DNA of 64,000 nucleotides from Tumebacillus sp. BK434. Its GTDB lineage: Bacteria > Bacillota > Bacilli > Tumebacillales > Tumebacillaceae. Location of the stretch: NCBI RefSeq assembly GCF_004340785.1, contig NZ_SLXS01000002.1, positions 248,001-312,000 of the forward strand, read 5' to 3'. The notes below the pieces were generated by a model. The model was not told where the DNA came from. It did not search any database and saw only the letters and a list, made by a program, of their open reading frames with translations. The translations under genes were made by a program, and so were the position numbers. Below, in pieces: positions 1 to 64,000 of this stretch (its first letter is position 1; every line of letters starts with the position of its first letter).

Positions 1-771
1 GAGACCGAAGAGCTGATGCCGCTGCCGATCTCGCTGGCGCACAAGCTGGCGCGCCGCCTGTCGGAAGTTCGCAAGAACGGCACCCTGCCGTACCTGCGTC
101 CGGACGGCAAGACGCAAGTGACCGTCGAGTACGAAGGCGACAAGCCGGTTCGTATCGACACCATCGTCATCTCCACGCAGCATGCGGAAGAAGTGACTTT
201 GGAGCAGATCAAGAAAGACCTGCATGAGCACGTGATCCTGCCGGTGCTGCCGGCCGATCTCGTGAACGACTCCACCAAGTACTTCATCAACCCGACCGGC
301 CGTTTCGTCATCGGCGGCCCGCAAGGCGATGCGGGTCTGACCGGCCGCAAGATCATCGTCGACACCTACGGCGGTTACGCTCGCCATGGCGGCGGCGCGT
401 TCTCCGGCAAGGATCCGACGAAAGTTGACCGCTCCGCAGCGTATGCAGCCCGCTATGTGGCGAAGAACATCGTCGCAGCAGGTCTGGCCGACAAGGCAGA
501 AGTGCAGCTCGCGTACGCGATCGGCGTTGCCCGCCCGGTATCGGTCATGGTTGACACCTTCGGCACCGGCAAAGTAGCTGACGAGAAGATCGTCGAGCTG
601 GTGGAAGCGAACTTCGACCTGCGTCCGGCTGGCATCATCCGTGAGCTCGACCTGCGCCGCCCGATCTACCGTCAAACGGCAGCGTACGGCCACTTTGGCC
701 GCACCGACATCGACCTCCCGTGGGAGCGCACCGATAAGGCTGAGATCCTCCGCCAAGGTGCTGGTCTGTAA
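1..771 (+). CDS. metK: S-adenosylmethionine synthetase, C-terminal part
   Basis: MetK makes S-adenosylmethionine from methionine and ATP in the cytoplasm. The frame is open from base 1, so the N-terminal third (about 140 residues of a roughly 390-residue family) lies outside the window; 256 residues are visible. Diagnostic stretches are the [15 protein letters not shown] segment, [18 protein letters not shown], the glycine-rich [25 protein letters not shown]/metal-binding region (here broken by line only: [13 protein letters not shown] then KDPTKVDRS) and the C-terminal [10 protein letters not shown]. The gene ends in TAA and is followed at once by a strong terminator, so it is probably transcribed alone or as the last gene of its unit. 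Identification is secure. Confidence 0.98.
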
Positions 772-785
772 GAATTGTCATGCAG

Positions 786-834
786 AAGGCACACTGCACA
801 CCTTGTTAGGTGTGGCAGTGTGCCTTTTGTTTTT
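786..834 (+). terminator. Rho-independent terminator of metK
   Basis: A 12-bp stem (AAGGCACACTGC / GCAGTGTGCCTT) encloses a second short stem (ACACC/GGTGT) and is followed by a T-rich tail. It lies 15 bases after the metK stop. Confidence 0.9.
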
Positions 835-852
835 GCCCGTCGGGCATATAGA

Positions 853-887
853 AAAAGCCATGTATGCTGCTTGCATACATGGCTTTT
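853..887 (-). terminator. Terminator of the minus-strand zinc-ribbon gene
   Basis: A perfect 15-bp stem (AAAAGCCATGTATGC / GCATACATGGCTTTT) with a 5-base loop. It sits just beyond the stop codon of the minus-strand gene at 898-1071 and ends in a T tract on the minus strand. A run of T also follows on the plus strand, so it may back up the metK terminator. Confidence 0.85.
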
Positions 888-897
888 CGCGTTCTGC

Positions 898-1071
898 CTA
901 CTGCTCGCCTTTTTGGAACTTCTCCCGTCTCGCTTTGAGCTTCTTGACGATGTGGTCGGGCAGGGTGACCGTGCCTGTGCCGTTGCAGAGGGCACAGAAG
1001 ACAGTCATGTGCATCGGAATGTTCACGGTGATCTTGCCGCTTCCTTTGCAGACACGGCAGGTCTTTTTCAT
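898..1071 (-). CDS. 57-aa DnaJ-type zinc-ribbon protein
   Basis: This short gene has two CxxCxGxG-like knuckles: CRVCKGSG at residues 5-12 and CALCNGTG at 26-33, the pattern of the DnaJ cysteine-rich domain, followed by a basic tail. It probably binds one zinc ion. The start is ATG at 1071 with a perfect AGGAGG eight bases upstream; that Shine-Dalgarno overlaps the stop codon of the membrane-protein gene at 1083, so the two are translated from one mRNA and may be coupled. Tiny zinc-knuckle proteins of this kind are widespread in Bacilli. The exact role is not known to me and no catalytic motif is visible. Confidence 0.75.
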   Translation of the reverse strand: MKKTCRVCKGSGKITVNIPMHMTVFCALCNGTGTVTLPDHIVKKLKARREKFQKGEQ

Positions 1072-1082
1072 GGCCGGACCTC

Positions 1083-1976
1083 CTAGTGGATGTCGCGCTT
1101 TTTGAAACGTCCGCCGCGCACTTCTGCGATCGAGCCGATCGCCAGGAACGCCTGATCGTCGATCTCTTCCACGATCAGCTTCAGTTTCGCTTCCTCCAGA
1201 CGGGTTACCACGCAGAAGATGACCTTTTTCTCATCCCCGGAGTAACCGCCTTCCCCATTCAGGTAGGTAACGCCGCGGCCCAGTCGGGCTAAAATCACAT
1301 CCCCGATCTCGCGGTGCTTCTCGGAGATGATCCAGATCGACTTGGATTCCTGGAACCCTTCGATCGTCAAATCGATCATCTTGAAGGCGATGAAGTACGC
1401 GATCAGGGAATACATCGCATGATCCCAACCAAACACGAACCCGGCGCTGCCGAGGATGAAGAAGTTGAAGAACATCACGATCTCGCCGACCGAGAACGGC
1501 AGCTTCTTGTTGAACAGAATCGCCACAATCTCCGTTCCGTCCAGCGACCCGCCGTAGCGGATGACCATCCCGACGCCAATCCCGAGGATGACCCCGCCAA
1601 ATACGGACGCCAACAGCGTGTCATCGGTCAGCACTTCCACCGGATGCAACAGCGTTGTGCCGATCGACATCACGATAACGCCAAGCAGCGTCGACAATGC
1701 GAACGTCTTCCCGATCTGCTTATAGCCGAGGATCAGAAACGGCAAGTTGAAGAGCAGCAAGAACACACCAATGCTCCACCCCGAAAGATGAGATGCGATG
1801 ATGGAGACACCGACGATCCCGCCGTCGATGATCTTGTTGGGCACCAAGAAGATTTCCAAACCGACCGACACTAGCGAAGCGCCTAAGATAATAAAGAACA
1901 CGCGCTGTAGGATCTTCGCCAATGACGGTTTTGTACGGCTGACCGGCTGGAAATTCATTTGCAAGTTGTTTTCCAT
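1083..1976 (-). CDS. YitT/YpjC-family membrane protein
   Basis: A predicted integral membrane protein with an N-terminal YitT (DUF161) membrane domain of about five or six helices (hydrophobic runs begin near VFFIILGASLVSVGLEIF, FLLLFNLPFLILGY, LGVIVMSIGTTLL, FGGVILGIGVGMVIR) and a C-terminal soluble DUF2179 domain. The family motif DGGIVGVSI and the YGGSLDGTEIVAI segment are present. Substrate and function of the family are unknown. I chose the ATG at 1976 (MENNLQM) because AAGGGAG lies 11 bases upstream; an in-frame TTG at 1985 is too close to it. It heads a two-gene unit with the zinc-ribbon gene. Confidence 0.9.
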   Translation of the reverse strand: MENNLQMNFQPVSRTKPSLAKILQRVFFIILGASLVSVGLEIFLVPNKIIDGGIVGVSIIASHLSGWSIGVFLLLFNLPFLILGYKQIGKTFALSTLLGVIVMSIGTTLLHPVEVLTDDTLLASVFGGVILGIGVGMVIRYGGSLDGTEIVAILFNKKLPFSVGEIVMFFNFFILGSAGFVFGWDHAMYSLIAYFIAFKMIDLTIEGFQESKSIWIISEKHREIGDVILARLGRGVTYLNGEGGYSGDEKKVIFCVVTRLEEAKLKLIVEEIDDQAFLAIGSIAEVRGGRFKKRDIH

Positions 1977-2044
1977 GTCTCCCAAAACTCCCTTTATTCA
2001 GTTTTCTGCATGTAGATAGTATATCACACTTTTTTACTCGGATT

Positions 2045-2073
2045 AAAAAAAGCCGAGAAAAATTCTCGGCTTT
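2045..2073 (-). terminator. Terminator of the XRE-TPR regulator gene
   Basis: Stem AAAGCCGAG(AA) / (TT)CTCGGCTTT followed on the minus strand by seven T residues. It lies about 20 bases after the stop of the gene at 2090-3331 and separates it from the YitT-type gene. Confidence 0.85.
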
Positions 2074-2089
2074 AGGCAACTTTTTTTGA

Positions 2090-3331
2090 TTAGGCGGTAA
2101 TCAGCTCGCCAAAAGAGTGTTTGCGGAACTGCTCCCACTCCTGATACAAGGACACCGACAGATGCATCGCTTCCATCATGCCGACCGAATGGCCGTGCTT
2201 TTGATAGAGGTGCAAGGACTGCGACAGATGGTTGATCGCGTCTTTCAATCTGTGCTCCGCCCGGTACAGGTCGGCCAGCAGGCGATGCGCCCGCGCCAGT
2301 TCCAAGTCGTCGCCTGTGATCAGATCCAGCGATTCGCGGACCAGACTGATCGCCGTGCCCGTCTCGCCGGCCATCTGCAGCACAAAGGCGGTCTCGAGCT
2401 GGGTCAGGCCGATGTTGTAGCGGTCATCCTGCTTCATGTAGCGCTCGGTGCACTCATCGAGGATCTGCAGCGCCTCGTCGATCTTGCCGTGCTGCTTCGC
2501 CATCAGCACCGCCAGGGAAAGCTTGACTTCGGTGGCGAGGTCGAAGTGGTTGAGACTTCTGAAAATCGCATGCGCCCGCTCGGAGAACAAAGACGCCTGA
2601 TCGAAATTGTTCGAATCGTGATAGGTGAGCGACAAGGTGAGGAACATCTGCCCGAGGTCTTCCAGCGACACTTTTTCCTTGCGCTCCTCGAACGCTTGCT
2701 GCAAATAGAGCACCGCTTCTTGAGAGACGCCGAGCCGGTGGTAGGTGTTGCCGATCGAGGTCAAGAGCTGTGCGCGGTCGAACGGATCGGCTTCCACGCG
2801 GTCGAGCATCTCGTACGCTTTTTTCCAATGATAGAGGGCGAGCTGGTACTGGCCGGAATGCTCGGCGACTTCACCGAGGCGGAGGTAGATCGTAAACACC
2901 TGATGAAGATTACCGTGCGACTCGGCCAGCAGCCGGTCGAGCATTTCGATCGCTTCGTCGTATTTGCCCAGCTCCTGGCAGCATTTTGCCATGGTCATAT
3001 GAAACTCTTCCGCTTCCCCTTGGCCGAAATCCTGCATGCTCTTCAGCAATGAATACGCTTTCGCATAGGAGCCGGAAGCCATCAGCGCTTTGGCGAGGGT
3101 GAAGGAAGAGCGTTGGCGGACGTTCGTTTCCGTATCGGAGACAAAATATTCGATCGGACGGGCCAGGCGATCGGCAAGTGCAGCCAGCACTTTATAAGAA
3201 GGATAGGCTTTGCCGTTTTCGATCTGGCAGATCATGCTGGAGGTGACGATGCCGCGCGCGAGGTCGTTTTGGGTCATCTCCGATTCTTTGCGGGCTTTCT
3301 TTATGCGTTCTCCCAATGAGGAGTTATTCAT
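2090..3331 (-). CDS. XRE-family regulator with C-terminal TPR repeats
   Basis: A 413-residue cytoplasmic protein. Residues 5-60 form a Cro/C1-type helix-turn-helix (LGERIKKARKESEMTQNDLA, then SSMICQIENGKAYPS). The rest is a series of tetratricopeptide-like helical repeats, for example YDEAIEMLDRLL, YQLALYHWKKAYEML, SQEAVLYLQQAFEE, FDQASLFSERAHAIF, LKDAINHLSQSLHLY. This is the architecture of peptide-responsive RRNPP-type and AimR/PlcR-like regulators, but also of many regulators with no known ligand; no Phr-like precursor gene lies next to it. Start ATG at 3331 has AGGGAGG eight bases upstream. It has its own promoter-like sequence and terminator, so it is monocistronic. DNA binding is confident; ligand and targets are unknown. 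Confidence 0.88.
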   Translation of the reverse strand: MNNSSLGERIKKARKESEMTQNDLARGIVTSSMICQIENGKAYPSYKVLAALADRLARPIEYFVSDTETNVRQRSSFTLAKALMASGSYAKAYSLLKSMQDFGQGEAEEFHMTMAKCCQELGKYDEAIEMLDRLLAESHGNLHQVFTIYLRLGEVAEHSGQYQLALYHWKKAYEMLDRVEADPFDRAQLLTSIGNTYHRLGVSQEAVLYLQQAFEERKEKVSLEDLGQMFLTLSLTYHDSNNFDQASLFSERAHAIFRSLNHFDLATEVKLSLAVLMAKQHGKIDEALQILDECTERYMKQDDRYNIGLTQLETAFVLQMAGETGTAISLVRESLDLITGDDLELARAHRLLADLYRAEHRLKDAINHLSQSLHLYQKHGHSVGMMEAMHLSVSLYQEWEQFRKHSFGELITA

Positions 3332-3382
3332 GAAATGAGCCTCCCTTAATCCATATTTATCACGATAGGAACCTTTAGATTT

Positions 3383-3411
3383 ATCGTATCAATCTGATAA
3401 TTTATAATCAA
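3383..3411 (-). promoter_or_regulatory. SigA-type promoter of the XRE-TPR gene
   Basis: On the minus strand TTGATT and TACGAT are separated by exactly 17 bases, about 50 bases upstream of the ATG at 3331. Confidence 0.55.
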
Positions 3412-3779
3412 AAGACCGAGAGGCATTCCGGGAGCGGTGGGGATTCTCACGCGAGGATTCGCATTTGTTTTCTTCCGTTTTGATAGTTATTTTACGTTAT
3501 AAGAGAAAAATAAGTTGGAATTTGTCGAAACTTACAGCCTAAATTACGGAAGAAGTCGATTGAGTATAGTTCAAAAAAATTTTTGCGAGTTTTTGAGCGA
3601 CTCCCCCATAAAAACGGGGGGAACATCGTACCCTATGATATATCACCCTTACCCCATTGCACTGGGGGCGCAGTCCTACCCAACTGCGCCCCCCTTTTCT
3701 TTTATTAGCAGGAATATAATCGTACACATGGAATTTATTATAGATCACCGCTTTGAAGCACTCGAGGGGGTCGCCTGCG
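3412..3779. other. Intergenic region with two G/C-rich hairpins, no gene seen
   Basis: Divergent spacer between the XRE-TPR regulator and degS. It is AT-rich with scattered runs of C and G. A small hairpin (CCCCC/GGGGG around 3602-3620) precedes the stronger hairpin at 3664-3703. TATAAT occurs at 3715-3720, 60 bases before degS, but without a clear -35 element. Short reading frames here lack ribosome binding sites and are not supported as genes. Confidence 0.5.
3664..3703 (+). terminator. Orphan terminator-like hairpin upstream of degS
   Basis: Perfect 11-bp stem GGGGGCGCAGT / ACTGCGCCCCC, 8-base loop, then TTTTCTTTT. No gene on the plus strand ends before it, so it either ends an unannotated small RNA or acts as a leader attenuator for degSU. 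Confidence 0.6.
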
Positions 3780-4925
3780 TTGGCGCACGATATTGACACC
3801 AAGATTCTCGACCAGGCCATACAGGGCACCCTGCTGGCGATCGAGGAAGGGAAACATCAGGTCTTTGAGATCGCCGAAAGCGCGCGCAAGGAACACCAAG
3901 CCCTGCGCGATGAATCTGCGATCGTGCAAAGACAAGTGCAGGAGACGATCCAGGAGGTTGACCGCTTGGAGGCGCAATACCGCCTCGCCCGCCGCACGCT
4001 GGTGGAGGTCAGCCAGGACTTTGGAAAATATACAGAGGCGACGATCAAGGAATCGTATGACGCCGCGCACGTGCTGCAGGCGCAACTGCTCGTCACCCGC
4101 GAACGGGAGGATGCGCTGCGCGCCCGCCGCGACGATCTCGACCGCCGGCTGCGCAACTTGGAGGAGACGATCCACAAGGCGGAAGCGCTGGTCACCCAGC
4201 TGTCGATCGCGTTTTCCTATCTCTCCGGAGACTTGCAGAACCTCGGCACCGCACTGAAAAACGCCGAACAGCGCCAGTACCTCGGCATGCGCGTCATCCA
4301 GGCGCAGGAAGAGGAGCGCAAGCGCGTCGCCCGCGAGATCCACGACGGGCCGGCGCAGATGATGGCGAACGTCGTGCTGCGCGCCGAGATCTGCGAGCGG
4401 ATGCTCGACCGCGATGTGGACAAGGTGCGCGGGGAACTGCGCGAACTGAAGGAGATGGTGCGCGCCTCGCTGTCGGAAGTGCGCCAGATCATCTTCGACC
4501 TGCGCCCGATGGCGCTCGACGACTTGGGCATCGTGCCGACCTTGCGCCGCTATCTCGCCGATTTTCAGGACAAGCACAAGGTGATCACCGAGCTCAAGGT
4601 GTTCGGACGCGAGCGGCGCTTCAACTCCGCGCTGGAAGTGGCGGTGTTCCGCACCGTGCAGGAAGCGCTGAACAACATTTGGAAACACGCCAAGGCCAAA
4701 GTGACCAATGTCAAATTGGAACTAACCGAGAAGCAAATCGCAGTGCATATAGATGATGACGGCGTAGGGTTTGCCGTGGAGGAAGCGATGCAGAGCCGCG
4801 AAGACGGGCATTTTGGCCTGATCGGAATGAAGGAGCGCATCCAACTGCTCGAAGGCAAGGTGGAGATCAAGTCCGCACCGAACAAGGGAACCCGCGTACA
4901 CATCACGTTACCGATCACGGATTAA
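3780..4925 (+). CDS. degS: Sensor histidine kinase DegS
   Basis: Cytoplasmic two-component kinase that phosphorylates DegU. The first 175 residues are a long coiled-coil sensory domain (DegS family; RERED, RARRDDLDRRL). A HisKA_3 dimerisation/phosphoacceptor domain follows: AQEEERKRVAREIHDGPAQ carries the phosphorylated His, and RPMALDDLG the family signature. The HATPase domain shows the N box (QEALNNIWKHA), the G1 box (DDDGVGF) and GLIGMKER. No membrane segment is present, as expected. TTG at 3780 is the best start: GAGGGGG lies 8 bases upstream and the protein would then be 381 residues, like B. subtilis DegS (385). An upstream in-frame TTG at 3753 has no ribosome binding site. degU follows after 14 bases. 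Confidence 0.96.
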   Translation: MAHDIDTKILDQAIQGTLLAIEEGKHQVFEIAESARKEHQALRDESAIVQRQVQETIQEVDRLEAQYRLARRTLVEVSQDFGKYTEATIKESYDAAHVLQAQLLVTREREDALRARRDDLDRRLRNLEETIHKAEALVTQLSIAFSYLSGDLQNLGTALKNAEQRQYLGMRVIQAQEEERKRVAREIHDGPAQMMANVVLRAEICERMLDRDVDKVRGELRELKEMVRASLSEVRQIIFDLRPMALDDLGIVPTLRRYLADFQDKHKVITELKVFGRERRFNSALEVAVFRTVQEALNNIWKHAKAKVTNVKLELTEKQIAVHIDDDGVGFAVEEAMQSREDGHFGLIGMKERIQLLEGKVEIKSAPNKGTRVHITLPITD

Positions 4926-4939
4926 GGGAGGCGATCGTC

Positions 4940-5635
4940 ATGGAGCAACATCAGAAGATCAAACTTTTTTTGGCGGATGACCACACGCTGTTTCGCCAGG
5001 GGCTGCGTCGCATTTTTGAGCTGGAGGATGATATGGAAATCGTCGGCGAATGCAGCGATGGTGAAGCGGCGGTGAGTCTGGTGCTCGAGATCAAGCCGCA
5101 GGTCGTGCTGATGGACATCAACATGCCCAAGCGCACGGGCGTGGAAGCGACCCGGCTGATCAAGGAGGCCGACCCGGACATCCGCATTCTGATCCTGTCG
5201 ATCCACGATGATGAAGCGTACATCTTCGAGACGATCCGCGCCGGCGCGAACGGCTATCTGCTGAAAGACGTTGAATCGGATGTGCTGGTCGAAGCGGTGC
5301 GCCAGGTGGCAGGCGGCTCTTCGTTCATTCATCCGCAAGTGACCACCAAGCTGCTCGACGAGTTCAAGCGCCTGTCCAACCAGGTGTATGACGGCGACTT
5401 CGAGCAGGGGGAACCGGAACTGTCTTCCGAATGGCAGGACATTCTGACCCAGCGCGAGATGGAGATCCTGAAGCTGATGGCGGAAGGCAAAAGCAACCGC
5501 ACGATCGGCGAGACGCTGTTCATCTCCGAGAAGACGGTGAAAAATCATGTCTCTTCCATCCTCGGCAAACTGTCGGTCGATGACCGCACACAGGCGGTGA
5601 TCACCGCGGCAAAACGCTGCTGGGTGAAATTATAG
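4940..5635 (+). CDS. degU: Response regulator DegU
   Basis: NarL/FixJ-type regulator paired with DegS; in Bacilli it controls motility, exoenzymes, competence and biofilm genes. Residues 6-125 form the receiver with acidic pair DD, the phosphorylated Asp in VVLMDINMPK, the Thr/Ser-equivalent LSIHDDE and the Lys in YLLKD. Residues 165-230 form a LuxR-type helix-turn-helix (LTQREMEILKLMAEGKSNR, then SEKTVKNHVSSIL). Length 231 matches DegU (229). AGGGAGG precedes the ATG. It is co-transcribed with degS, and in this genome sits upstream of c-di-GMP and chemotaxis genes rather than beside comFA. Confidence 0.97.
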   Translation: MEQHQKIKLFLADDHTLFRQGLRRIFELEDDMEIVGECSDGEAAVSLVLEIKPQVVLMDINMPKRTGVEATRLIKEADPDIRILILSIHDDEAYIFETIRAGANGYLLKDVESDVLVEAVRQVAGGSSFIHPQVTTKLLDEFKRLSNQVYDGDFEQGEPELSSEWQDILTQREMEILKLMAEGKSNRTIGETLFISEKTVKNHVSSILGKLSVDDRTQAVITAAKRCWVKL

Positions 5636-5702
5636 GCAAAAAGCACGTGGGCGAACGGAGCGGCATATATTGACACTACAACCCTGCAAGGAGGTGTCAA
5701 GA

Positions 5703-6143
5703 GTGCTCGCTCTTTTCATTTGGGGATTTGCGTTGTATGGCATCTTTATGGCGCTGTGGAAAGCTGTGCGGTTTATGGCGCAGAGAAACCGGCGGGGAGT
5801 GCCGGTGACAGCAATCCTGATCGTGCGGGAGGGGGCCTCTTACATCGAAGGCATCCTCCGGACGCTGACGACAGCCGAACCGTTTTGCGGACGCGAGCTC
5901 GAAGTGGTCGTCATCGACTGCGGGTCGCGCGATGAGACGGTCAAGATCGTCGAGTCGATCGCGCAAAAGCGGGGCACGGTCAGCCTGATCCGCGCGGGCG
6001 GCGAAGACCCGGCTCTGTCCTTGCCGGCGCTGTTCGGCAGCCGCGGGCGCAGCGTGCACTGCTTGTTCGACCTGCGCGGCAAAGTCTCGCCGCTGGAAGT
6101 GGTGCCGACGCTGGCAGCGTTTTGGAGCGATGAAACGGTTTGA
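5703..6143 (+). CDS. Short family-2 glycosyltransferase-like membrane protein
   Basis: One N-terminal membrane helix (LALFIWGFALYGIFMALW) is followed by the first half of a GT-A fold: VPVTAILIVREGASYIEGIL and LEVVVIDCGSRDETVKI, equivalent to the nucleotide-binding strands of GT2 enzymes (usual DCGSxDxT). The protein stops at 146 residues, before the DxD and acceptor regions that a working GT2 enzyme needs. GTG at 5703 has a perfect AAGGAGG 8 bases upstream. It follows degU by 67 bases with no terminator, so it is probably in the degSU operon. It may be a naturally short paralogue with a non-catalytic role or an old truncation; I cannot tell which. Confidence 0.65.
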   Translation: MLALFIWGFALYGIFMALWKAVRFMAQRNRRGVPVTAILIVREGASYIEGILRTLTTAEPFCGRELEVVVIDCGSRDETVKIVESIAQKRGTVSLIRAGGEDPALSLPALFGSRGRSVHCLFDLRGKVSPLEVVPTLAAFWSDETV

Positions 6144-6211
6144 ACAAAACGGGACTTTAGACCTATGTACGAGCGGGATGCCCCGAGCATATAATAAAGC
6201 CATAAGATGAG

Positions 6212-6312
6212 TCAATCAATAAAGGCAAACCCGCTGAAAAGCGGCGACGCAAAGCCATGGGTCTAACGTCAACTCTCCCTAAGTTGACCATGATTGCCAG
6301 GTTGCTGATTGA
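6212..6312 (+). promoter_or_regulatory. Cyclic di-GMP-I (GEMM) riboswitch aptamer
   Basis: The conserved core is present: GGCAAAC at the P2 entry, the GAAAA tetraloop arm (CCGCTGAAAAGCGG), the hallmark GACGCAAAGCCA, the P3 arm with its inner CAACT...AGTTG stem, and the receptor strand TTGCCAGGTTGC. P1 closes with TCAATCA (6212-6218) and TGATTGA (6306-6312). A -10-like TATAAT lies at 6190-6195. The 3' strand of P1 overlaps GATAC (6311-6315), which can pair with GTATC (6347-6351) at the foot of the terminator. Ligand-stabilised P1 should therefore free the terminator, suggesting an OFF switch (inference). The first ORF downstream is a broken 14-codon frame, then a chemoreceptor. Confidence 0.93.
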
Positions 6313-6346
6313 TACGGTCGCGGACTGTTACCCCACAGTCTGCAAA

Positions 6347-6386
6347 GTATCCGCCTCGGCAACCCACCGAAGGTGGATTTTTTTAT
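6347..6386 (+). terminator. Riboswitch expression-platform terminator
   Basis: ATCCGCC (6349-6355) pairs with GGTGGAT (6372-6378), extended inward by CGG/CCG, and is followed by seven T. An inner alternative CCACC/GGTGG hairpin is also possible. It directly follows the c-di-GMP aptamer and overlaps the GTATC antiterminator strand. Confidence 0.8.
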
Positions 6387-6450
6387 CAGCAGTGACTCAT
6401 CGGGTAGCATAACTCATTTACCCTTTTTGTAATCCCCCTACCCCCCACAC

Positions 6451-6497
6451 AAAGGAGCCCTTTACGAGTCCCCAACTCGTAGAGGGCTCTTTTGCAT
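6451..6497 (+). terminator. Second hairpin terminator after the riboswitch
   Basis: A long imperfect stem (GAGCCCTTTACGAGT / ACTCGTAGAGGGCTC, CCCCA loop) followed by TTTT. It makes two terminators in tandem between the aptamer and the next coding sequence. Confidence 0.7.
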
Positions 6498-6522
6498 GGT
6501 GGGGATTTTGCGTTTTACACCG

Positions 6523-6553
6523 AAAAAAGGACTCCTTCCGGGTGGAAGGAGTC
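6523..6553 (-). terminator. Hairpin with minus-strand T tract
   Basis: Perfect 10-bp stem GACTCCTTCC / GGAAGGAGTC with loop GGGT. The run of A before it gives a T tract only on the minus strand, where no gene is seen. On the plus strand it would sit in the leader of the small ORF at 6582. Confidence 0.5.
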
Positions 6554-6581
6554 GATTATTAGAAAAGAAGGAGGTCATGTA

Positions 6582-6707
6582 ATGAAAAAGTCACTCGCAA
6601 CACTGGTGATGTCGTCCGTACTTTAGTATATGCAGCATCTGGTGTTTGATGCAGGCTTTACAAAAGGTTCATCATTTCTTCATGTTGTTTTGCCATACTG
6701 GAAGTAG
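6582..6707 (+). pseudogene. Remnant of a small exported protein
   Basis: A perfect AAGGAGG lies 8 bases before ATG 6582, but the frame stops after 14 codons (MKKSLATLVMSSVL, TAG at 6624-6626). The frame stays open past that TAG to a second TAG at 6705. In another frame the sequence right after it reads LVYAASGV, which would complete a signal peptide with an A-x-A-like cleavage site. This suggests a secreted protein gene broken by a small indel. It lies downstream of the c-di-GMP riboswitch and may have been its original target. A functional 14-residue peptide cannot be excluded. Confidence 0.5.
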
Positions 6708-6733
6708 CAACCATCCGGGGGAGGGCTTACATC

Positions 6734-8494
6734 ATGGTGAAGAAAAAGAGAAGCAAGGGCGTTTCGGTGCAAACTAGGCTCACGCTGTTTGTGTCCGCGC
6801 TCTTGCTTCTTGTCGTTTTGGCGATGGGGGGCACGGTGTACGCGGTGCTGGCGAAAGACTTGAAGCGAAGCGCCGATTTTCAATTGCAAGGCCACGCTGC
6901 ACAGACGGCGAAGCAAGTGGGGATTCTCTTGCAGACGTCCGACTCCCGCATGTTCGAGCGGGAAGCAACATACGTCGTGGAAAACGGGCTCCGCTCCTTC
7001 GAGCAGATCGGCTGGCACGTGCAGTCGACACTGCTCCGCCCCGACGGCGAACCTGCGCTGGAGCGGGGAAATGCTCTGCAGATCGGGCAAGAGCTGAAAG
7101 CGAAGATCATCCAGCAAAAGTCGGGGATTCTGCAGAGCAGCGACTTTGGAACAGGGAATGCATCTGCAGGTGGAACCGGCGCTCAAGGGGACGAAGGAGC
7201 AGCGGCGGGAATGGCCGATGGCGGATTCGGCGCGGGTGGGACCTATGCGTTTGAATTTGTGCCGGAGCGGAATCTGGTCTATGTGGCGGCGGTGTCGGAC
7301 GAGCAGATTTTTGCATCGCTTACCGAACTGCGCAATCTGACGCTGCTGTTGGCAGGAGCCGCACTGGTCATCGGGAATCTCGGGGTCTGGTTCTACACGC
7401 GGAAGATTCAGCAGTCGCTGCTGGCGATTCGCAAGCTGATGCGGGAAGTGGCCGGCGGCAAGCTGCACAGCCGGTATGGCAGCCGGAATGACTATAAAGA
7501 GATCACAGACTTGGGCGAAGCGGTCAATTCGATGATCGACAACCTGCACCGCCTGATCGGACAGGTCGGGGCGATCGCCGGCGAGGTGGCCGTCGCGTCG
7601 CAAGCGCTGTCCCGGAACGCGGAGACCACGTCGGAAGGCATCCGCCACGTGGCAGCGACGATCCAAGAGGTCGCTTCCGGCGCGGACGCCCAGGCGGAGT
7701 CGGCGGTGGAATCGGCCGGGGCGATGGACGCGATGGCGCATGAGATCGCCCGCATCGTCAAACGCTCGCACGGTGTCGCCGCAGAATCGGCCCAGACGGC
7801 GCAGGAAGCGGAACAAGGCAACCTGGCGATCCAGCAGACGATCCGCCAGATGAACTTCATCAACCAGACGGCCGGCACGACCGCTCAGGCGGTGCAGGCG
7901 CTGGAGAAGCGCTCGCAGCAGGTCGGAAAGATCGTCGAAGTGATCACCGGGATCGCCGCCCAGACCAATCTGCTCGCCTTAAACGCCTCGATCGAAGCGG
8001 CCCGCGCAGGTGAACACGGCAAGGGGTTCGCCGTCGTCGCCGACGAAGTGTCGAAACTGGCCCTGCAGTCACAAGGGTCAGCCCGGCAGATCACCGAACT
8101 GATTCGCGAGATGCAGGCGGAGACACAGCGCGTCGTGCAGGCGATGGGCGCAGGTTCCCAAGAGGTGCAGGCCGGCATCGTGCTGGTCGACCGGGCAGGC
8201 GAAACGTTCCAGCGCATCTTGCAGGCGGCCGAGCATGTCGCGGTGCAAGTGCAGAAGATCACCAACGCCTCGCAGGAGATGTCGCGCCGCTCGGAAGAAG
8301 TGGCAGCCGGCGTGGACGTGGTGAAGCAGATCTCTCAGGAATCGGCCGCTTCCTCGCAACTGTGCGCTGAAGCGTCGGTCGTGCAGCTGGCTTCCATGGA
8401 GGACGTGTTTGCATCGGCCGATCGCCTGCGCAAAATGGCGGCGGAGCTCCAACGTTCGATATCGCGGTTTCAAGTCGAGGCAGAAGCGTCATAA
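6734..8494 (+). CDS. Methyl-accepting chemotaxis protein
   Basis: A 586-residue transmembrane chemoreceptor. Membrane helix 1 covers about residues 15-38 ([20 protein letters not shown]). The extracellular sensor spans about 39-198 and contains a long Gly/Ala-rich insert (about 139-171). Helix 2 is about 200-222 ([18 protein letters not shown]), followed by a HAMP linker. The cytoplasmic coiled coil runs to the end, with the CheA/CheW-binding hairpin tip [20 protein letters not shown] and [16 protein letters not shown] 6734 is preceded by GGGGGAGGG. Together with the upstream c-di-GMP riboswitch and the downstream GGDEF-EAL gene it forms a motility-signalling group. The ligand is unknown. Confidence 0.95.
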
Positions 8495-8512
8495 GCTTCT
8501 GCCCGATTTTTT
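8479..8512 (+). terminator. Terminator of the chemoreceptor gene
   Basis: Stem GGCAGAAGC / GCTTCTGCC, 7-base loop, tail CGATTTTTT. It overlaps the last codons and stop of the chemoreceptor gene. Confidence 0.85.
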
Positions 8513-8686
8513 CCCAAAATAATTTTATAGAAAAATAAAGAGTATTAACGCTGTGTAAAAGCGATACTGGTATTTCGCAGATATTTTTACTATAATAGTA
8601 GTGTCAAAGATTCTGTAAACTCTCAAATTCATGTAGATGAAGCGTAAATATGCATGGAGCTGGCAATGGGGGCTGGAGGTGAACGG

Positions 8687-10489
8687 GTGATCGAAAAGCA
8701 GATGGGAGTCAGCCGCTCGGTGTTTCGCATCGTGACCAGCGCTGTGCTCTCTTTTGGGTGTGTGATGGCGGTCGTGTGGATGCTGGAAGCGGCACGCGCC
8801 GCCGCGTTGTTTGGCTGGTCGTGGGGGCCGCAGCCGAATCAGGAAGTGGTCACGCTGCGGGTTCTGGTGATCTATGCGCTCGTGATGGCAAGTTTGATGG
8901 TCCGGTATCTGTTTGCCGAGTATGATGTGGTGACCGACCGGCTGCGAATGAAAGTCTATCTGGCGAATGGCTATATTTTTTTGATTTCGTTGATCGCACT
9001 TTTCTTAAAGTTTTTTGAGGGTGATAGGTTCCGCCAGGCCGAAGCGGTGGTCGACGTGATCGGTCTGACCTGTGTCGCCGCCACGGTGTACGCCTTGTAT
9101 CTGCTGGTGATGATCTACCACAATGTGCAGAAGCGGCTGGAGAATGAGCGGGAGTTGTCGGAGCAGCTGTATCAGCAGTTGACCACCGACAACTTGACGG
9201 GGATTCCCGGACGCGTCTTGTTCATGGAGCATCTGGCCGCTGCGATCGACACGGCGCAGAAGAAAGGCACGCGCGGTGCGGTGCTGTTTTTTGACTTGGA
9301 TGATTTCAAGATGTTTAACGACTCGCTCGGCCACTCCTTTGGCGACAAAGTGCTGACGGCGGTGGCGAAGCGGATCCGCGCGCATCTGTCGTCCGGGATG
9401 CGGCTGTACCGCTTGGGCGGCGATGAATTTGTGATCATTTTGGAAAAGGATGCCAGCGTTACCGATCATGCGCTGCAGGCGGCCGAGCAGATTTTTGCCG
9501 TGATGAAACAGAAGCTGCAAGTGGACGATCAGGAGCTGTTCATCAACCTCTCGCTCGGCATCTCGCGCTTCCCGGAGGACGGCAGCGATGTGCATACGCT
9601 GTACCGCAATGCGGAGATGGCGATGTACCATGCCAAACAGGCCGGGCGCAACCATCACCAGCTGTACGATGCGGAGATGAACGCCCGCGCGGCGGAGCGG
9701 CTGCTGCTCGCCGGCGACCTGCGCAAAGGCTTGGAGCGGGAGGAGTTTTTTCTCGCCTACCAGCCGCAGGTCTGCCTGATGACCGGGCGCATCACCGGCA
9801 TGGAAGCGCTGATCCGCTGGCGGCATCCGGAGCGGGGCATGGTCTCGCCGGGCGAGTTCATTCCGCTCGCCGAAGAGACGAAGCTGATCATCCCGATCGG
9901 GGAATGGGTGCTGCGCACCGCCTGCCGTCAGAACAAGGCGTGGCAGGATGCGGGGTTCCCGCCGGTCTGCGTGTCGGTCAACCTCTCCGCCGCCCAGTTC
10001 GGTCAGCCGAATCTGGTGGCGATGATCAAGAAGATCCTGCAGGAGACCGGCTTAGAGCCGCAATATCTCAATCTCGAGATCACGGAGAGCATCACGATGA
10101 ACAACGTGGAGCGGGCGATCCTGACGATGCACGAGATCAATGAGTACGGCATCGGCATCTCGATCGACGACTTTGGCACGGGGTATTCGTCACTCAACTA
10201 TTTGAAGAAGTTCCCGATCCAGACGCTGAAGATCGACCAGTCGTTCGTCCGCGACATGACGGAAGAGCATCAGGACGTGGCGATTCCCACGGCGATCATC
10301 GCCATGGCGCACTCGCTCAACCTGAAGGTCATCGCCGAAGGCGTCGAGACGGACGTGCAGCGGCAGATGCTGCGCGAGCGCGGCTGTGACGAGATGCAGG
10401 GCTACCTGATCTCGCGCCCTGTGCCGGCGCCGGAGTTTGAAGCTCTGCTGCACAGCCTGCACGGACAGGAGCAGGTGGCTGTGAATTGA
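8687..10489 (+). CDS. Membrane GGDEF-EAL cyclic di-GMP enzyme
   Basis: A 600-residue protein with three or four N-terminal membrane helices (SAVLSFGCVMAVVWML, VLVIYALVMASLMV, GYIFLISLIALFLKF, LTCVAATVYALYLLVM), a diguanylate cyclase domain (TDNLTGIPGR, FDLDDFKMFND, intact RLGGDEF) and a phosphodiesterase domain (intact GMEALIRWRHP, NLSAAQF, LEITES, DDFGTGYSSL, KIDQSF, IAEGVET). Both active-site motifs look complete, so either activity is possible. No RxxD inhibitory site precedes GGDEF. GTG 8687 is chosen because GGAGGT lies 6 bases upstream; an upstream ATG at 8654 has no such site. It likely shapes the c-di-GMP pool read by the riboswitch at 6212. Confidence 0.95.
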   Translation: MIEKQMGVSRSVFRIVTSAVLSFGCVMAVVWMLEAARAAALFGWSWGPQPNQEVVTLRVLVIYALVMASLMVRYLFAEYDVVTDRLRMKVYLANGYIFLISLIALFLKFFEGDRFRQAEAVVDVIGLTCVAATVYALYLLVMIYHNVQKRLENERELSEQLYQQLTTDNLTGIPGRVLFMEHLAAAIDTAQKKGTRGAVLFFDLDDFKMFNDSLGHSFGDKVLTAVAKRIRAHLSSGMRLYRLGGDEFVIILEKDASVTDHALQAAEQIFAVMKQKLQVDDQELFINLSLGISRFPEDGSDVHTLYRNAEMAMYHAKQAGRNHHQLYDAEMNARAAERLLLAGDLRKGLEREEFFLAYQPQVCLMTGRITGMEALIRWRHPERGMVSPGEFIPLAEETKLIIPIGEWVLRTACRQNKAWQDAGFPPVCVSVNLSAAQFGQPNLVAMIKKILQETGLEPQYLNLEITESITMNNVERAILTMHEINEYGIGISIDDFGTGYSSLNYLKKFPIQTLKIDQSFVRDMTEEHQDVAIPTAIIAMAHSLNLKVIAEGVETDVQRQMLRERGCDEMQGYLISRPVPAPEFEALLHSLHGQEQVAVN

Positions 10490-10499
10490 ATTGAACAGG

Positions 10500-10537
10500 A
10501 AAGCGCTTTGTCCCGTCGCGGGGCAGGGCGCTTTTTT
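10500..10537 (+). terminator. Terminator of the GGDEF-EAL gene
   Basis: Outer stem AAGCGC / GCGCTT with an inner TCCCG/CGGGG hairpin, followed by TTTTTT. It begins just after the stop codon. Confidence 0.8.
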
Positions 10538-10584
10538 GTTTGCATTCACCTTGTTCGCTTGCGGGGCGTATCATCCGATCGGAA

Positions 10585-10638
10585 TTTACAAACCCTTTAC
10601 TCAGCGACCGAACTAGCTTTACCTTGCGCTGGTACGAT
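10585..10638 (+). promoter_or_regulatory. Pho box and promoter of pstS
   Basis: Hexamers TTTACA (10585), TTTACT (10596), ACCGAA (10607) and TTTACC (10618) repeat at an exact 11-base period, as in PhoP boxes (TTAACA-like direct repeats spaced by 5). A -10-like TACGAT follows at 10633-10638. There is no good -35 element, consistent with PhoP-dependent activation. It lies about 55 bases before the pstS start, and phoP-phoR are in the same window. Confidence 0.75.
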
Positions 10639-10693
10639 AAGAACTGTAAGCAACACCAAACAAAACATCGAACTCCTGAAGGGGGATTTTCAA

Positions 10694-11590
10694 GTGTTTG
10701 CAACTGTGTCGAAAAAGGCGATGACGATCGGTTTGATCGCAACGATGACTGCTGGTCTGATGGTAGGTTGCGGAAGTAAAGCAGAACCGAACCAAAACCA
10801 AAATACTGGCGGTGATTCGAACGCTCCGAAGCAGGAAGAACTCTCCGGCAAAATCACGGCATCTGGCTCTTCGGCACTGCTGCCGCTCGTGAAGCACGCG
10901 GCATCCCAATTCCAAGACAAACATTCGGGCGTCACGATCGACGTTGCGGCAGGCGGGTCCGGTACCGGTCTGAAGCAAGTCGCAGAAGGCGCTGTAAATA
11001 TCGGCAACTCCGACGTAGAAGCGGGCGATGAGTACAAAGATGCAGGCCTCGTCGACCACCAAGTCGCGATCGCACCGTTCGTGCTGGTCACCAACAAAGA
11101 CGTGACCGTCGGTGACATCACTTCCGAACAGGCGGCGAAGATCCTGACCGGCGAAGTGACCAACTGGAAAGACGTCGGCGGCAAAGACCAGAAGATCACG
11201 ATCATCGGCCGCGCGGAATCCTCCGGTTCCCGCAAGTACATCAAATCGGCGTTGATCCCGAAAGGCAAAGATTTCGCGAAAGACGCTGTGGTTCAAGACT
11301 CGACCGGCGCGCTGAAAACGTCGGTGGAACAAACGTCCGGCTCGATCGGCTACATGGACGCACCGTACGCGGATGCCAAGATCCAAGTTCTGAAGCTGGA
11401 CGGCGTGGAATACAAGCCGGAAAACATCGCGAACGGCACCTGGAAGCTGTTCTCCGTCGAGCACATGTACACCAAAGGCACGCCGGACAAAGTCAGCCAG
11501 GCATTCCTCGACTACATCTTGTCTGACGAGTTCCAAAAGAACGAAGTCGAAGCTCTGAAATTCATCCCGATCGGCCAACTGAAAAAGTAA
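10694..11590 (+). CDS. pstS: Phosphate ABC transporter substrate-binding lipoprotein PstS
   Basis: High-affinity phosphate-binding protein anchored outside the membrane. The N terminus is a lipoprotein signal peptide with lipobox LMVGC (modified Cys at residue 26). The mature part shows the PstS phosphate site: ITASGSSALLPLVK, AGGSGTGLKQVAEG, IGNSDVEA, RAESSGSRKYI and SGSIGYMDA. Length 298 is normal. GTG 10694 follows AGGGGG by 8 bases; upstream in-frame extensions run through the Pho box and terminator and are rejected. It is the first gene of the pst operon. A hairpin after it probably limits transcription into pstC, so that binding protein exceeds permease. Confidence 0.97.
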   Translation: MFATVSKKAMTIGLIATMTAGLMVGCGSKAEPNQNQNTGGDSNAPKQEELSGKITASGSSALLPLVKHAASQFQDKHSGVTIDVAAGGSGTGLKQVAEGAVNIGNSDVEAGDEYKDAGLVDHQVAIAPFVLVTNKDVTVGDITSEQAAKILTGEVTNWKDVGGKDQKITIIGRAESSGSRKYIKSALIPKGKDFAKDAVVQDSTGALKTSVEQTSGSIGYMDAPYADAKIQVLKLDGVEYKPENIANGTWKLFSVEHMYTKGTPDKVSQAFLDYILSDEFQKNEVEALKFIPIGQLKK

Positions 11591-11608
11591 CACACCCGAT
11601 TAGGATCT

Positions 11609-11650
11609 GGGTAGGGACGGCGCAAAGGCCCGTCCCTGCCCCTGTGTTTT
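11609..11650 (+). terminator. Intercistronic attenuator hairpin pstS/pstC
   Basis: Perfect 12-bp stem GGGTAGGGACGG / CCGTCCCTGCCC followed by a weak T tail (TGTGTTTT). It probably allows partial readthrough or protects the 3' end of the pstS message. Confidence 0.7.
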
Positions 11651-11730
11651 GACTAAATTGTAAAATTTGTACAAATTATTCAGTTAATTTACAACTTATA
11701 GAAAGACAAAGCTAGGTGGGGGGTAAACAC

Positions 11731-12630
11731 ATGGCAACAAAAGAAACGGCAGGCAGCTTCAACGCGCTGCGCCGCCGCTCCGACCGCATGATGCATTGGC
11801 TGTTCGTGGGCAGCGCCGTCTTCGTGTCACTGATCATCTTTGGGATCATCCTCTTTGTCGGCAAGCAGGGGCTGCAGACGTTTGCCGATCCGCAGGCGGG
11901 GATTGCGGAGTTTTTCTTCAGCACGAACTGGACGCCGTCCGAAGGCGAGTACGGCGCGGCCGGGTTCATTCTCGGCTCGTTCCTGGTCACCGGGCTTGCG
12001 CTGCTGCTGGCGGTGCCGGTCGCAGTCGGCGGGGCGGTGTTCATGGCGAAGATCGCGCCGAACTGGATGCGCGAGATCATGCGCCCGGCGGCCGACCTGT
12101 TTGTGGGGATTCCGTCTGTCGTCTACGGCTTGATCGGTCTCTTGATCTTCGTGCCGTGGTTCGCGAAGACGTTTCCGGGCCAACCCGGCTTTGGGGTGGG
12201 ACCGGCGGCGGTCATTTTGGCGATCATGATTCTGCCGACGATCCTCTCCGTCTCGGAAGACGCGCTGCGCACCTTGCCGCGCGCGCTGGAAGAAGCTTCG
12301 TATGCGCTCGGCGCCACGCGCTGGCAGACGATCCGCAAAGTGCTGCTCCCGGCGGCGATGCCGGGCATCCTGACCGGGGTCATCCTCGGGATGGGGCGCG
12401 CGATCGGCGAAGCGATGGCGGTGCAGATGGTCATCGGCAACGCGCCGGTGCTGCCGAAAGGGCTCGGCGAGCCGACGTCCGTCCTGACCACGCAGATCGT
12501 TAAAGAGATGGCGTCGATCTTCGGCACGACGGTCAACAACTCGCTGTTCCTGATGTCCTTGATCCTCTTGCTCGTCTCCTTGTCCTTGATTCTCGTCATT
12601 CGCATCGTCGCACGCAGGAGGGACGCATAG
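11731..12630 (+). CDS. pstC: Phosphate ABC transporter permease PstC
   Basis: One of the two membrane subunits of the Pst importer. Six hydrophobic segments are visible (for example VGSAVFVSLIIFGIILFVG, LVTGLALLLAVPVAVGG, SVVYGLIGLLIFVP, AVILAIMILPTILSVS) together with the EAA loop that contacts PstB (EEASYALGATRWQTIRKVLLP). ATG 11731 follows an AGGTGGGGGG ribosome site; an in-frame GTG at 11716 lies inside that site. The stop codon abuts the pstA start. Length 299 is typical. Confidence 0.96.
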   Translation: MATKETAGSFNALRRRSDRMMHWLFVGSAVFVSLIIFGIILFVGKQGLQTFADPQAGIAEFFFSTNWTPSEGEYGAAGFILGSFLVTGLALLLAVPVAVGGAVFMAKIAPNWMREIMRPAADLFVGIPSVVYGLIGLLIFVPWFAKTFPGQPGFGVGPAAVILAIMILPTILSVSEDALRTLPRALEEASYALGATRWQTIRKVLLPAAMPGILTGVILGMGRAIGEAMAVQMVIGNAPVLPKGLGEPTSVLTTQIVKEMASIFGTTVNNSLFLMSLILLLVSLSLILVIRIVARRRDA

Positions 12631-13485
12631 ATGAACACCAAACTGACAGACAAGCTGGCGACCGGTTTCTTTTGGGCGATCGGATTTTTGATTCTCGGCG
12701 TGCTCGCTTGGTTTCTCTGGTACATCCTGTCGGCCGGCGTGCCGCATTTGACGCCCGACTTCATGTTTGGCAAACCGGAAGATGTAAAAGCGGGCGGCGG
12801 GGTCGGCCCGATGCTGTTCAACTCGTTTTACATTCTGATCCTCTCGCTGCTGTTCTCGCTGCCGTTCGGCATCGGGGCGGGCATCTGGCTTGCCGAATAC
12901 GCGAAGAAAAACTGGTTCACCGATATGGTGCGCCTTTCCACCGAAATGCTTGCATCCGTTCCGTCGATCGTCTTTGGTCTGTTCGGGGCGCTGCTCTTCG
13001 TCACCTATTTTGGCCTTGGTTTCACGATTCTGGGCGGTGCGCTGACCTTGGCGCTGCTCAATCTGCCGGTGCTGGTGCGCGTCACGGAAGAAACGCTGCG
13101 CGCCGTGCCCGATTCGTACCGCGAAGCGTCGTTAGCACTCGGCTCGACCAAGTGGCAGATGATCCGCAAAGTGCTGATCCCGACGTCGCTGCCAGGTCTC
13201 GTCACCGGGATTACGCTCGTCGCCGGCCGCGCGCTTGGCGAATCGGCGATCCTGATCTTTACGGCGGGCGTGTCGGTGTCGCGTTTTGCACCCGACTTCG
13301 ATCTGATGGCATCCGGGGCGACCTTGTCGGTGCAGCTCTGGTACATCCGCTCCGAAGCGCTCGTGCCCGACGCGATGGAGATCGCAGAAGGCACCGCCGC
13401 CCTGCTCGTCCTCGTCGTGCTGCTGATGAATCTGCTGATCGCGCTGCCGAGCCGTTACCTGCAGCGCAAAGCATCCGGGAAATAA
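12631..13485 (+). CDS. pstA: Phosphate ABC transporter permease PstA
   Basis: Second membrane subunit of the Pst importer, 284 residues. Hydrophobic helices include FFWAIGFLILGVLAWFLWYI, SFYILILSLLFSLPFGIG, SIVFGLFGALLFVTYFGL and ALLVLVVLLMNLLIALP. The EAA loop reads YREASLALGSTKWQMIRKV. Its ATG directly follows the pstC stop codon, with GGAGGG upstream inside pstC, so translation is coupled. Confidence 0.96.
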   Translation: MNTKLTDKLATGFFWAIGFLILGVLAWFLWYILSAGVPHLTPDFMFGKPEDVKAGGGVGPMLFNSFYILILSLLFSLPFGIGAGIWLAEYAKKNWFTDMVRLSTEMLASVPSIVFGLFGALLFVTYFGLGFTILGGALTLALLNLPVLVRVTEETLRAVPDSYREASLALGSTKWQMIRKVLIPTSLPGLVTGITLVAGRALGESAILIFTAGVSVSRFAPDFDLMASGATLSVQLWYIRSEALVPDAMEIAEGTAALLVLVVLLMNLLIALPSRYLQRKASGK

Positions 13486-13512
13486 GACCGACCAAAAGGG
13501 GGAGGAACTGCT

Positions 13513-14292
13513 ATGAAATCTGCAACGAATGTGGCAACCCAAGAGAAAATCCGCGTGCAAGGCGTCGACCTGTTCTACGGCGAGAACCAAGCATTGTTCG
13601 ATATCAATCTGACCGTCCCGGAAGGCTCGATCACCGCGTTTATCGGCCCGTCCGGCTGCGGGAAATCGACGTTGCTCCGCACGCTGAACCGCATGAATGA
13701 CCTGATTCCCGGCGTGAAGATCACCGGCGAAGTCCTCGTCGACGGCGAGAACATCTACGGCGGCGACACCGACGTGGTGCACCTGCGCAAAAACGTCGGC
13801 ATGGTCTTCCAGCGTCCCAATCCGTTCCCGATGTCGATCTATGACAACATCGCGTACGGCCCGCGCATCCACGGCATCCGCCGCAAAAAGGAGCTCGACG
13901 AGATCGTGGAACGCTCCCTGCAACAAGCGGCGCTGTGGGAAGAAGCGAAAGACCGCCTGCACAAGTCGGCGCTCGGCCTCTCCGGCGGCCAGCAGCAGCG
14001 CCTGTGCATCGCCCGTCTGCTCGCCGTCGAGCCGAAAGTGCTCCTGATGGACGAACCGACCTCGGCGCTCGACCCGATCTCGACGCTGAAAGTGGAAGAG
14101 CTGACCCAGGAGCTGAAAGACAAGTATACGATCATCATCGTCACGCACAACATGCAGCAAGCAGCACGGATCTCCGACACGACCGCGTTCTTCCTGAACG
14201 GCGTGATGGTCGAGCACGGCGTAACGGATCAGCTGTTCACCAACCCGACCGACAAGCGCACCGAAGACTACATCACCGGCCGTTTTGGTTGA
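13513..14292 (+). CDS. pstB: Phosphate ABC transporter ATPase PstB
   Basis: ATPase that powers phosphate import. Walker [11 protein letters not shown] loop ([16 protein letters not shown]), signature LSGGQQQRL, Walker [14 protein letters not shown] and switch His ([13 protein letters not shown]) are all intact. The FxRPNPFP segment is characteristic of PstB. A GGGGGAGG site precedes ATG 13513. There is one pstB, not the tandem pair found in B. subtilis. phoU follows after 28 bases. Confidence 0.97.
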
Positions 14293-14320
14293 TCAAAAGC
14301 AAACAGGGAGGCGTATGCAT

Positions 14321-14980
14321 ATGGATACCCGCAAAGGATTTCATCAATCGCTCGAAGAACTGCAACGCGATTTGCTGAAGATGGGCGTGATGGTCGAAGA
14401 GGCGATCTTCCTCGCCGTCAAATCGCTGGCTCAGGTCGATGAGAGCATCGCCCGCCAAGTGATCGCCGGCGATGACAAAGTCAATGAGATGATGGTGGAG
14501 ATCGAGTCGTCTTGCCTGCGCCTGCTGGCGCTGCAGCAGCCGATGGCGTCCGACCTGCGCGTGATCGGCACGGCGATGAAGATCGTCACCGATCTGGAGC
14601 GCATCGGCGACCACGCGGTGGACATCGCGAAGACGACGCTCCGCCTGCAAGGCGAAAAGCTGCTCAAGCCGCTCGTCGACACCCCGCGCATGGCCGACAT
14701 GACCAAAGACATGCTGCGCGACGCGCTGAACTCGTACGTCAAAAAAGACCTCGAGATCGCCCGCGCGCTGGCCCAAAAGGATGACGCGGTCGACGCGTTG
14801 TTCAAGCAGATCTTCCTCGAGCTCGAAGAGATGATGCAAGCCGACCCGGCCAACGTGCGCCAGGCGGTGATGCTCTTGATGGTCTGCCGGATGCTGGAGC
14901 GCATCGCAGACCATGCGACCAACATCGGCGAATGGGTGATCTACATGATCTCCGGCGTTCGTCAAGAGCTTAACCACTAA
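14321..14980 (+). CDS. phoU: Phosphate transport regulator PhoU
   Basis: All-helical protein that links Pst to PhoR signalling and tunes phosphate uptake. It has two PhoU repeats (residues about 10-100 and 115-210), each with the metal-binding signature: LERIGDHAVDIAKTTLRL and LERIADHATNIGEWVIYM. ATG 14321 is chosen because AGGGAGG lies 10 bases upstream; the ATG at 14315 is too close to it. Length 219 matches the family. It closes the pst operon, an arrangement common in clostridia and many Bacillales but absent from B. subtilis. Confidence 0.95.
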   Translation: MDTRKGFHQSLEELQRDLLKMGVMVEEAIFLAVKSLAQVDESIARQVIAGDDKVNEMMVEIESSCLRLLALQQPMASDLRVIGTAMKIVTDLERIGDHAVDIAKTTLRLQGEKLLKPLVDTPRMADMTKDMLRDALNSYVKKDLEIARALAQKDDAVDALFKQIFLELEEMMQADPANVRQAVMLLMVCRMLERIADHATNIGEWVIYMISGVRQELNH

Positions 14981-15052
14981 CGAGCAGGACACCGGGAGTT
15001 CTGTCGCGAATCTCTTTTGGAGAGGCTAGGGACGGAGAGAAGGTGTTTGCGG

Positions 15053-17299
15053 ATGGGGTTGCTCCCGAATGAACGCGTGACGCTGGAAGGCGTTTTGAAA
15101 AAAATCACGTTTCACAACGACGACAACGGCTACACGGTCGCCACGCTGCAGACCGGCAAGAAGGACAGCGCGGTGATCGTCGGCACTTTGATCGGTCCGC
15201 AGGAAGGCGACAACATTCGGGTGACGGGCACGTGGAGCCGCCATGAAAAATGGGGTCTGCAGCTCTTGTTCGACGAGTTCGAGCGGGTGCTGCCCGTCAC
15301 GTCAGATGCGATCTTGAAATTCCTGTGCTCGGGGATGATCAAAGGGCTCGGCCCGAAGACGGCGAAGAAGCTGGTCGAGCAGTTTGGCGCGGACACGCTG
15401 CAAGTGATCGAGACGGAGCCGGAACGGCTGTTGGCGATCGAAGGCATCGGGCAGAAAAAGGCGGAAGGGATCAGCCAAGGGCTGCGCGAGCAGATGGGCG
15501 TGCAGTCGGTGATGGTCTATCTCAGCGCGCGGGGGATCACGCCTGGCATCGCGGCGAAGATCTACAAGCGCTACGGCAAGGAAGCGCTCGACGTGCTGCG
15601 CAATAACCCGTACCGCCTCGTCGAGGACGTGCACGGCATCGGGTTCAAGACGGCCGACAAGCTGGCACTGCAGCTCGGCCTGCCGCCCGATTCGCCGGGG
15701 CGTCTGCGCGCCGCTTTGAAACATGTGCTGCGCCAAGGCGCCGATGAAGGCCATGTCTTCTTGCCGGAGCGCGAACTGTTCGCCAAGGCGGAATCGCTGC
15801 TCGGAAGCGCCGCCCGCGACCTGCTGCCGGCGATGCTGGAAGGATTGGCCGGGGAGCGCTCCGGCGGCGTGATCGTGGAGCCGGTCGGAGCGGAGCGGCT
15901 GGTCTATCTGACCGGGTTCTATTTTGCCGAACTGAAATCGGCGGAGAAGATCTGCACGCTGCAAAACGGCGCGGTGCAGATCGCGCTGGACGAGGGCGAG
16001 GAGCAGGACGACGAGCGGCTGATCGCAGACATCGAAGCGGAGCAGGGCATGGAACTGGCCCCGCTGCAGCGGCAGGCGGTGGCGGCGGTGCTGCGCGAAC
16101 GGCTGGTGATCATCACCGGGGGGCCGGGCACGGGCAAGACGACGACCGTCAAAGCGATGATCGCCGCCCTCGAACATCAAGGCGTGACGCCGACTTTGGC
16201 CGCGCCGACCGGGCGCGCCGCCAAGCGGATGACCGAAAGCACCGGAGTGGAAGCGAAGACTTTGCACCGCCTGCTGGAATATGCGATGGTTGAAGGCGAA
16301 GGCTTGCGCTTTCAGCGCGATGAAGAGAATCCGCTGGAAGGGGCGGTGTTCATCATCGACGAAGCATCGATGATCGACCAACTGCTCTTCTTCCAACTGC
16401 TGCGCGCGCTGCCTTCAGGCGCCAGGCTGGTGCTGTGCGGCGATATCGACCAGCTGCCAAGCGTCGGCGCGGGCCGCGTGCTGCAGGACCTGATCGAATC
16501 GGGTACGGTGACGGTGGTGCGGCTGCAGACGATCTTTCGGCAGGCGCAGGAGAGCCTGATCGTCAAAAACGCCCACCGCATCAACCGCGGGCTCCTGCCG
16601 GAGACGGCGAAGGACGGCGATTTCTTTTTTCTCGAAGAAGGGCGGCCGGAAGCGCTGCTGCAATTGGTGCTCGATCTGGCCGCACGGCGCCTGCCCGGAT
16701 TTTTAGGAGCCGACCCGGTCGAGGACATTCAGGTGCTGGTCCCGATGCGGCGCGGTGCGGTCGGCGTCGAAGCGCTGAACGAAGCTATGCAGGCGACGCT
16801 GAACCCGGCGGCGGCAGAGAAGGCCGAGCTGACGCACGGCGGACGGATCTTGCGCGTCGGGGATAAAGTGATGCAGACGAAAAACAATTATACAAAAGAA
16901 GTGTTCAACGGCGATGTCGGGCGGGTGGCGGCGCTCGATGCGGAAGAAGGCGAGTTGACCGTGGCCTATCCGGATGACCAAGAGCCGCGCTGTATCACCT
17001 ATGCGCTCACCGAGCTCGAGGAACTGTCGCTCGCCTATGCGGTGACGGTGCACAAGAGCCAGGGGAGCGAATACCCGTGCGTGATCCTGCCGGTCGTGAT
17101 GCAGCACCGCGTGATGCTGCAGCGCAACCTGATCTACACGGGCGTGACGCGGGCGAAGAAGCTGGTCGTGCTCGTCGGCACGAAACCGGCGTTGCAAACG
17201 GCGGTGAAGAGCCAGGATGGTCAGCGGCGCTATACCCGGCTGGCGGAGCGGGTGCGAGGGCAAGAACCACAGAGGGAACGGGCGGAACTGGAGTCGTAG
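15053..17299 (+). CDS. recD2: RecD2-type ATP-dependent 5'-3' DNA helicase
   Basis: RecD2 unwinds DNA 5'-3' without RecBC partners and takes part in repair and replication-fork maintenance. The 748-residue protein has an N-terminal OB-like domain, tandem helix-hairpin-helix motifs (IKGLGPKTAKKL, IEGIGQKKAEGI, VHGIGFKTADKL), helicase motif I (GGPGTGKTTTVKAM), motif II (FIIDEASMID), a Q/R region (RLQTIFRQA), and a C-terminal UvrD-like domain (AYAVTVHKSQGSEY, YTGVTRAKKLVVLVG). ATG 15053 follows GAAGGTG by 8 bases. It lies between phoU and phoPR with no terminator on either side. That may be operonic, but a phosphate-related role is not implied. Confidence 0.95.
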   Translation: MGLLPNERVTLEGVLKKITFHNDDNGYTVATLQTGKKDSAVIVGTLIGPQEGDNIRVTGTWSRHEKWGLQLLFDEFERVLPVTSDAILKFLCSGMIKGLGPKTAKKLVEQFGADTLQVIETEPERLLAIEGIGQKKAEGISQGLREQMGVQSVMVYLSARGITPGIAAKIYKRYGKEALDVLRNNPYRLVEDVHGIGFKTADKLALQLGLPPDSPGRLRAALKHVLRQGADEGHVFLPERELFAKAESLLGSAARDLLPAMLEGLAGERSGGVIVEPVGAERLVYLTGFYFAELKSAEKICTLQNGAVQIALDEGEEQDDERLIADIEAEQGMELAPLQRQAVAAVLRERLVIITGGPGTGKTTTVKAMIAALEHQGVTPTLAAPTGRAAKRMTESTGVEAKTLHRLLEYAMVEGEGLRFQRDEENPLEGAVFIIDEASMIDQLLFFQLLRALPSGARLVLCGDIDQLPSVGAGRVLQDLIESGTVTVVRLQTIFRQAQESLIVKNAHRINRGLLPETAKDGDFFFLEEGRPEALLQLVLDLAARRLPGFLGADPVEDIQVLVPMRRGAVGVEALNEAMQATLNPAAAEKAELTHGGRILRVGDKVMQTKNNYTKEVFNGDVGRVAALDAEEGELTVAYPDDQEPRCITYALTELEELSLAYAVTVHKSQGSEYPCVILPVVMQHRVMLQRNLIYTGVTRAKKLVVLVGTKPALQTAVKSQDGQRRYTRLAERVRGQEPQRERAELES

Positions 17300-17325
17300 C
17301 TATACTTTTGCGGAGGTGTCTTGGG

Positions 17326-18018
17326 ATGACGCGTGTGCTGGTCGTAGATGATGAAGAATCGATTTCGAAACTGGTGGAGTACAACTTGCAGCAGGCAGGC
17401 TTTGAGGTGATCACAGCCGACTCGGGGACGCGGGCGATGGAGATCATGGCGGAGATGCCGCGCCCGGATCTGATGGTGCTCGACCTGATGCTGCCGGGCA
17501 TCGGCGGGATGGAGCTCTGCCAGCGCCTGCGCAAAGACGGCATCACCACGCCGATCATCATGCTGACGGCAAAAGATGACGAGGTCGACCGCATCCTCGG
17601 GCTTGAGATGGGCGCAGACGACTATGTGACGAAGCCGTTCTCGCCGCGCGAGCTGGTGGCGCGCGTGAAAGCGGTGCTGCGCCGGATGAGCGATGACGCT
17701 TCGAGCGAGGAAGGCGTGTTCCACTGCGGCGAAGTGGTCGTCGACGTCAACCGCTACGAAGTGGCGGTGCGCGGGGAAAAAGTCGACCTGACGCCGCGCG
17801 AGTTCGAGCTCTTGCACTACCTCGCCAAGCACATGGGCCGCGTGATGAGCCGTGACCATCTGCTCGACAAAGTCTGGGGTTATGAGTTTGCCGGGGACAC
17901 GCGCATCGTCGATGTGCACATCTCGCACCTGCGCGACAAACTGGAGCGCGACCCGAAACAGCCGGAGTTTATCAAAACGGTGCGGGGAGTCGGCTACAAG
18001 CTCGTCCGGGGTGAATAG
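17326..18018 (+). CDS. phoP: PhoP-type response regulator
   Basis: OmpR/PhoB-type regulator of phosphate starvation genes. Receiver residues 1-120 show the acidic pair DDEE, phosphorylated Asp53 (LMVLDLMLPG), Thr (MLTAKDD) and Lys (VTKPFSPREL). The winged-helix DNA-binding domain spans about 130-229 (LTPREFELLHYLAKH, DVHISHLRDKLE, RGVGYKLV). ATG 17326 has GGAGGTG 9 bases upstream. The stop is 2 bases before phoR. The Pho box upstream of pstS is its likely target. Confidence 0.95.
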   Translation: MTRVLVVDDEESISKLVEYNLQQAGFEVITADSGTRAMEIMAEMPRPDLMVLDLMLPGIGGMELCQRLRKDGITTPIIMLTAKDDEVDRILGLEMGADDYVTKPFSPRELVARVKAVLRRMSDDASSEEGVFHCGEVVVDVNRYEVAVRGEKVDLTPREFELLHYLAKHMGRVMSRDHLLDKVWGYEFAGDTRIVDVHISHLRDKLERDPKQPEFIKTVRGVGYKLVRGE

Positions 18019-18020
18019 AG

Positions 18021-19811
18021 ATGATTCGGGGCATCCGCTGGCGGATTGTCGTGACCTACATGGTGCTGATCGTGCTCGCCCTGTCGATTTTCGGGGTGTA
18101 TATGCTGCAGTTCATCGAGAAGCTGTACATGGACAATCTGCAGACGCAACTAAAAGAAGAGACGTCTCTGCTCGCGACGTGGGTGGCCCCGATGCTCGCG
18201 ACGTACGACACGCCGGGCCAGAAGGAAGACGTGCATGAGATGCTGCGCCAGACGAGCATGTCGGCCTCCTCAAGGGTGACGCTGCTCGATCTGCGGGGAG
18301 ATGTCATGCTCGACACCTTGGGCGATGCTGACACGCGGCGCAACCAGCTCGACTATCCGGAGATCGCGGCGGCGGTGGAAGGCAATGTCGGGATGCACGT
18401 GCGCAAAGTAGAGTATTCGACCTACAACGTGATGCACATGGCGGTGCCGGTCTACGGCGACCACGGCCCGGTCGCCGTGCTGCGGATGGCGGTGCCGATG
18501 AAAGGCGCGCACGAGACCTTGCAGGCGCTGTGGGGGCGGATCGGCGTGTCGCTGTTGATCGTGGCGGCGGTGGCGAGCCTGTTCGGGTTGCGCTTCGCCC
18601 ACGGGATCGCCGCGCCGATCGAAGCGATCACCTCCTCGACGCGCAAGATCGCCGAAGGGGCGTTCGACGAGCGGATTCACCAGCGCGGGCGGGATGAGCT
18701 GCGGGTGATGGCCGACTCGATCAACGCGATGGCGGCCCGACTGTCCGATCAGATCGAAGACCTGACCCAGCAGAAAGGCAAGCTGGAAGGGATCTTGAAG
18801 CATCTCGTCTCCGGCGTCATCGTCGTCGACCGCTCCGGCCGGATCACGCTGGTCAACCAGGCGATCGAGCGGATGATCGGCTCGACGGCAGACGAACTTT
18901 TGCAAAAGTGGCACTGGGAGGCCGGCTATACGTTCGGCTTGTCGGCGATGATCGACGAAGCGATTCTGGTCGGGACGGCGCAGAAAAAGGAGATCACGCT
19001 GCACCGCCCCGTCGAGCGGACGGTGGAAGTGCACATCACGCCGGTCTCCTCGAACAACGGGCGGATCGCCGGTGCGGTGGTGCTGATGCACGACGTGTCG
19101 GAGTGGAGGCAGCTGGAGCGGATGCGCAGCGAGTTTGTCGCCAACGTCTCGCATGAGCTGCGCACGCCGATTACGGCGGTGAAAGGCTTTTCGGAAACGC
19201 TGCTCGACGGCGCGTTGAACGACCCGGCGATCACGCGGCAGTTTTTGCAGATCATCCATGACGAGTCGGAGCGGTTGAAGCGGCTGGTCACCGACCTGCT
19301 GGAGCTGTCCAAGATCGAATCGGGGCACACGGTGTTCCATTTCGAGCCGTTCGATCTCGCCGCGCTGGTCAGACGGACGGCGGAGAAATACAGCCATCAG
19401 GCGGAGAGCTTGGGGCTGAGCGTGGAGACGGCGCTGCCGGCCGAACCGCTCATCATCGAAGGCGACTCCGACCGCATCGCACAGATCTTGATCAACCTGC
19501 TCGGCAACGCCATCGCCTACACGCCGTCGGGCGGTCAGGTGTACGTTTCGGTGGCGGAGCAAGGCGACGATACGGTCGTGCTGAAAGTGCGCGACACGGG
19601 CGTCGGAATTCCGGCGGAAGACCTTCCGCGGCTGTTCGAGCGGTTTTATCGCGTGGACAAGGCACGTGCGCGCCGTTCGGGCGGCACAGGCTTAGGCCTG
19701 GCGATTGTGAAGCACATCCTCGAAAGTCACCACGGGCATGTCGAAGTGAAAAGCGAAGTGGGCGCAGGCAGCGAGTTTGCGATCACACTGCCGAAAACAG
19801 CACCGAAGTAG
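18021..19811 (+). CDS. phoR: PhoR-type sensor histidine kinase
   Basis: Membrane kinase paired with PhoP, 596 residues. Domains in order: helix 1 (YMVLIVLALSIFGVYML), an extracellular sensor (about 32-165), helix 2 (GVSLLIVAAVASLFGLRFA), HAMP (about 195-245), a PAS domain (LEGILKHLVSGVIVVDRSG), the HisKA phosphoacceptor (FVANVSHELRTPITAVKGF) and HATPase with N (ILINLLGNAIAYTP), G1 (VRDTGVGI) and G2 (RSGGTGLGLAIVKHI) boxes. All catalytic motifs are intact. This layout is that of B. subtilis PhoR. It is co-transcribed with phoP. Confidence 0.95.
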   Translation: MIRGIRWRIVVTYMVLIVLALSIFGVYMLQFIEKLYMDNLQTQLKEETSLLATWVAPMLATYDTPGQKEDVHEMLRQTSMSASSRVTLLDLRGDVMLDTLGDADTRRNQLDYPEIAAAVEGNVGMHVRKVEYSTYNVMHMAVPVYGDHGPVAVLRMAVPMKGAHETLQALWGRIGVSLLIVAAVASLFGLRFAHGIAAPIEAITSSTRKIAEGAFDERIHQRGRDELRVMADSINAMAARLSDQIEDLTQQKGKLEGILKHLVSGVIVVDRSGRITLVNQAIERMIGSTADELLQKWHWEAGYTFGLSAMIDEAILVGTAQKKEITLHRPVERTVEVHITPVSSNNGRIAGAVVLMHDVSEWRQLERMRSEFVANVSHELRTPITAVKGFSETLLDGALNDPAITRQFLQIIHDESERLKRLVTDLLELSKIESGHTVFHFEPFDLAALVRRTAEKYSHQAESLGLSVETALPAEPLIIEGDSDRIAQILINLLGNAIAYTPSGGQVYVSVAEQGDDTVVLKVRDTGVGIPAEDLPRLFERFYRVDKARARRSGGTGLGLAIVKHILESHHGHVEVKSEVGAGSEFAITLPKTAPK

Positions 19812-19825
19812 GGTGCTGTTTTTCT
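19796..19825 (+). terminator. Terminator of phoPR
   Basis: Stem AACAGCACC / GGTGCTGTT overlapping the phoR stop codon, followed by TTTTC. Nearly the same stem is reused at 20449. Confidence 0.85.
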
Positions 19826-19877
19826 TGTCGGAAAGCGGTATGCTGGGGAGAGAAGAATGCGCAAGGGAGAGCTGATC

Positions 19878-20450
19878 ATGTCCTCATCGGTCCGCAACAT
19901 GGAAGAAAAAATGATCCAAAGCATGCAAAAGCGCACCGGCCGCACCTTGGAAGAGTGGCTGGAGAAAGCGAAGCGCGACGGCATCCCGGAAGGCAAAGGC
20001 CGCCTGAAGTGGCTGAAAGAAGAGTACGGCCTCGGGCAGAGCACCGCCTACCTGATCCTCAACCATCTCGACGGCGGCAGCATCGCTTCGATCTACGAAG
20101 ACGGGGACAAGCTGGTCGACGCCCAGTTCCAAGGCGACAACGCAGCGCTGCGCGACGTCTATGATTTTGTGAAAGCGGAGATCGAAGCGCTTGGCGAAGG
20201 CGTGGAAGCGCGCCCCTGCAAGACCTACGTGCCATTCTACAAGAAAAAGCAATTCGCCGTCGCCAAGCCCCACAAAGGCAAACTCCACATCGGCGTTGCC
20301 CTTCCTGACGGCATGTCCTCCGACCGCCTGGAGCCGTCGAAAGGACTTGGTTTCAACGAGCGGATGAAGCTCAAATTCACGCTGGAGCAGCGCGAAGACC
20401 TCGACGACGAGCTGCGCGGCCTGTTGCAGCTGGCGTATGAGGCGAATTAA
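19878..20450 (+). CDS. DUF4287/DUF5655 domain protein
   Basis: A 190-residue soluble protein. The N-terminal half matches the DUF4287 pattern (SVRNMEEKMIQSMQKRTG, LEEWLEKAKRDG, KWLKEEYGLGQSTAYLIL). The C-terminal half resembles DUF5655 (Y-x-K-x-x-Q/F-A, IGVALP). No catalytic residues are known for either domain. ATG 19878 has AGGGAG about 8 bases upstream; an ATG at 19857 would place this ribosome site inside the gene. It is bounded by hairpin terminators on both sides, so it is monocistronic. Function unknown. Confidence 0.85.
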   Translation: MSSSVRNMEEKMIQSMQKRTGRTLEEWLEKAKRDGIPEGKGRLKWLKEEYGLGQSTAYLILNHLDGGSIASIYEDGDKLVDAQFQGDNAALRDVYDFVKAEIEALGEGVEARPCKTYVPFYKKKQFAVAKPHKGKLHIGVALPDGMSSDRLEPSKGLGFNERMKLKFTLEQREDLDDELRGLLQLAYEAN

Positions 20451-20474
20451 CAGCACCTGCCGGTGCTGTTTTTT
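20449..20474 (+). terminator. Terminator of the DUF4287 gene
   Basis: Stem AACAGCACC / GGTGCTGTT, loop TGCC, then six T. The stem begins in the stop codon. Confidence 0.88.
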
Positions 20475-20492
20475 GATGCGGGGAAAACCACA

Positions 20493-20521
20493 TTGGACGG
20501 TTGAAGTATTTAAGATATAAT
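20493..20521 (+). promoter_or_regulatory. SigA promoter of degV-comFC
   Basis: TTGGAC (20493-20498), a 17-base spacer, and a perfect TATAAT (20516-20521), 48 bases before the degV-family start. Confidence 0.8.
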
Positions 20522-20568
20522 AGGGAATAGATATCAGAATTTATCCTCTACTTTTCAGGAGGTACATA

Positions 20569-21411
20569 ATGAGCAAAATTGCGATCGTAACAGACAGTAC
20601 GGCCTATTTACCGACCGACACGATTCATAAATACGGCATCACGGTGGTGTCTTTGATGGTCAACTTTGGGCAGGAGAGCCACAAGGAAGGCGTGGACATC
20701 ACTTCGGATCAATTCTTTGCGCGTTTGGCGGTGGAGAAGAACCTGCCGACCACATCGCAGCCGTCTGTCGGCGAGATGGTGCAGGCGTATGAGCGCCTGC
20801 TGGAGACGCATGACAGCATCATCGGCATCTTCCTGTCTTCGAAGCTGTCCGGCACCGCGCATTCGGCGGAGACCGCTTCGCGCATGGTCGAAGGCGACAT
20901 CACCGTCATCGACTCCAAGATCACCGCATTCGGACAGGCCCGCCTCGTGCTGACCGCTTGCGAGATGATCGAAGCGGGCCAGGACAAGGAGACGATCGTC
21001 GCCAAATTGAACGAGATGGTCGAGACGATCAAGGCGTACTTCATCGTCGACTCCCTCGAACACCTCCATCGCGGCGGCCGCGTCTCCGGCGCGGCGGCGC
21101 TGATCGGCTCCCTGCTGCAGGTGAAACCGATCCTGCACGTCGAGGACGGCAAGCTCGAACTGCTCGAAAAAGTGCGCACGCGCAAAAAATCGCTCGCCCG
21201 CATCGCCGAGCTGATCAAGGCCAAGCAGATCGCCGGCAAAAAACTGACCATGGCGATCGTCTACACCGACAACGCGTCTGATGCAGCCGAAGTCGCAGCG
21301 CAGTTCCAAGAGCAATTCCCGGAGGCAGACATCTCCACCGCCCAGATCGGCCCGGTCATCGGCACGCACGTCGGCCCCGGTCTGCTCGGCTTTATCTTCG
21401 ACCAGCAATGA
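20569..21411 (+). CDS. DegV-family fatty-acid-binding protein
   Basis: A 280-residue cytoplasmic protein. DegV/FakB proteins bind a fatty acid and, with FakA, present it for phosphorylation. The N-terminal DSTAYLP motif, SQPSVGEMVQAYE, SSKLSGTAHSAETA, VIDSKITAFGQ, the LEHLHRGGRVSGAAAL signature and the C-terminal GPVIGTHVGPG are all present. AGGAGG precedes ATG 20569. The stop codon overlaps the comFC start (ATGA). No fakA is present in this window. Confidence 0.94.
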   Translation: MSKIAIVTDSTAYLPTDTIHKYGITVVSLMVNFGQESHKEGVDITSDQFFARLAVEKNLPTTSQPSVGEMVQAYERLLETHDSIIGIFLSSKLSGTAHSAETASRMVEGDITVIDSKITAFGQARLVLTACEMIEAGQDKETIVAKLNEMVETIKAYFIVDSLEHLHRGGRVSGAAALIGSLLQVKPILHVEDGKLELLEKVRTRKKSLARIAELIKAKQIAGKKLTMAIVYTDNASDAAEVAAQFQEQFPEADISTAQIGPVIGTHVGPGLLGFIFDQQ

Positions 21412-22127
21412 GCAACAAGGGATTCTGGAACGGTCTCCTGAATCTCGTGTATCCGAAACGGCCTCAGTGCCTGCTCTGCGAGCAGCCTTTGGCCGATGCC
21501 AACGAGGCGGTATGCGCCCCCTGCACGGTTCAGCTGCGGGCGGGCATCCCGCCTTTTTGCCGTATTTGCGGACGCGAGATGCCGGAGCCGGACATCTGCT
21601 CAGATTGCTCGTGGCGCAAAGAGCGCTTTTTCCACCGCGCGCTGTCGTTCGGCCCCTATGAAGGGCGCCTGAAAGACGCGATCCTCAAGCTGAAAGAAGA
21701 GCGCAGGCTCGAACTGCTCCCCCTGCTCGTCGACTGCCTGACCGAAGCGTATGCCGCGCACCTGTTCGACACGCACATCGACTGCCTCGTGCCCGTCCCG
21801 ATGGCGGCCGACAAAGAGCGCGCCCGCGGCTTCAACCAGGCGGAGCGCTTGGCCCAAGGCCTGAGCGACCGCATCTGCCTGCCCGTCGTGTCCGGCCTGG
21901 TCTGGCAAGGCTCGTCCCGCTCGCAAGTGTCGCGCGGCCGTTCGATGCGCCTCGCATCGATGGAGAACTCGGTCGCCCTCGCCAAGACGGCCGGGCAGGA
22001 TCTCGACGGCATGATCGTCTGCCTGATCGACGACGTCTACACCACCGGCGCCACCGTCAACGCCTGCGCCAAAAAGCTGCACAGCGCAGGCGCGCGGGCC
22101 GTGTACGTGCTGACGGCGGCGAGATAA
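21408..22127 (+). CDS. comFC: Competence protein ComFC
   Basis: Needed for DNA uptake during transformation; belongs to the phosphoribosyltransferase-like ComF family. Two N-terminal zinc knuckles (CLLCEQP/CAPC and CRICG/CSDC, residues about 18-65) precede a PRT fold with the PRPP-binding loop VCLIDDVYTTGATVNACAK. Length 239 is typical. It overlaps degV by four bases. The comFA helicase and comFB, which usually precede it in Bacillus, are not in the window. It keeps its classic position upstream of yvyF and flgM, but the fab-like trio has been placed in between. Confidence 0.94.
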   Translation: MSNKGFWNGLLNLVYPKRPQCLLCEQPLADANEAVCAPCTVQLRAGIPPFCRICGREMPEPDICSDCSWRKERFFHRALSFGPYEGRLKDAILKLKEERRLELLPLLVDCLTEAYAAHLFDTHIDCLVPVPMAADKERARGFNQAERLAQGLSDRICLPVVSGLVWQGSSRSQVSRGRSMRLASMENSVALAKTAGQDLDGMIVCLIDDVYTTGATVNACAKKLHSAGARAVYVLTAAR

Positions 22128-22136
22128 CAAGCTCGT

Positions 22137-22166
22137 AAAACCTCCCTTGCGACGGGGAGGTTTTTT
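22137..22166 (+). terminator. Terminator of degV-comFC
   Basis: Stem AACCTCCC / GGGGAGGTT followed by TTTTTT, 10 bases after the comFC stop. Confidence 0.88.
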
Positions 22167-22214
22167 GCTATAGACTGGTATTGTCTACTTGGAGTGATCG
22201 GGAGGTTAACAATT

Positions 22215-22607
22215 GTGGATGTGCAAAGCATTTTGCCGCACCGGGCGCCTTTTCTGTTCGTGCAGGAGATCGTGGACATCGTGCCCGGCGAGCGGGCGGA
22301 GGCGATCTCTGCTCTGCCGTCGGCTGCCGTGGCCGAGGGCACGGTGCCGCTGTGGTACGCGGCGGAATTTTTGGCCCAGACGGGGGCGCTGGCGGTGCTC
22401 GCGGGAGGGCCGGAAGGGGAGCGGACGCTGATGACCGGGATCGAAGGGATGCGCCTGCTGGCCGAAGCGTCGCCCGGCCGCCCGCTGCGTGCGGAAGTGA
22501 CGGTGCTCGGGGAAAGAAGGGGCATCGGCAAACGGCACGGCCGGGTCTGGCAAGGCGAGACCCTCGTGGCGGAAGGGGTGATCTGGTATGCGCGAACACG
22601 CGACTGA
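22215..22607 (+). CDS. ApeP/FabZ-like 3-hydroxyacyl-ACP dehydratase
   Basis: A 130-residue single hot-dog domain. ILPHRAPFLFVQEIV is the FabZ/ApeP N-terminal motif with its His-Pro, and VPLWYAAEFLAQTGA is the central helix. That helix carries Glu in the position used by FabZ and ApeP for dehydration. It is more divergent than housekeeping FabZ and closer in pattern to the ApeP-type dehydratases of aryl-polyene clusters (recognition from motifs, not a search). GTG 22215 has GGGAGG 9 bases upstream. It overlaps the next gene by 20 bases and forms a unit with the ketoreductase and ketosynthase. Confidence 0.75.
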   Translation: MDVQSILPHRAPFLFVQEIVDIVPGERAEAISALPSAAVAEGTVPLWYAAEFLAQTGALAVLAGGPEGERTLMTGIEGMRLLAEASPGRPLRAEVTVLGERRGIGKRHGRVWQGETLVAEGVIWYARTRD

Positions 22608-23355
22608 GCAGGACCTGCGCCGCGTGGCGCTGATCGCCGGCGGTTCCGGCGCGATCGGCGGCGCGGTGGCGGGGATGCTGGCCGCCCGGGGCGACATCGT
22701 CGCTGTCGGGTACCGGTCGGAGCGCGAGGCGGCAGTTGCGCGAGCCGGGCAGTTGCAAGCCGAGCACGGAATCCCTGCGCTGGCCGTGCCGCTCGATGTG
22801 CGGGACCGAGCGAGCATCGACGCAGCGGTGCAGGTGCTGCTGGAGCAGCACGGACGGGTCGACATCCTCGTCAACGCCGCGGGCATCACCGGCGACCGGA
22901 TGCTGTCGAAGTTGACCGCGGCCGATTTTGACGACGTGCTGCAGGTCAATCTCAAAGGGGCGTTTTTGCTGATGCAGGCGGTGCTCCCTGCGATGCGGCG
23001 GGGGCAGTACGGGCGCATCGTCAACATCACCTCGTATGCGGGCATCCAAGGGCGCATCGGGCAGACCGCCTATGCTGCGAGCAAAGCCGCGCTGATCGGC
23101 CTGACGAAAACGGCCGCCTTGGAAGAGATCGCCCACGGCATCACGATCAACGCCGTCGCGCCTTCGGTCACAGAGTCGAAGCTGACCGCACAGCTGGCGG
23201 CGGAAGCGACAGCCCGGCTTTTGCAAAAAATTCCTCTGGGGCGCATGCAGACGCCGGAGGAAGCGGCGGGGCTGATCGCCTGGCTGACCGCAGAGGGAGC
23301 GGGCACGATCTCCGGGCAGGTGTTTACAGGGGATAACAGACAGTACGGATGGTAA
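22588..23355 (+). CDS. FabG-like 3-oxoacyl-ACP reductase (SDR)
   Basis: A 255-residue short-chain dehydrogenase. The cofactor site is GGSGAIGGAVAGML, the NAG motif appears as NAAGITGD, and the catalytic residues are Ser in NITSYAG and Tyr-x-x-x-Lys in YAASKAAL. The C terminus (PLGRMQTPEEAAGLI) is FabG-like. It should reduce a 3-ketoacyl thioester with NADPH. Its start lies inside the upstream dehydratase gene, so translation is coupled. It is probably an accessory FabG rather than the housekeeping copy, which is normally beside fabD/acpP. Confidence 0.88.
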   Translation: MREHATEQDLRRVALIAGGSGAIGGAVAGMLAARGDIVAVGYRSEREAAVARAGQLQAEHGIPALAVPLDVRDRASIDAAVQVLLEQHGRVDILVNAAGITGDRMLSKLTAADFDDVLQVNLKGAFLLMQAVLPAMRRGQYGRIVNITSYAGIQGRIGQTAYAASKAALIGLTKTAALEEIAHGITINAVAPSVTESKLTAQLAAEATARLLQKIPLGRMQTPEEAAGLIAWLTAEGAGTISGQVFTGDNRQYGW

Positions 23356-23374
23356 GGAAGGGGCAGGGGACAGC

Positions 23375-24622
23375 ATGAGCAAACAGAGGCGCGTGGTGAT
23401 CACAGGGCGGGGTGCGGTGACCCCGTTTGGCATCGGAGTGCCTGTCTTTCTGGAGGCGCTGCAAAAGGGACAGAGCGGCATCCGCCTGCTGGAGCAGCTC
23501 GACACCGCGCAGCTCCCGACGAAAGGCGGCGGGGAAGTGCGGACAGCAATGCCGCCGGTCGGCGGGCTGCCGGGCATGGTGCCCCGCGTCGTGCAGTTTG
23601 CCGCCCACGCCTTTCAGGAAGCGTGGCGGGAGTCGGGGCTGTCCGAAGAGAAGTTGGACCGGAGCCGCATCGGAGTCTTGCTCGGCACCTCGCGCGGCGT
23701 CGTGCGGGAGCTGGAACTCGCCGCCGCCCTCCTGCGGCAAATAGGGGTGCAGCGCCTACAGGCGGAGCATCCGGAGCTGTTGCAGCTGCTCTTCCCGGTC
23801 TGGGGCAGCGGCGTGCTCAGCCACAGCATCGCCCGTTTGGCGGGAGCGGCCGGGCATGTCGGCACCGTCTCCGCCGCCTGTGCGTCCGGCACGATCGCGA
23901 TCGGCGAAGCGGCCCGGCTAATCCGGGAAGGCGTCTGCGAGGTGGTGATCGCGGGCGGCGCGGAAGCCCCTTTTGCCCCGACGTCGTTCGCCGGGGTCTG
24001 CTCATCGAAAGCGATGAGCGAGCGCTGGGACGATCCGGCCGCCGCGTGCCGGCCTTTTGATGCCGCGCGCGACGGCTATGTGATGGGCGAAGGGGCGGGC
24101 GTGCTGATCCTCGAAAGCCTCGATCACGCCCGGGCACGCGGGGCCAGACCCTGCGCGGAGATCGTCGGCTATGCGCAGACGGATGACGCTTCGCACATCA
24201 CCGTGCCGACGGGCGAGGGGCTGCGGACGGCGATCGGGCTCGCCTTGCAGGAAGCTTGCTGCGACCCGCACGAGCTCGATTACATCAACGCCCACGGCAC
24301 TTCGACGCGGCTGAACGACAAATGGGAGACCTGGGCGCTGCGCCAGGCGCTCGGCAAGGCCGCGCACCGCGTCCCCGCCTCGTCCACCAAGTCGATGACC
24401 GGCCATCTGCTTGGTGCTGCGGGCGCGGTGGAAGCTGTGGCCTGTCTGCTGGCGATGGAGCACAGCTTCTTGCCGCCGACGATCAACTACGGGCAGCAGG
24501 ACCCGGACTGCGACCTCGATTATGTGCCGAACCGGGCACGGAGCCGGCACGTACACCTCGCCCTCAGTCAATCCCTCGGTTTTGGCGGACACAACGCGGT
24601 TCTGCTATTTCTAGGAAAATAA
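23375..24622 (+). CDS. FabF-like beta-ketoacyl-ACP synthase
   Basis: A 415-residue condensing enzyme of the KAS II class. The catalytic triad is intact: Cys in VSAACASGTIAIG, His in NAHGTSTRLNDKWET and His in SMTGHLLGAAGAVEA. C-terminal SQSLGFGGHNA is present. FabF elongates acyl-ACP by decarboxylative condensation with malonyl-ACP. It is the last gene of a dehydratase-reductase-synthase trio with no acyl carrier protein, enoyl reductase or malonyl transferase nearby. The set could extend an acyl chain without full reduction, or be an accessory fatty-acid module. Start 23375 (ATG) is preceded by AAGGGGCAGGGGA. Confidence 0.9.
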   Translation: MSKQRRVVITGRGAVTPFGIGVPVFLEALQKGQSGIRLLEQLDTAQLPTKGGGEVRTAMPPVGGLPGMVPRVVQFAAHAFQEAWRESGLSEEKLDRSRIGVLLGTSRGVVRELELAAALLRQIGVQRLQAEHPELLQLLFPVWGSGVLSHSIARLAGAAGHVGTVSAACASGTIAIGEAARLIREGVCEVVIAGGAEAPFAPTSFAGVCSSKAMSERWDDPAAACRPFDAARDGYVMGEGAGVLILESLDHARARGARPCAEIVGYAQTDDASHITVPTGEGLRTAIGLALQEACCDPHELDYINAHGTSTRLNDKWETWALRQALGKAAHRVPASSTKSMTGHLLGAAGAVEAVACLLAMEHSFLPPTINYGQQDPDCDLDYVPNRARSRHVHLALSQSLGFGGHNAVLLFLGK

Positions 24623-24689
24623 GCTTATGGAACCTGTCAATTGTGTTTGCTATAATAAATCTGTAATGGGTGAGGGAGGGTAGCTAACA

Positions 24690-25091
24690 ATGGGACTTGC
24701 CAACTGTAAGGGCTGTGGCCGGCTGTACAACCAACAAACGCACTTAGATGTTTGTCCGCAGTGTCGGATGGAAGAGGAGCGTCAGTTTTACGCCGTGCGC
24801 GATTACTTGCGGGAACACCGCCGCTCCACGATCTATGAGCTCAGCGATTCCACGGAGACGCCCGTTTCGCTGATCATCAAATGGATTCGCGAAGGGCGCA
24901 TTTCGACTTCGGACCATCCGGAGCTCCATTATCCCTGCGAGAGCTGCGGAGCCCCGACTTTGGAAGGGAAGTATTGCAAACCGTGCAAAGACCGCCTGAC
25001 CAAAGGGTTCGAGCAGACCAAGCAGGAGCTGACGGAGCACCGCAACAGCGAACAGCAGCGAGGTGCGTATTACCATAGACGCAAGGACTAG
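24690..25091 (+). CDS. yvyF: Flagellar operon protein YvyF
   Basis: A 133-residue protein of the family often annotated 'TIGR03826, flagellar operon protein'. Two zinc-binding CxxC pairs at the N terminus (NCKGCGRLY and CPQCRMEEE) and two more near the C terminus (PCESCGAP, CKPCKDRL) flank a helix-turn-helix-like centre (STIYELSDSTETPVSLIIKW). That gives a MerR/zinc-ribbon look, so a regulatory role is plausible. AGGGAGGG precedes ATG 24690, and TATAAT occurs at 24651-24656. It sits directly upstream of flgM, as in B. subtilis. Confidence 0.9.
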   Translation: MGLANCKGCGRLYNQQTHLDVCPQCRMEEERQFYAVRDYLREHRRSTIYELSDSTETPVSLIIKWIREGRISTSDHPELHYPCESCGAPTLEGKYCKPCKDRLTKGFEQTKQELTEHRNSEQQRGAYYHRRKD

Positions 25092-25109
25092 CATGGAAGA
25101 GCATCCGTG

Positions 25110-25128
25110 AGATCAGCTCAGCTGATCT
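25110..25128. repeat. Perfect 19-bp palindrome between yvyF and flgM
   Basis: AGATCAGCT-C-AGCTGATCT is a perfect inverted repeat around a single base. No T tract follows, so it is not a terminator. It could be an operator or an mRNA 3'-end hairpin. Confidence 0.6.
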
Positions 25129-25151
25129 TGCGACAGGGCGCGAGAACATAC

Positions 25152-25178
25152 TTATTGAAAACTGATTTTGGCCGATAC
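25152..25178 (+). promoter_or_regulatory. Candidate SigD promoter of flgM
   Basis: GCCGATAC (25171-25178) matches the SigD -10 consensus GCCGATAA at seven of eight positions. The -35 at the right spacing (TTAT, 15 bases upstream) is poor. In B. subtilis flgM is SigD-controlled, which supports the call. Confidence 0.5.
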
Positions 25179-25205
25179 AAGGGGTATCCATTGTGTCGGT
25201 TTTTT
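25172..25205 (+). terminator. Terminator overlapping the flgM promoter
   Basis: Nine-bp stem CCGATACAA / TTGTGTCGG (one G-U pair), 10-base loop, then six T. It would stop readthrough from yvyF. A transcript begun at the overlapping SigD promoter would start inside the hairpin and escape it. Confidence 0.8.
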
Positions 25206-25224
25206 ATTTGTGAGGTGAAGCAGG

Positions 25225-25491
25225 ATGAAAATCAACGATACGGCTCGCATCTACCGGCTGCAGGCCTACCAAAACGCCGAGCGCGCCCGCGAGGACAAAG
25301 GCGCGGCCGCAGCGAGCGGCCAGCGCGACGGTGTGACGATCTCAGCAGAAGCGCTGGAGATCTCGCGCGGCGAAGACCACGCTGTGCGCGCCGAGCGCGT
25401 CGCAGCGGTGAAGGAGTCGATCCAAAACGGCACCTATCAAGTCGACCTGCAAAAAGTGGCGGAGAAGCTCTACGAGTCTTTTATGCGATAA
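25225..25491 (+). CDS. flgM: Anti-sigma-D factor FlgM
   Basis: An 88-residue protein that binds and inhibits SigD until the hook is complete. FlgM features are the N-terminal MKINDTARIYRLQAYQ and the C-terminal SigD-binding helices VAAVKESIQNGTYQVDLQ and VAEKLYESFM. AGGTGAAGCAGG precedes ATG 25225. flgN, flgK and flgL follow in order. Confidence 0.95.
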   Translation: MKINDTARIYRLQAYQNAERAREDKGAAAASGQRDGVTISAEALEISRGEDHAVRAERVAAVKESIQNGTYQVDLQKVAEKLYESFMR

Positions 25492-25518
25492 GAGATTTCA
25501 GATAAAAGGGAGTGCAGC

Positions 25519-26019
25519 ATGAACGATCTGACACCTGTTGTGGACGTGATTAAGCAGATGGTGGCCGCGTATCAGGAACTGTTGAAAGTCCAGGAGCAGA
25601 AGCGCGATGCGCTGATCGCCGGGCGCGTCGACGACCTGCCCGACATTCTGCAGGAGGAATTGAAGGCGGTGGCGGCGACGCAGAAGCTGGAGGCGGAGCG
25701 CCAAAGCGCGCTGGAGACTGCATTTGGCGCCGCTGCGAGCGGCGGGGACTGGACGCTGGAGAAGCTGCAGAGCGTGGCCGGGCCTGTGCACCGCCTGCAG
25801 GTCCGCGCGGCGGGCGAAGCGCTCCAGCAGACGGTGCGCCAGGTGCAGAACCTGCACGAGCTGAACAAAAAGCTGGTTGGGCAGTCCCTGCAGTACGTCC
25901 AGAACACCCTCGACCTGATGGCGGGGGAGAACACGATGATGACCCCGACATACGGCCGTCCGGACGCGTCTCCTTATGGAGACGGCAGCCCGCGACGGAT
26001 GTTCGATTCCAAAGTGTAA
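25519..26019 (+). CDS. flgN: FlgN-like chaperone for hook-filament junction proteins
   Basis: A 166-residue mostly helical protein in the flgN (yvyG) position between flgM and flgK. Long amphipathic helices (VVDVIKQMVAAYQELLKVQ, LHELNKKLVGQSLQYVQNTL) fit the FlgN coiled-coil fold. FlgN escorts FlgK and FlgL to the export gate. The disordered Pro/Gly-rich tail (TPTYGRPDASPYGDG) is typical. AAAAGGGAG precedes ATG 25519. Confidence 0.88.
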   Translation: MNDLTPVVDVIKQMVAAYQELLKVQEQKRDALIAGRVDDLPDILQEELKAVAATQKLEAERQSALETAFGAAASGGDWTLEKLQSVAGPVHRLQVRAAGEALQQTVRQVQNLHELNKKLVGQSLQYVQNTLDLMAGENTMMTPTYGRPDASPYGDGSPRRMFDSKV

Positions 26020-26032
26020 GGAGCTGTCCCCG

Positions 26033-27580
26033 ATGCGATCCACCTTTTTCGGATTGGAAATTGCCAAGCGGTCCCTGTTCGCCGAGCAGACCGCGTTAAA
26101 TACGACCGGGCACAACATCGCCAACGCCAACACCACGGGCTATTCCCGTCAGGCGGTCAACCGCGTGGCGACACCGTCGCTCGAATACCCGAACATGAAC
26201 AAATCGGTCGCCCCGGGCCAGGTCGGCACCGGCGTCGAGATCACCAAGATCTACCGCGTTCGCGAGCAGTTCCTCGACTCGCAGTTCCGCAACGAGAACA
26301 AGACGCTCGGTGAGTGGACGTCCCGCGCCGACATCCTCGCCAAGGTCGAAGCGATCATCAACGAGCCTTCGGACTCCGGCATCCGCACCGTCATCAACCA
26401 GCTCTGGACGTCGTTCCAAGACCTGTCCAAGACGTCGACGCCGGACGCGGCGATCGCAGCCCGCAAGATCGTCGCCCAGCGCGCCGTCGCTGTGGCGGAA
26501 GCGTTCAACCACCAGGCGCAGCAGCTGAAAGAGCTGGACGCCGACATCACCGAAAGCATCCAGATCAAGGTCAAGTCGGTCAACGCCAAGCTGGAGGAGA
26601 TCCAGTCGATCAACGGCCGGATCAAAGAGCTGAGTGTGCTCGGCGACGTGCCGAACGACCTGCTCGACCAGCGCGACCTGCTCGTCGACCAGATCTCCAA
26701 GCTCGTCGATGTCAAAGTCACCGACCAGGACAACATCTACTCGCTGACGATCGGCGGCAACGTGGTGATCGACGGGGCGAACGCGCTCACATTGCTCAAC
26801 GAGACGGCGCCGGTTGTGGCGGGCGGCGAGATCAAAGGTCTGATCGACGCCCGCAACACCGATGTCGCGAACTACAAGAACCAGCTCGACCTGCTCGCCC
26901 AGACTTTGGCGACAGGCGACGTGAAAATGAAGTTGCCGAACGACTACACCGTGCCGAACGGCGTTTCTGTGCGCGGTGCGGACGGCACCGTGTACAACGC
27001 GGGCATCGTTCTGCCGAAGGGCACCGAGATTCTGGTAGCCGGTTTGAACGGCCTGCATGAGCTCGGCTACACGATGAACTCGCCGCTTGAGACCGGCAAG
27101 GCGTTCTTCGTCGGCGACGGCACCTCGATCAACGCCGGCAACATCAAGCTCAACCCGGACATGCTGACCAACCCGGCCAACATCGCCTCGTCGATGAGCA
27201 TGTACAACGATGGCACGACCGACCGCGTCGTGCAAGGCGACAACTCGCTGGCGATCATGATGTCTGCGTTCGGCAGCGCGATCATCACCTTTAACGACGC
27301 CAGCGGTGTGATCAACACGACGATCGAAGGCTACTTCCGCGGGATCGTCTCCGAGATCGGGGTCAAATCGCAGACCGCGCAGAGCAACCAGGACAACGCC
27401 GACGTCATCGCGCGCCAGATCGACGGCCGCCGCATGATGATCAGCGGGGTGTCGCTCGACGAAGAGATGGCCAACATGATGATGTTCCAAAAAGCATATG
27501 CGGCAGCCGCCCGCGCGCTGACGACGATGGACGAAGCGCTCGACGTCGTCATCAACCGCATGGGCCTCGTAGGCCGTTAA
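26033..27580 (+). CDS. flgK: Flagellar hook-associated protein 1
   Basis: First of the two junction proteins between hook and filament, exported by the flagellar type III system. The N-terminal rod/hook signature MRSTFFGLEIAKRSLF then NTTGHNIANANTTGYSRQ and the C-terminal helical D0 motif (SLDEEMANMMMFQKAYAAAA) are intact. A variable domain lies between, about residues 200-420. ATG 26033 follows AAGGAG by 9 bases; it lies 13 bases after the flgN stop. Length 515 is usual. Confidence 0.97.
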   Translation: MRSTFFGLEIAKRSLFAEQTALNTTGHNIANANTTGYSRQAVNRVATPSLEYPNMNKSVAPGQVGTGVEITKIYRVREQFLDSQFRNENKTLGEWTSRADILAKVEAIINEPSDSGIRTVINQLWTSFQDLSKTSTPDAAIAARKIVAQRAVAVAEAFNHQAQQLKELDADITESIQIKVKSVNAKLEEIQSINGRIKELSVLGDVPNDLLDQRDLLVDQISKLVDVKVTDQDNIYSLTIGGNVVIDGANALTLLNETAPVVAGGEIKGLIDARNTDVANYKNQLDLLAQTLATGDVKMKLPNDYTVPNGVSVRGADGTVYNAGIVLPKGTEILVAGLNGLHELGYTMNSPLETGKAFFVGDGTSINAGNIKLNPDMLTNPANIASSMSMYNDGTTDRVVQGDNSLAIMMSAFGSAIITFNDASGVINTTIEGYFRGIVSEIGVKSQTAQSNQDNADVIARQIDGRRMMISGVSLDEEMANMMMFQKAYAAAARALTTMDEALDVVINRMGLVGR

Positions 27581-27610
27581 TAGATAGCGGAAGGGAAAGG
27601 AGGACCCACC

Positions 27611-28501
27611 ATGCGCATCACCGGACAAATGATGACTCAAAGGCTGATCGGCAACATTCAGAACAACCTGACCCGGATGGAGAAGTGGCAGCGCGACCTT
27701 GCGACGTCGAAGAAGATCCATGCTCCGTCCGACGATCCGGTCGGCACCTCGTACGCGTTGCGCTACCGCAGCGAGCTGGCGCAGAACGAACAGTTCATGA
27801 AAAACGTGGACTCGGCCAACTCCTGGGTGCAGTACACCGACAAGATGCTCGACCAGGCGACCCAAGTCATGCAGCGCGCCAGAGAGCTGGCGGTGGCCGG
27901 GGCGAACGATACGCTCGATTCTTCGGCGAAGAAAGCGATCGCCGACGAGGTCGATCAGCTGTACAAGCAGATGGTCTCGATCGGCAACTCGCAGTTTAAC
28001 GGCGCATACGTCTTCAACGGCATGCTGACCGATGTGCAGCCGTACAACGAGACGAACGCCGAGGCCGCGCAGCCGAACGGCGGCGTGATCCGCTATGAGA
28101 TCGGACCGGGCACGATGATTGAGGTGAACACGCTGGGGCAGGATGTGTTTGGTGCGAACACAGCCCCGGACAACGCGTTTGCCGCGCTCAAGAACCTGCG
28201 AGATGCGCTGCTGACCGACAACCAGCCGGGCGTGCAGAATGCGATCACCCAAGTAGGTAACCGCATCAATGAGATCTTGGAAATCCGAGCCGGAGTCGGT
28301 GCCCGCATGAACCGTCTGGAGCTGGCGGAGAATCGCTTGTCTGACATCGACCTCAACCTGCAGACTCTGCAGACGAAGGTGGAAGACACCGACCTCGCCG
28401 AGACGATCACCCGGTTCAAGATCGCTGAGGACGTGTACCGCGCTTCGCTGAACACGGGCGCCAGCATCATCCAGCCCAGCCTGATCGACTTCTTGCGCTA
28501 G
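27611..28501 (+). CDS. flgL: Flagellar hook-associated protein 3
   Basis: Second junction protein, connecting FlgK to flagellin. It is flagellin-like at both ends: MRITGQMMTQRLIGNIQNN and SEDDPV-type loop (APSDDPVGTSYALR) at the N terminus, and TDLAETITRFKIAEDVYRAS with SLIDFLR at the C terminus. Length 296 is typical. AAAGGAGG precedes ATG 27611. A SigD message through flgM-flgN-flgK-flgL is likely, since no terminator intervenes. Confidence 0.97.
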   Translation: MRITGQMMTQRLIGNIQNNLTRMEKWQRDLATSKKIHAPSDDPVGTSYALRYRSELAQNEQFMKNVDSANSWVQYTDKMLDQATQVMQRARELAVAGANDTLDSSAKKAIADEVDQLYKQMVSIGNSQFNGAYVFNGMLTDVQPYNETNAEAAQPNGGVIRYEIGPGTMIEVNTLGQDVFGANTAPDNAFAALKNLRDALLTDNQPGVQNAITQVGNRINEILEIRAGVGARMNRLELAENRLSDIDLNLQTLQTKVEDTDLAETITRFKIAEDVYRASLNTGASIIQPSLIDFLR

Positions 28502-28513
28502 AGGTGATCTGTG

Positions 28514-29074
28514 ATGGTGCGCCTTGAGTTTCGCTCCATTCCGGCCAAGCATGAGATCATCATCAAGCAGCCGAAGATGGACATGCATCCCGACCGCGCT
28601 CCGCTCGAGCTGGAGATTCAAGATCCCAAGCTGGAGATTCTGCGTTCGGCCCAAGTCAGGATCGACATCGACTCTTCGCAGATGCGTGCCGACATCGGCT
28701 ACAAGCCGGTGTTGCAGATCGCCGCAGATGCTGCGGCGCGCGGTCATCAAGAGTGGCTGGCCGGGGTTGACCGCATCGTCAGCGAAGGGAATCAGCTGTC
28801 CCGCTATGACCAGGGCACCAGAGTTGGGCATCTCGCCGAGCAGCGCCTGCAACAAGGGGGAGTGTCAATTGGAATCAAAGCGGTCACCCCGCCGAAGATC
28901 AGCGTGGACATCACCCCGCAGCAGGCGGAGTTTACGCCGGGGCATGTGCGTGTAAACTATAAACAGTGGTCGGTGAACACTCGGCATGAGTGGGGCACCG
29001 TCACCGGCAAGATGATTCAGTATCCTGACATTGAGTTTGAATTGAAAGGCAACTTATACGACACCCGGGTCTAA
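28514..29074 (+). CDS. yviE: YviE-like DUF6470 protein
   Basis: A 186-residue protein in the yviE position between flgL and fliW. It shows the repeated-strand pattern of the family (KQPKMDMHPDRAPLELEIQ, QVRIDIDSSQMRADIG, PPKISVDITPQQAEFTPG). Function is unknown, though its conserved position links it to flagellar assembly. GAGGTG lies 7 bases before ATG 28514; a GTG three bases upstream is in frame. Confidence 0.88.
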   Translation: MVRLEFRSIPAKHEIIIKQPKMDMHPDRAPLELEIQDPKLEILRSAQVRIDIDSSQMRADIGYKPVLQIAADAAARGHQEWLAGVDRIVSEGNQLSRYDQGTRVGHLAEQRLQQGGVSIGIKAVTPPKISVDITPQQAEFTPGHVRVNYKQWSVNTRHEWGTVTGKMIQYPDIEFELKGNLYDTRV

Positions 29075-29090
29075 CGCTCGGGTGTTTTTT
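29061..29090 (+). terminator. Terminator between yviE and fliW
   Basis: Stem ACACCCG(G) / (T)CGGGTGT around the yviE stop codon, followed by TTTTTT. It implies that fliW-csrA have a separate promoter or depend on readthrough. Confidence 0.8.
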
Positions 29091-29101
29091 CACAGGGGGA
29101 C

Positions 29102-29491
29102 ATGGCAAGAATGAGAACTAAAATTGTTTTTCCGCAGGGAATTCCCGGGTTTGAAGACGTGCGCACCTGTCAAGTTGAAAGGGTCGAGGAAGGGCCGTTT
29201 TACGTGTTGGAAGAAGAAGCGGGCGACCTCTCGTTAGTGTTGGTCGAACCAGAGGCCTTTTTCCATCAGTATCACTTTGAAGCGAGCGCAAACGAATTGA
29301 ATCTCATTGAGCTGACCAGCGAAGAAGACGCGCAAGTGCTTGTCATCGCAACGCTTGCCGAACGCCCGGAAGAGATCTGTGTAAACCTTAAGGCGCCAAT
29401 TATCATTAATAAGCGAAATGCCAGCGCCTGCCAGATCATTGACACGCAGGGCCGCTACGAAACGCGCGTACCGCTGTTTACAGGCGAATAG
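29102..29491 (+). CDS. fliW: Flagellar assembly factor FliW
   Basis: FliW binds free flagellin and the CsrA protein. When flagellin accumulates, CsrA is released from FliW and blocks flagellin translation. The 129-residue protein has [11 protein letters not shown] at the N terminus and [19 protein letters not shown] near the C terminus, both family hallmarks. The start is uncertain: ATG 29102 is only 2 bases after AGGGGG, and ATG 29111 is 11 bases after it. csrA follows after 11 bases, the conserved pair. Confidence 0.95.
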
Positions 29492-29502
29492 GAGGCGAGA
29501 AG

Positions 29503-29739
29503 ATGCTGGTATTGTCGCGTAAAGCCGGCGAAAGCATCCGCATCGGGGACGATGTGACCGTAACAGTGCTTGAAGTGAAAGGCGATCAAATCCGCCTGGG
29601 CATCGAAGCGCCAAAGCAGATAAAAGTACATCGTCAGGAAGTCTATGCAGAGATTCTGGAGCTAAACCGTCAGGCGGCGGTGCAGAAAACAAATCGCACG
29701 CAACTGAATTCACTTTTGAAGGGCCTGAGTAAATCGTGA
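29503..29739 (+). CDS. csrA: Carbon storage regulator CsrA
   Basis: RNA-binding translational repressor that recognises GGA in hairpin loops. The 78-residue protein has the full core [33 protein letters not shown] and EVYAEI. TAGGAGG precedes the ATG. Its likely target is the flagellin leader immediately downstream, which carries two GGA sites. Confidence 0.97.
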
Positions 29740-29745
29740 CCTCTG

Positions 29746-29778
29746 TCGACCGGCGCAAAATGCATCGGTCGATTTTTT
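29746..29778 (+). terminator. Terminator of fliW-csrA
   Basis: Stem TCGACCG / CGGTCGA, 13-base loop, then six T, six bases after the csrA stop. Confidence 0.88.
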
Positions 29779-29877
29779 ATCTTGAAAAAAGAAGATAATG
29801 AGACTCTAGCAGAAGAGATTGGAAGATAATATAGAACCTTAACGGATTTTGACGGAATATCCCCGGAAATGAAGGTG

Positions 29878-29903
29878 TAGAACCTCTTGTGAAGCGACGA
29901 TAA
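29878..29903 (+). promoter_or_regulatory. Candidate SigD promoter of hag
   Basis: TAGA (29878-29881), 14-base spacer, GACGATAA (29896-29903), compared with the SigD consensus TAAA-N15-GCCGATAA. Transcription would begin near 29910, giving a leader of about 63 bases. Confidence 0.6.
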
Positions 29904-29919
29904 CAACAGTGTAAGGGAA

Positions 29920-29966
29920 AGCACGGATGCTCTCCCCAAATACTTTTCGACTCATCAAGGAGGATG
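29920..29966 (+). promoter_or_regulatory. CsrA-binding sites in the hag leader
   Basis: A small hairpin AGCA-CGGA-TGCT (29920-29931) presents GGA in its loop, the classic CsrA site. A second GGA lies in the Shine-Dalgarno AAGGAGGA (29957-29964). This two-site layout matches the B. subtilis hag leader, where CsrA bridges both sites and blocks ribosome loading. Confidence 0.7.
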
Positions 29967-29972
29967 AAATTC

Positions 29973-30818
29973 ATGCGTATTCAGAACAACCTGTCCGCAT
30001 TGTTCGCTCAGAACAAACTGCAAGCGAACAACACCAACCTGTCCAAGTCCCTCGAGAAACTGTCTTCCGGTTACCGCATCAACCGTGCTGGTGACGATGC
30101 AGCTGGTCTGGCAATCTCCGAGAAAATGCGCGGCCAAATCTCCGGTCTGAACATGGGTGTGAAAAACGCTCAAGACGGCATCTCCCTGATCCAAACTTCG
30201 GAAGGTGCACTGAACGAAACTCACTCGATCCTGCAGCGTATGCGTGAGTTGGCTGTTCAAGCAGTCAACGACACCAACACTGACAAAGACCGCGGCAAGA
30301 TCCAAGACGAGTTGCTCCAACTTCGTGCTGAAATCGACCGCATTGCTGGCACCACTGAGTTCAACGGTCAAAAACTGCTGGACGGCAACTTTACCGGCAA
30401 GCAATTCCAAATCGGTGCGAACTCCGGCCAAACGATCAAGCTGACCATCAAGACCATGACCGGTTCCGCTCTGCACAACTCGATCCACTCTACTGCGATC
30501 AAGTCGATCACCGATGCTAACTCCTCGAACGCTGTAAAAGCTGCTTCCAAGCTGATCACTGCAATTGACGGTGGTATCGAAACTGTCAACAAAGAGCGTT
30601 CCAAGCTGGGTGCTGTTCAGAACCGTCTGGAGCACACCATCAACAACCTGCAAACTGCTGCTGAGAACCTGACCGCTGCTGAATCCCGTATCCGCGATGT
30701 TGATATGGCTTCCGAAATGGTTAAGTTCACGAAGAACCAGATCCTCACTCAAGCTGGTACTTCCATGCTGGCACAAGCAAACCAAGCTCCGCAAGGCGTT
30801 CTGTCCCTGCTCCGCTAA
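29973..30818 (+). CDS. hag: Flagellin
   Basis: Filament subunit, 281 residues. The N-terminal D0/D1 domain (MRIQNNLSALFAQNKLQAN, SGYRINRAGDDAAGLAIS) and the C-terminal D1/D0 domain (RDVDMASEMVKFTKNQIL, SLLR) are intact. The central domain is short and Ser/Thr-rich (SALHNSIHSTAIKSITDANS), a plausible site for O-glycosylation by the nearby Maf/legionaminic acid system. ATG 29973 is 9 bases after AAGGAGG; an upstream ATG at 29964 abuts that site and is unlikely. Codon use differs from the flgK/flgL block and looks adapted to high expression. Confidence 0.97.
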   Translation: MRIQNNLSALFAQNKLQANNTNLSKSLEKLSSGYRINRAGDDAAGLAISEKMRGQISGLNMGVKNAQDGISLIQTSEGALNETHSILQRMRELAVQAVNDTNTDKDRGKIQDELLQLRAEIDRIAGTTEFNGQKLLDGNFTGKQFQIGANSGQTIKLTIKTMTGSALHNSIHSTAIKSITDANSSNAVKAASKLITAIDGGIETVNKERSKLGAVQNRLEHTINNLQTAAENLTAAESRIRDVDMASEMVKFTKNQILTQAGTSMLAQANQAPQGVLSLLR

Positions 30819-30836
30819 TTGGTTTCGTAACATTCC

Positions 30837-30871
30837 GGCTGGTTGGCACATTGCCAGCCAGCCTTTTCTTT
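30837..30871 (+). terminator. Terminator of hag
   Basis: Twelve-bp stem GGCTGGTTGGCA / TGCCAGCCAGCC with loop CAT, then TTTTCTTT. It separates the abundant hag message from fliD. Confidence 0.85.
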
Positions 30872-30904
30872 ACTTGCTAAGAAATAAAAAAGGAGGTGCT
30901 GATA

Positions 30905-32431
30905 GTGAGCATTTCAGGATTGGGAAGCCTGGGCGGGTTGGTTTCCGGGATGGAAACGAAAACGCTGATCGAGAAATTGATGTTGATTGAAGCACAGCCA
31001 CTTGTCAAAATGCAACAGCAGCAAAAAAAGACGGAATTACGCAAGGGATTGTACCAAGAGATCAACTCCACACTGCTTAAACTTCGTTCGAAAGTTGAAG
31101 CGCTTGCAGACCAGCAAAAAGTACTTGCCAAAAAACTGACCTCTTCCGATGAAAAAGTCGTTACCGCTAAGATGGCAAATGCGGGGCAGATCGTTTCGGG
31201 TGACTACAGCATCAACGTAACTCAGTTGGCGACCGCATGGACTGCAAAGTCGGCGAATATCACCTCATTTGCCAACCCAACAACGAAAGAGCTAGGCTGG
31301 TCCGGGACCTTCCAGATCAAATATGCGGACAGCACCGCCACTCAGATTTCCAAGGATATCACCATTGAAGCCTCCGACCGTCTGACCGACATCGCGGCGA
31401 AAATCAACTCCGCCTTGGAAAACAGCACCGCGAACAAATCGATGAAAGTAAAGGCAACGGTCGTCGATAATACCTTGATATTTAACACCACCGAGACCGG
31501 AGCAGCAAGCACAGTGCAGATTTTAAACGATACGTCAGGGATATTTGGTGCTGGCAAACTCGGGATGACAAACGGCAACACGACAGCCGCATCTTTCACG
31601 AGTGCAGTGGCTGGTCTGAACTCCGAGTTTACGGTCAATGGCGTCAATATCGTACGAACCAAGAATACTGGTTTGACCGATGTAATCATGGGTGTTGATC
31701 TCACGTTACTGAAACAGGGAGAGCCAACAGTATCGTTAAAAGCATCGGCAGACCTGGAAGCATCCCAAAAGGTGATTCAGGAATTTGTAGATACGTATAA
31801 CAGCACAATGGAACTTCTGAATGCACGGATGAATGAACAGTCGGTACCGGATGCAAAGTCTGATACATTGCTCAGCAAGGGTCTGCTTCGCGGCGACTCG
31901 GCGCTTTCTTCGATCCAATCATCTCTGCGGGAGATCACGGGTAAAGCATTCACCGGTAGCGAGATGTTTAAAACACTCAATTCAATCGGGATTACAGTAG
32001 ATATGTCTGACAAAGGCGTGGCCGGGAAACTGACAATTGATAGCACCAAGCTTCAGGATGCTTTGACAAGAAACCCCAATGAAGTCATGAAAATTTTCTT
32101 CGTCGACAGCAACGCCAACGATAAGCTAGACGTTAACGACGATAGAGTGGGGAATGGCTTGGCTGGTATGATGTACAGTAAACTATTCATGCTCACTGAC
32201 TCGACTAAAGTTACTTATGGAAGAACTTCGGGATCCAAAGGTCTCGTTCCAAGTCGAATGGAATTAATGGATAGTCAGATTAAAGGGTTCACCGATCGCA
32301 TGGAGTCGTTTAACCGTCGATTGGAAATGCGTCGGAAAACTTTAGAAGCACAATTTACTTCTATGGAAATGATGATGCAGCGAAGCAATTCAGCCGCAGG
32401 GTTCATGATGGCGCGAATGGGTGCCCAGTAA
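30905..32431 (+). CDS. fliD: Flagellar filament cap protein FliD
   Basis: Caps the growing filament and folds flagellin into place. The 508-residue protein has the FliD N terminus (SISGLGSLGGLVSGMETKT, LIEAQPLVKMQQQQ), TDVIMGVDLTLL in the middle, and a C-terminal coiled coil (MELMDSQIKGFTDRMESFN, LEAQFTSMEMMMQ). GTG 30905 has AGGAGG 8 bases upstream; the GTG at 30896 overlaps that site. Base composition is lower in GC than flgK/flgL. Confidence 0.95.
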   Translation: MSISGLGSLGGLVSGMETKTLIEKLMLIEAQPLVKMQQQQKKTELRKGLYQEINSTLLKLRSKVEALADQQKVLAKKLTSSDEKVVTAKMANAGQIVSGDYSINVTQLATAWTAKSANITSFANPTTKELGWSGTFQIKYADSTATQISKDITIEASDRLTDIAAKINSALENSTANKSMKVKATVVDNTLIFNTTETGAASTVQILNDTSGIFGAGKLGMTNGNTTAASFTSAVAGLNSEFTVNGVNIVRTKNTGLTDVIMGVDLTLLKQGEPTVSLKASADLEASQKVIQEFVDTYNSTMELLNARMNEQSVPDAKSDTLLSKGLLRGDSALSSIQSSLREITGKAFTGSEMFKTLNSIGITVDMSDKGVAGKLTIDSTKLQDALTRNPNEVMKIFFVDSNANDKLDVNDDRVGNGLAGMMYSKLFMLTDSTKVTYGRTSGSKGLVPSRMELMDSQIKGFTDRMESFNRRLEMRRKTLEAQFTSMEMMMQRSNSAAGFMMARMGAQ

Positions 32432-32441
32432 TTCATCTTAT

Positions 32442-32464
32442 GGGGCAGGGAATGCCCCTCTTTA
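32442..32464 (+). terminator. Weak hairpin after fliD
   Basis: Six-bp stem GGGGCA / TGCCCC followed by TCTTTATT. It is weaker than its neighbours and may allow readthrough. Confidence 0.5.
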
Positions 32465-32509
32465 TTGCTTATAAATGTCGACTAGTGTAAACAAGGGGGT
32501 GCCTGGGAC

Positions 32510-33301
32510 GTGCGAACCATTATTCAAGAGAGCCTCATAAAAGTGTTGCAGGAGCGACACTCTTGTTATGCGAATCCGATTAATTCCCAAACCCTCAGTG
32601 TTGCGTTAAATATTACTCCTTCCTACGTTAGGGAGCAGATGAGCGTTTTGCAAAAGCAGCAACTCGTTGCAGTTAGAAGGGGACCAAAAGGAGGATATTA
32701 CCTTATGCCAACAGTGAAACCATTGTGTCTGCAAATTGATGACATTACGATGGAACATCAAGCTGCATCGTTTGGCACTGTGTACCCAGATCTGGTCAAA
32801 CGATTGAATGAGGAAGAAAAAGTCATCGTGGAGATGTCGTTAAACGGAGTGAACGTGCTTCCCGATGGAGTATTTGATGTGCCGTCTGAAAAGGTAGAAC
32901 TAGTCGTGATTCGCACAAAAACGATGGAGGAGTTTGCTTTAGATTTGATTGAAACCGCAGAAGAATACTTGCCGAAATTAACAAACGGTATGATTCAGAT
33001 TGCCAGTCAGTTTCATGCAGGACGAGAACAAGAAGCGCATGCGTTGCTGGCTGAAGCGATCGAAGGTTTAGAATGGGCAGATTCCTGCTTTGCTGGTCTT
33101 GGACAGTGGGCTGCAACGAAGGGCAATCATGAATTACTTGTTGTCTCCGGTACCTACCAAAACCAAATTGTATCGGTAAGTTTTGCAATGGAGCAGCAAA
33201 ACATCACTGATCTTGCGGATTTACTCGAATATGAGTTAGCTGTGACGACGGAAGAAGGTCTCAAGTGCCTGCAGGTGCTTCGTGATCTAATCAAAAGCTA
33301 G
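32510..33301 (+). CDS. Rrf2-like winged-helix protein with unknown C-terminal domain
   Basis: A 263-residue protein. Residues about 20-70 form a winged helix like Rrf2/MarR regulators (NSQTLSVALNITPSYVREQM, then LVAVRRGPKGGYYLMP; the RRGPxGGY turn is typical). Residues 80-263 are helical (KTMEEFALDLIETAEEYLPK, LLAEAIEGLEWADSCFAG) and resemble no domain I can name. The Rrf2 iron-sulfur cysteines are not evident. GTG 32510 follows GGGGGTGCC. It lies between fliD and the Maf glycosyltransferase gene and shares their lower GC content, so it probably belongs to the flagellin/glycosylation module, perhaps as its regulator. Confidence 0.6.
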   Translation: MRTIIQESLIKVLQERHSCYANPINSQTLSVALNITPSYVREQMSVLQKQQLVAVRRGPKGGYYLMPTVKPLCLQIDDITMEHQAASFGTVYPDLVKRLNEEEKVIVEMSLNGVNVLPDGVFDVPSEKVELVVIRTKTMEEFALDLIETAEEYLPKLTNGMIQIASQFHAGREQEAHALLAEAIEGLEWADSCFAGLGQWAATKGNHELLVVSGTYQNQIVSVSFAMEQQNITDLADLLEYELAVTTEEGLKCLQVLRDLIKS

Positions 33302-33322
33302 GGAAAGGAGTCATGATCAGAC

Positions 33323-35215
33323 ATGAATCCAACCCTTGAACTGATGAAGATCCGGGAGGAGAACATGAGGGAGTTACGCGCATCGCGTTCGCTCTTGTTT
33401 GAGTCCTTATTTTCGATGCAGTTGGACGAACAGAACATGACAGTCCGTGTAGAAGCGAGCAAAGCCGGCATGCCGACATTGTATTTGTCACGTGGGGAGG
33501 CCGCCGGACTGTTTCACAGTCGTTATCAGCCGCTAGTGGAAGCAGAGCGTTGGGCAGCTGCACACACAGATAAGAATGCAAAGAATCTTGCCTTTTTTGG
33601 GTTTGGACTTGGGTATCAGATCCGAGCGTTGAGGGAAGCAATTGGTGCAGATAAAGGCATCATTGTTCTCGAACCATCTTGGGAAGTGTTTGATACTGCA
33701 TTGGGAGCCGTCGATCTTCGCGATCTGTTAAAAGATGAAAACCTCCACCTGATCATCGGAGGTACTGCGCGTCAACTTGCACGTCAAATGGGTGCGCTTG
33801 CCGGTCAGAAGATGTTCGAGATGGATTGGCTAGAATGGCCGGCATTCCGCCGTTTTTACGGAAATGAGTATCTGGAAGAGTTTTCAAAAGAGTTGTCGCG
33901 TTCGATGCGGGATGCGCGACTCGATCAGAATACGGTACTTTACTTTCAACGCGAATGGCCGCGCAATATTCTGTACAACCTGCCGGCAATCTTAAAAAAT
34001 CCGGGCATCAACGCTCTTCAAAACAAGTTCAATAAGAAGCCCGCGATCATAGTGTCAGCAGGTCCCTCACTTTCTAAAAATGTGGAAATGCTTCATGAGA
34101 TAAAAGATAAAGCTGTCATCTTGTGCGTAGATACCGCGTACCGCGTTTTGCAGACAAAAGGGATCCAACCTGACCTGATTTTCTCACTGGACGGTTCAGA
34201 ATTAAATTATCGTCATTTTACAGGTGTCAGACCGGAAGGCATTCCTCTGGTCATGGTACCAAACGTGCATCATAAAATCATTGAGGAATACGGGCAGCGT
34301 GTCTTTAGTGCCAACATATTTGACATGCTGGTCTCTGAAGTGGTCAAACAGATTGAACCAAAGGGACTGCTCAGTGTGTCAGGATCGGTGGCAACGTTAG
34401 CGTTTAGCACCGCTTGTCGCATGGGATGTGATCCTGTCATCTTTATCGGTCAAGATCTTGCCTATCCAGGAGGACAAGCTTACTCAAAGGGTACGATGTT
34501 TGAGACAATGACTAAGACCGTAGAGAATGGCTTCATGATGCGTCATGTTGAAGGAATCGACGGAATGCCTGTTTTGACAGATGCGCAGCTTGACTCATTC
34601 CGAGTATGGTTCGAAGTTCAGATTGAAGAATACGAAGCGGGAAGAACTTTTGTCGATGCCACGGAAGGCGGCGCCAAGATACATGGGACTGAAATCATGA
34701 CGTTGCGTGAAGCCGTTGACCGTTATTGCACCGAGAGTTTTGATATTCAGGGCGTGATAGAGAAAGTTTCAGAACGACGAAGCGACGATCTCAACCCGAG
34801 CATTATGGCACTGCGTACCATGAGCCGTACGCTTTATCAGATTAGACGCCTCGCGAAACTCGCACTGATCAAAAATCAAGAACTGCGTGAACTTTACAAG
34901 TTGCGTCGTTTGCGTGCGGGTAAGGTGGCATTCATCAGCGCCATGCTGGACCGAATAGAAGAACATATCAAACGGCTTAATGGAGAGAAGTGGCTGGATG
35001 CTCCCATGCAACACCTTTTGCTAGTCGTTACCAGAGGAAGACTTGCTCAGGCTCCTGAAAATGAGACCGATCATGCTAAAGCCATGCGGGTGACCGAGAA
35101 TGCGAAGTTACTCTATCAAGGGATGGTGCAAACTGCAGAAGAGCTGAAAGATCATGTGGAAGTTGCGCTACGTCGTCTGGAGACAGAAACCATACAGGGA
35201 GAGAAACTACGATGA
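33323..35215 (+). CDS. Maf-type flagellin glycosyltransferase (DUF115)
   Basis: A 630-residue motility-associated factor. Maf enzymes transfer CMP-activated nonulosonic acids (legionaminic or pseudaminic acid) to Ser/Thr of flagellin before export. The central DUF115/MptE-like domain shows KPAIIVSAGPSLSKNVEML, LCVDTAYRVL, IFSLDGSELNYRHF, VSGSVATLAFSTACRMG and IFIGQDLAYPGG. N- and C-terminal helical domains flank it. AAAGGAG lies upstream of ATG 33323. It overlaps fliS by four bases, so it is translated with the flagellin chaperone. A complete set of sugar genes follows at 36-42 kb. Confidence 0.9.
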   Translation: MNPTLELMKIREENMRELRASRSLLFESLFSMQLDEQNMTVRVEASKAGMPTLYLSRGEAAGLFHSRYQPLVEAERWAAAHTDKNAKNLAFFGFGLGYQIRALREAIGADKGIIVLEPSWEVFDTALGAVDLRDLLKDENLHLIIGGTARQLARQMGALAGQKMFEMDWLEWPAFRRFYGNEYLEEFSKELSRSMRDARLDQNTVLYFQREWPRNILYNLPAILKNPGINALQNKFNKKPAIIVSAGPSLSKNVEMLHEIKDKAVILCVDTAYRVLQTKGIQPDLIFSLDGSELNYRHFTGVRPEGIPLVMVPNVHHKIIEEYGQRVFSANIFDMLVSEVVKQIEPKGLLSVSGSVATLAFSTACRMGCDPVIFIGQDLAYPGGQAYSKGTMFETMTKTVENGFMMRHVEGIDGMPVLTDAQLDSFRVWFEVQIEEYEAGRTFVDATEGGAKIHGTEIMTLREAVDRYCTESFDIQGVIEKVSERRSDDLNPSIMALRTMSRTLYQIRRLAKLALIKNQELRELYKLRRLRAGKVAFISAMLDRIEEHIKRLNGEKWLDAPMQHLLLVVTRGRLAQAPENETDHAKAMRVTENAKLLYQGMVQTAEELKDHVEVALRRLETETIQGEKLR

Positions 35216-35616
35216 TTAACAATCCGTATCAAAAATATCAAAACCAATCGGTACAGACGGCAACACCGGAACGTCTTCTGCTGATGCTGTTTGAAGGTGC
35301 GATCCGCTTTTGCAAAGAAGCGATGATTGGAGTAGATCAGAACAATTTCCAACTTGCAAATGAAAAGAACATTCGTGTGCAAAACATCATTAACGAGTTG
35401 ATCGTGACTCTCGACAGAGAAAAGGGCGGGGAAGTGGCAGTGAACTTACTGTCGATTTATAACTATATTAACCAGCGCCTGATCGAAGCGAATTTAAAGA
35501 AAGATAAGACGATCTTGGAAGAAGTGCTCTCCCATCTCACAGAGTTGCATCAAGCCTTTAACGAGGCTGCACAGGTTGTCCGTGCGCAAAGCGGCCGCAC
35601 TGGCGATCAGGCATGA
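35212..35616 (+). CDS. fliS: Flagellin export chaperone FliS
   Basis: Binds the C terminus of flagellin and prevents premature polymerisation; in Bacilli it also joins the FliW/CsrA circuit. The 134-residue protein starts NNPYQKYQNQSVQTATPERL and continues LLMLFEGAIRFC, the family signature. A helical remainder follows. ATG overlaps the maf stop codon (ATGA). Confidence 0.96.
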   Translation: MINNPYQKYQNQSVQTATPERLLLMLFEGAIRFCKEAMIGVDQNNFQLANEKNIRVQNIINELIVTLDREKGGEVAVNLLSIYNYINQRLIEANLKKDKTILEEVLSHLTELHQAFNEAAQVVRAQSGRTGDQA

Positions 35617-35627
35617 GGAGCAATCGT

Positions 35628-35987
35628 ATGAGTCGATTGGATCTTGCAAAGTACATTTTGGAGATAACTCAAAGCATCCAGCGAGCCTTAGCGGTTAATG
35701 CGGACGAGCAAATCGTCGACCTGTTTGATAAACGGCAACATGCAATCTCCGAATACTTACTGCTTGAGGAAGAAGGGGAACATCAAGGCACCGACGTTGA
35801 AAAAATCCAAGCGCTGATGAGGGAAGGATACAACCTTAATCAGAAGATCACTTCACTGTTAAAGCAAAAACGTCAACAATTGTTGCAAGAAATGCAAACT
35901 GACGGTCAAATGCGGGAAGCGAACAACGCATATACATCGCCCTATGAAACGGTTTACGAACCGATGTTTTTCGATAAAAAGAACTAA
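35628..35987 (+). CDS. fliT: FliT-like flagellar chaperone
   Basis: A 119-residue helical protein right after fliS, in the usual fliT position. Pattern: ILEITQSIQRALAVN, DLFDKRQHAISEYLLL, IQALMREGYNLNQKITSLLK. FliT-type proteins chaperone the cap protein FliD. ATG 35628 has GAGGAG 7 bases upstream; an overlapping ATG at 35613 is in frame but lies before that site. Identification rests on position and helical character more than on motifs. Confidence 0.75.
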   Translation: MSRLDLAKYILEITQSIQRALAVNADEQIVDLFDKRQHAISEYLLLEEEGEHQGTDVEKIQALMREGYNLNQKITSLLKQKRQQLLQEMQTDGQMREANNAYTSPYETVYEPMFFDKKN

Positions 35988-36000
35988 TCCCCCACAGACT

Positions 36001-36082
36001 TGTGAGTAATGTGGAAAAGTGCAGTGGATATGTGCATAACTCTGTGGATAAGCGTGGATCACTGTGGATTGACTGTGGAAAA
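36001..36082. promoter_or_regulatory. Phased cluster of DnaA-box-like sites
   Basis: Between fliT and legB, eight 9-mers in one orientation resemble the DnaA box (TTATCCACA, read here as TGTGGATAA). They start at 36001 (TGTGAGTAA), 36010 (TGTGGAAAA), 36023, 36031 (TGTGCATAA), 36043 (perfect TGTGGATAA), 36053, 36063 and 36074 (TGTGGAAAA). Four fit the relaxed consensus TTWTNCACA. From 36043 on they recur every 10-11 bases, i.e. on one face of the helix. No dnaA, dnaN or oriC genes are nearby, so a DnaA-binding cluster outside the origin is most likely. Confidence 0.6.
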
Positions 36083-36106
36083 CGAGACGATGAGGATGGA
36101 TGAGCG

Positions 36107-37117
36107 GTGGATTTGAACAACAAAAAGATTCTGGTGACCGGTGCGGACGGCTTTATCGGCTCCCACCTCACCGAAGAGTTGGTGCGGCGCGGCCATGATG
36201 TGCGCGCGTTTGTTTACTACAACTCGTTTAACTCGTGGGGATGGCTTGACCACTCTCCGCAAGCGATTCGGGGGAGCCTCGATGTTTTTGCGGGTGACAT
36301 CCGCGACCCGTACGGGGTGAAGCAGGCGATGCAAGGCTGTGATGTCGTCTTGCATCTGGCGGCCTTGATCGCCATTCCCTACTCGTACCATTCGCCGGAC
36401 ACCTATGTGGACACCAACGTCAAAGGCACGTTGAACATCGTGCAGGCAGCCCGCGAACTGGGTGTGCAAAAAGTTGTCCACACCTCGACGTCCGAAGTGT
36501 ACGGCACGGCAAGATTCGTCCCGATCACCGAAGAGCATCCGCTGCAAGGGCAGTCGCCGTACTCGGCGAGCAAGATCGGGGCCGATCAGATGGCGATGTC
36601 GTTCTACAGTTCCTTTGACACGCCGGTCTCGATCATCCGACCGTTCAACACCTACGGCCCGCGTCAGTCGGCCCGCGCGATCATCCCGACGGTGATCACG
36701 CAGATTGCCAATGGCAAGCGCACGCTGAAGCTCGGCTCGCTGCACCCGACCCGCGATTTCAACTATGTGAAAGACACGGTCGACGGGTTCATCGCCGTCG
36801 CCGAGTCGGACCGGTCGGTCGGCGAAGTGATCAACATCGGCAGCAACTTCGAGATCTCGATCGGCGAGACGGTGGAACTGATCGCCGAAGTGATGGGCGC
36901 GAAGGTGGAGATCGAGACGGAAGCGGCGCGCCTGCGCCCGGAAAAGTCGGAAGTCGAGCGCCTCTGGGCAGCCAACGCGAAAGCAAAGGAGCTGCTCGGC
37001 TGGCAGCCGAAGTACGGCGGTCGCGAAGGCTTCAAGCGCGGTCTGCTCGAGACGGCCGAATGGTTCACCAATCCTGATCACCTGAAAGGCTACAAAGCCG
37101 ATCTCTACAACATATGA
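36107..37117 (+). CDS. legB: NDP-N-acetylglucosamine 4,6-dehydratase (LegB-type)
   Basis: First committed step toward legionaminic acid. It converts an NDP-GlcNAc into a 4-keto-6-deoxy sugar. The 336-residue extended SDR has the Rossmann motif VTGADGFIGSHL, an active-site STSEVYGT and YxxxK in YSASKIGADQMA, and the substrate loop RPFNTYGPRQSARAIIP. GTG 36107 has GAGGAT 9 bases upstream. It begins the high-GC sugar operon, whose genes all overlap or nearly overlap: legB-legC-legG-legI-ptmE-legF. Confidence 0.9.
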   Translation: MDLNNKKILVTGADGFIGSHLTEELVRRGHDVRAFVYYNSFNSWGWLDHSPQAIRGSLDVFAGDIRDPYGVKQAMQGCDVVLHLAALIAIPYSYHSPDTYVDTNVKGTLNIVQAARELGVQKVVHTSTSEVYGTARFVPITEEHPLQGQSPYSASKIGADQMAMSFYSSFDTPVSIIRPFNTYGPRQSARAIIPTVITQIANGKRTLKLGSLHPTRDFNYVKDTVDGFIAVAESDRSVGEVINIGSNFEISIGETVELIAEVMGAKVEIETEAARLRPEKSEVERLWAANAKAKELLGWQPKYGGREGFKRGLLETAEWFTNPDHLKGYKADLYNI

Positions 37118-38289
37118 TGATCCCTCTTCTTATCGAAAAATTGCGGTCGGTGCTGCCTGCAGACCGTTCGTTCATCGCCTTGCACGAGCCGAATTTTCAA
37201 GGCCATGAATGGGACTATGTCAAAGAATGCCTCGACACCGGCTGGGTGTCGTCGGTCGGCAAGTATGTCGATCTGTTTGAACAACAACTCGCCGCTTACA
37301 CGGGCGTTCATCATGCGGTCGCCGTCGTCAACGGAACGGCCGCCCTGCACATCTCGCTCTTGCTCGTCGGCGTCGAAGCGGGGGACGAAGTGCTGATGCC
37401 GACTTTGACCTTCATCGCGACGGCGAACGCGGTGACCTACTGCGGCGCCATCCCGCATTTTGTGGACAGCGAGGAGCGCACCCTTGGACTCGACCCGCGC
37501 AAGCTGGACGCCTATCTGGCGGAGATCGCCGAGGTGCGCGGGGACGGCTGCTTCAACAAGCAGACCGGACGGAGGATCAAAGCGGTCGTGCCGATGCACA
37601 CGTTCGGCCATCCTGTCGATCTCGATCCTCTGCTCGACCTGTGCGAACGCTACCAGCTGGAGCTGGTCGAGGACGCGGCCGAATCGCTCGGCTCGTTCTA
37701 CAAAGGCAAACACACCGGCGGTTTCGGACGCATCGCAGCATTGTCCTTTAACGGCAACAAAGTGATCACCACCGGCGGAGGCGGGGCGATATTGACGAAC
37801 GACCCCGGGCTGGCCCAACGCGCCAAGCATTTGACCACGACGGCGAAAGTGCCGCACAAGTGGGAGTACAACCACGATGCGGTCGGCTACAACTACCGCC
37901 TGCCCAACTTGAACGCGGCGCTCGGCTGTGCGCAGTTGGAGCAACTGCCCGGCTTTTTGGAGCAGAAGCGGGCGCTTGCGCAGCATTATCAGGAAGCTTT
38001 GCAAGACATGGCCGGTCTCACGTTTGTCACCGAGCCTGATTTTGCAACGAGCAATTACTGGCTGAACGCGATCGTGTTGGACGAAGCGCAGGCGCAACTG
38101 CGCGACGAACTGCTCAAGGCGACCAATGAGCAAGGCATCATGACCCGTCCGTTCTGGACGGGCATGCACAAGCTGCCGATGTTTGCGCAGTGTCCGCGCA
38201 TGGACTTGGCGGTCGCGGAGAGTTTGGAGCGGCGCACGATCAACATCCCGAGCAGCACCTTTTTGGGAGGACGACATGACGAAGCGTAA
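37114..38289 (+). CDS. legC: PLP aminotransferase (LegC-type)
   Basis: DegT/DnrJ/EryC1-family enzyme that aminates C4 of the keto sugar made by LegB. Residues of note: NGTAALHISLLLVGVEAGDE (PLP phosphate region), VEDAAESLGSFYKGKHTGG, and the Schiff-base Lys in FNGNKVITTGGGG. The N-terminal HEPNFQGHEWDYVKECLD segment is typical of LegC-like enzymes. 391 residues. ATG overlaps the legB stop (ATGA). Confidence 0.9.
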   Translation: MMIPLLIEKLRSVLPADRSFIALHEPNFQGHEWDYVKECLDTGWVSSVGKYVDLFEQQLAAYTGVHHAVAVVNGTAALHISLLLVGVEAGDEVLMPTLTFIATANAVTYCGAIPHFVDSEERTLGLDPRKLDAYLAEIAEVRGDGCFNKQTGRRIKAVVPMHTFGHPVDLDPLLDLCERYQLELVEDAAESLGSFYKGKHTGGFGRIAALSFNGNKVITTGGGGAILTNDPGLAQRAKHLTTTAKVPHKWEYNHDAVGYNYRLPNLNAALGCAQLEQLPGFLEQKRALAQHYQEALQDMAGLTFVTEPDFATSNYWLNAIVLDEAQAQLRDELLKATNEQGIMTRPFWTGMHKLPMFAQCPRMDLAVAESLERRTINIPSSTFLGGRHDEA

Positions 38290-39442
38290 AATCTGCGTGG
38301 TCACCGGAACCCGCGCTGAATACGGCTTGTTGTATTGGCTGATGAAAGAGATTCAAGCCGACCCGGAGCTGCAACTGCAGACGATCGTCACCGGCATGCA
38401 TCTGTCGCCAGAGTTTGGATTGACGTATAAAGTGATGGAGCAGGACGGCTTTCCGATTAACGAAAAAGTGGAAATGCTGCTGTCGAGCGACACGCCCGTA
38501 GGCATCGCCAAATCGCTGGGGCTGGCTACCATCGGTTTCGCCGATGCGCTCGATCGCTTGCAACCGGATGTGCTGGTCGTGCTCGGCGACCGCTACGAGA
38601 TCTTGGCGGCGGTGCAGGCCGCACTGGTCGCACGGATTCCGATCGCGCATTTGCACGGCGGAGAGCTGACCGAAGGCGCTGTCGATGAAGCGATCCGCCA
38701 TGCGGTGACCAAGATGTCGCACCTGCACTATACGGCGGCCGAAGTGTACCGCGAGCGGGTGATCCGTTTGGGCGAAGCTCCGGAGCGGGTGCTGAACTTT
38801 GGGGCGCCTGGGTTGGACAACATCGTACGGCTGCCCTTGCTCTCGCGGGAAGCGTTTGAAGCGTCGATCGATTTCCGGCTTGGCGACGTGAACTTGCTGG
38901 TCACCTATCACCCGGCGACGCTGGCGGCAGGCGGGTCGGAAGTGGCGATGACCGAGCTGCTCACGGCGCTCGACTCTTTTCCGCAAGCGAAGATCCTGTT
39001 CACCAAGCCCAATTCGGACGCGGACAGCCGGATCATCGGGTACCTGATCGATGAGTATGCCCAAGCGCAAGGCGACCGGGCATTTGTTGCCACCTCGCTC
39101 GGCCAACTGCGCTACCTCAGCGCGATCAAGCACTGCGACGCGGTGATCGGGAACTCCTCGAGTGGACTGTACGAAGTGCCTTTGTTCAAGAAGCCGACGG
39201 TCAACATCGGGGACCGGCAGCGCGGACGCCTGCGCCCAGATTCGGTGATCGACTGCGGCGAATCGGCAGACGATGTGACGCAGGCGATCCGGCAGGCATT
39301 GTCGCCGTCTTTTCAGGAGCAACTTGCCCACGTCACCTCGCCATTTGGCGCAGGGGATGCATCGGTCAAGATCAAAGAGCACCTGAAGCAAGTCAACCTG
39401 GACGGAATCGTGATGAAAACATTTTACGAGGTGGAGAGATGA
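38276..39442 (+). CDS. legG: NDP-sugar 2-epimerase, hydrolysing (LegG/NeuC-type)
   Basis: Removes the nucleotide and inverts C2 to give the 6-deoxy-mannosamine derivative condensed by LegI. The 388-residue protein has the epimerase-2 motifs VVTGTRAEYGLLYWLM, DVLVVLGDRYEILAA, IAHLHGGELTEGAVDEAIRH, VTYHPATLA and VIGNSSSGLYEVPLF. ATG 38276 follows GGGAGG by 6 bases and lies within the last codons of legC. A longer in-frame extension upstream overlaps legC and is rejected. Confidence 0.92.
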   Translation: MTKRKICVVTGTRAEYGLLYWLMKEIQADPELQLQTIVTGMHLSPEFGLTYKVMEQDGFPINEKVEMLLSSDTPVGIAKSLGLATIGFADALDRLQPDVLVVLGDRYEILAAVQAALVARIPIAHLHGGELTEGAVDEAIRHAVTKMSHLHYTAAEVYRERVIRLGEAPERVLNFGAPGLDNIVRLPLLSREAFEASIDFRLGDVNLLVTYHPATLAAGGSEVAMTELLTALDSFPQAKILFTKPNSDADSRIIGYLIDEYAQAQGDRAFVATSLGQLRYLSAIKHCDAVIGNSSSGLYEVPLFKKPTVNIGDRQRGRLRPDSVIDCGESADDVTQAIRQALSPSFQEQLAHVTSPFGAGDASVKIKEHLKQVNLDGIVMKTFYEVER

Positions 39443-40506
39443 CGAGAACCTACATCCTTGCCGAAGCGGGGGTCAACCACAACGGCTCGCTCGACCTTGC
39501 CAAACAACTGATCGACGCGGCAGTCGAAGCGGGAGCGGACGCTGTCAAGTTCCAAACTTTCAAAACGGAAAAGCTCGTCTCCAAAGCCGCCGAGAAAGCG
39601 GAGTACCAGAAAGAGACGACCGGCGCACAAGAGTCGCAGTACGAGATGATCAAAAAGTTAGAGCTGGATGAAGACGCGCACCGGGTGCTGATCGAGCATT
39701 GCGGGCGGCGCGGGATTCAATTTTTGTCCACGCCGTTCGACATGGACAGCGTCGACCTGCTGGCCGGCACATTCGACCTGCCGCGCTTGAAAGCGCCGTC
39801 CGGGGAGATCACCAATGCGCCGCTGCTCCTGAAGATGGCGCGCACCGGCAAGCCGATCATCGTCTCGACCGGGATGAGCACGCTCGGCGAAGTCGAGACG
39901 GCGCTCGGGGTGCTGGCATACGGCTATCTTGGCGGGGATGAGCCTTCCGCCGAGGCGTTCCAAGCGGCCTATGCAGCGGAAGCCGGCCAACGCATGCTGC
40001 AGGAAAAAGTCACCCTGTTGCATTGCACGACCGAATATCCAACGCCTTACGGAGATGTCAACCTGCGGGCGATGGACGCGATGGGGCAGGCGTTTGGGTT
40101 GCCGGTCGGTTATTCCGATCATACCCAAGGCATCGCCGTGCCGATCGCGGCGGCGGCGCGCGGGGCGGTGCTGATCGAAAAGCACTTCACCCTCGACCGC
40201 ACCTTGCCGGGGCCGGACCATCAAGCGTCACTGGAACCTGATGAGTTAAAAGCGATGGTCGACGGCATCCGCCAGATCGAAGCGGCGCTTGGCGTCGCCG
40301 TCAAAGTGCCGGTCGCGTCCGAGTTGAAGAACAAGCCGGTGGCGCGCAAGAGCCTCGTCGCGGCCCGGGCAATCGCCAAAGGGGAACTGTTCACCGCCGA
40401 GAACGTTACCGTCAAGCGGCCCGGCACCGGGAAATCGCCGCTTTACTTCTGGGACGTGCTGGGCCGAACGGCCGAACGCGACTATCAGGAAGAAGACCCG
40501 ATCTAA
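39439..40506 (+). CDS. legI: N,N'-diacetyllegionaminic acid synthase (LegI/NeuB-type)
   Basis: Condenses the 2,4-diacetamido-6-deoxymannose with phosphoenolpyruvate. The 355-residue protein has the NeuB barrel (ILAEAGVNHNGSLDLAKQLI, AVKFQTFKTEKLVSK, LKAPSGEITNAPLL, TEYPTPYGDVNLRAM, GYSDHTQGI, IEKHFTLDRTLPGPDHQASL) and a C-terminal antifreeze-like SAF domain (SLVAARAIAKGELFTAENV). The KAEYQ segment near residue 54-58 is typical of legionaminic rather than sialic acid synthases. ATG overlaps the legG stop (ATGA). Confidence 0.93.
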   Translation: MTRTYILAEAGVNHNGSLDLAKQLIDAAVEAGADAVKFQTFKTEKLVSKAAEKAEYQKETTGAQESQYEMIKKLELDEDAHRVLIEHCGRRGIQFLSTPFDMDSVDLLAGTFDLPRLKAPSGEITNAPLLLKMARTGKPIIVSTGMSTLGEVETALGVLAYGYLGGDEPSAEAFQAAYAAEAGQRMLQEKVTLLHCTTEYPTPYGDVNLRAMDAMGQAFGLPVGYSDHTQGIAVPIAAAARGAVLIEKHFTLDRTLPGPDHQASLEPDELKAMVDGIRQIEAALGVAVKVPVASELKNKPVARKSLVAARAIAKGELFTAENVTVKRPGTGKSPLYFWDVLGRTAERDYQEEDPI

Positions 40507-40529
40507 ACGGAAGCAAAGGGAGTGTTGAC

Positions 40530-41588
40530 ATGAAAAACTGGAGACAGATTCTGATCCCCCCGTCTGCTTCCATCCTGCGCGCGATCGAGACGATCGACCA
40601 AGGGGCGTTGCAGATCGCGCTGATCACCGATGCGGCCGGCCGGCTGCTCGGCACCGTGACCGACGGCGATGTACGGCGCGGGATCTTGCGCGGCGTGGCG
40701 CTGGATCGGGACGTGGCGGAGATCATGAACACCGCGCCGATCACCGCGTCTTCGCAAGACACGCAAGAAACCATTTTGGCAACGATGAAGCAGCGCCGCC
40801 TGCAGCAGATCCCGATCCTCGACCGCGACGGTCTGGTCATCGGGGTGCAGGTGCTGGCCGACCTGCTGCGCGCCGGGCAAAAGGACAACTGGGTCGTCCT
40901 GATGGCGGGCGGTCTCGGTACACGGCTGGCACCGCTGACCAACGAAACGCCGAAGCCGCTGTTGAAAGTCGGCACGAAGCCGCTGCTCGAGACGATCATG
41001 CAGAACTTCATCGAATACGGGTTCCACAAATTCTACCTCTCCGTCAACTACAAGGCGGAGATGATCCGTGACTATTTCGGCGATGGTTCGCGCTTCGGCG
41101 TCGAGATCCGCTACGTCCACGAGGAAAAGCGCATGGGCACCGCCGGTGCTTTGTCGCTGCTGCCGGAGCGTCCGGAAGAGACTTTCTTCGTGATGAACGG
41201 GGATCTGCTGACCAAAGTCAACTTCCAGCAACTGCTCGACTTCCATCACGAGCATGGCGCGACGGGGACGATGTGTGTGCGGGAGTACGATTTCCAGATC
41301 CCGTACGGCGTGGTGAAAACGGACAAGCACCGCCTGCAAGGGATCGTCGAGAAGCCGGTCGAGCACTTCTTCGTCAATGCGGGGATCTACGTCTTAGAGC
41401 CGGAGTGCATCGACCTGATCCCGCAAGACAGCTTTTACGACATGCCGAGCCTGTTCGAGCAGCTGATCGGGCGGCAGAGCGAGACGAGCGTCTTCCCGAT
41501 CCGCGAATACTGGATGGACATCGGCCAGATCGCCGATTACGAGCGGGCGAACGGCGAGTTCGCCGAGGTGTTCCTTGATCGGGGCTAA
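40530..41588 (+). CDS. ptmE: CBS-domain sugar-1-phosphate nucleotidyltransferase (PtmE-type)
   Basis: Two CBS repeats (residues 1-115; LGTVTDGDVRRGILRG) precede a nucleotidyltransferase domain with VLMAGGLGTRLAPLTNETPK, PLLETIMQNFIEYGF and FFVMNGDLLTKVNF. In Campylobacter the homologous PtmE makes GDP-glucosamine, the entry of the GDP-route to legionaminic acid; 352 residues agrees. CBS repeats suggest nucleotide control. GGGAG precedes ATG 40530. The gene overlaps legF by 14 bases. Confidence 0.88.
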   Translation: MKNWRQILIPPSASILRAIETIDQGALQIALITDAAGRLLGTVTDGDVRRGILRGVALDRDVAEIMNTAPITASSQDTQETILATMKQRRLQQIPILDRDGLVIGVQVLADLLRAGQKDNWVVLMAGGLGTRLAPLTNETPKPLLKVGTKPLLETIMQNFIEYGFHKFYLSVNYKAEMIRDYFGDGSRFGVEIRYVHEEKRMGTAGALSLLPERPEETFFVMNGDLLTKVNFQQLLDFHHEHGATGTMCVREYDFQIPYGVVKTDKHRLQGIVEKPVEHFFVNAGIYVLEPECIDLIPQDSFYDMPSLFEQLIGRQSETSVFPIREYWMDIGQIADYERANGEFAEVFLDRG

Positions 41589-42270
41589 GCGCGTGCTCGC
41601 GGTGATCCCGGCGCGGGGCGGCTCCAAAGGCGTCCCGCGCAAAAACATCCGCGAGCTTGCGGGCAAGCCGCTCCTCGCCTGGTCGATCGAAGCGGCCCGG
41701 CAGTCCAAGTATATCGACCGTGTGATCCTGTCTTCCGATGACCCGGAAATCATCGAAACGGCTCAAGCTTGGGGCTGCGAAGTCCCATTCATCCGCCCGG
41801 CGGAGCTGGCCGCCGACGATACCCCCGGCATCGACCCGATCCTGCATGCCCTCAGCCAAGTGCCCGGCTATGACTACGTCATCCTGCTCCAGCCGACGTC
41901 GCCGCTGCGCACTGCGGAGGACATCGACGCCTGTGTCGAGCAACTGCTGCGCGCCGCGGCACCCTGTTGCGTCACCGTCACCGAGCCTGCCAAAAGCCCC
42001 TACTGGATGTACACCCTGCAGGCAAACAACGCCATGCAGCCGCTCATCCAGCAAGAGCTCGTCACCCGCCGCCAAGACCTCCCTAAGGCGTTCGCTTTAA
42101 ACGGAGCTGTCTACGTGGCGGAAGCGGAGTGGCTGAAGCGGACGAAAAGCTTCCTCACAGAAGAAACGGTCGCCCACATTATGCCCAGCGACCGCTCCTT
42201 CGACATCGACACAGAGCTCGACCTCTTCTTAGCCGAAGCTCTTCTAAAACAACGAGTGGCTCAAAGGTAA
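41575..42270 (+). CDS. legF: CMP-legionaminic acid synthetase (LegF/NeuA-type)
   Basis: Activates legionaminic acid with CTP, giving the donor for Maf. The 231-residue protein has the cytidylyltransferase P loop VLAVIPARGGSKGVPRKNI, SSDDPEIIETA and LQPTSPLRTAEDIDACV, and ends DTELDLFLAE. The start is TTG 41575 with GAGGTG upstream; GTG 41593 is an alternative but would cut into the conserved N terminus. Last gene of the operon, followed by a terminator. Confidence 0.93.
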   Translation: MIGAKRVLAVIPARGGSKGVPRKNIRELAGKPLLAWSIEAARQSKYIDRVILSSDDPEIIETAQAWGCEVPFIRPAELAADDTPGIDPILHALSQVPGYDYVILLQPTSPLRTAEDIDACVEQLLRAAAPCCVTVTEPAKSPYWMYTLQANNAMQPLIQQELVTRRQDLPKAFALNGAVYVAEAEWLKRTKSFLTEETVAHIMPSDRSFDIDTELDLFLAEALLKQRVAQR

Positions 42271-42310
42271 CTCGGGGGAGGGCGGGACCACCCAGCCAAT
42301 CTGACCACCA

Positions 42311-42343
42311 AAAAACGCTGCCCCCATGGGCAGCGTCCTTCTT
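42311..42343. terminator. Bidirectional terminator legF / minus-strand membrane gene
   Basis: Nine-bp stem ACGCTGCCC / GGGCAGCGT with loop CCAT. A run of A on the left gives a strong minus-strand T tract, and CCTTCTTTT follows on the plus strand. The two convergent genes end on either side. Confidence 0.88.
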
Positions 42344-42736
42344 TTAAAGAATCTGGTTGAAAGTAAGCAAAATCGAGATCAAAATCGTCACGACCGCCGC
42401 CACCAAAAACGTAGCGTCACGGCCCTTCTCCGCGAGCTCGACCTTATCCCGCGCGTTCTTCTCCTCATCCTCGGCCCGCAGCTCCGCGACATCCTCCGGC
42501 GTCTTGCCCTTCGGAATGATCGCCGGCAGATTGTACCGCCTGCGGAACGAGAACAGCCGCGAGAAAATCACCACACCGAGGATCAAAAGCAACAGCCCAA
42601 TCTGAAAAAGCGAATTCGATAAGTGCTCTGCAAAACTCGCCAACCCGTCCGGCCGATACTTAATCCAGACATACACCGCTACGACAACCGTCGCGATCAG
42701 CCCGATGTACAGCCCCCGCCTCAAACCTCTGCCCAT
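42344..42736 (-). CDS. Small membrane protein, DUF3899-like
   Basis: A 130-residue protein with three predicted membrane helices (GLYIGLIATVVVAVYVWI, FQIGLLLLILGVVIFSRL, ATFLVAAVVTILISILLTF). A charged loop (KGKTPEDVAELRAEDEEKN) lies between the last two. The pattern resembles the DUF3899 family of Bacilli; this is a tentative match and no function is known. AAGGGTGG lies upstream of ATG 42736. Confidence 0.6.
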   Translation of the reverse strand: MGRGLRRGLYIGLIATVVVAVYVWIKYRPDGLASFAEHLSNSLFQIGLLLLILGVVIFSRLFSFRRRYNLPAIIPKGKTPEDVAELRAEDEEKNARDKVELAEKGRDATFLVAAVVTILISILLTFNQIL

Positions 42737-42765
42737 CCTGCACCACCCTTCCTCATGCCACGACC

Positions 42766-43074
42766 CTACAGGTCGTAAATGCTCTCCACTTCTACCGTCT
42801 CAAAGCGGGTCGTATGCTCCTCCCCGCCCTGACGGTACCCTACTTCATAATATTCATACGTTCGTTCCACCAACCGGATATCGGTCACCCCGTAGTCGGT
42901 CATCAACAGCGCCACCAAGTCGGTTTTCGCCTCGGCCGCTTCCTCATCCGCCACGATCAGTTCGATCGCTTCCATCTGCGCCCACGACAAGAGCAGCAGA
43001 TCGATATCGTTAACCGGCTCCACCTCAAGCAATGGATCGATGTTCGTATTGTTCGAATCGGTCACGTCTGTCAC
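42766..43074 (-). CDS. Acidic hypothetical protein
   Basis: A 102-residue soluble, strongly acidic protein (many Asp/Glu, e.g. LIVADEEAAEAKTDLVALL, ETVEVESIYDL) with no motif I recognise. Start GTG 43074 with AGGAAAGG upstream; GTG 43065 is an alternative. It lies 29 bases before the small membrane-protein gene on the same strand, so the two are probably co-transcribed. Coding call rests on the open frame, ribosome site and spacing. Confidence 0.6.
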   Translation of the reverse strand: MTDVTDSNNTNIDPLLEVEPVNDIDLLLLSWAQMEAIELIVADEEAAEAKTDLVALLMTDYGVTDIRLVERTYEYYEVGYRQGGEEHTTRFETVEVESIYDL

Positions 43075-43204
43075 ATCCTTTCCTGCAATGCCAATCTTCC
43101 ATCTATCTTACCACATTTTTGCGCCGGTTAGCCCTGCCGCACAGGAAAACGAACGCCCGAGTGAGAAGTCATTAAGGAGACACACAACGAAAGGAGCTTG
43201 GACG

Positions 43205-44338
43205 ATGCGCGAAGTGGTTCGAATCATGCAAGCGGGCGATCTGCACCTCGGCACGCCGTTTTCCGGAAGCGGGTTTCCGGTCGAAAAGGCGCGCAAAAGA
43301 CGGCGCGAACTGCTCGGCACCTTCCGCAAACTGGTGGAAGCGGTCGTGGAGCAGAAGGCGGAGCTGTTGCTGCTCACCGGCGATGTCTTCGAAGCCGATT
43401 GGGTCTCGGAAGCAGAAGTCGCCGAAGTGCGCCAACTGCTTGCCGGGCTCAACCGTCCCGTGCTGATCACGCCGGGCAACCATGACTGTCTGCAACCGGG
43501 CGGCCCCTATTCCTTCGGGGATTGGCCCGACAATGTCCATATCTTCGGCCCGCAAGTGGAGGCCGTTTCATTTGAAGCGTACCATCTCACCGTACACGGC
43601 TACGGCTATGGAGCCAGATGGCTCAAGGAAAATCCCTTCCGCAACTACCGCGTCCCCGAAGACGGCGGCCTGCACATCGTAATGATCCACGGCTCCTTCG
43701 ACGCGCCTGAAGGTACTCCGTACCTGCCGATCAGCGCCGCAGAAGTCAAAAACATCGGCGCCGACTACGCCGCATTCGGCCATTACCACCAAGCCAGCGT
43801 GTTGCTTGACCAAGCCGGTCTGATGCAGGCGGCCTATGCCGGGTCGCTGGAGCCGCTCGGCTACGACGAACCGGGCGAACACGGCGCCTTCCTGCTCGAA
43901 GTCACCCGTGGCGGGGCGCGCGTCGAATGGCTGCCCCTCGCACAGCGAGCGTACTGCAGCCTCGAAGTCGACATCAGCGGCGCCCAATCCCTTTTTGACA
44001 TCGTCGAAAAAGTCAACACAGTGGTGCCCGCCGCGTCCAAAGGCCGCGACCTGCTCGACATCACCTTGAGCGGGGCACTCGATCCGGGACTGATTCTCGA
44101 CCGCGAAGATCTCCTCGAGCGCCTGCAAGACATCGCCTATCACTTGCGCCTCGTCGATGACACCCATCCTGACATCGACGGCGACGCCTTTGCCGCGCAT
44201 TCTGCGCAAGGCCGCTACGTGGCGCGGCTTCGCGAGCGGCTGGAAAGCGAAACGGACGAAGCGAAACGCCGCACCCTCGAACGGGCTCTGCAACTCGGCC
44301 TGCTCGCCTACGAACGCGGCAAGGTGGTGAACACATGA
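43205..44338 (+). CDS. yhaO: YhaO/SbcD-type DNA exonuclease
   Basis: A 377-residue calcineurin-like metallophosphoesterase. All metal-binding motifs are present: GDLHLGT, LLLLTGDVFE, TPGNHDCL, MIHGSFD and AFGHYHQ. The family acts with an SbcC/Rad50-like ATPase in DNA repair; the partner gene overlaps by four bases. AAAGGAG lies 9 bases before ATG 43205. A longer in-frame extension to 43040 overlaps an opposing gene's start region and has no ribosome site. Confidence 0.92.
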   Translation: MREVVRIMQAGDLHLGTPFSGSGFPVEKARKRRRELLGTFRKLVEAVVEQKAELLLLTGDVFEADWVSEAEVAEVRQLLAGLNRPVLITPGNHDCLQPGGPYSFGDWPDNVHIFGPQVEAVSFEAYHLTVHGYGYGARWLKENPFRNYRVPEDGGLHIVMIHGSFDAPEGTPYLPISAAEVKNIGADYAAFGHYHQASVLLDQAGLMQAAYAGSLEPLGYDEPGEHGAFLLEVTRGGARVEWLPLAQRAYCSLEVDISGAQSLFDIVEKVNTVVPAASKGRDLLDITLSGALDPGLILDREDLLERLQDIAYHLRLVDDTHPDIDGDAFAAHSAQGRYVARLRERLESETDEAKRRTLERALQLGLLAYERGKVVNT

Positions 44339-46845
44339 AGATCCTCAAAGCACAGATCGACGGTTTCGGCCGCTACAGCGGGGTGACCTTCTCTTTCGAC
44401 CACGGCCTGAACATCATCTACGGCCCGAACGAAGCGGGCAAATCCACTCTGCAGCAGTTTCTCGTCGCCATGCTCTACGGCATGAAAAAGCCGGGACGCA
44501 AGCGCGCCGTCTACTTAGAAGAAGAAGCCAAATACCGCCCCTGGCAGGGCAGCCCCTACGGCGGCATTCTCTGGGTCGAGCAGGAAGGCGTCACCTACCG
44601 CATCGAGCGCTCGCTGCGCAAAGAAGACGAGTGGGTGCGCGTCTATCGGCAGGACACCGGCGAAGAGGTCACCAAGCGCTTTGCGGTCGATTCTAACAAA
44701 GAGCTCGCTTTCGCCAAAGAGCTGACCGGCGCGGACCGGGAGCTTTTTGTCAACACGCTGTGCATCGGGCCGGTCGATGAGCGCGAGCGGGCGTCGTGGC
44801 TGCGGGAAAGCGTGCGCCACTCCCAAGGGGGAGCTGCGGAAGAGCTGATCATCCCCGAGCAGTCGCGCATCCGCGATGCCGAAGAAGCGATCGCCAAGCG
44901 CCTCGAAGCGATCGGCACCGAGCGCGCGCCGACGAAACCGCTCGGCCTCGCGCTCAAACAGCGCGAGGAGCTGATCAAAGCCTATCAGGACGCGCTCGCC
45001 CAAGAGCATTCCCAGCGCGACGCCCGCCTGAACGCAGAAGGCGAAGCGGCGGAGTGGCAGGAAGCTGTCCACGACGAGCAGCGCCTGCGCCGCGAGCTGG
45101 GGGAACAGCTCGCCCTGTACCTCAACGTGCAGGAAGCACGCCGCGGCGAACTGGCCGGGCGGCTGTTGCAGTTGGAGGAGGCGCTAGAAGCCAACGCTGC
45201 CCTCGCGCCGCTCGGCATCGGCGAAGACGCCTTCCGCGACGTGCAGCAAGACTTCCAGCGCCTCGTCACCGCGAAGCAGGAGACCGACTCCTACCAAAAA
45301 CGCCTGCAAGTGCTGGAAGAAGAATCTCGCACGGCTGCCCAATACGCCGCCCAGCACAAGGGAATGGATGAAAGCAAACTCTCCCAGATGGAACAGACGG
45401 CCAGCCGCCTGGAGTGGTACGAAACGCATACCGAGCAGGGAGCCGCCCCGCGCGACGCCGCAGAGCTGGAAGACCTCGAAGTGCGCCACACCACAGCGCA
45501 TCGCAGCTTCCTGCTCGGCGTGGCCGCCACGGTGATCGCCATCCCGCTGACTTTTTGGCAGCTCTACATCGGCATCTTGCTGCTCCTCGCCTTGTTTTTC
45601 ACCGCCTCGTCTTATGTATCGAAAGGCAAGCTGGCGGCGGAGATCGAGAAATGGAAGCAGGGGCAGAAAAGCACCGAGCTGGAGCAGGAGGCGATGTCGG
45701 CCGAGCAGGAGCGCCTGGAAGCGTCCCTGCAGCAGCAGCTCGCCGACTTCGGCGTCGACACCCCGCGCCAGTTCCGCCAAAAGTGGAACGACCTGCTCAA
45801 AGCGCGCCAGCAAGTCGCCTTGTACGACAAGCAGTTCCAATGGCTCCATGGCGAACTCAACCGCGCCAACTCCGAGCGCGACATCATCGCCCGCCGCGTC
45901 TTGCGCGTCATCGGCGGCGAAGAGTCGCAGGCGGCGTCCTACGACAACGACGCCTTGCGCCGCGAGATCGAGACATGGGAAGCGCGCTTCGCCGAATCCC
46001 GCCGCCGCAAAGAGCAGGCTCTGGTCTGGGAGCGCGAACAGGCCGACTTGCAGCACGAGCTGCAACTGCTCGACAAAGACCTCCAGCGCTATGTCGAGAT
46101 CGCCGACCAGCTCGGCATCCGGCCTGCGCCGCCTTCGCTGTTGCTGCAGGAGACGGTGAGCGGCGAGGAAGTGGAGCGCCGGTACGAGGCATGGCGGACG
46201 GCCGATCGCGTTTTGCTGGAGAAAAAGTCCACCTATGCGGCCGCCAGCACCCGCTACGAGACGCTGCAGGAAGGGGCGGCTGCACCGGCCGATCTGCTCT
46301 TGGAGAAGGAGCGGGCCGAAGCGGCGCTGCAAAGCATCGCCGAAGAGCGGGAAGCGCTGTTGATCGCACAGGAGCTGTGGAGCGAAGTGAAAGAAGAGCT
46401 CTACCAGGCGATCGCGCCGCGCTTTGCCGGCGGGTTGTCCGAAGTGACCGCGCGGATCACCGGCGGGCGCTATCAGGAAGTCTACCTCGACCGCGAAGAG
46501 GCGATCACGACGATCTCGCCCGACTCCGGCTACACGGTGGAGCTATCCTCCTTGTCGGCGGGCACGATGGACCAGATCACCTTCGCGCTCGGCTTTGCTC
46601 TCTCCGGCTGGATGATCCCGGGCGGCGAGCAACTGCCGCTGCTGCTCGACGAGCCGTTCCGCCGCTATGACGACGGACGACTCGACGCGGTGTATGACGT
46701 GCTGCTGGAAGAGGCGGACAACCGCCAGATCTTCCTCTTCACCTGCCGCGAGCAGGAAGTCGAGCGCCTGCAGCAACTCGGCGGCGGCCGGACGGGCTTC
46801 GTCGATTTAAAAGTTGAAAAATATGGTATGATAAAGAGGACATAA
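44335..46845 (+). CDS. yhaN: YhaN/SbcC-type coiled-coil ATPase
   Basis: An 836-residue SMC/Rad50-like ATPase. Walker A is IIYGPNEAGKSTL (residues about 29-41). Long coiled coils follow (residues 180-370 and 430-690), interrupted by a hydrophobic pair (FLLGVAATVIAIPLTFWQL, GILLLLALFFTASSYV, about 385-420) that is characteristic of YhaN. The C-terminal half has the signature SSLSAGTMDQ and Walker B PLLLDEPFRRYDD. It likely works with YhaO in DNA end processing; the hydrophobic segment suggests membrane contact. Confidence 0.92.
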   Translation: MKILKAQIDGFGRYSGVTFSFDHGLNIIYGPNEAGKSTLQQFLVAMLYGMKKPGRKRAVYLEEEAKYRPWQGSPYGGILWVEQEGVTYRIERSLRKEDEWVRVYRQDTGEEVTKRFAVDSNKELAFAKELTGADRELFVNTLCIGPVDERERASWLRESVRHSQGGAAEELIIPEQSRIRDAEEAIAKRLEAIGTERAPTKPLGLALKQREELIKAYQDALAQEHSQRDARLNAEGEAAEWQEAVHDEQRLRRELGEQLALYLNVQEARRGELAGRLLQLEEALEANAALAPLGIGEDAFRDVQQDFQRLVTAKQETDSYQKRLQVLEEESRTAAQYAAQHKGMDESKLSQMEQTASRLEWYETHTEQGAAPRDAAELEDLEVRHTTAHRSFLLGVAATVIAIPLTFWQLYIGILLLLALFFTASSYVSKGKLAAEIEKWKQGQKSTELEQEAMSAEQERLEASLQQQLADFGVDTPRQFRQKWNDLLKARQQVALYDKQFQWLHGELNRANSERDIIARRVLRVIGGEESQAASYDNDALRREIETWEARFAESRRRKEQALVWEREQADLQHELQLLDKDLQRYVEIADQLGIRPAPPSLLLQETVSGEEVERRYEAWRTADRVLLEKKSTYAAASTRYETLQEGAAAPADLLLEKERAEAALQSIAEEREALLIAQELWSEVKEELYQAIAPRFAGGLSEVTARITGGRYQEVYLDREEAITTISPDSGYTVELSSLSAGTMDQITFALGFALSGWMIPGGEQLPLLLDEPFRRYDDGRLDAVYDVLLEEADNRQIFLFTCREQEVERLQQLGGGRTGFVDLKVEKYGMIKRT

Positions 46846-46895
46846 TAAGCTTTGTTCTACATACCAGCACCATGCTAAAAAGGGGGACCACATCG

Positions 46896-47795
46896 ATGAA
46901 GAAGACGGTAAGCATCATCGGCGTCCCGATGGACCTCGGCCAAGGCCGCCGCGGCGTCGACATGGGGCCGTTCGCGATCCGCTATGCCAGCGTGAAAGAG
47001 CGCATCGAACGCCTCGGACTGACGGTGAAAGACCAAGGCAACATCCATGTGCCGACGGCGGAGACGCACGACATCGAGAACCAGAAGCTGAAATACCTGC
47101 CGGAAGTGGCGCGTGTCTCGGAAGACCTCGCATCGAAAGTGAGCGACACGATGGCACAAGGCCATTTCCCGGTCATCCTGGGCGGCGACCACTCGATCTC
47201 GATCGGCTCGATCGCGGGCATCGCAAAGCACTTCAAGAAGCTCGGCGTGATCTGGTTTGACGCGCACGGCGACATGAATACCGAAGACACCACGCCGTCG
47301 GGCAACATCCACGGCATGCCGCTTGCGACCTGCATCGGCGACGGCAATGAGAAGTTGGTCAACATCGCCGGGTACGCGCCGAAGCTGCGCCCGGAGAACG
47401 TCGTCATCGTCGGCGCGCGCTCGATCGACCCGGATGAGCGCGAACTGATCAAAAAGCACGGCATCACCTGTTTCACCATGCATGAGATCGACAAGCTGGG
47501 CATCGCGAAAGTGATGGAAGAAGCGATCCGCATCGCCTCGAACGGCACGGACGGCATCCACTTGTCGCTCGACCTCGACTCGATCGACCCGGACATGTGC
47601 CCGGGCGTCGGCACCCCGGTGCTCGGCGGCGTCACCTACCGCGAAGGCCACCTCGCGATGGAGATGCTCTACCAGTCGGGCAAAGTCGTCTCCTGTGACC
47701 TCGTCGAAGTCAACCCGATCCTCGACGAACACAACATCACCGCCCGCACCGCCGTCGACCTGCTCTGCTCGCTGCTCGGCGAATCGGTGATGTAA
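46896..47795 (+). CDS. rocF: Arginase
   Basis: Hydrolyses arginine to ornithine and urea using a binuclear manganese centre. Metal ligands are seen in GGDHSISIGS, WFDAHGDMNT and SLDLDSIDPD. PSGNIHGMP (substrate loop) and the C-terminal GGVTYREGHLAMEML are intact. Length 299 agrees with Bacillus RocF. ATG 46896 is 9 bases after AGGGGG. It stands alone; no rocA/rocD or ureases are in the window. A RocR/AhrC-type operator was not recognised. Confidence 0.96.
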   Translation: MKKTVSIIGVPMDLGQGRRGVDMGPFAIRYASVKERIERLGLTVKDQGNIHVPTAETHDIENQKLKYLPEVARVSEDLASKVSDTMAQGHFPVILGGDHSISIGSIAGIAKHFKKLGVIWFDAHGDMNTEDTTPSGNIHGMPLATCIGDGNEKLVNIAGYAPKLRPENVVIVGARSIDPDERELIKKHGITCFTMHEIDKLGIAKVMEEAIRIASNGTDGIHLSLDLDSIDPDMCPGVGTPVLGGVTYREGHLAMEMLYQSGKVVSCDLVEVNPILDEHNITARTAVDLLCSLLGESVM

Positions 47796-47799
47796 TTTC

Positions 47800-47838
47800 A
47801 AACACCAGAAAGGCACCCGGAATGGGTGCTTTTTTTGT
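47800..47838 (+). terminator. Terminator of rocF, copy 1 of a duplicated sequence
   Basis: Stem GCACCC / GGGTGC, loop GGAAT, followed by seven T. The 38-base segment beginning AAACACCAGAAA is repeated with one substitution at 49951, after the secreted-protein gene. Confidence 0.9.
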
Positions 47839-47868
47839 TTGTAAAAGCACGATCAAAACAGCTTTGGA

Positions 47869-47895
47869 TTGATCTAATAGAAATATTTGTATAAT
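47869..47895 (+). promoter_or_regulatory. Candidate promoter of the secreted mosaic gene
   Basis: TTGATC (47869-47874), a 15-base spacer and a perfect TATAAT (47890-47895), 45 bases before the ATG. The spacing is short for SigA. Confidence 0.45.
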
Positions 47896-47939
47896 ATTAA
47901 TTGGATTAGTATGAATATTTTAACGGAGGATGGTTTCTA

Positions 47940-49946
47940 ATGAGATCCAGTCACAAAGTCACATGCACCGCAATTTCTCTGTTCCTGTTGCTTTCACCTG
48001 CGTCTGTCTTTGCGGAAGGGGGAACACAGGTCGATCTAACCACAGGCGGCAGCGCCACAGCAAACTCGGTATCACCAGTAGATGGATATACTGATTATAA
48101 GCCCGAGTATGCGTTTGACGATGTCGTCTCAGGTACCTATAACATCTGGAAGTCGAATCGAGAAAAAACATCATGGCTGCAATATGAGTTCCCATCTCCC
48201 AAACGAGTTAGCGCGTACACGCTGATGTGGCCGATTATGGTTTCTCAGTGGACGACTGCCCACATGCCCAATACCTGGCGATTTGAAGCTTGGGATGAAG
48301 AATCAGGTGTGTGGGTGGTCCTTGACACTCAAAATGCCGTTACGGGTTGGGTTGCCGGTTCAAAACGCACGTACCAAATCACAAATACACGATTCTTTAG
48401 GGTATATCGCATTTATATTACAGCCTCGAACTATGCGACTTACGATCGATACAATCCATACAACGCGATTGGCGAAATGGAGATGTTAGGTGATCCGCTG
48501 GACTCGCCCTTGCAACTCGACATCGACACGACGAGAGCAACCATCTACGGTGGCCAGCTCTTTGAGACGTACGTCGTCTCGCGCAACGCGACCAGTCTGG
48601 CCGTCGAGGAAGCGACGGTGGCATACGATTCCAACCTCTACGAGTTCGTATCGGTCACCCCACAGCCCGGATTCCAAATTACCAGTCAGGACACCTCCAC
48701 GCCGGGGCAGCTACGCTTCAGCCTGACCAGCCCGGGTGCCGCTTTTAACACCACGGGCGAGACCAAACTGCTCAAACTGACCTTCCGCGCCAAGGAACAA
48801 GCGGGTGCTGGACGTATCGAAACCACAGCAGGCTCCGGCACGTTCACTTCCGGCACGCAGATCGTCGCATCGCTAGGCAGTGAAACGATCACCGTCAATG
48901 TCAAAACGGCAGACGTCAACCTCGACGGCTCGGTCACCACGGCCGACTTGGCGATGGCCGCCTACGCACATGGCGGGGCGCCCCTTGCCGGATATGCCCG
49001 CGCTGACGTGAACAAGGACGGCACGGTCGACTTCGCCGACCTCAACCTGATCAGCCAGGCGTTGGAACCCACTCCGTTCCTGAACGGAGGCACCGGCTAC
49101 ACCCTCGACCTCACGCAAAGCGGAGACGTGTCGGCCAGCTCTTCGCATCCAAAGACGCAGTATTATCTGCCATACTACGCTTTTGACGGCGATGTCACCT
49201 CTAATTACTATTGGAATGCAGGCGCGTACGTGAATAAAGGTTGGCTGATGTATGACTTCAAGATTCCGCAACGGATCGGCAAATACTCATTAATGTGGCA
49301 AACGCTCGTCGGCTTCGAGAGCTACATGCCGAAAAGCTGGACCTTCGAAGGTTATGACGAGGCGCAAGGGAAATGGATGGTACTGGACACGCAGAAAGAC
49401 AAAACGACTTGGCTGACCGGAGTTCGGCAGTTTTTTGACTTCCCGAATAGCAATGCCTACAAACAGTACCGAATTAACATCTCCGCAGCCAATCATTCCA
49501 CCTATGTCGGCGTCGGTGAAATGGAGATGTACGGTAAACTCGACTCTCACCCGGAGCTCGGAATCGAGAGCGTAGCAGATACAGTCACAGCAGGTACCGC
49601 TTTTGAATCCTATATCGTCGTGACAAACGGCAATGCCATGCACGCGGAAGACGCCAAGGTCAGCTACGACAGCTCGCTCTTCGAGTTCGTCAGCGCCGTA
49701 CCTGTAGCCACGGGCACCGAGATCGTCCGCCAAGACACCGCCACACCGGGCCAACTGCGCCTGACCCTTGCCAATACCGGGTCTCAAAACGCAGTCAACG
49801 CCGGCCAACTGGTCAAGCTGACCTTCCAAGCCAAACCTGGCGCCACAGGCACCGGCAACATCGAAGTGCAAAGCGGAACGGCAGCCACTGCGACCGGGGC
49901 TGAGATCGCTCCCCTCACTTCCGGGGCCTCGATCACCGTACAATAA
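47940..49946 (+). CDS. Secreted discoidin-cohesin-dockerin mosaic protein
   Basis: A 668-residue exported protein. Signal peptide 1-25 (SLFLLLSPASVFA). Residues about 32-185 and 388-532 are two related discoidin (F5/8 type C)-like domains (WLQYEFPSPKRVSAYTLMW / WLMYDFKIPQRIGKYSLMW; both end IGEMEM/VGEMEM). Each is followed by a cohesin-like beta domain (about 189-322 and 537-668; VAYDSNLYEFVSV / VSYDSSLFEFVSA). A dockerin type I-like pair of calcium loops lies at about 324-375 (DVNLDGSVTTADL, DVNKDGTVDFADL). It probably binds glycans or another surface. No membrane anchor or S-layer motif is seen. GGAGG is 10 bases before ATG 47940. Identification is by motif pattern only. Confidence 0.75.
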   Translation: MRSSHKVTCTAISLFLLLSPASVFAEGGTQVDLTTGGSATANSVSPVDGYTDYKPEYAFDDVVSGTYNIWKSNREKTSWLQYEFPSPKRVSAYTLMWPIMVSQWTTAHMPNTWRFEAWDEESGVWVVLDTQNAVTGWVAGSKRTYQITNTRFFRVYRIYITASNYATYDRYNPYNAIGEMEMLGDPLDSPLQLDIDTTRATIYGGQLFETYVVSRNATSLAVEEATVAYDSNLYEFVSVTPQPGFQITSQDTSTPGQLRFSLTSPGAAFNTTGETKLLKLTFRAKEQAGAGRIETTAGSGTFTSGTQIVASLGSETITVNVKTADVNLDGSVTTADLAMAAYAHGGAPLAGYARADVNKDGTVDFADLNLISQALEPTPFLNGGTGYTLDLTQSGDVSASSSHPKTQYYLPYYAFDGDVTSNYYWNAGAYVNKGWLMYDFKIPQRIGKYSLMWQTLVGFESYMPKSWTFEGYDEAQGKWMVLDTQKDKTTWLTGVRQFFDFPNSNAYKQYRINISAANHSTYVGVGEMEMYGKLDSHPELGIESVADTVTAGTAFESYIVVTNGNAMHAEDAKVSYDSSLFEFVSAVPVATGTEIVRQDTATPGQLRLTLANTGSQNAVNAGQLVKLTFQAKPGATGTGNIEVQSGTAATATGAEIAPLTSGASITVQ

Positions 49947-49950
49947 ACGA

Positions 49951-49987
49951 AAACACCAGAAAAGCACCCGGAATGGGTGCTTTTTTG
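49951..49987 (+). terminator. Terminator of the mosaic gene, copy 2 of a duplicated sequence
   Basis: Same AAACACCAGAAA lead, GCACCC/GGGTGC stem and GGAAT loop as at 47800-47838, with one substitution and six T. Confidence 0.9.
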
Positions 49988-50177
49988 ATTGACGGAAAAT
50001 GGGTGAGGGTTTATACTCGTTTTATCAAATACCATTAATCCGATTCGGAAATGCGGGATTGGACGCTTGCCCGTTTTGGGAACCCTTCGCCCGTGTCGTG
50101 TATATGTTAAAACAGGGTTGGAGGTAGGCATTCGTCATCCCGATGCGGAAGGGACTGCTATTTATGTCCCTGTGATA

Positions 50178-50203
50178 AGGAATCCTTATTCGGAACATAA
50201 GGG
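50178..50203. promoter_or_regulatory. Possible CymR-like operator upstream of cysH
   Basis: AATCCTTATTCGGAACAT has the CC-N5-GGAA core of CymR cysteine-regulon sites. It overlaps inverted repeats (AAGGAATCCTT and CCTTAT/ATAAGG). It lies about 45 bases upstream of cysH. The 300-base spacer before it holds no gene I can support. Confidence 0.3.
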
Positions 50204-50242
50204 TTGATTATTCATCGAGATTGCAGGAGGAGAGTGTAGAGG

Positions 50243-50944
50243 ATGAGCACGAAGTCGTTTGTTTTGTCCGCAGAGGAAGTAGCACGCTTGAATGAAGAGT
50301 ACCTGAACAAAAGCCCGGAAGAGATCTTGCAGCTGGCTTTTGAAAAAGTGGAGAACATCGCGTTTGCCTGCAGCTTCGGCGCTGAAGACGTGGCGATTGT
50401 CGACATGATCGTCAAAATCAAGCCGGACGCGAAGATTTTCTATCTCGATACGGACCTCCTGTTTGCAGAAACGTACGAGGTGCGCGACCGCATCCTTGAA
50501 AAATACAGCGCCAACCTGATCAAATACTCCCCGCTGCTGACGTTGGAAGAGCAGTCCGACCGGCATGGTGCCGAGCTGTGGAAGAGCGACCCGAACGGCT
50601 GCTGCGGCATCCGCAAAGTCGAGCCGCTGCAGCGCGCGCTGGGCGAGCTGGATGCCTGGATCACCGGGATTCGCCGCGAGCAGTCGCCGACCCGTGCGGA
50701 AGCGGGCGTCGTCGAGCTCGACACCAAGTTCAACCTCATCAAATTCAACCCGATCGTCATGTGGTCTGATAAACAAGTCTGGGATTACATCACCGCAAAC
50801 GATGTGCCGTACAACAAAATGCACGACCAAGGATATCCGTCCATCGGCTGCACCCACTGCACCCGCTCGGTCAAGCCGGGCGAAGACCCGCGCGCTGGCC
50901 GCTGGGCCGGACATGAGAAGACGGAGTGCGGCTTGCACCAATAA
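50243..50944 (+). CDS. cysH: Assimilatory adenylylsulfate reductase CysH
   Basis: Reduces activated sulfate to sulfite. The 233-residue protein has the PP-loop region (IAFACSFGAEDVAIVDMI), YLDTDLLFAETY, and the catalytic C-terminal ECGLHQ. Cysteine pairs CCGIRKVEPL and GCTHCTR bind a [4Fe-4S] cluster, which marks enzymes that reduce APS directly. This agrees with sat next door and no APS kinase gene in the cluster. GGAGGAGAG lies upstream of ATG 50243. Operon: cysH-tauE-sat. Confidence 0.93.
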   Translation: MSTKSFVLSAEEVARLNEEYLNKSPEEILQLAFEKVENIAFACSFGAEDVAIVDMIVKIKPDAKIFYLDTDLLFAETYEVRDRILEKYSANLIKYSPLLTLEEQSDRHGAELWKSDPNGCCGIRKVEPLQRALGELDAWITGIRREQSPTRAEAGVVELDTKFNLIKFNPIVMWSDKQVWDYITANDVPYNKMHDQGYPSIGCTHCTRSVKPGEDPRAGRWAGHEKTECGLHQ

Positions 50945-51029
50945 ACGCACCGGACGCGGCCAGAGAGAGCGCTCACCCCGTCGCCGCTGCACATCCTTGC
51001 GTTTTTGCCTTGCGACAGGAGGTTGTTGA

Positions 51030-51800
51030 ATGAGTTGGGAAGTATCGTTGGGCGGTTTCGTCGTCGGATTGCTGATCGGATTGACGGGGATGGGCGGGGG
51101 TCTGGTGATGACTCCGATGATGATCTTTCTCTTTGGGGTGTCGCCGACCGTGGCGGTCGGCACCGACTTGCTCTACGCGTCGATCACAAAGATATTTGGC
51201 GGGTACCAGCACTGGCGTCAGAAGACGGTCGACTGGACGGTCGTCAAGCTGCTCTCGATCGGGAGCGTGCCGGGCGCCTTTCTCGGCTCGATGACGATCC
51301 TGTACCTGCAGAGTTTATATGTGGACAGCGTGGAAGGCATCGTCGGCCGCATGCTCGGCTTCACCTACCTGCTGATCGCGTTCGTGATGATCTTCCGCAT
51401 GTTCAAGAAGCAGAAGACGGCGGCAGACAACGGGGAGCCGATCAAGCCGGATAAGAAAAAGATGATCACGCTCGGACTGATCGGCGGCTTTATCGTCGGT
51501 CTGACCTCCGTCGGCTCCGGGACGCTGTTCATGGCCTTCCTGCTGCTGATCTATCCGGTCGCGGCGTCCCGTCTGGTCGGCACCGACATCGTGCAGGCCG
51601 TGCTGGTCACCGGCGTCGCCGGAATCGCCCACCTGGCGATCGGCAACGTCAACCTGCCGCTGGTCGGCTTCCTGCTGCTCGGCTCGATCCCGGGCATTCT
51701 GATCGGCAGCCGCATGTCGCTGAAAATACCGGAGCTGGCTGTGCGCTCCTGTCTCTTTTTGATGATCTTCTTGTCCGGATTCAAGATGCTGTTTAATTGA
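51030..51800 (+). CDS. TauE/SafE-family sulfite or sulfur-compound transporter
   Basis: A 256-residue membrane protein with seven or eight helices. The two family repeats are [20 protein letters not shown] and [20 protein letters not shown], followed by [20 protein letters not shown]. TauE/SafE proteins move sulfite, sulfoacetate or other anions. Between cysH and sat it may export excess sulfite or import a sulfur source; direction cannot be read from sequence. AGGAGG precedes ATG 51030. Confidence 0.88.
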
Positions 51801-51814
51801 GGAGGTCTGTACGA

Positions 51815-52987
51815 GTGAATGGACTGATTGCGCCACATGGCGGAACATTGATCAACCGCGTGCTGAGAGGCGAGCAGCGCGCAGAACAGCTGAAAATCGC
51901 CGCCAGCGCGAAAGAAGTCGCGCTGGACGCGTTTGCGCTGTCCGACTTGGAACTGATTGCAAACGGCGCGTTTTCGCCATTGACCGGTTTTATGGGCCAG
52001 GCGGACTATGCTTCTGTCGTCGAAACGATGCGCCTGGCCGATGGCACCGTTTGGAGTTTGCCGATCACGCTGCCGGTGTCTGAAGAGACGGCGGGCGGAA
52101 TTGGGATCGGGGAAACTGTCGCGCTGGTCGGCGCAGACGGCGTGACCTACGGCACGCTGGAAGTCACCGAGAAATTCACCCCGGACAAAACCCGCGAGGC
52201 ACAAAAGGTCTACCGCACCACCGACACCGCGCACCCGGGCGTGGCGAAGCTGTATGCCCGTCCGAACGTCTACCTCGCCGGGCCGGTCTGGCTGATCGAA
52301 AAGAAGGCCGATCATGAGTTCCGGGAGTTCCGCTTCGACCCGCAAGAAACCCGCGCCTTGTTCGCGGAAAAAGGCTGGCGCAGCGTCGTCGGGTTCCAAA
52401 CGCGTAACCCGGTGCACCGCGCCCATGAATACATCCAAAAATGCGCCTTGGAGATCGTCGATGGCCTGTTCCTGAACCCGCTGGTCGGCGAAACGAAATC
52501 GGACGACATCCCGGCCGATGTGCGCATGGAAAGCTACCAGGTGCTCCTCGAGAACTACTACCCGCAAGCGCGCGTCGCGCTGGGCGTGTTCCCGGCGGCG
52601 ATGCGCTATGCCGGCCCGCGGGAAGCGATCTTCCACGCGCTGGTGCGCAAGAACTTTGGCTGCACGCACTTCATCGTCGGGCGCGACCATGCCGGTGTCG
52701 GCGACTACTACGGCACCTACGACGCCCAGGAGATCTTCCGCAACTTCACCGCCGAAGAGCTCGGCATCCAGCCGCTGAACTTCGAGCACAGCTTCTACTG
52801 CACCAAGTGCGGTTCGATGGCTTCGACCAAGACCTGCCCGCACGAGAAAGCGGACCACCTCACGCTGTCCGGCACCAAAGTCCGCGAGAAGCTCCGCGCC
52901 GGGGAAAGCCTCCCCATCGAGTTCACCCGCCCGGAGGTCGCCGACGTGCTGATCCGCGGTCTGCGTGAAAAAGCTGTTGTCAAGTAA
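51815..52987 (+). CDS. sat: Sulfate adenylyltransferase
   Basis: ATP sulfurylase; makes APS from sulfate and ATP. The 390-residue protein has an N-terminal PUA-like domain ([19 protein letters not shown]), the catalytic [34 protein letters not shown], and a zinc-binding CTKCGS...TCPH segment. There is no C-terminal kinase domain. GTG 51815 is 9 bases after GAGGAGG; an in-frame TTG at 51797 lies before that site. The gene ends the sulfate operon. Confidence 0.95.
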
Positions 52988-53005
52988 GGCGCTGAACCTG
53001 CGTGC

Positions 53006-53042
53006 AAAGACCGATGTCCTTTTGGGGCATCGGTCTTTTTTC
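53006..53042 (+). terminator. Terminator of the sulfate operon
   Basis: Eleven-bp stem AAAGACCGATG / CATCGGTCTTT followed by T residues, 18 bases after the sat stop. Confidence 0.9.
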
Positions 53043-53103
53043 CTTGGGGAACTGCTATTCAGTAGCAGGAATTATTTAGCAAGCAGGGAAATGAAAAAGA
53101 ACA

Positions 53104-53129
53104 TGAAACTTTTTCGGCGCGAGTTCGTA
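53104..53129 (+). promoter_or_regulatory. SigW autoregulatory promoter
   Basis: TGAAAC (53104-53109), 16-base spacer, CGTA (53126-53129): an exact match to the SigW consensus, 40 bases upstream of the sigW start. Confidence 0.88.
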
Positions 53130-53168
53130 TGTACAGACAGCCGGAACTAAAGACGGCGGAGGAACGTA

Positions 53169-53735
53169 ATGGAACTGATAGAACAGCGTATCGTAAAACG
53201 GGCTCAAAAAGGCGACCGCCTGGCATTTGCGGAGCTGGTCGAACTGTACAAAGACAAGTTGTTCAACCTGGGCTACCGCATGCTCGGCAATCCGCAGGAA
53301 GCGGAAGACATCGCACAAGAGGCGTTTTTGCGGGCGTATGCGCACCTGAACAAGTACAACGCGAATCACAAGTTTTCGACCTGGATCTACCGCATCGCGA
53401 CCAATCTGTGCATCGACCGCATCCGCAAGAAAAAGGCGGACTACTCGCTCGATGCCGAAGTGGACGGGATCGAAGGAGGCGACATGTATTCGCGGCTGAA
53501 GGCGCCCGGCGACACGCCGGAGCAGGAAGCGGTGCGCAACGAAGCGCGTCAGGAGGTGCAGGCGGCGATCGAAGCCCTGCCTGACAACTACCGCACAGCC
53601 GTGATTCTGAAATATATGCACGACCTGTCTCTGCAGGAGATCAGTGAAATACTCGAGGTGCCGGTTTCGACAGTCAAGACGCGCATCCATCGCGGACGCG
53701 AGGCACTGCGTGCCTGTCTCCGGCCGATGCAATAG
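53169..53735 (+). CDS. sigW: ECF sigma factor SigW
   Basis: Envelope-stress sigma factor, 188 residues (B. subtilis SigW 187). Region 2 shows FNLGYRMLGNPQEAEDIAQE and FSTWIYRIATNLCIDRIRK; region 4 shows YRTAVILKYMHDLSLQEIS and STVKTRIHRGREAL. ATG 53169 has GGCGGAGG upstream. It is expressed from its own promoter and is followed by its anti-sigma gene after 14 bases. Confidence 0.96.
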   Translation: MELIEQRIVKRAQKGDRLAFAELVELYKDKLFNLGYRMLGNPQEAEDIAQEAFLRAYAHLNKYNANHKFSTWIYRIATNLCIDRIRKKKADYSLDAEVDGIEGGDMYSRLKAPGDTPEQEAVRNEARQEVQAAIEALPDNYRTAVILKYMHDLSLQEISEILEVPVSTVKTRIHRGREALRACLRPMQ

Positions 53736-53749
53736 GGAGGTGCCCATAC

Positions 53750-54364
53750 GTGAGCTGCCAAGAACATAGCGAAGAACTGCTTCATCGGTATCTGGATGAA
53801 GAGATGAGCGTAGCCGAGCGCACCGATTTTGAAGCACACCTCGCCGCCTGCGAGCGCTGCCTGACCCACTTCACGGAGGTGGGCTCGACGATCCAACGCC
53901 TCGAAGGCGGCGAATGGCACAAGGCGCCGGCCGGCTTTACGGAAAGCGTGCTCGCCAAGCTGGAGCACGTCGCGCCGCCGCGCCGCAACTGGCGCGTGCC
54001 GATCATGAAGTACAGCGGCATCGCAGCGGCCGTCCTGCTCGTGTTCGGGCTCGGCGCATCGTTTGCAACGCCGGAGGAGTTCGCGTTGCAAGCCAACCAC
54101 ACCGACGGGCTGATCATCACGGACGGCAAAGTGATCGTGCCCGAAGGCAGTGAATACAACGGCGATCTCGTCATCCAAAACGGCGACATCGAAGTGCGCG
54201 GCAAAGTCAACGGCAACGTCACCGCACTGAACGGCCAAGTGCATCTCGCCCGCAGCGCCGGGGCCGACATCTCCGGCGAAGTGGCCGAAGTGGACGAAGC
54301 GTTTGAGAAGATCGGCTATTATTTGAAAGAAATCTTTCGCGACCTGTTCGGAAAAGGCCGATAA
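53750..54364 (+). CDS. rsiW: Anti-sigma-W factor RsiW
   Basis: A 204-residue single-pass membrane protein holding SigW until regulated proteolysis. The N-terminal zinc anti-sigma motif is HLAACERC (HxxxCxxC), residues about 29-36. The membrane helix is YSGIAAAVLLVFGLGASF, about residues 88-105. The extracellular part has the bactofilin-like strand pattern (VIQNGDIEVRGKVNGNV) seen in RsiW of B. subtilis. GTG 53750 follows GGGAGG by 8 bases. Confidence 0.95.
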   Translation: MSCQEHSEELLHRYLDEEMSVAERTDFEAHLAACERCLTHFTEVGSTIQRLEGGEWHKAPAGFTESVLAKLEHVAPPRRNWRVPIMKYSGIAAAVLLVFGLGASFATPEEFALQANHTDGLIITDGKVIVPEGSEYNGDLVIQNGDIEVRGKVNGNVTALNGQVHLARSAGADISGEVAEVDEAFEKIGYYLKEIFRDLFGKGR

Positions 54365-54368
54365 CGCA

Positions 54369-54415
54369 TAAAAATCCTCTCTTCCTGCATCGGCGGGCGG
54401 AGGGGATTTTTATTT
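54369..54415 (+). terminator. Terminator of sigW-rsiW
   Basis: Imperfect stem AAAATCCTCTC / GGAGGGGATTTT followed by TATTTT, starting just after the rsiW stop. Confidence 0.75.
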
Positions 54416-54504
54416 TCATTCAAGATTTCTTAGGAAGGAAGTCTAATAGTTCAGATCGTACTTATAATTAAAGAAAAGGGTTTATGCAGACCTGTGGAAA
54501 AAGG

Positions 54505-54534
54505 ATGACAGGTTCGTCCCTTCTATTGTATAAT
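54505..54534 (+). promoter_or_regulatory. SigA promoter of the MFS gene
   Basis: ATGACA (54505-54510), 18-base spacer, TATAAT (54529-54534). It gives a leader of about 135 bases before ATG 54678. The rest of the 313-base spacer holds no gene I can support. Confidence 0.6.
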
Positions 54535-54677
54535 TTTAAATGCAAGAAGAAACCATCTTAACGTCGGCTTTACTTGTTTGGGAAATTTTGAAAAATATTT
54601 TCACAAGTTTGCAAATGTGTTGACGGGGTCGTTGGGGATACAAGTAAGAAAGAAAACTGAAAAGTAGGTGGGTACTT

Positions 54678-55922
54678 ATGGCTACCAGTATCTGGAGGAC
54701 GCCGCGGTTCCTGTTCTACGCGACGGGGAGTATTGTGAACAACCTCGGCAACCAGCTGTATTTTCTGGTGTTGCCGTTGATGGTCTACAGCATGACACAC
54801 TCGGCGTTGAACATGAGTGTGATGGCCGTCTGTGAAGCGCTGCCACAGGTGCTTTTATCCTTATTTGCCGGGGCGTTGGTCGACAGGCTGTCCAGGCGGA
54901 CGGTGATCTTCAGTGCGCTATGCTTCCAAGCGGTGTGCTGCTCGATGATTCCGATCTTGTATTTCACAGACCTGTTACAGGTGTGGATGCTGTACATTCT
55001 TGGCACGATGCTGTCGATCGGGCAGATCTTCCTGCGCTCCGCCGAATTCGCGGCAGTGCCGGCGATGTTTCCCGACCGCAAGCTGGAAGCGAGTGCAGGG
55101 CTTTCGTCCTGCTTTACGGCGACGACGATTATGGGGCCGCTGCTGGCCGGTCTGCTGATCGCATCGCTTGAATATCCGACGTTGCTCGTGATCAATTCGC
55201 TGACCTACTTCGCACCGATCCTGCTCTGCTTGTGGAGCCGGATCCCGCATGAGAATATGGGCGGGGTGCGCTCGGCCCGCCAGGTGCTGACCGACACGAA
55301 AAACGGCTTGCGCTTCATCCTCAGCAGCCGGATCCTCGTTTCGATCGCGCTGGTGATGGGGCTATCCAATTTTGCGGACAGCGGCATCTTAACTGTGGTG
55401 CTGTTCCATCTCAAACATGAGCTGACGAAGCCCGACAATTACATATCCTTCGTGCTGATGGTCAACGGCCTCGGCATGCTGGTCGGCACGTTTGTGCCGC
55501 AGAAGTTCAAATGGCTCGCCAAAGGCAAGATGATGTTCGCAGCGCTGTTGATCAACAATATCGGGGTGGCGATGTTCCTGCTGCCCGTCACGTGGATCGC
55601 ACCGTTTGCTTTGTTCACCGGTTCGATCGGCGGCATGATGCTGCACATCGCCTATACGGTTTTGATTCAAGAGTCGGTGCCCAACGATATGCTGGGCCGG
55701 GTCAATGGCGCGATGCGCACGCTGATCCTGATCACCTTCCCGCTATCCACGTCGATGCTTGGCTCGATCACCGGGTTCTTCGGTTCGGTAACAGCTTTTA
55801 TCACGGCGGTCTCATTATCGATCATTCCGCTTCTGATCATTCTGCGCGGCCCGGTCTTCCGCTTCTCGCAGCAGCAGCTGCAGGAAGATCTGCTCAGCAG
55901 CCAAGCCAAAGTCATCTCGTAA
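54678..55922 (+). CDS. MFS transporter (drug/siderophore exporter-like)
   Basis: A 414-residue protein with 12 predicted membrane helices. The N terminus FLFYATGSIVNNLGNQLYFL and loop 2-3 motif GALVDRLSRRTVIF are typical of the MFS_3 exporter group (EntS/macrolide-efflux-like). No substrate can be read from sequence, and no biosynthesis genes adjoin it. TAGGTGGG lies upstream of ATG 54678. It is monocistronic between two terminators. Confidence 0.9.
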   Translation: MATSIWRTPRFLFYATGSIVNNLGNQLYFLVLPLMVYSMTHSALNMSVMAVCEALPQVLLSLFAGALVDRLSRRTVIFSALCFQAVCCSMIPILYFTDLLQVWMLYILGTMLSIGQIFLRSAEFAAVPAMFPDRKLEASAGLSSCFTATTIMGPLLAGLLIASLEYPTLLVINSLTYFAPILLCLWSRIPHENMGGVRSARQVLTDTKNGLRFILSSRILVSIALVMGLSNFADSGILTVVLFHLKHELTKPDNYISFVLMVNGLGMLVGTFVPQKFKWLAKGKMMFAALLINNIGVAMFLLPVTWIAPFALFTGSIGGMMLHIAYTVLIQESVPNDMLGRVNGAMRTLILITFPLSTSMLGSITGFFGSVTAFITAVSLSIIPLLIILRGPVFRFSQQQLQEDLLSSQAKVIS

Positions 55923-55948
55923 ACAGCTCCCTCGGGGGCTGTTTTTTC
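55922..55948 (+). terminator. Terminator of the MFS gene
   Basis: Stem AACAGCTCCC / GGGGGCTGTT (G-U pair) with loop TCG, then T residues, directly after the stop. Confidence 0.85.
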
Positions 55949-56130
55949 AATTTCTTGTTCATCTTATTAGTAGATACGCAACGCGGGCCAAGGCTCTGGG
56001 GGCATGACAATTTTTCGAAAACCTGTAAAAGGAGATACTACCCCTCTAGCGAATGAAATAGAATAGATTATGCATGCAATGTTTGGCATGGGAACGGACA
56101 TAGTAAGCAAGAGATTTTGAAAGGCAGTAG

Positions 56131-56964
56131 GTGGCTCCTTTGCAGAATTCCTTTTCACAACTGATAGGCGGGTTCAGCCTGTTTGACGCGCTGGACATCC
56201 TGATCGTTGCTTTTGTGCTGTACAAGATGATCCAGCTCATTCGCGGCACGAGAGCGGTGCAACTGCTCAAAGGGATCGTGGTGATCCTTTTGGCTACCGG
56301 GGTGAGCAGCGCGCTGCAGCTCAATGCGCTGAACTGGCTGCTGGATAAGATTTTGACGATCGGCCTGTTTGCGATCCCGGTCGTGTTTCAGCCGGAGCTG
56401 CGCCGCGGGCTGGAGCAGCTCGGACGCGGCAAGTTTTTCTCCTGGAGCTCGACGGCGATGCTGGAGGAGGAGGACATCCCGAAGATGATCTCCGAAGTGA
56501 CGAAAGCCACGCAGGTGCTTTCGAAAAACAAGATCGGCGCTTTGGTCGTCATCGAGCGCGAAACGGGACTCAGCGACTATTACGAGTCGGGGATTCCGAT
56601 CGGTGCGGTCGTCTCGTCGGAGCTGTTGATCAACATCTTCATCCCGAATACGCCGCTGCATGACGGAGCGGTGATGATGCGCGGCAATCGGATCGTGGCG
56701 GCGTCGTGCTTCCTGCCGCTGTCCGACTCAACGCGGATCGCCAAGGAGCTCGGCACGCGCCACCGCGCGGGGATCGGGATCACCGAGGTCTCCGATGCGC
56801 TGGTCGTGATCGTGTCGGAGGAGACTGGCACCATCTCGGTCGCCGTCAACGGCGACATCACGCGCAACCTCGATGAGCAGTCGTTCCGCGAGCTGTTGAC
56901 CACGCATCTGGCGCCGGCGAAACAGTCGGGCTTCTCGCTGTTTGGCAGAAAGGCGGGGTCTTGA
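56131..56964 (+). CDS. cdaA: Diadenylate cyclase CdaA
   Basis: Makes the essential second messenger c-di-AMP from two ATP. The 277-residue protein has three N-terminal membrane helices (ALDILIVAFVLYKMI, LLKGIVVILLATGVSSAL, LTIGLFAIPVVFQPEL) and the DAC domain with DGAVMMRGNRI and GTRHRAGIGITEVSDAL, the DGA and RHR catalytic motifs. GTG 56131 has AAAGG 6 bases upstream; TTG 56140 is a possible alternative. It overlaps cdaR and is upstream of glmM, the conserved cdaA-cdaR-glmM order. Confidence 0.96.
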   Translation: MAPLQNSFSQLIGGFSLFDALDILIVAFVLYKMIQLIRGTRAVQLLKGIVVILLATGVSSALQLNALNWLLDKILTIGLFAIPVVFQPELRRGLEQLGRGKFFSWSSTAMLEEEDIPKMISEVTKATQVLSKNKIGALVVIERETGLSDYYESGIPIGAVVSSELLINIFIPNTPLHDGAVMMRGNRIVAASCFLPLSDSTRIAKELGTRHRAGIGITEVSDALVVIVSEETGTISVAVNGDITRNLDEQSFRELLTTHLAPAKQSGFSLFGRKAGS

Positions 56965-58172
56965 TGATGGATCGTTTTCTGCGCAACAACACGGTGGTCA
57001 AGATCCTGTCGGCGGTGCTTGCGATCCTGCTCTGGCTGATCGTGCAGCAGTCGGACGAGACCGGCACACAGTCCGGATTGACCGCCCAGCCGCAGCAGCA
57101 GTTGGAGAAAAACGTGGTCGTGCTGTACGACGAGCAGAACTACTACCTGGTCAAAGCCCCGAAAGTCACCTTGACCTTGCGCGGCTCCTACCTCGACATC
57201 ATGAACGCTGTGGCGCAAGGCGACGCGATCAAGGCGGTCGCCGATGCGTCCAAGCTCGGCGTCGGCACGCATGAGGTGCCCGTTTACGTGCACGGGGCGC
57301 CGGCAGGGGTGTCGATCGAAAGCGCCTCCGTGCAGATCGAGCTGGAGGCGGTGGAGAACCGCGAGTTCCCGATCGAGCTGCGCATGGAAGGGAAGCCGGG
57401 CGAAGGCATGGTGGCGGGCGACGCGCTCGTCTCGCCGAAGACGGTGATCGTCACCGGGGCCAAGTCGGCGCTGAACAGCATCGACCAGGTGGTCGCGACG
57501 ATTTCGCTGGATGAAGCGAAAGAAGTGATCCAGACCTCGGTGCCGCTGACGGCGGTGAACAAGAAAGGCGACCCGGTGCAAGGCGTGCGCCTCTCCCGCG
57601 ACCGGGTGGAAGTGAACATCCCGATCGTCAAGCCGTCCAAGTCGGTGCCTTTGCGACTGCAGTTCAAAGGCGACCTCGCGCCGGGCTATGCGGTGCAGGA
57701 AGTGAAGCAGTCCGGCACGGTGACGATCTTCGGCACGGCGAACGCGCTGGCGGAGATCGACTCCTACCCGGCGCCGGTGATCGACCTGACCGGGATGAAC
57801 AAGACGACGAAACTGACGCTGAAACTCGCACAGGTGGAAGGCGTGACCGAGGTGCAGCCGACCGAAGTGCAGGTCGAAGTCGTGGTCGTCGCAGCTGCCA
57901 AGCGGACGTTTGACAACATCGAAGTCAAAGTCACCGGGCTGAAAGCAGGGGAGAGCTACAAGGTCCTCGGCACCACCGAACGCGTGTCGGTCACCGTCGA
58001 AGGAGCGAAGAGCAAGCTCGACGCTTTGACGGCACAGGACATCAACGCATTCCTCGACCTGACCAACCAGCCGGGCGGCGAAGGCGAGATGCGCGTGCAA
58101 GTGAACTCGCCGAATTTCGTCAAAACGCTGGAAGTCACCCCGCCAACCTTGAAGCTGGAGATCCAAAAGTAG
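56964..58172 (+). CDS. cdaR: CdaA regulator CdaR (YbbR domains)
   Basis: Membrane-anchored extracellular protein that modulates CdaA. The 402-residue protein has one N-terminal helix (ILSAVLAILLWLIVQQS) followed by four YbbR repeats of about 80 residues (PKVTLTLRGSYLDIMNAV, PKTVIVTGAKSALNSIDQV, SGTVTIFGTANALAEIDSY, ERVSVTVEGAKSKLDAL). ATG 56964 shares a base with the cdaA stop codon; ATG 56967 is also possible. Confidence 0.94.
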   Translation: MMDRFLRNNTVVKILSAVLAILLWLIVQQSDETGTQSGLTAQPQQQLEKNVVVLYDEQNYYLVKAPKVTLTLRGSYLDIMNAVAQGDAIKAVADASKLGVGTHEVPVYVHGAPAGVSIESASVQIELEAVENREFPIELRMEGKPGEGMVAGDALVSPKTVIVTGAKSALNSIDQVVATISLDEAKEVIQTSVPLTAVNKKGDPVQGVRLSRDRVEVNIPIVKPSKSVPLRLQFKGDLAPGYAVQEVKQSGTVTIFGTANALAEIDSYPAPVIDLTGMNKTTKLTLKLAQVEGVTEVQPTEVQVEVVVVAAAKRTFDNIEVKVTGLKAGESYKVLGTTERVSVTVEGAKSKLDALTAQDINAFLDLTNQPGGEGEMRVQVNSPNFVKTLEVTPPTLKLEIQK

Positions 58173-58177
58173 ATCGT

Positions 58178-58214
58178 GCGCCGGAGCCGGTAAGGTCCCT
58201 CCGGCGCTTTTTTT
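58178..58214 (+). terminator. Terminator of cdaAR
   Basis: Perfect 9-bp stem GCGCCGGAG / CTCCGGCGC with a 12-base loop, then seven T. Confidence 0.88.
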
Positions 58215-58223
58215 CAGAAAGGG

Positions 58224-58250
58224 TGCAACCAAACGTTGGGCTCGTGCGTC
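58224..58250 (+). promoter_or_regulatory. Possible ECF-sigma promoter of glmM
   Basis: TGCAAC, 17-base spacer, CGTC resembles SigM/SigX-type sites (TGAAAC-N16-CGTC). The -35 has one substitution and the spacer one extra base, so this is tentative. Confidence 0.35.
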
Positions 58251-58399
58251 ATATAAGAGGTTGAAAGTTCATACATTCAGAGACACGTTGCACGGGCAAG
58301 GTGGAGGAAAAGATAGGGTATTGTGCAGAACGCCGTTCTGTGTGACAATAAATAAATTGAGAGTGAGTACCATTTTCTCAGTGAAGGAGCTATCGTTTC

Positions 58400-59752
58400 G
58401 TGGCGCAATATTTTGGAACTGACGGAGTTCGCGGTGTAGCCAACCTCGAACTGACCCCTGAATTGGCATATAAGTTGGGCCGTGCCGGTGCGCACGTCCT
58501 GACACAAGGCATCGATAAAGAACGCGCCAAGATCGCGGTGGGCAAAGACACCCGCATCTCGGGCGATATGTTAGAAGCAGCACTGATCGCAGGTATCATG
58601 TCGGTCGGCGTCGACGTTGTGCGCCTCGGCATCATCCCCACGCCGGGCGTGGCCTACCTGACCCGCTCGCTGGAGGCGGATGCGGGCGTGATGATCTCCG
58701 CATCGCACAACCCGGTGCCGGACAACGGGATCAAATTCTTCGGCGGCGACGGTTACAAACTGACCGACGCGCAAGAAGCGGAATTCGAGCGCCTGCTCGA
58801 CGCGGCGGTCGACGAACTGCCCCGTCCGACGGGCGAAAAAGTCGGCCGGGTCTACGAAGAAGTAGATGCAGGCCGGTTGTTCACCGAGTTTCAGAAGTCG
58901 ACGATCCGCAACCGTTTTGACGGCGTGAAGGTCGTGCTCGACTGCGGCAATGGTGCTGCGTCCTTCGTGGCGGCCGACGTGTTCCGCTCGCTCGGGGCAG
59001 AAGTCATTTCGATCTTCTCCGAGCCGACCGGCACGAACATCAACGTCGGCTGCGGCTCGACGCACCCGGAAGTGGTGCGCGAGGCGGTGCTCGAACACCA
59101 AGCGGCGCTCGGCCTATCCTTTGATGGCGATGCTGACAGACTGATCGCAGTCGATGAGCTCGGCAACATCGTCGACGGCGACTACGTGATGGCGATCCTC
59201 GCCACCGCGCTCAAACAGCGCGGCGAGCTGGAAGGCGACACGGTGGTGGCGACGGTGATGTCGAACATCGGCTTCCTGAAGGCGATGCGCGAACAGGAGA
59301 TCCACGTGGTCAAGACGGCAGTCGGCGACCGCTACGTGATGGAAGCGATGAAGGCGGACGGCTTCGTCCTCGGCGGCGAGCAGTCCGGCCACATCATCAT
59401 GCTCCAGCACAACACCACCGGCGACGGTCTGCTGACCGCGCTGCACCTGGCCGACATCATGGTTGAGTCCAAGCGGCCGATGAGCGCGCTGCGCAGCGTC
59501 ATGCAAAGCTTCCCGCAGATCATGGTCAACGTGCGTGTGGCGACCAAAGACGGCTGGAAAGAGAACGCGAAGATCGCCGCGGCGATCCAGCGCGTCGAAG
59601 AGATCCTCGGCGCGGACGGCCGCGTGCTGGTGCGTCCGTCCGGTACGGAGCCCTTGATTCGCGTGATGGCAGAAGGCCCGGAAGAAGAGTCCCTGCGCCG
59701 CTACGTGAACGAAATTGCCGATGTGGTGCGCGAGGAACAAGGCGAGAAATAG
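58400..59752 (+). CDS. glmM: Phosphoglucosamine mutase
   Basis: Converts glucosamine-6-phosphate to glucosamine-1-phosphate for UDP-GlcNAc. The 450-residue protein begins FGTDGVRGVAN, has the active Ser in ISASHNPVPDNGIKFF, the magnesium loop FDGDADR, the sugar loop GEQSGH, and the phosphate-binding RPSGTEPLIRV. GTG 58400 has GAAGGAG about 8 bases upstream. GlmM output also feeds PtmE in the legionaminic pathway. Confidence 0.97.
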   Translation: MAQYFGTDGVRGVANLELTPELAYKLGRAGAHVLTQGIDKERAKIAVGKDTRISGDMLEAALIAGIMSVGVDVVRLGIIPTPGVAYLTRSLEADAGVMISASHNPVPDNGIKFFGGDGYKLTDAQEAEFERLLDAAVDELPRPTGEKVGRVYEEVDAGRLFTEFQKSTIRNRFDGVKVVLDCGNGAASFVAADVFRSLGAEVISIFSEPTGTNINVGCGSTHPEVVREAVLEHQAALGLSFDGDADRLIAVDELGNIVDGDYVMAILATALKQRGELEGDTVVATVMSNIGFLKAMREQEIHVVKTAVGDRYVMEAMKADGFVLGGEQSGHIIMLQHNTTGDGLLTALHLADIMVESKRPMSALRSVMQSFPQIMVNVRVATKDGWKENAKIAAAIQRVEEILGADGRVLVRPSGTEPLIRVMAEGPEEESLRRYVNEIADVVREEQGEK

Positions 59753-59762
59753 AAGAGATGGA

Positions 59763-59812
59763 AAAAGGGCAGGGTGTGTACCCGCTTCCGGTGCACACCG
59801 AACCACCCTTTT
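59763..59812 (+). terminator. Terminator of glmM
   Basis: Imperfect long stem AAAAGGG-AGGGTGTGTACC / GGTGCACACC-CACCCTTTT with loop CGCTTCC, 11 bases after the glmM stop. The T tail is short. Confidence 0.65.
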
Positions 59813-59896
59813 GGCTGTTCGTGCATATATTCTTTGTAGGAGGTGATGCGGGGCGAGAGATGAGCGTTGTGCAAGACAGCAAGACCTATTTTTCAA

Positions 59897-60062
59897 AAAG
59901 CGCCTGAACTGGACGCACGGACGGAAACAGCGATCCAGTTGACGAGGTGGAGGAGTATCGAAAATCGGCGGATGCCTCCCGGTGTATAGCCGCACCGAAA
60001 GAGCGTTTTCGAAATCCGGCAGGTGACTGGCGGGACAAGAGATGCTTTGGCTACAACTGAGC
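59897..60062 (+). ncRNA. glmS self-cleaving ribozyme/riboswitch
   Basis: Cleaves the glmS mRNA when glucosamine-6-phosphate binds. Conserved core: AGCGCC at the cleavage site (between A59899 and G59900), GACGAGGTGGAGG, TATCGA, CGGCGGATGCCTCCCGG and GCCGCACCGA, plus a distal pairing region to about 60060. It lies 130 bases upstream of glmS. A TATTTTTC stretch precedes it. Confidence 0.95.
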
Positions 60063-60189
60063 GTTTAACAAAAAACAGGACAAACTGTTTGTGGCTGCTT
60101 ATGAACCGTTTTCATAAGCCTGATTTCCTATTGCCTTAGATAGGCGTTCAAACAGTGAGCTGTCCCACAATCGAGGAGGATTTTCATAC
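60063..60189. other. glmS leader downstream of the ribozyme
   Basis: Contains a GCTTATGAA / TTCATAAGC hairpin (60096-60120) and an outer pairing CAAACTG... with CAAACAG, then GAGGAGG at 60174-60180, the glmS ribosome site. No reading frame is supported. Confidence 0.5.
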
Positions 60190-62022
60190 ATGTGTGGAAT
60201 CGTTGGTTACATCGGGAACAAGCAAGCGCAAGACGTACTGTTGCACGGTCTGTCCAAGCTGGAATACCGCGGTTATGACTCCGCGGGCATCGCAGTTTTT
60301 GACAACGGCGGCGTGTCCTTGAAAAAGTCGGTCGGTCGCCTGGCGAACCTCGCCGAACTGGTCGACGGCCCGGACCGCATCTCCGGCTCTCAAGGCATCG
60401 GTCACACCCGCTGGGCGACGCACGGCCGTCCGTCTGATGAAAACGCGCATCCGCATCAGGACAACCAAGGCAACTTCACCATCGTCCACAACGGCATCAT
60501 CGAGAACTACATGCAGTTGCGCGATGAACTGACAGCGAAAGGTCATACCTTCCTGTCCGAAACGGATACGGAAGTCGTGGCACACCTGCTCGACGACATG
60601 TGGACGGGCAACTTCTTCGACACTGTGCTTGCCATCTCGAAGCGCATCCACGGCGCGTATGCGCTGGGCATCATGACCAAGCATGAGCCGGGCACACTGA
60701 TCGCCGTGCGCAAACAGTCCCCGCTGATCGTGGGTCTCGGTGACGGTGAGAACTTCATCGCGTCCGACATCCCGGCGATTCTCGAGTACACCCGCAACGT
60801 GTACATTCTGGACGACGGCGAAATGGCCGTTCTGACTGCAGATAAGGTAGAGACGTTTGATTTGGAAGGCAACCCGACGACCAAAGAGATCTACGAAGTG
60901 ACCTGGTCGGCCAGCGCCGCTGAAAAAGGCGGCTACGAGCACTTCATGCTCAAAGAAATCCACGAGCAGCCGCGCGCGATCCGCGACACCCTGACCGGCC
61001 GCATCTCCGAAGATGGCCAGAAAGTTGTGTTCGACGAGATCGCATGGCCGGCTGGCTACGCGGATCAGATCGACCGCATCCACATCGTAGCGTGCGGCAC
61101 CTCCTGGCATGCCGGGATGGTCGGCAAGCAGGCGATCGAGCGCCTGACCCGCATCCCGGTCGACTGCGAGGTCGCGTCCGAGTACCGCTACCGTGATCCG
61201 ATCGTGACGGAGAACACTCTGATCATCGTCATCACACAGTCCGGCGAGACGGCCGACACCATGGCCGCGCTGCGTGAAGCGAAACAGCAAGGCTCGCGCG
61301 TACTGGCGATCACCAACGTGGTCGGCTCCTCTGCAGCGCGTGAAGCGGACGATGTCATCTTCACCTGGGCAGGCCCGGAGATCTCCGTTGCCTCGACCAA
61401 GGCGTACACCACCCAGCTCATCTCCCTGTACCTCTTCGCAGGCTGGCTGGCACAAGAGCGCAAGTCCGCACAGGTGACCGAAGTACCGAGCATCCTGAGC
61501 GGCCTGAAGCAACTCCCGGAGCTGGCCGACATGGCGCTGCAAACCGCACCGTCCATCGAAGCGTTCGCGAAGAACTGGGCGGAGAAAGAGCACGCCTTCT
61601 TCATCGGCCGCGGCATGGACTATGCCGTGTCGCTGGAAGGGTCGCTCAAGCTGAAAGAGATCTCCTACATGCACGCCGAGGCGTATGCAGCAGGCGAACT
61701 GAAGCACGGTACGCTGGCGCTGATCGTGGAGGATATCCCGGTGATCGCGGTTGTGACTCAGGAGCAGCTGTATGAGAAGACTCTGTCGAACATCAAAGAA
61801 GTCAAAGCGCGCGATGCTTTTGTGCTGGCTGTGGCGTTTGAGGGCGATGAGGAGATCAAGAAGTCGGTCGATCAGGTGATCGCGATCCCGAGAGTGAATC
61901 CGTTCCTGTCGCCGGTGATCTCGGTGATTCCGCTGCAGTTGTTGGCGTACTATGCGTCTGTTGTGCGTGGGAATGATGTGGATAATCCGCGGAACCTGGC
62001 GAAGTCGGTGACGGTGGAGTAG
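60190..62022 (+). CDS. glmS: Glutamine-fructose-6-phosphate aminotransferase
   Basis: Makes glucosamine-6-phosphate, entering amino-sugar synthesis. The 610-residue protein starts MCGIVGYIG with the catalytic N-terminal Cys2 of the glutaminase domain (HTRWATHGRPSDENAHPH, VHNGIIENY). Two SIS isomerase domains follow (VACGTSWHAGMVGKQAIE, ITQSGETADTMAALREAK, FFIGRGMDYAVSLEGSLKL) and the end is NLAKSVTVE. GAGGAGG lies 9 bases upstream. Controlled by the ribozyme at 59897-60062. Confidence 0.98.
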   Translation: MCGIVGYIGNKQAQDVLLHGLSKLEYRGYDSAGIAVFDNGGVSLKKSVGRLANLAELVDGPDRISGSQGIGHTRWATHGRPSDENAHPHQDNQGNFTIVHNGIIENYMQLRDELTAKGHTFLSETDTEVVAHLLDDMWTGNFFDTVLAISKRIHGAYALGIMTKHEPGTLIAVRKQSPLIVGLGDGENFIASDIPAILEYTRNVYILDDGEMAVLTADKVETFDLEGNPTTKEIYEVTWSASAAEKGGYEHFMLKEIHEQPRAIRDTLTGRISEDGQKVVFDEIAWPAGYADQIDRIHIVACGTSWHAGMVGKQAIERLTRIPVDCEVASEYRYRDPIVTENTLIIVITQSGETADTMAALREAKQQGSRVLAITNVVGSSAAREADDVIFTWAGPEISVASTKAYTTQLISLYLFAGWLAQERKSAQVTEVPSILSGLKQLPELADMALQTAPSIEAFAKNWAEKEHAFFIGRGMDYAVSLEGSLKLKEISYMHAEAYAAGELKHGTLALIVEDIPVIAVVTQEQLYEKTLSNIKEVKARDAFVLAVAFEGDEEIKKSVDQVIAIPRVNPFLSPVISVIPLQLLAYYASVVRGNDVDNPRNLAKSVTVE

Positions 62023-62076
62023 TTGATTTAACAAAAGAGGCTATTTCTGTAGACTGACAAAAAGTTCTTTCTTTTT

Positions 62077-62117
62077 GACTGTATGCCGTGAATCAATCAC
62101 GGCATACAGTCTTTTTT
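62077..62117 (+). terminator. Terminator of glmS
   Basis: Perfect 15-bp stem GACTGTATGCCGTGA / TCACGGCATACAGTC with a 5-base loop, then six T. Confidence 0.93.
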
Positions 62118-62158
62118 ATAACGGGCGGCTTTTTTGGCGAAGCGATCTCAAGGTTGGA

Positions 62159-62429
62159 ATGAAGTTCTATAAGCAAGTGAACGTTCTGCGTCCATTTTGG
62201 GAGCAACAAGAAAGTAAGCAGACAATAGATGAAGAAATATTATGTGATACCTATAATAAACTCGGTAATTCCTACTTTCGATTAAATGACTCAGGAAAGC
62301 TTGGCAGCTTATCAGCAAGGGCAACTTCACGTTGAAATGTATGGATTACCACTCCACGATTATGAAAAGCCTATACATAAACAGTGGCTATGGAGTATAT
62401 TTTCTCCAAACAACAAACTGGGACTGTAA
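62159..62429 (+). pseudogene. Frameshifted TPR-protein remnant
   Basis: From ATG 62159 one frame reads MKFYKQVNVLRPFWEQQES and on to DTYNKLGNSYFRLND. After about 62288 the sequence continues logically in another frame (TQESLAAYQQGQLHVEMYGL) to a TAA at 62427. Joined, the two pieces give TPR-like helices (YNKLGNSYFRL + QESLAAYQQG). This is the 3' end of a TPR regulator broken by a frameshift. It lacks an N terminus and is AT-rich. Confidence 0.6.
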
Positions 62430-62614
62430 TGAGTACAAGAAATTGACGTTTGAACGAGCGAGATTGTTGACATTTGATAAGTTGGAGGAAGTCTTACAAA
62501 GAGCTGGCAGGTGAAGATCGGATCTTTTTATATTGTAGACGAAACGAAAAAGTCACCATTATTGGCTCAATATTGAGTAGCAGAGACAAAATGAAAGAAC
62601 TTTATTGTCGCTAA
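62424..62614 (+). pseudogene. Second frameshifted fragment
   Basis: One frame carries NEYKKLTFERARLLTFDKL and EEVLQRAG, ending at TGA 62512-62514. Another frame then carries GEDRIFLYCRRNEKVTIIGS and LSSRDKMKELYCR to TAA 62612. Joined at about 62505 they form one protein-like sequence without a start codon. No family recognised. Together with the TPR remnant it suggests a decayed gene cluster. Confidence 0.45.
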
Positions 62615-62684
62615 ACGGTGACAAGTCAACGGTAGAATGTGGCTTCCTGAGTCCATTATGAAAGAACATTCTTGTCATGCAACA

Positions 62685-62714
62685 ACTGCACTTTGAGGTG
62701 CAGTCCTTTTGTTT
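62685..62714 (+). terminator. Terminator in the remnant region
   Basis: Seven-bp stem ACTGCAC / GTGCAGT, loop TTTGAG, tail CCTTTTGTTT. It may have ended the decayed genes. Confidence 0.65.
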
Positions 62715-62788
62715 ATGTCATAAGAAATAGCAATACTCAAGGACGTAATTTCATGTATTAAAATATGAAATACGTCCAAGTACTATTG

Positions 62789-62816
62789 TAGACAATGACA
62801 AAAAATGAGTTATGAT
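62789..62816 (+). promoter_or_regulatory. SigA promoter of the right-edge gene
   Basis: TAGACA (62789-62794), 16-base spacer, TATGAT (62811-62816); each hexamer matches five of six consensus bases. It lies 52 bases before ATG 62869. Confidence 0.7.
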
Positions 62817-62868
62817 GTAGAATATGTTTTGTGAGAATGATTTTAACAAAAGTAAGGGAGATCATTAG

Positions 62869-64000
62869 ATGACAGTCCAACATTTTAAAAGGAATATCGA
62901 GGAGTTAAACAACATTCTTGAGGGTTTAGCTGACATGATTCATCTTTCGTTTACAAACATTCACGAGAAAAGGAGGATTCCTGACCGAGAACTTGTTGAT
63001 AAATTGATTCATGTGTACGCTACATTCGATTCAATAACACAAGAATTGCAATCGCTTATGGTTGTCAATGGTATTATGATGACTGAAGATGTAACTTGGT
63101 CAACATTAGATGATCTGGAAAACGCGATGTTTCAAATTGAAGGAACGTTAAAGCAAAAGCAACAAATTGCTGATGCTCTGCTTGATTTGGAGAGATTTAA
63201 CTTCGTTCGTTCAAGGTCTATTCAAGATGAGGAAATCCTTCAAGAAATTCGTCGTAATGCAGTATCACTGCGGGAAGAATGTCTTCAAGATACTGCGGAA
63301 AATTGGCAGTCGTTACTTGCTGCTGTTGAACCATATAAAGCTACTCTTTCGTTGCTTGAACCATTACGTGCGCTTGATGATCACATATGGGAAATTTATT
63401 ACAAAATTTTCACGGAGAATTTCCCTCATTTGGATATCCCTTTTAAACGCGGGCGACTTTATCTCGATTCTATTTCAATGTCAGACCATACTAATTTGGT
63501 CAATGACACATCCGCAACACAACAGTCTGTTATGGTAGAAGTGGCGAAAGAACATGTTGAACTTCAAGACGAAGCACTTAAATCGACAGATGTACTTTTA
63601 GACGATGTAAATGAGGCAGATGAAGAATTGGAATATGTAAATTCCGATCGGATCGAATATTCAAATGTATTGGCTTTAACGACATTACCCACGAAATTGG
63701 TTGGAAACAATCCGATTTGTCGAAATTATGTAGAATCATTAATCTCTGTAGTGTCTGAAGTAAATGAGAGTCAGTTTTGTAGCCAAGAATACAAAGTATC
63801 GGACTTCGAGAAAGTGGAAAATGCAGCTGTTTCGATTTCTGAATATGCTGAAGACAATCTCGATGGGATCTCTTCCTCTGAAGATAATAATTCTTGTATT
63901 ACGGACCATGTTGATGAAATTGTGGAAATCCAAGTTGGTGTACTGAACGAGGCTATGCAAGGTACTACAGTGGATCAACTTGAACTTGTTGTTGATAGCA
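62869..64000 (+). CDS. Unrecognised large acidic protein, 5' part
   Basis: An open frame runs from ATG 62869 to the window edge without a stop (377 codons). AAGGGAG lies 9 bases before the ATG, and a good promoter precedes it, so the start is well supported. The first 210 residues are helix-rich (NIEELNNILEGLADMIHLSF, NAMFQIEGTLKQKQQIADAL, RRNAVSLREECLQDTAENWQ, LLEPLRALDDHIWEIYYKIF). From about 215 on the protein is acidic and low in complexity (DVNEADEELEYVN, SEYAEDNLDGISSSEDNN), like a linker before a further domain. No membrane segment or catalytic motif is visible. Its AT-rich codon use contrasts sharply with glmS, suggesting horizontal transfer. Function unknown. Confidence 0.85.
   Translation, partial: MTVQHFKRNIEELNNILEGLADMIHLSFTNIHEKRRIPDRELVDKLIHVYATFDSITQELQSLMVVNGIMMTEDVTWSTLDDLENAMFQIEGTLKQKQQIADALLDLERFNFVRSRSIQDEEILQEIRRNAVSLREECLQDTAENWQSLLAAVEPYKATLSLLEPLRALDDHIWEIYYKIFTENFPHLDIPFKRGRLYLDSISMSDHTNLVNDTSATQQSVMVEVAKEHVELQDEALKSTDVLLDDVNEADEELEYVNSDRIEYSNVLALTTLPTKLVGNNPICRNYVESLISVVSEVNESQFCSQEYKVSDFEKVENAAVSISEYAEDNLDGISSSEDNNSCITDHVDEIVEIQVGVLNEAMQGTTVDQLELVVDS

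Follow-up and report, generated by a model that had tools for sequence, protein, structure and literature searches.

A candidate DnaA-box cluster outside oriC, found behind fliS-fliT in several families of Bacilli

The closest described relatives of the array reported here are the clusters of DnaA boxes outside oriC in Bacillus subtilis, six of which were reportedly the subject of a study by Okumura et al. in 2012. According to PMC4447404, these clusters are located at ywlC, trmE/jag, gcp/ydiF, yydA, sda/yqeG and ywcI/vpr. Their removal leads to early initiation, according to two later reviews (PMC5295017 and PMC13220808), and the effect is strong only if none of the six is left (PMC5295017). 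In Escherichia coli the clusters outside oriC include datA, DARS1 and DARS2, which adjust DnaA; their distance from oriC matters (PMC5010248). According to PMC13220808, B. subtilis has no datA, SeqA or Hda. The E. coli datA acts with IHF on the nucleotide of DnaA (PMC5295017).

The array shares with the B. subtilis clusters the grouping of several TTATNCACA-like boxes within a short gap between genes, away from oriC, and, in the case of ywlC, a distance of roughly 0.4 Mb from oriC (PMC4447404). It differs from them in its place 3' of fliS-fliT and in a core of same-direction boxes with steps of 9 and 12 bases, found in several families. Among rows 1-18 of the in vitro DnaA list for B. subtilis in PMC4447404 there is no fliT or hpf locus, and no report of the locus 3' of fliS was found in the open-access literature searched. 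To judge from sequence, the array would add this locus to the known kind of cluster, with an unusual depth of conservation.

The window, i.e. the whole stretch of 64 kb of Tumebacillus sp. BK434 that was analysed, contains the features collected in Table 1. Upstream of the array the genes are, by Pfam, fliD, one for a protein with a HrcA-type DNA-binding domain, one for an MptE-like/Maf protein and fliS, followed by the fliT-like ORF, whose stop is 13 bases before the array. Downstream, 24 bases separate the end of the array from the start of legB, and the leg block opens with genes for a dehydratase, a DegT-type aminotransferase and a UDP-GlcNAc 2-epimerase (Pfam). The preliminary description placed the array at the border of a low-GC filament block, and the composition agrees with it, GC being 44-51% at 29-36 kb and 57-63% at 36-43 kb.

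Table 1. Features of the array and its surroundings (positions in the window)
Feature	Position	Strand	Remarks
fliS, flagellin chaperone	35212..35616	+	Pfam FliS, E 8.7e-39; anchor gene of clusters across families
fliT-like ORF, 124 aa	35613..35987	+	assigned by position only; no Pfam match
Core-aligned stretch	36000..36051	+	aligned core, common to other families, is approximately TTGTGnnnAATGTGnnnAA n5 TGTGGATAATGTGnATAACnCTGTGnATAA; R1 match 36024-36055, 18.0 bits, E 2.6e-4
DnaA-box array	36001..36082	-	eight same-direction 9-mers reading TTATCCACA-like on the - strand
Sole perfect DnaA box TTATCCACA	36043..36051	-	kept in G001 and G002
legB-like NAD-dependent dehydratase, first gene of leg block	36107..37117	+	Pfam; relatives annotated LegB

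The boxes start at 36001, 36010, 36023, 36031, 36043, 36053, 36063 and 36074 (steps of 9, 13, 8, 12, 10, 10 and 11 bases) and differ from TTATCCACA at 2, 1, 2, 1, 0, 2, 2 and 1 positions in that order, half of them (4/8) being weak boxes with two mismatches. TTWTNCACA is matched by four, including the perfect one. A recount thus returned everything that had been claimed of the array itself: eight same-direction 9-mers in 82 bases, one perfect, four within TTWTNCACA, and a 10-11-base step from 36043 on (measured as 10, 10 and 11). The window as a whole is not enriched, with 9 sites of at most one mismatch against 6.2 expected, 4 of the 9 being in the array. Per 82 bp of one strand the array contains 8 boxes with at most two mismatches and 4 with at most one, and the rest of the window never exceeds 3 and 1. 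The corresponding maxima were 3 and 2 in 200 first-order Markov simulations of 64 kb, and 4 and 2 in 100 simulations of local composition. The cluster is well above chance and in this respect is of the B. subtilis kind. Genome-wide, TTWTCCACA showed only mild enrichment (97 sites listed, 61 for the reversed control word). Three such words fall within 75 bp at two places of the genome, the array and a site beside the citrate synthase gene, which the ywlC locus and oriC join when 150 bp are allowed. A search of Rfam with 35800-36300 gave no match.

For helical phasing, the other property attributed to the array, the window copy gives a vector strength of 0.89 at 10.5 bp. When eight 9-mers are packed at random into 82 bp, 18% of the arrangements do no worse (null 0.177), so phase is not significant in the window copy taken by itself. 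The array is at the same place in both other genomes of the genus that were compared, with the order of the boxes kept. In G001 it comprises nine boxes with steps of 9, 13, 8, 12, 10, 10, 11 and 11 bases; in G002 six boxes have at most two mismatches and the others are eroded or deleted. Indels within the genus amount to about one helical turn each, a gain of 12 bases in G001 and a loss of 10 in G002, and by three-way alignment the whole gap between the genes on either side of the array is conserved.

The region around fliS was surveyed in 76 genomes, comprising 12 of the 14 of the window's order (those with fliS) and 64 others; fliS had been identified in 104 of 151 genomes, 29 of which were left out of the survey. 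The threshold was at least three boxes of at most one mismatch in 100 bp within 1.4 kb of fliS. On the 3' side 20 genomes reached it, none had exactly two boxes and 56 had one or none, whereas no genome (0/76) reached three boxes on the 5' side; the sequence surveyed was 85.9 kb 5' against 104.8 kb 3', three of the 3' stretches being shortened by contig ends. None of 760 simulated 3' stretches reached three boxes. The positives were 7 from the window's family and 13 from 8 other families (f12, f17, f22, f23, f25, f27, f28 and f35). The five genomes examined from other families of the same order had no cluster (G007, G009, G010, G011 and G012); two of these, G011 and G012 (f2), have a legB gene behind fliS. 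With f26 (see below) and the window's family included, an array or cluster is present at this locus in ten families. The genes that follow it vary and include legB, FlaG (in the single sister-genus genome tested) and, as named by eye, an hpf-like gene, a binding-protein lipoprotein gene and others.

The core can be aligned box for box across the 8 other families. In the 13 outside arrays it reads approximately TTGTGnnnAATGTGnnnAA, five bases, TGTGGATAATGTGnATAACnCTGTGnATAAC, with boxes in one direction and starts 9 and, mostly, 12 bases apart. The window core reads CTTGTGAGTAATGTGGAAAAGTGCAGTGGATA-TGTGCATAACTCTGTGGATAAG, one base fewer than the outside core; it is without one middle A (GTGGATA-TGTGCATAA). 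In the three arrays of f25 the core has no third box; several outside arrays have a degraded first half, and 6 of the 13 have a box in the opposite direction nearby. Among the periods tried, the 31 boxes outside the core in these 13 arrays phase best at 10.5 bases, with a vector strength of 0.73, a figure in which shared descent makes the boxes not independent of one another. The preliminary description had named lack of conservation of the repeat and its phase in relatives as grounds for giving it up; no such loss was found within the genus or between families.

A sequence-only model of the 13 outside arrays (R1), trained without the window's family, scored 32.4 bits in G002 and 28.0 in G001, and less in the window (Table 1). 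Run over 250 genomes of the class under strict filters, it gave matches in 196, among the matches listed. R1 also matches other DnaA clusters, namely those upstream of rlmH (L015), beside lysS (L109), at ywlC (L107) and at oriC. Since it finds DnaA arrays of such design generally, claims about the locus rest on position and not on the score alone. The best listed match was compared with the position of fliS in 58 genomes, 45 of them not used for R1, and the two were on separate contigs in 30 of the 58. In the 15 held-out genomes with both on one contig, 11 had the match on the strand of fliS, 0.4-15 kb to its 3' side; the exceptions were G044, with a match 40 kb 5' of fliS, and three f8 genomes, where it was megabases off. 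A second set comprised 17 genomes picked mostly from the best R1 matches, 14 of them with fliS. Here 9 of the 11 with a listed match on the same contig, all from f26, had it on the fliS strand, 2.5-15 kb in the 3' direction, the exceptions being G215 (f8) and G153 (f42), at about 2 Mb from fliS. In f26 the array is adjacent to fliS in 17 of 19 genomes, and in the other two (G034 and G136) fliS is within about 1 kb of a contig end. The f26 loci that were read often had, by eye, a MotB-like gene before the array and a binding-protein gene after it.

The sister genus has a comparable arrangement, fliS, the next ORF, a DnaA-box cluster and a further ORF being present in all four genomes compared. 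These clusters contain 4-5 boxes, none with more than one mismatch, spread over no more than about 100 bp and running in both directions, which indicates that same-direction phasing is not essential. The ORF behind the cluster was identified as FlaG in G003, the one sister-genus genome tested. No legB follows these clusters, and the best LegB matches of the sister genus are only 30-34% identical. R1 misses three of the four clusters and gives in G006 a short match of 21.5 bits on the opposite strand. The place is thus constant, but the two genera differ in the direction and order of the boxes and in the gene behind them, and their two designs need not be of common descent.

In 12 of 13 mappable genomes the array lies to the same side of dnaA, at a distance of 341-669 kb, or 6.7-14.0% of the genome, figures in which nine sizes are rounded and the values for G146, G213 and G052 assume a circular contig. 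In those 12 the fliS side of the array runs with the fork. The exception, G249, mirrors this arrangement, at 360 kb on the other side of dnaA. The distance is about 549 kb in G001 and 446 kb in G002, each of which is a single contig. Conserved gene order alone may account for this steadiness.

That the array lies outside oriC, as first described, agrees with the best dnaA match being on another contig (C13) than the array (C2). At the array no GC-skew switch was found, nor were replication genes among its neighbours; both traits of oriC, the dnaA/dnaN context and the skew switch, are absent from it. The dnaA region of this genome has a dnaN-like gene (by eye) and boxes of its own with the same word, TTATCCACA. 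It shares with the array this word and a 12-base step, and differs from it in its mixed-direction boxes, the presence of dnaA and a somewhat AT-richer stretch, the best 27 bp being 81% AT in the dnaA-dnaN gap against 74% near the array, a weak argument against an origin. A secondary or relic origin at the array is extremely improbable, for all that same-direction box pairs occur near dnaA too and R1 weakly matches oriC (17.6 bits), since the skew switch and the replication genes are missing and dnaA, the dnaN-like gene and their boxes are elsewhere.

The reading favoured here, with rather better than even confidence, is that of a conserved DnaA-box cluster outside oriC, of the B. subtilis kind, which would hold DnaA after the fork has passed. 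As a DnaA-box cluster the array stands by its sequence, its place and the conservation of its architecture, while binding by DnaA is what we infer from these; titration of DnaA is a sound guess. The array would be the genus copy of an old element located 3' of fliS-fliT in many Bacilli, separated from oriC by some tenth of the chromosome, and the fork would duplicate it soon after initiation. Several DnaA molecules would bind next to one another along the same helical face, and the extra boxes would take up DnaA, leaving less of it free and helping to delay the next round, as reported for the six B. subtilis clusters. A bolder version, an ancestral initiation-timing element of Bacilli with a phased same-direction DnaA platform and a datA-like role, lost in the lineage of B. 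subtilis, is conceivable but rather doubtful. It is quite improbable that the array acts on the nucleotide state of DnaA in the manner of datA or DARS, ordered assembly promoting ATP hydrolysis or release of ADP: ordered, phased and conserved boxes at a fairly constant distance from oriC would fit, but B. subtilis is without IHF and datA/DARS, and its known regulators are not known to act on nucleotide state (PMC13220808). Whole-unit indels in the genus could be slippage, which would fit a tandem-duplication relic or a repeat for another protein. Such a site with no part for DnaA is nevertheless very improbable, as the conserved letters of the 13 outside arrays are the DnaA box itself, the sister genus has boxes of either direction and the identical TTATCCACA recurs in this genome around dnaA.

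The most substantial of the alternatives with a local function is that DnaA regulates the gene behind the array, in the window legB, by blocking or aiding a promoter or by stopping read-through from the flagellar genes, so that synthesis of a surface sugar would be tied to the cell cycle. The array's closeness to the start of legB, in a gap conserved throughout the genus, speaks for it, as does the fact that in B. subtilis sda is activated by DnaA, while ywlC is among the genes that DnaA appears to repress (PMC4447404). It is unlikely all the same. The downstream gene differs among groups, which means that regulation of legB is not a common function of the arrays, and the legB genes behind fliS in G011 and G012 are without an array. 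A sigma-70-type scan of 35400-36400 and a SigD-type scan of the 64-kb window gave no promoter match, results that do not exclude a promoter; single-word SigD matches were uninformative, and terminator-like matches were near chance (2 found, 1.1 expected). The suggested control of legB is thereby weakened, although some local regulation may exist, and the adjacency of array and legB is probably incidental. The array probably serves, and has long served, to hold DnaA, and is probably not a switch for the neighbouring sugar gene. That several families have kept it in place, and for the most part with its boxes in order, suggests that its function is under selection; it offers a defined target of 80 bases to delete or to move. 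A gene next to a cluster is not necessarily regulated by it, which bears on DnaA regulons inferred from sequence.

Other DnaA-box clusters were identified in this genome, two of them at loci where B. subtilis has clusters too. One is between jag and trmE (Pfam R3H/KH and MnmE) and another just upstream of the ywlC homologue (Pfam Sua5), the latter with a TTWTCCACA spacing equal within one base in G001 and G002. Five mixed-direction boxes lie between the genes for citrate synthase and an FtsJ-type methyltransferase (L108:2586-2696; G000:C5:72585-72695), the outer TTWTCCACA sites being 102 bases apart; these sites form a group in G001 and G002 too. A second same-direction array, with 6 boxes of at most one mismatch and 24.5 bits by R1, was identified beyond a lysS-like gene (by eye) near a contig end (L109:2159-2239; G000:C8:125658-125738). 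In two other families clusters are located just upstream of a rlmH-like gene (by eye; L014:1441-1539 and L015:1328-1561), yydA in B. subtilis; steps of 8 and 12 bases, as in the window core, are seen in the L015 cluster. A further cluster, found with R1 in G181 (L229, approximately 1510-1602), follows closely behind a gene that by eye is tsaD (gcp)-like, and resembles the known gcp/ydiF locus of B. subtilis.

As to legB itself, the idea that the array travels with it was discarded, none of the 80 legB loci listed having at least two TTWTNCACA within 600 bases upstream of the match; R1 gave one weak match on these loci (13.5 bits, E 0.023). A search of plasmids had matches only in legB and related dehydratase genes. 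Beyond the leg block, at 43175-44338 of the window, is a gene for a calcineurin-like phosphoesterase, and a gene of the same Pfam family is located about 0.9 kb behind flaG in G003, which looks like an insertion of the leg block in the lineage of the window or a loss of it in G003.
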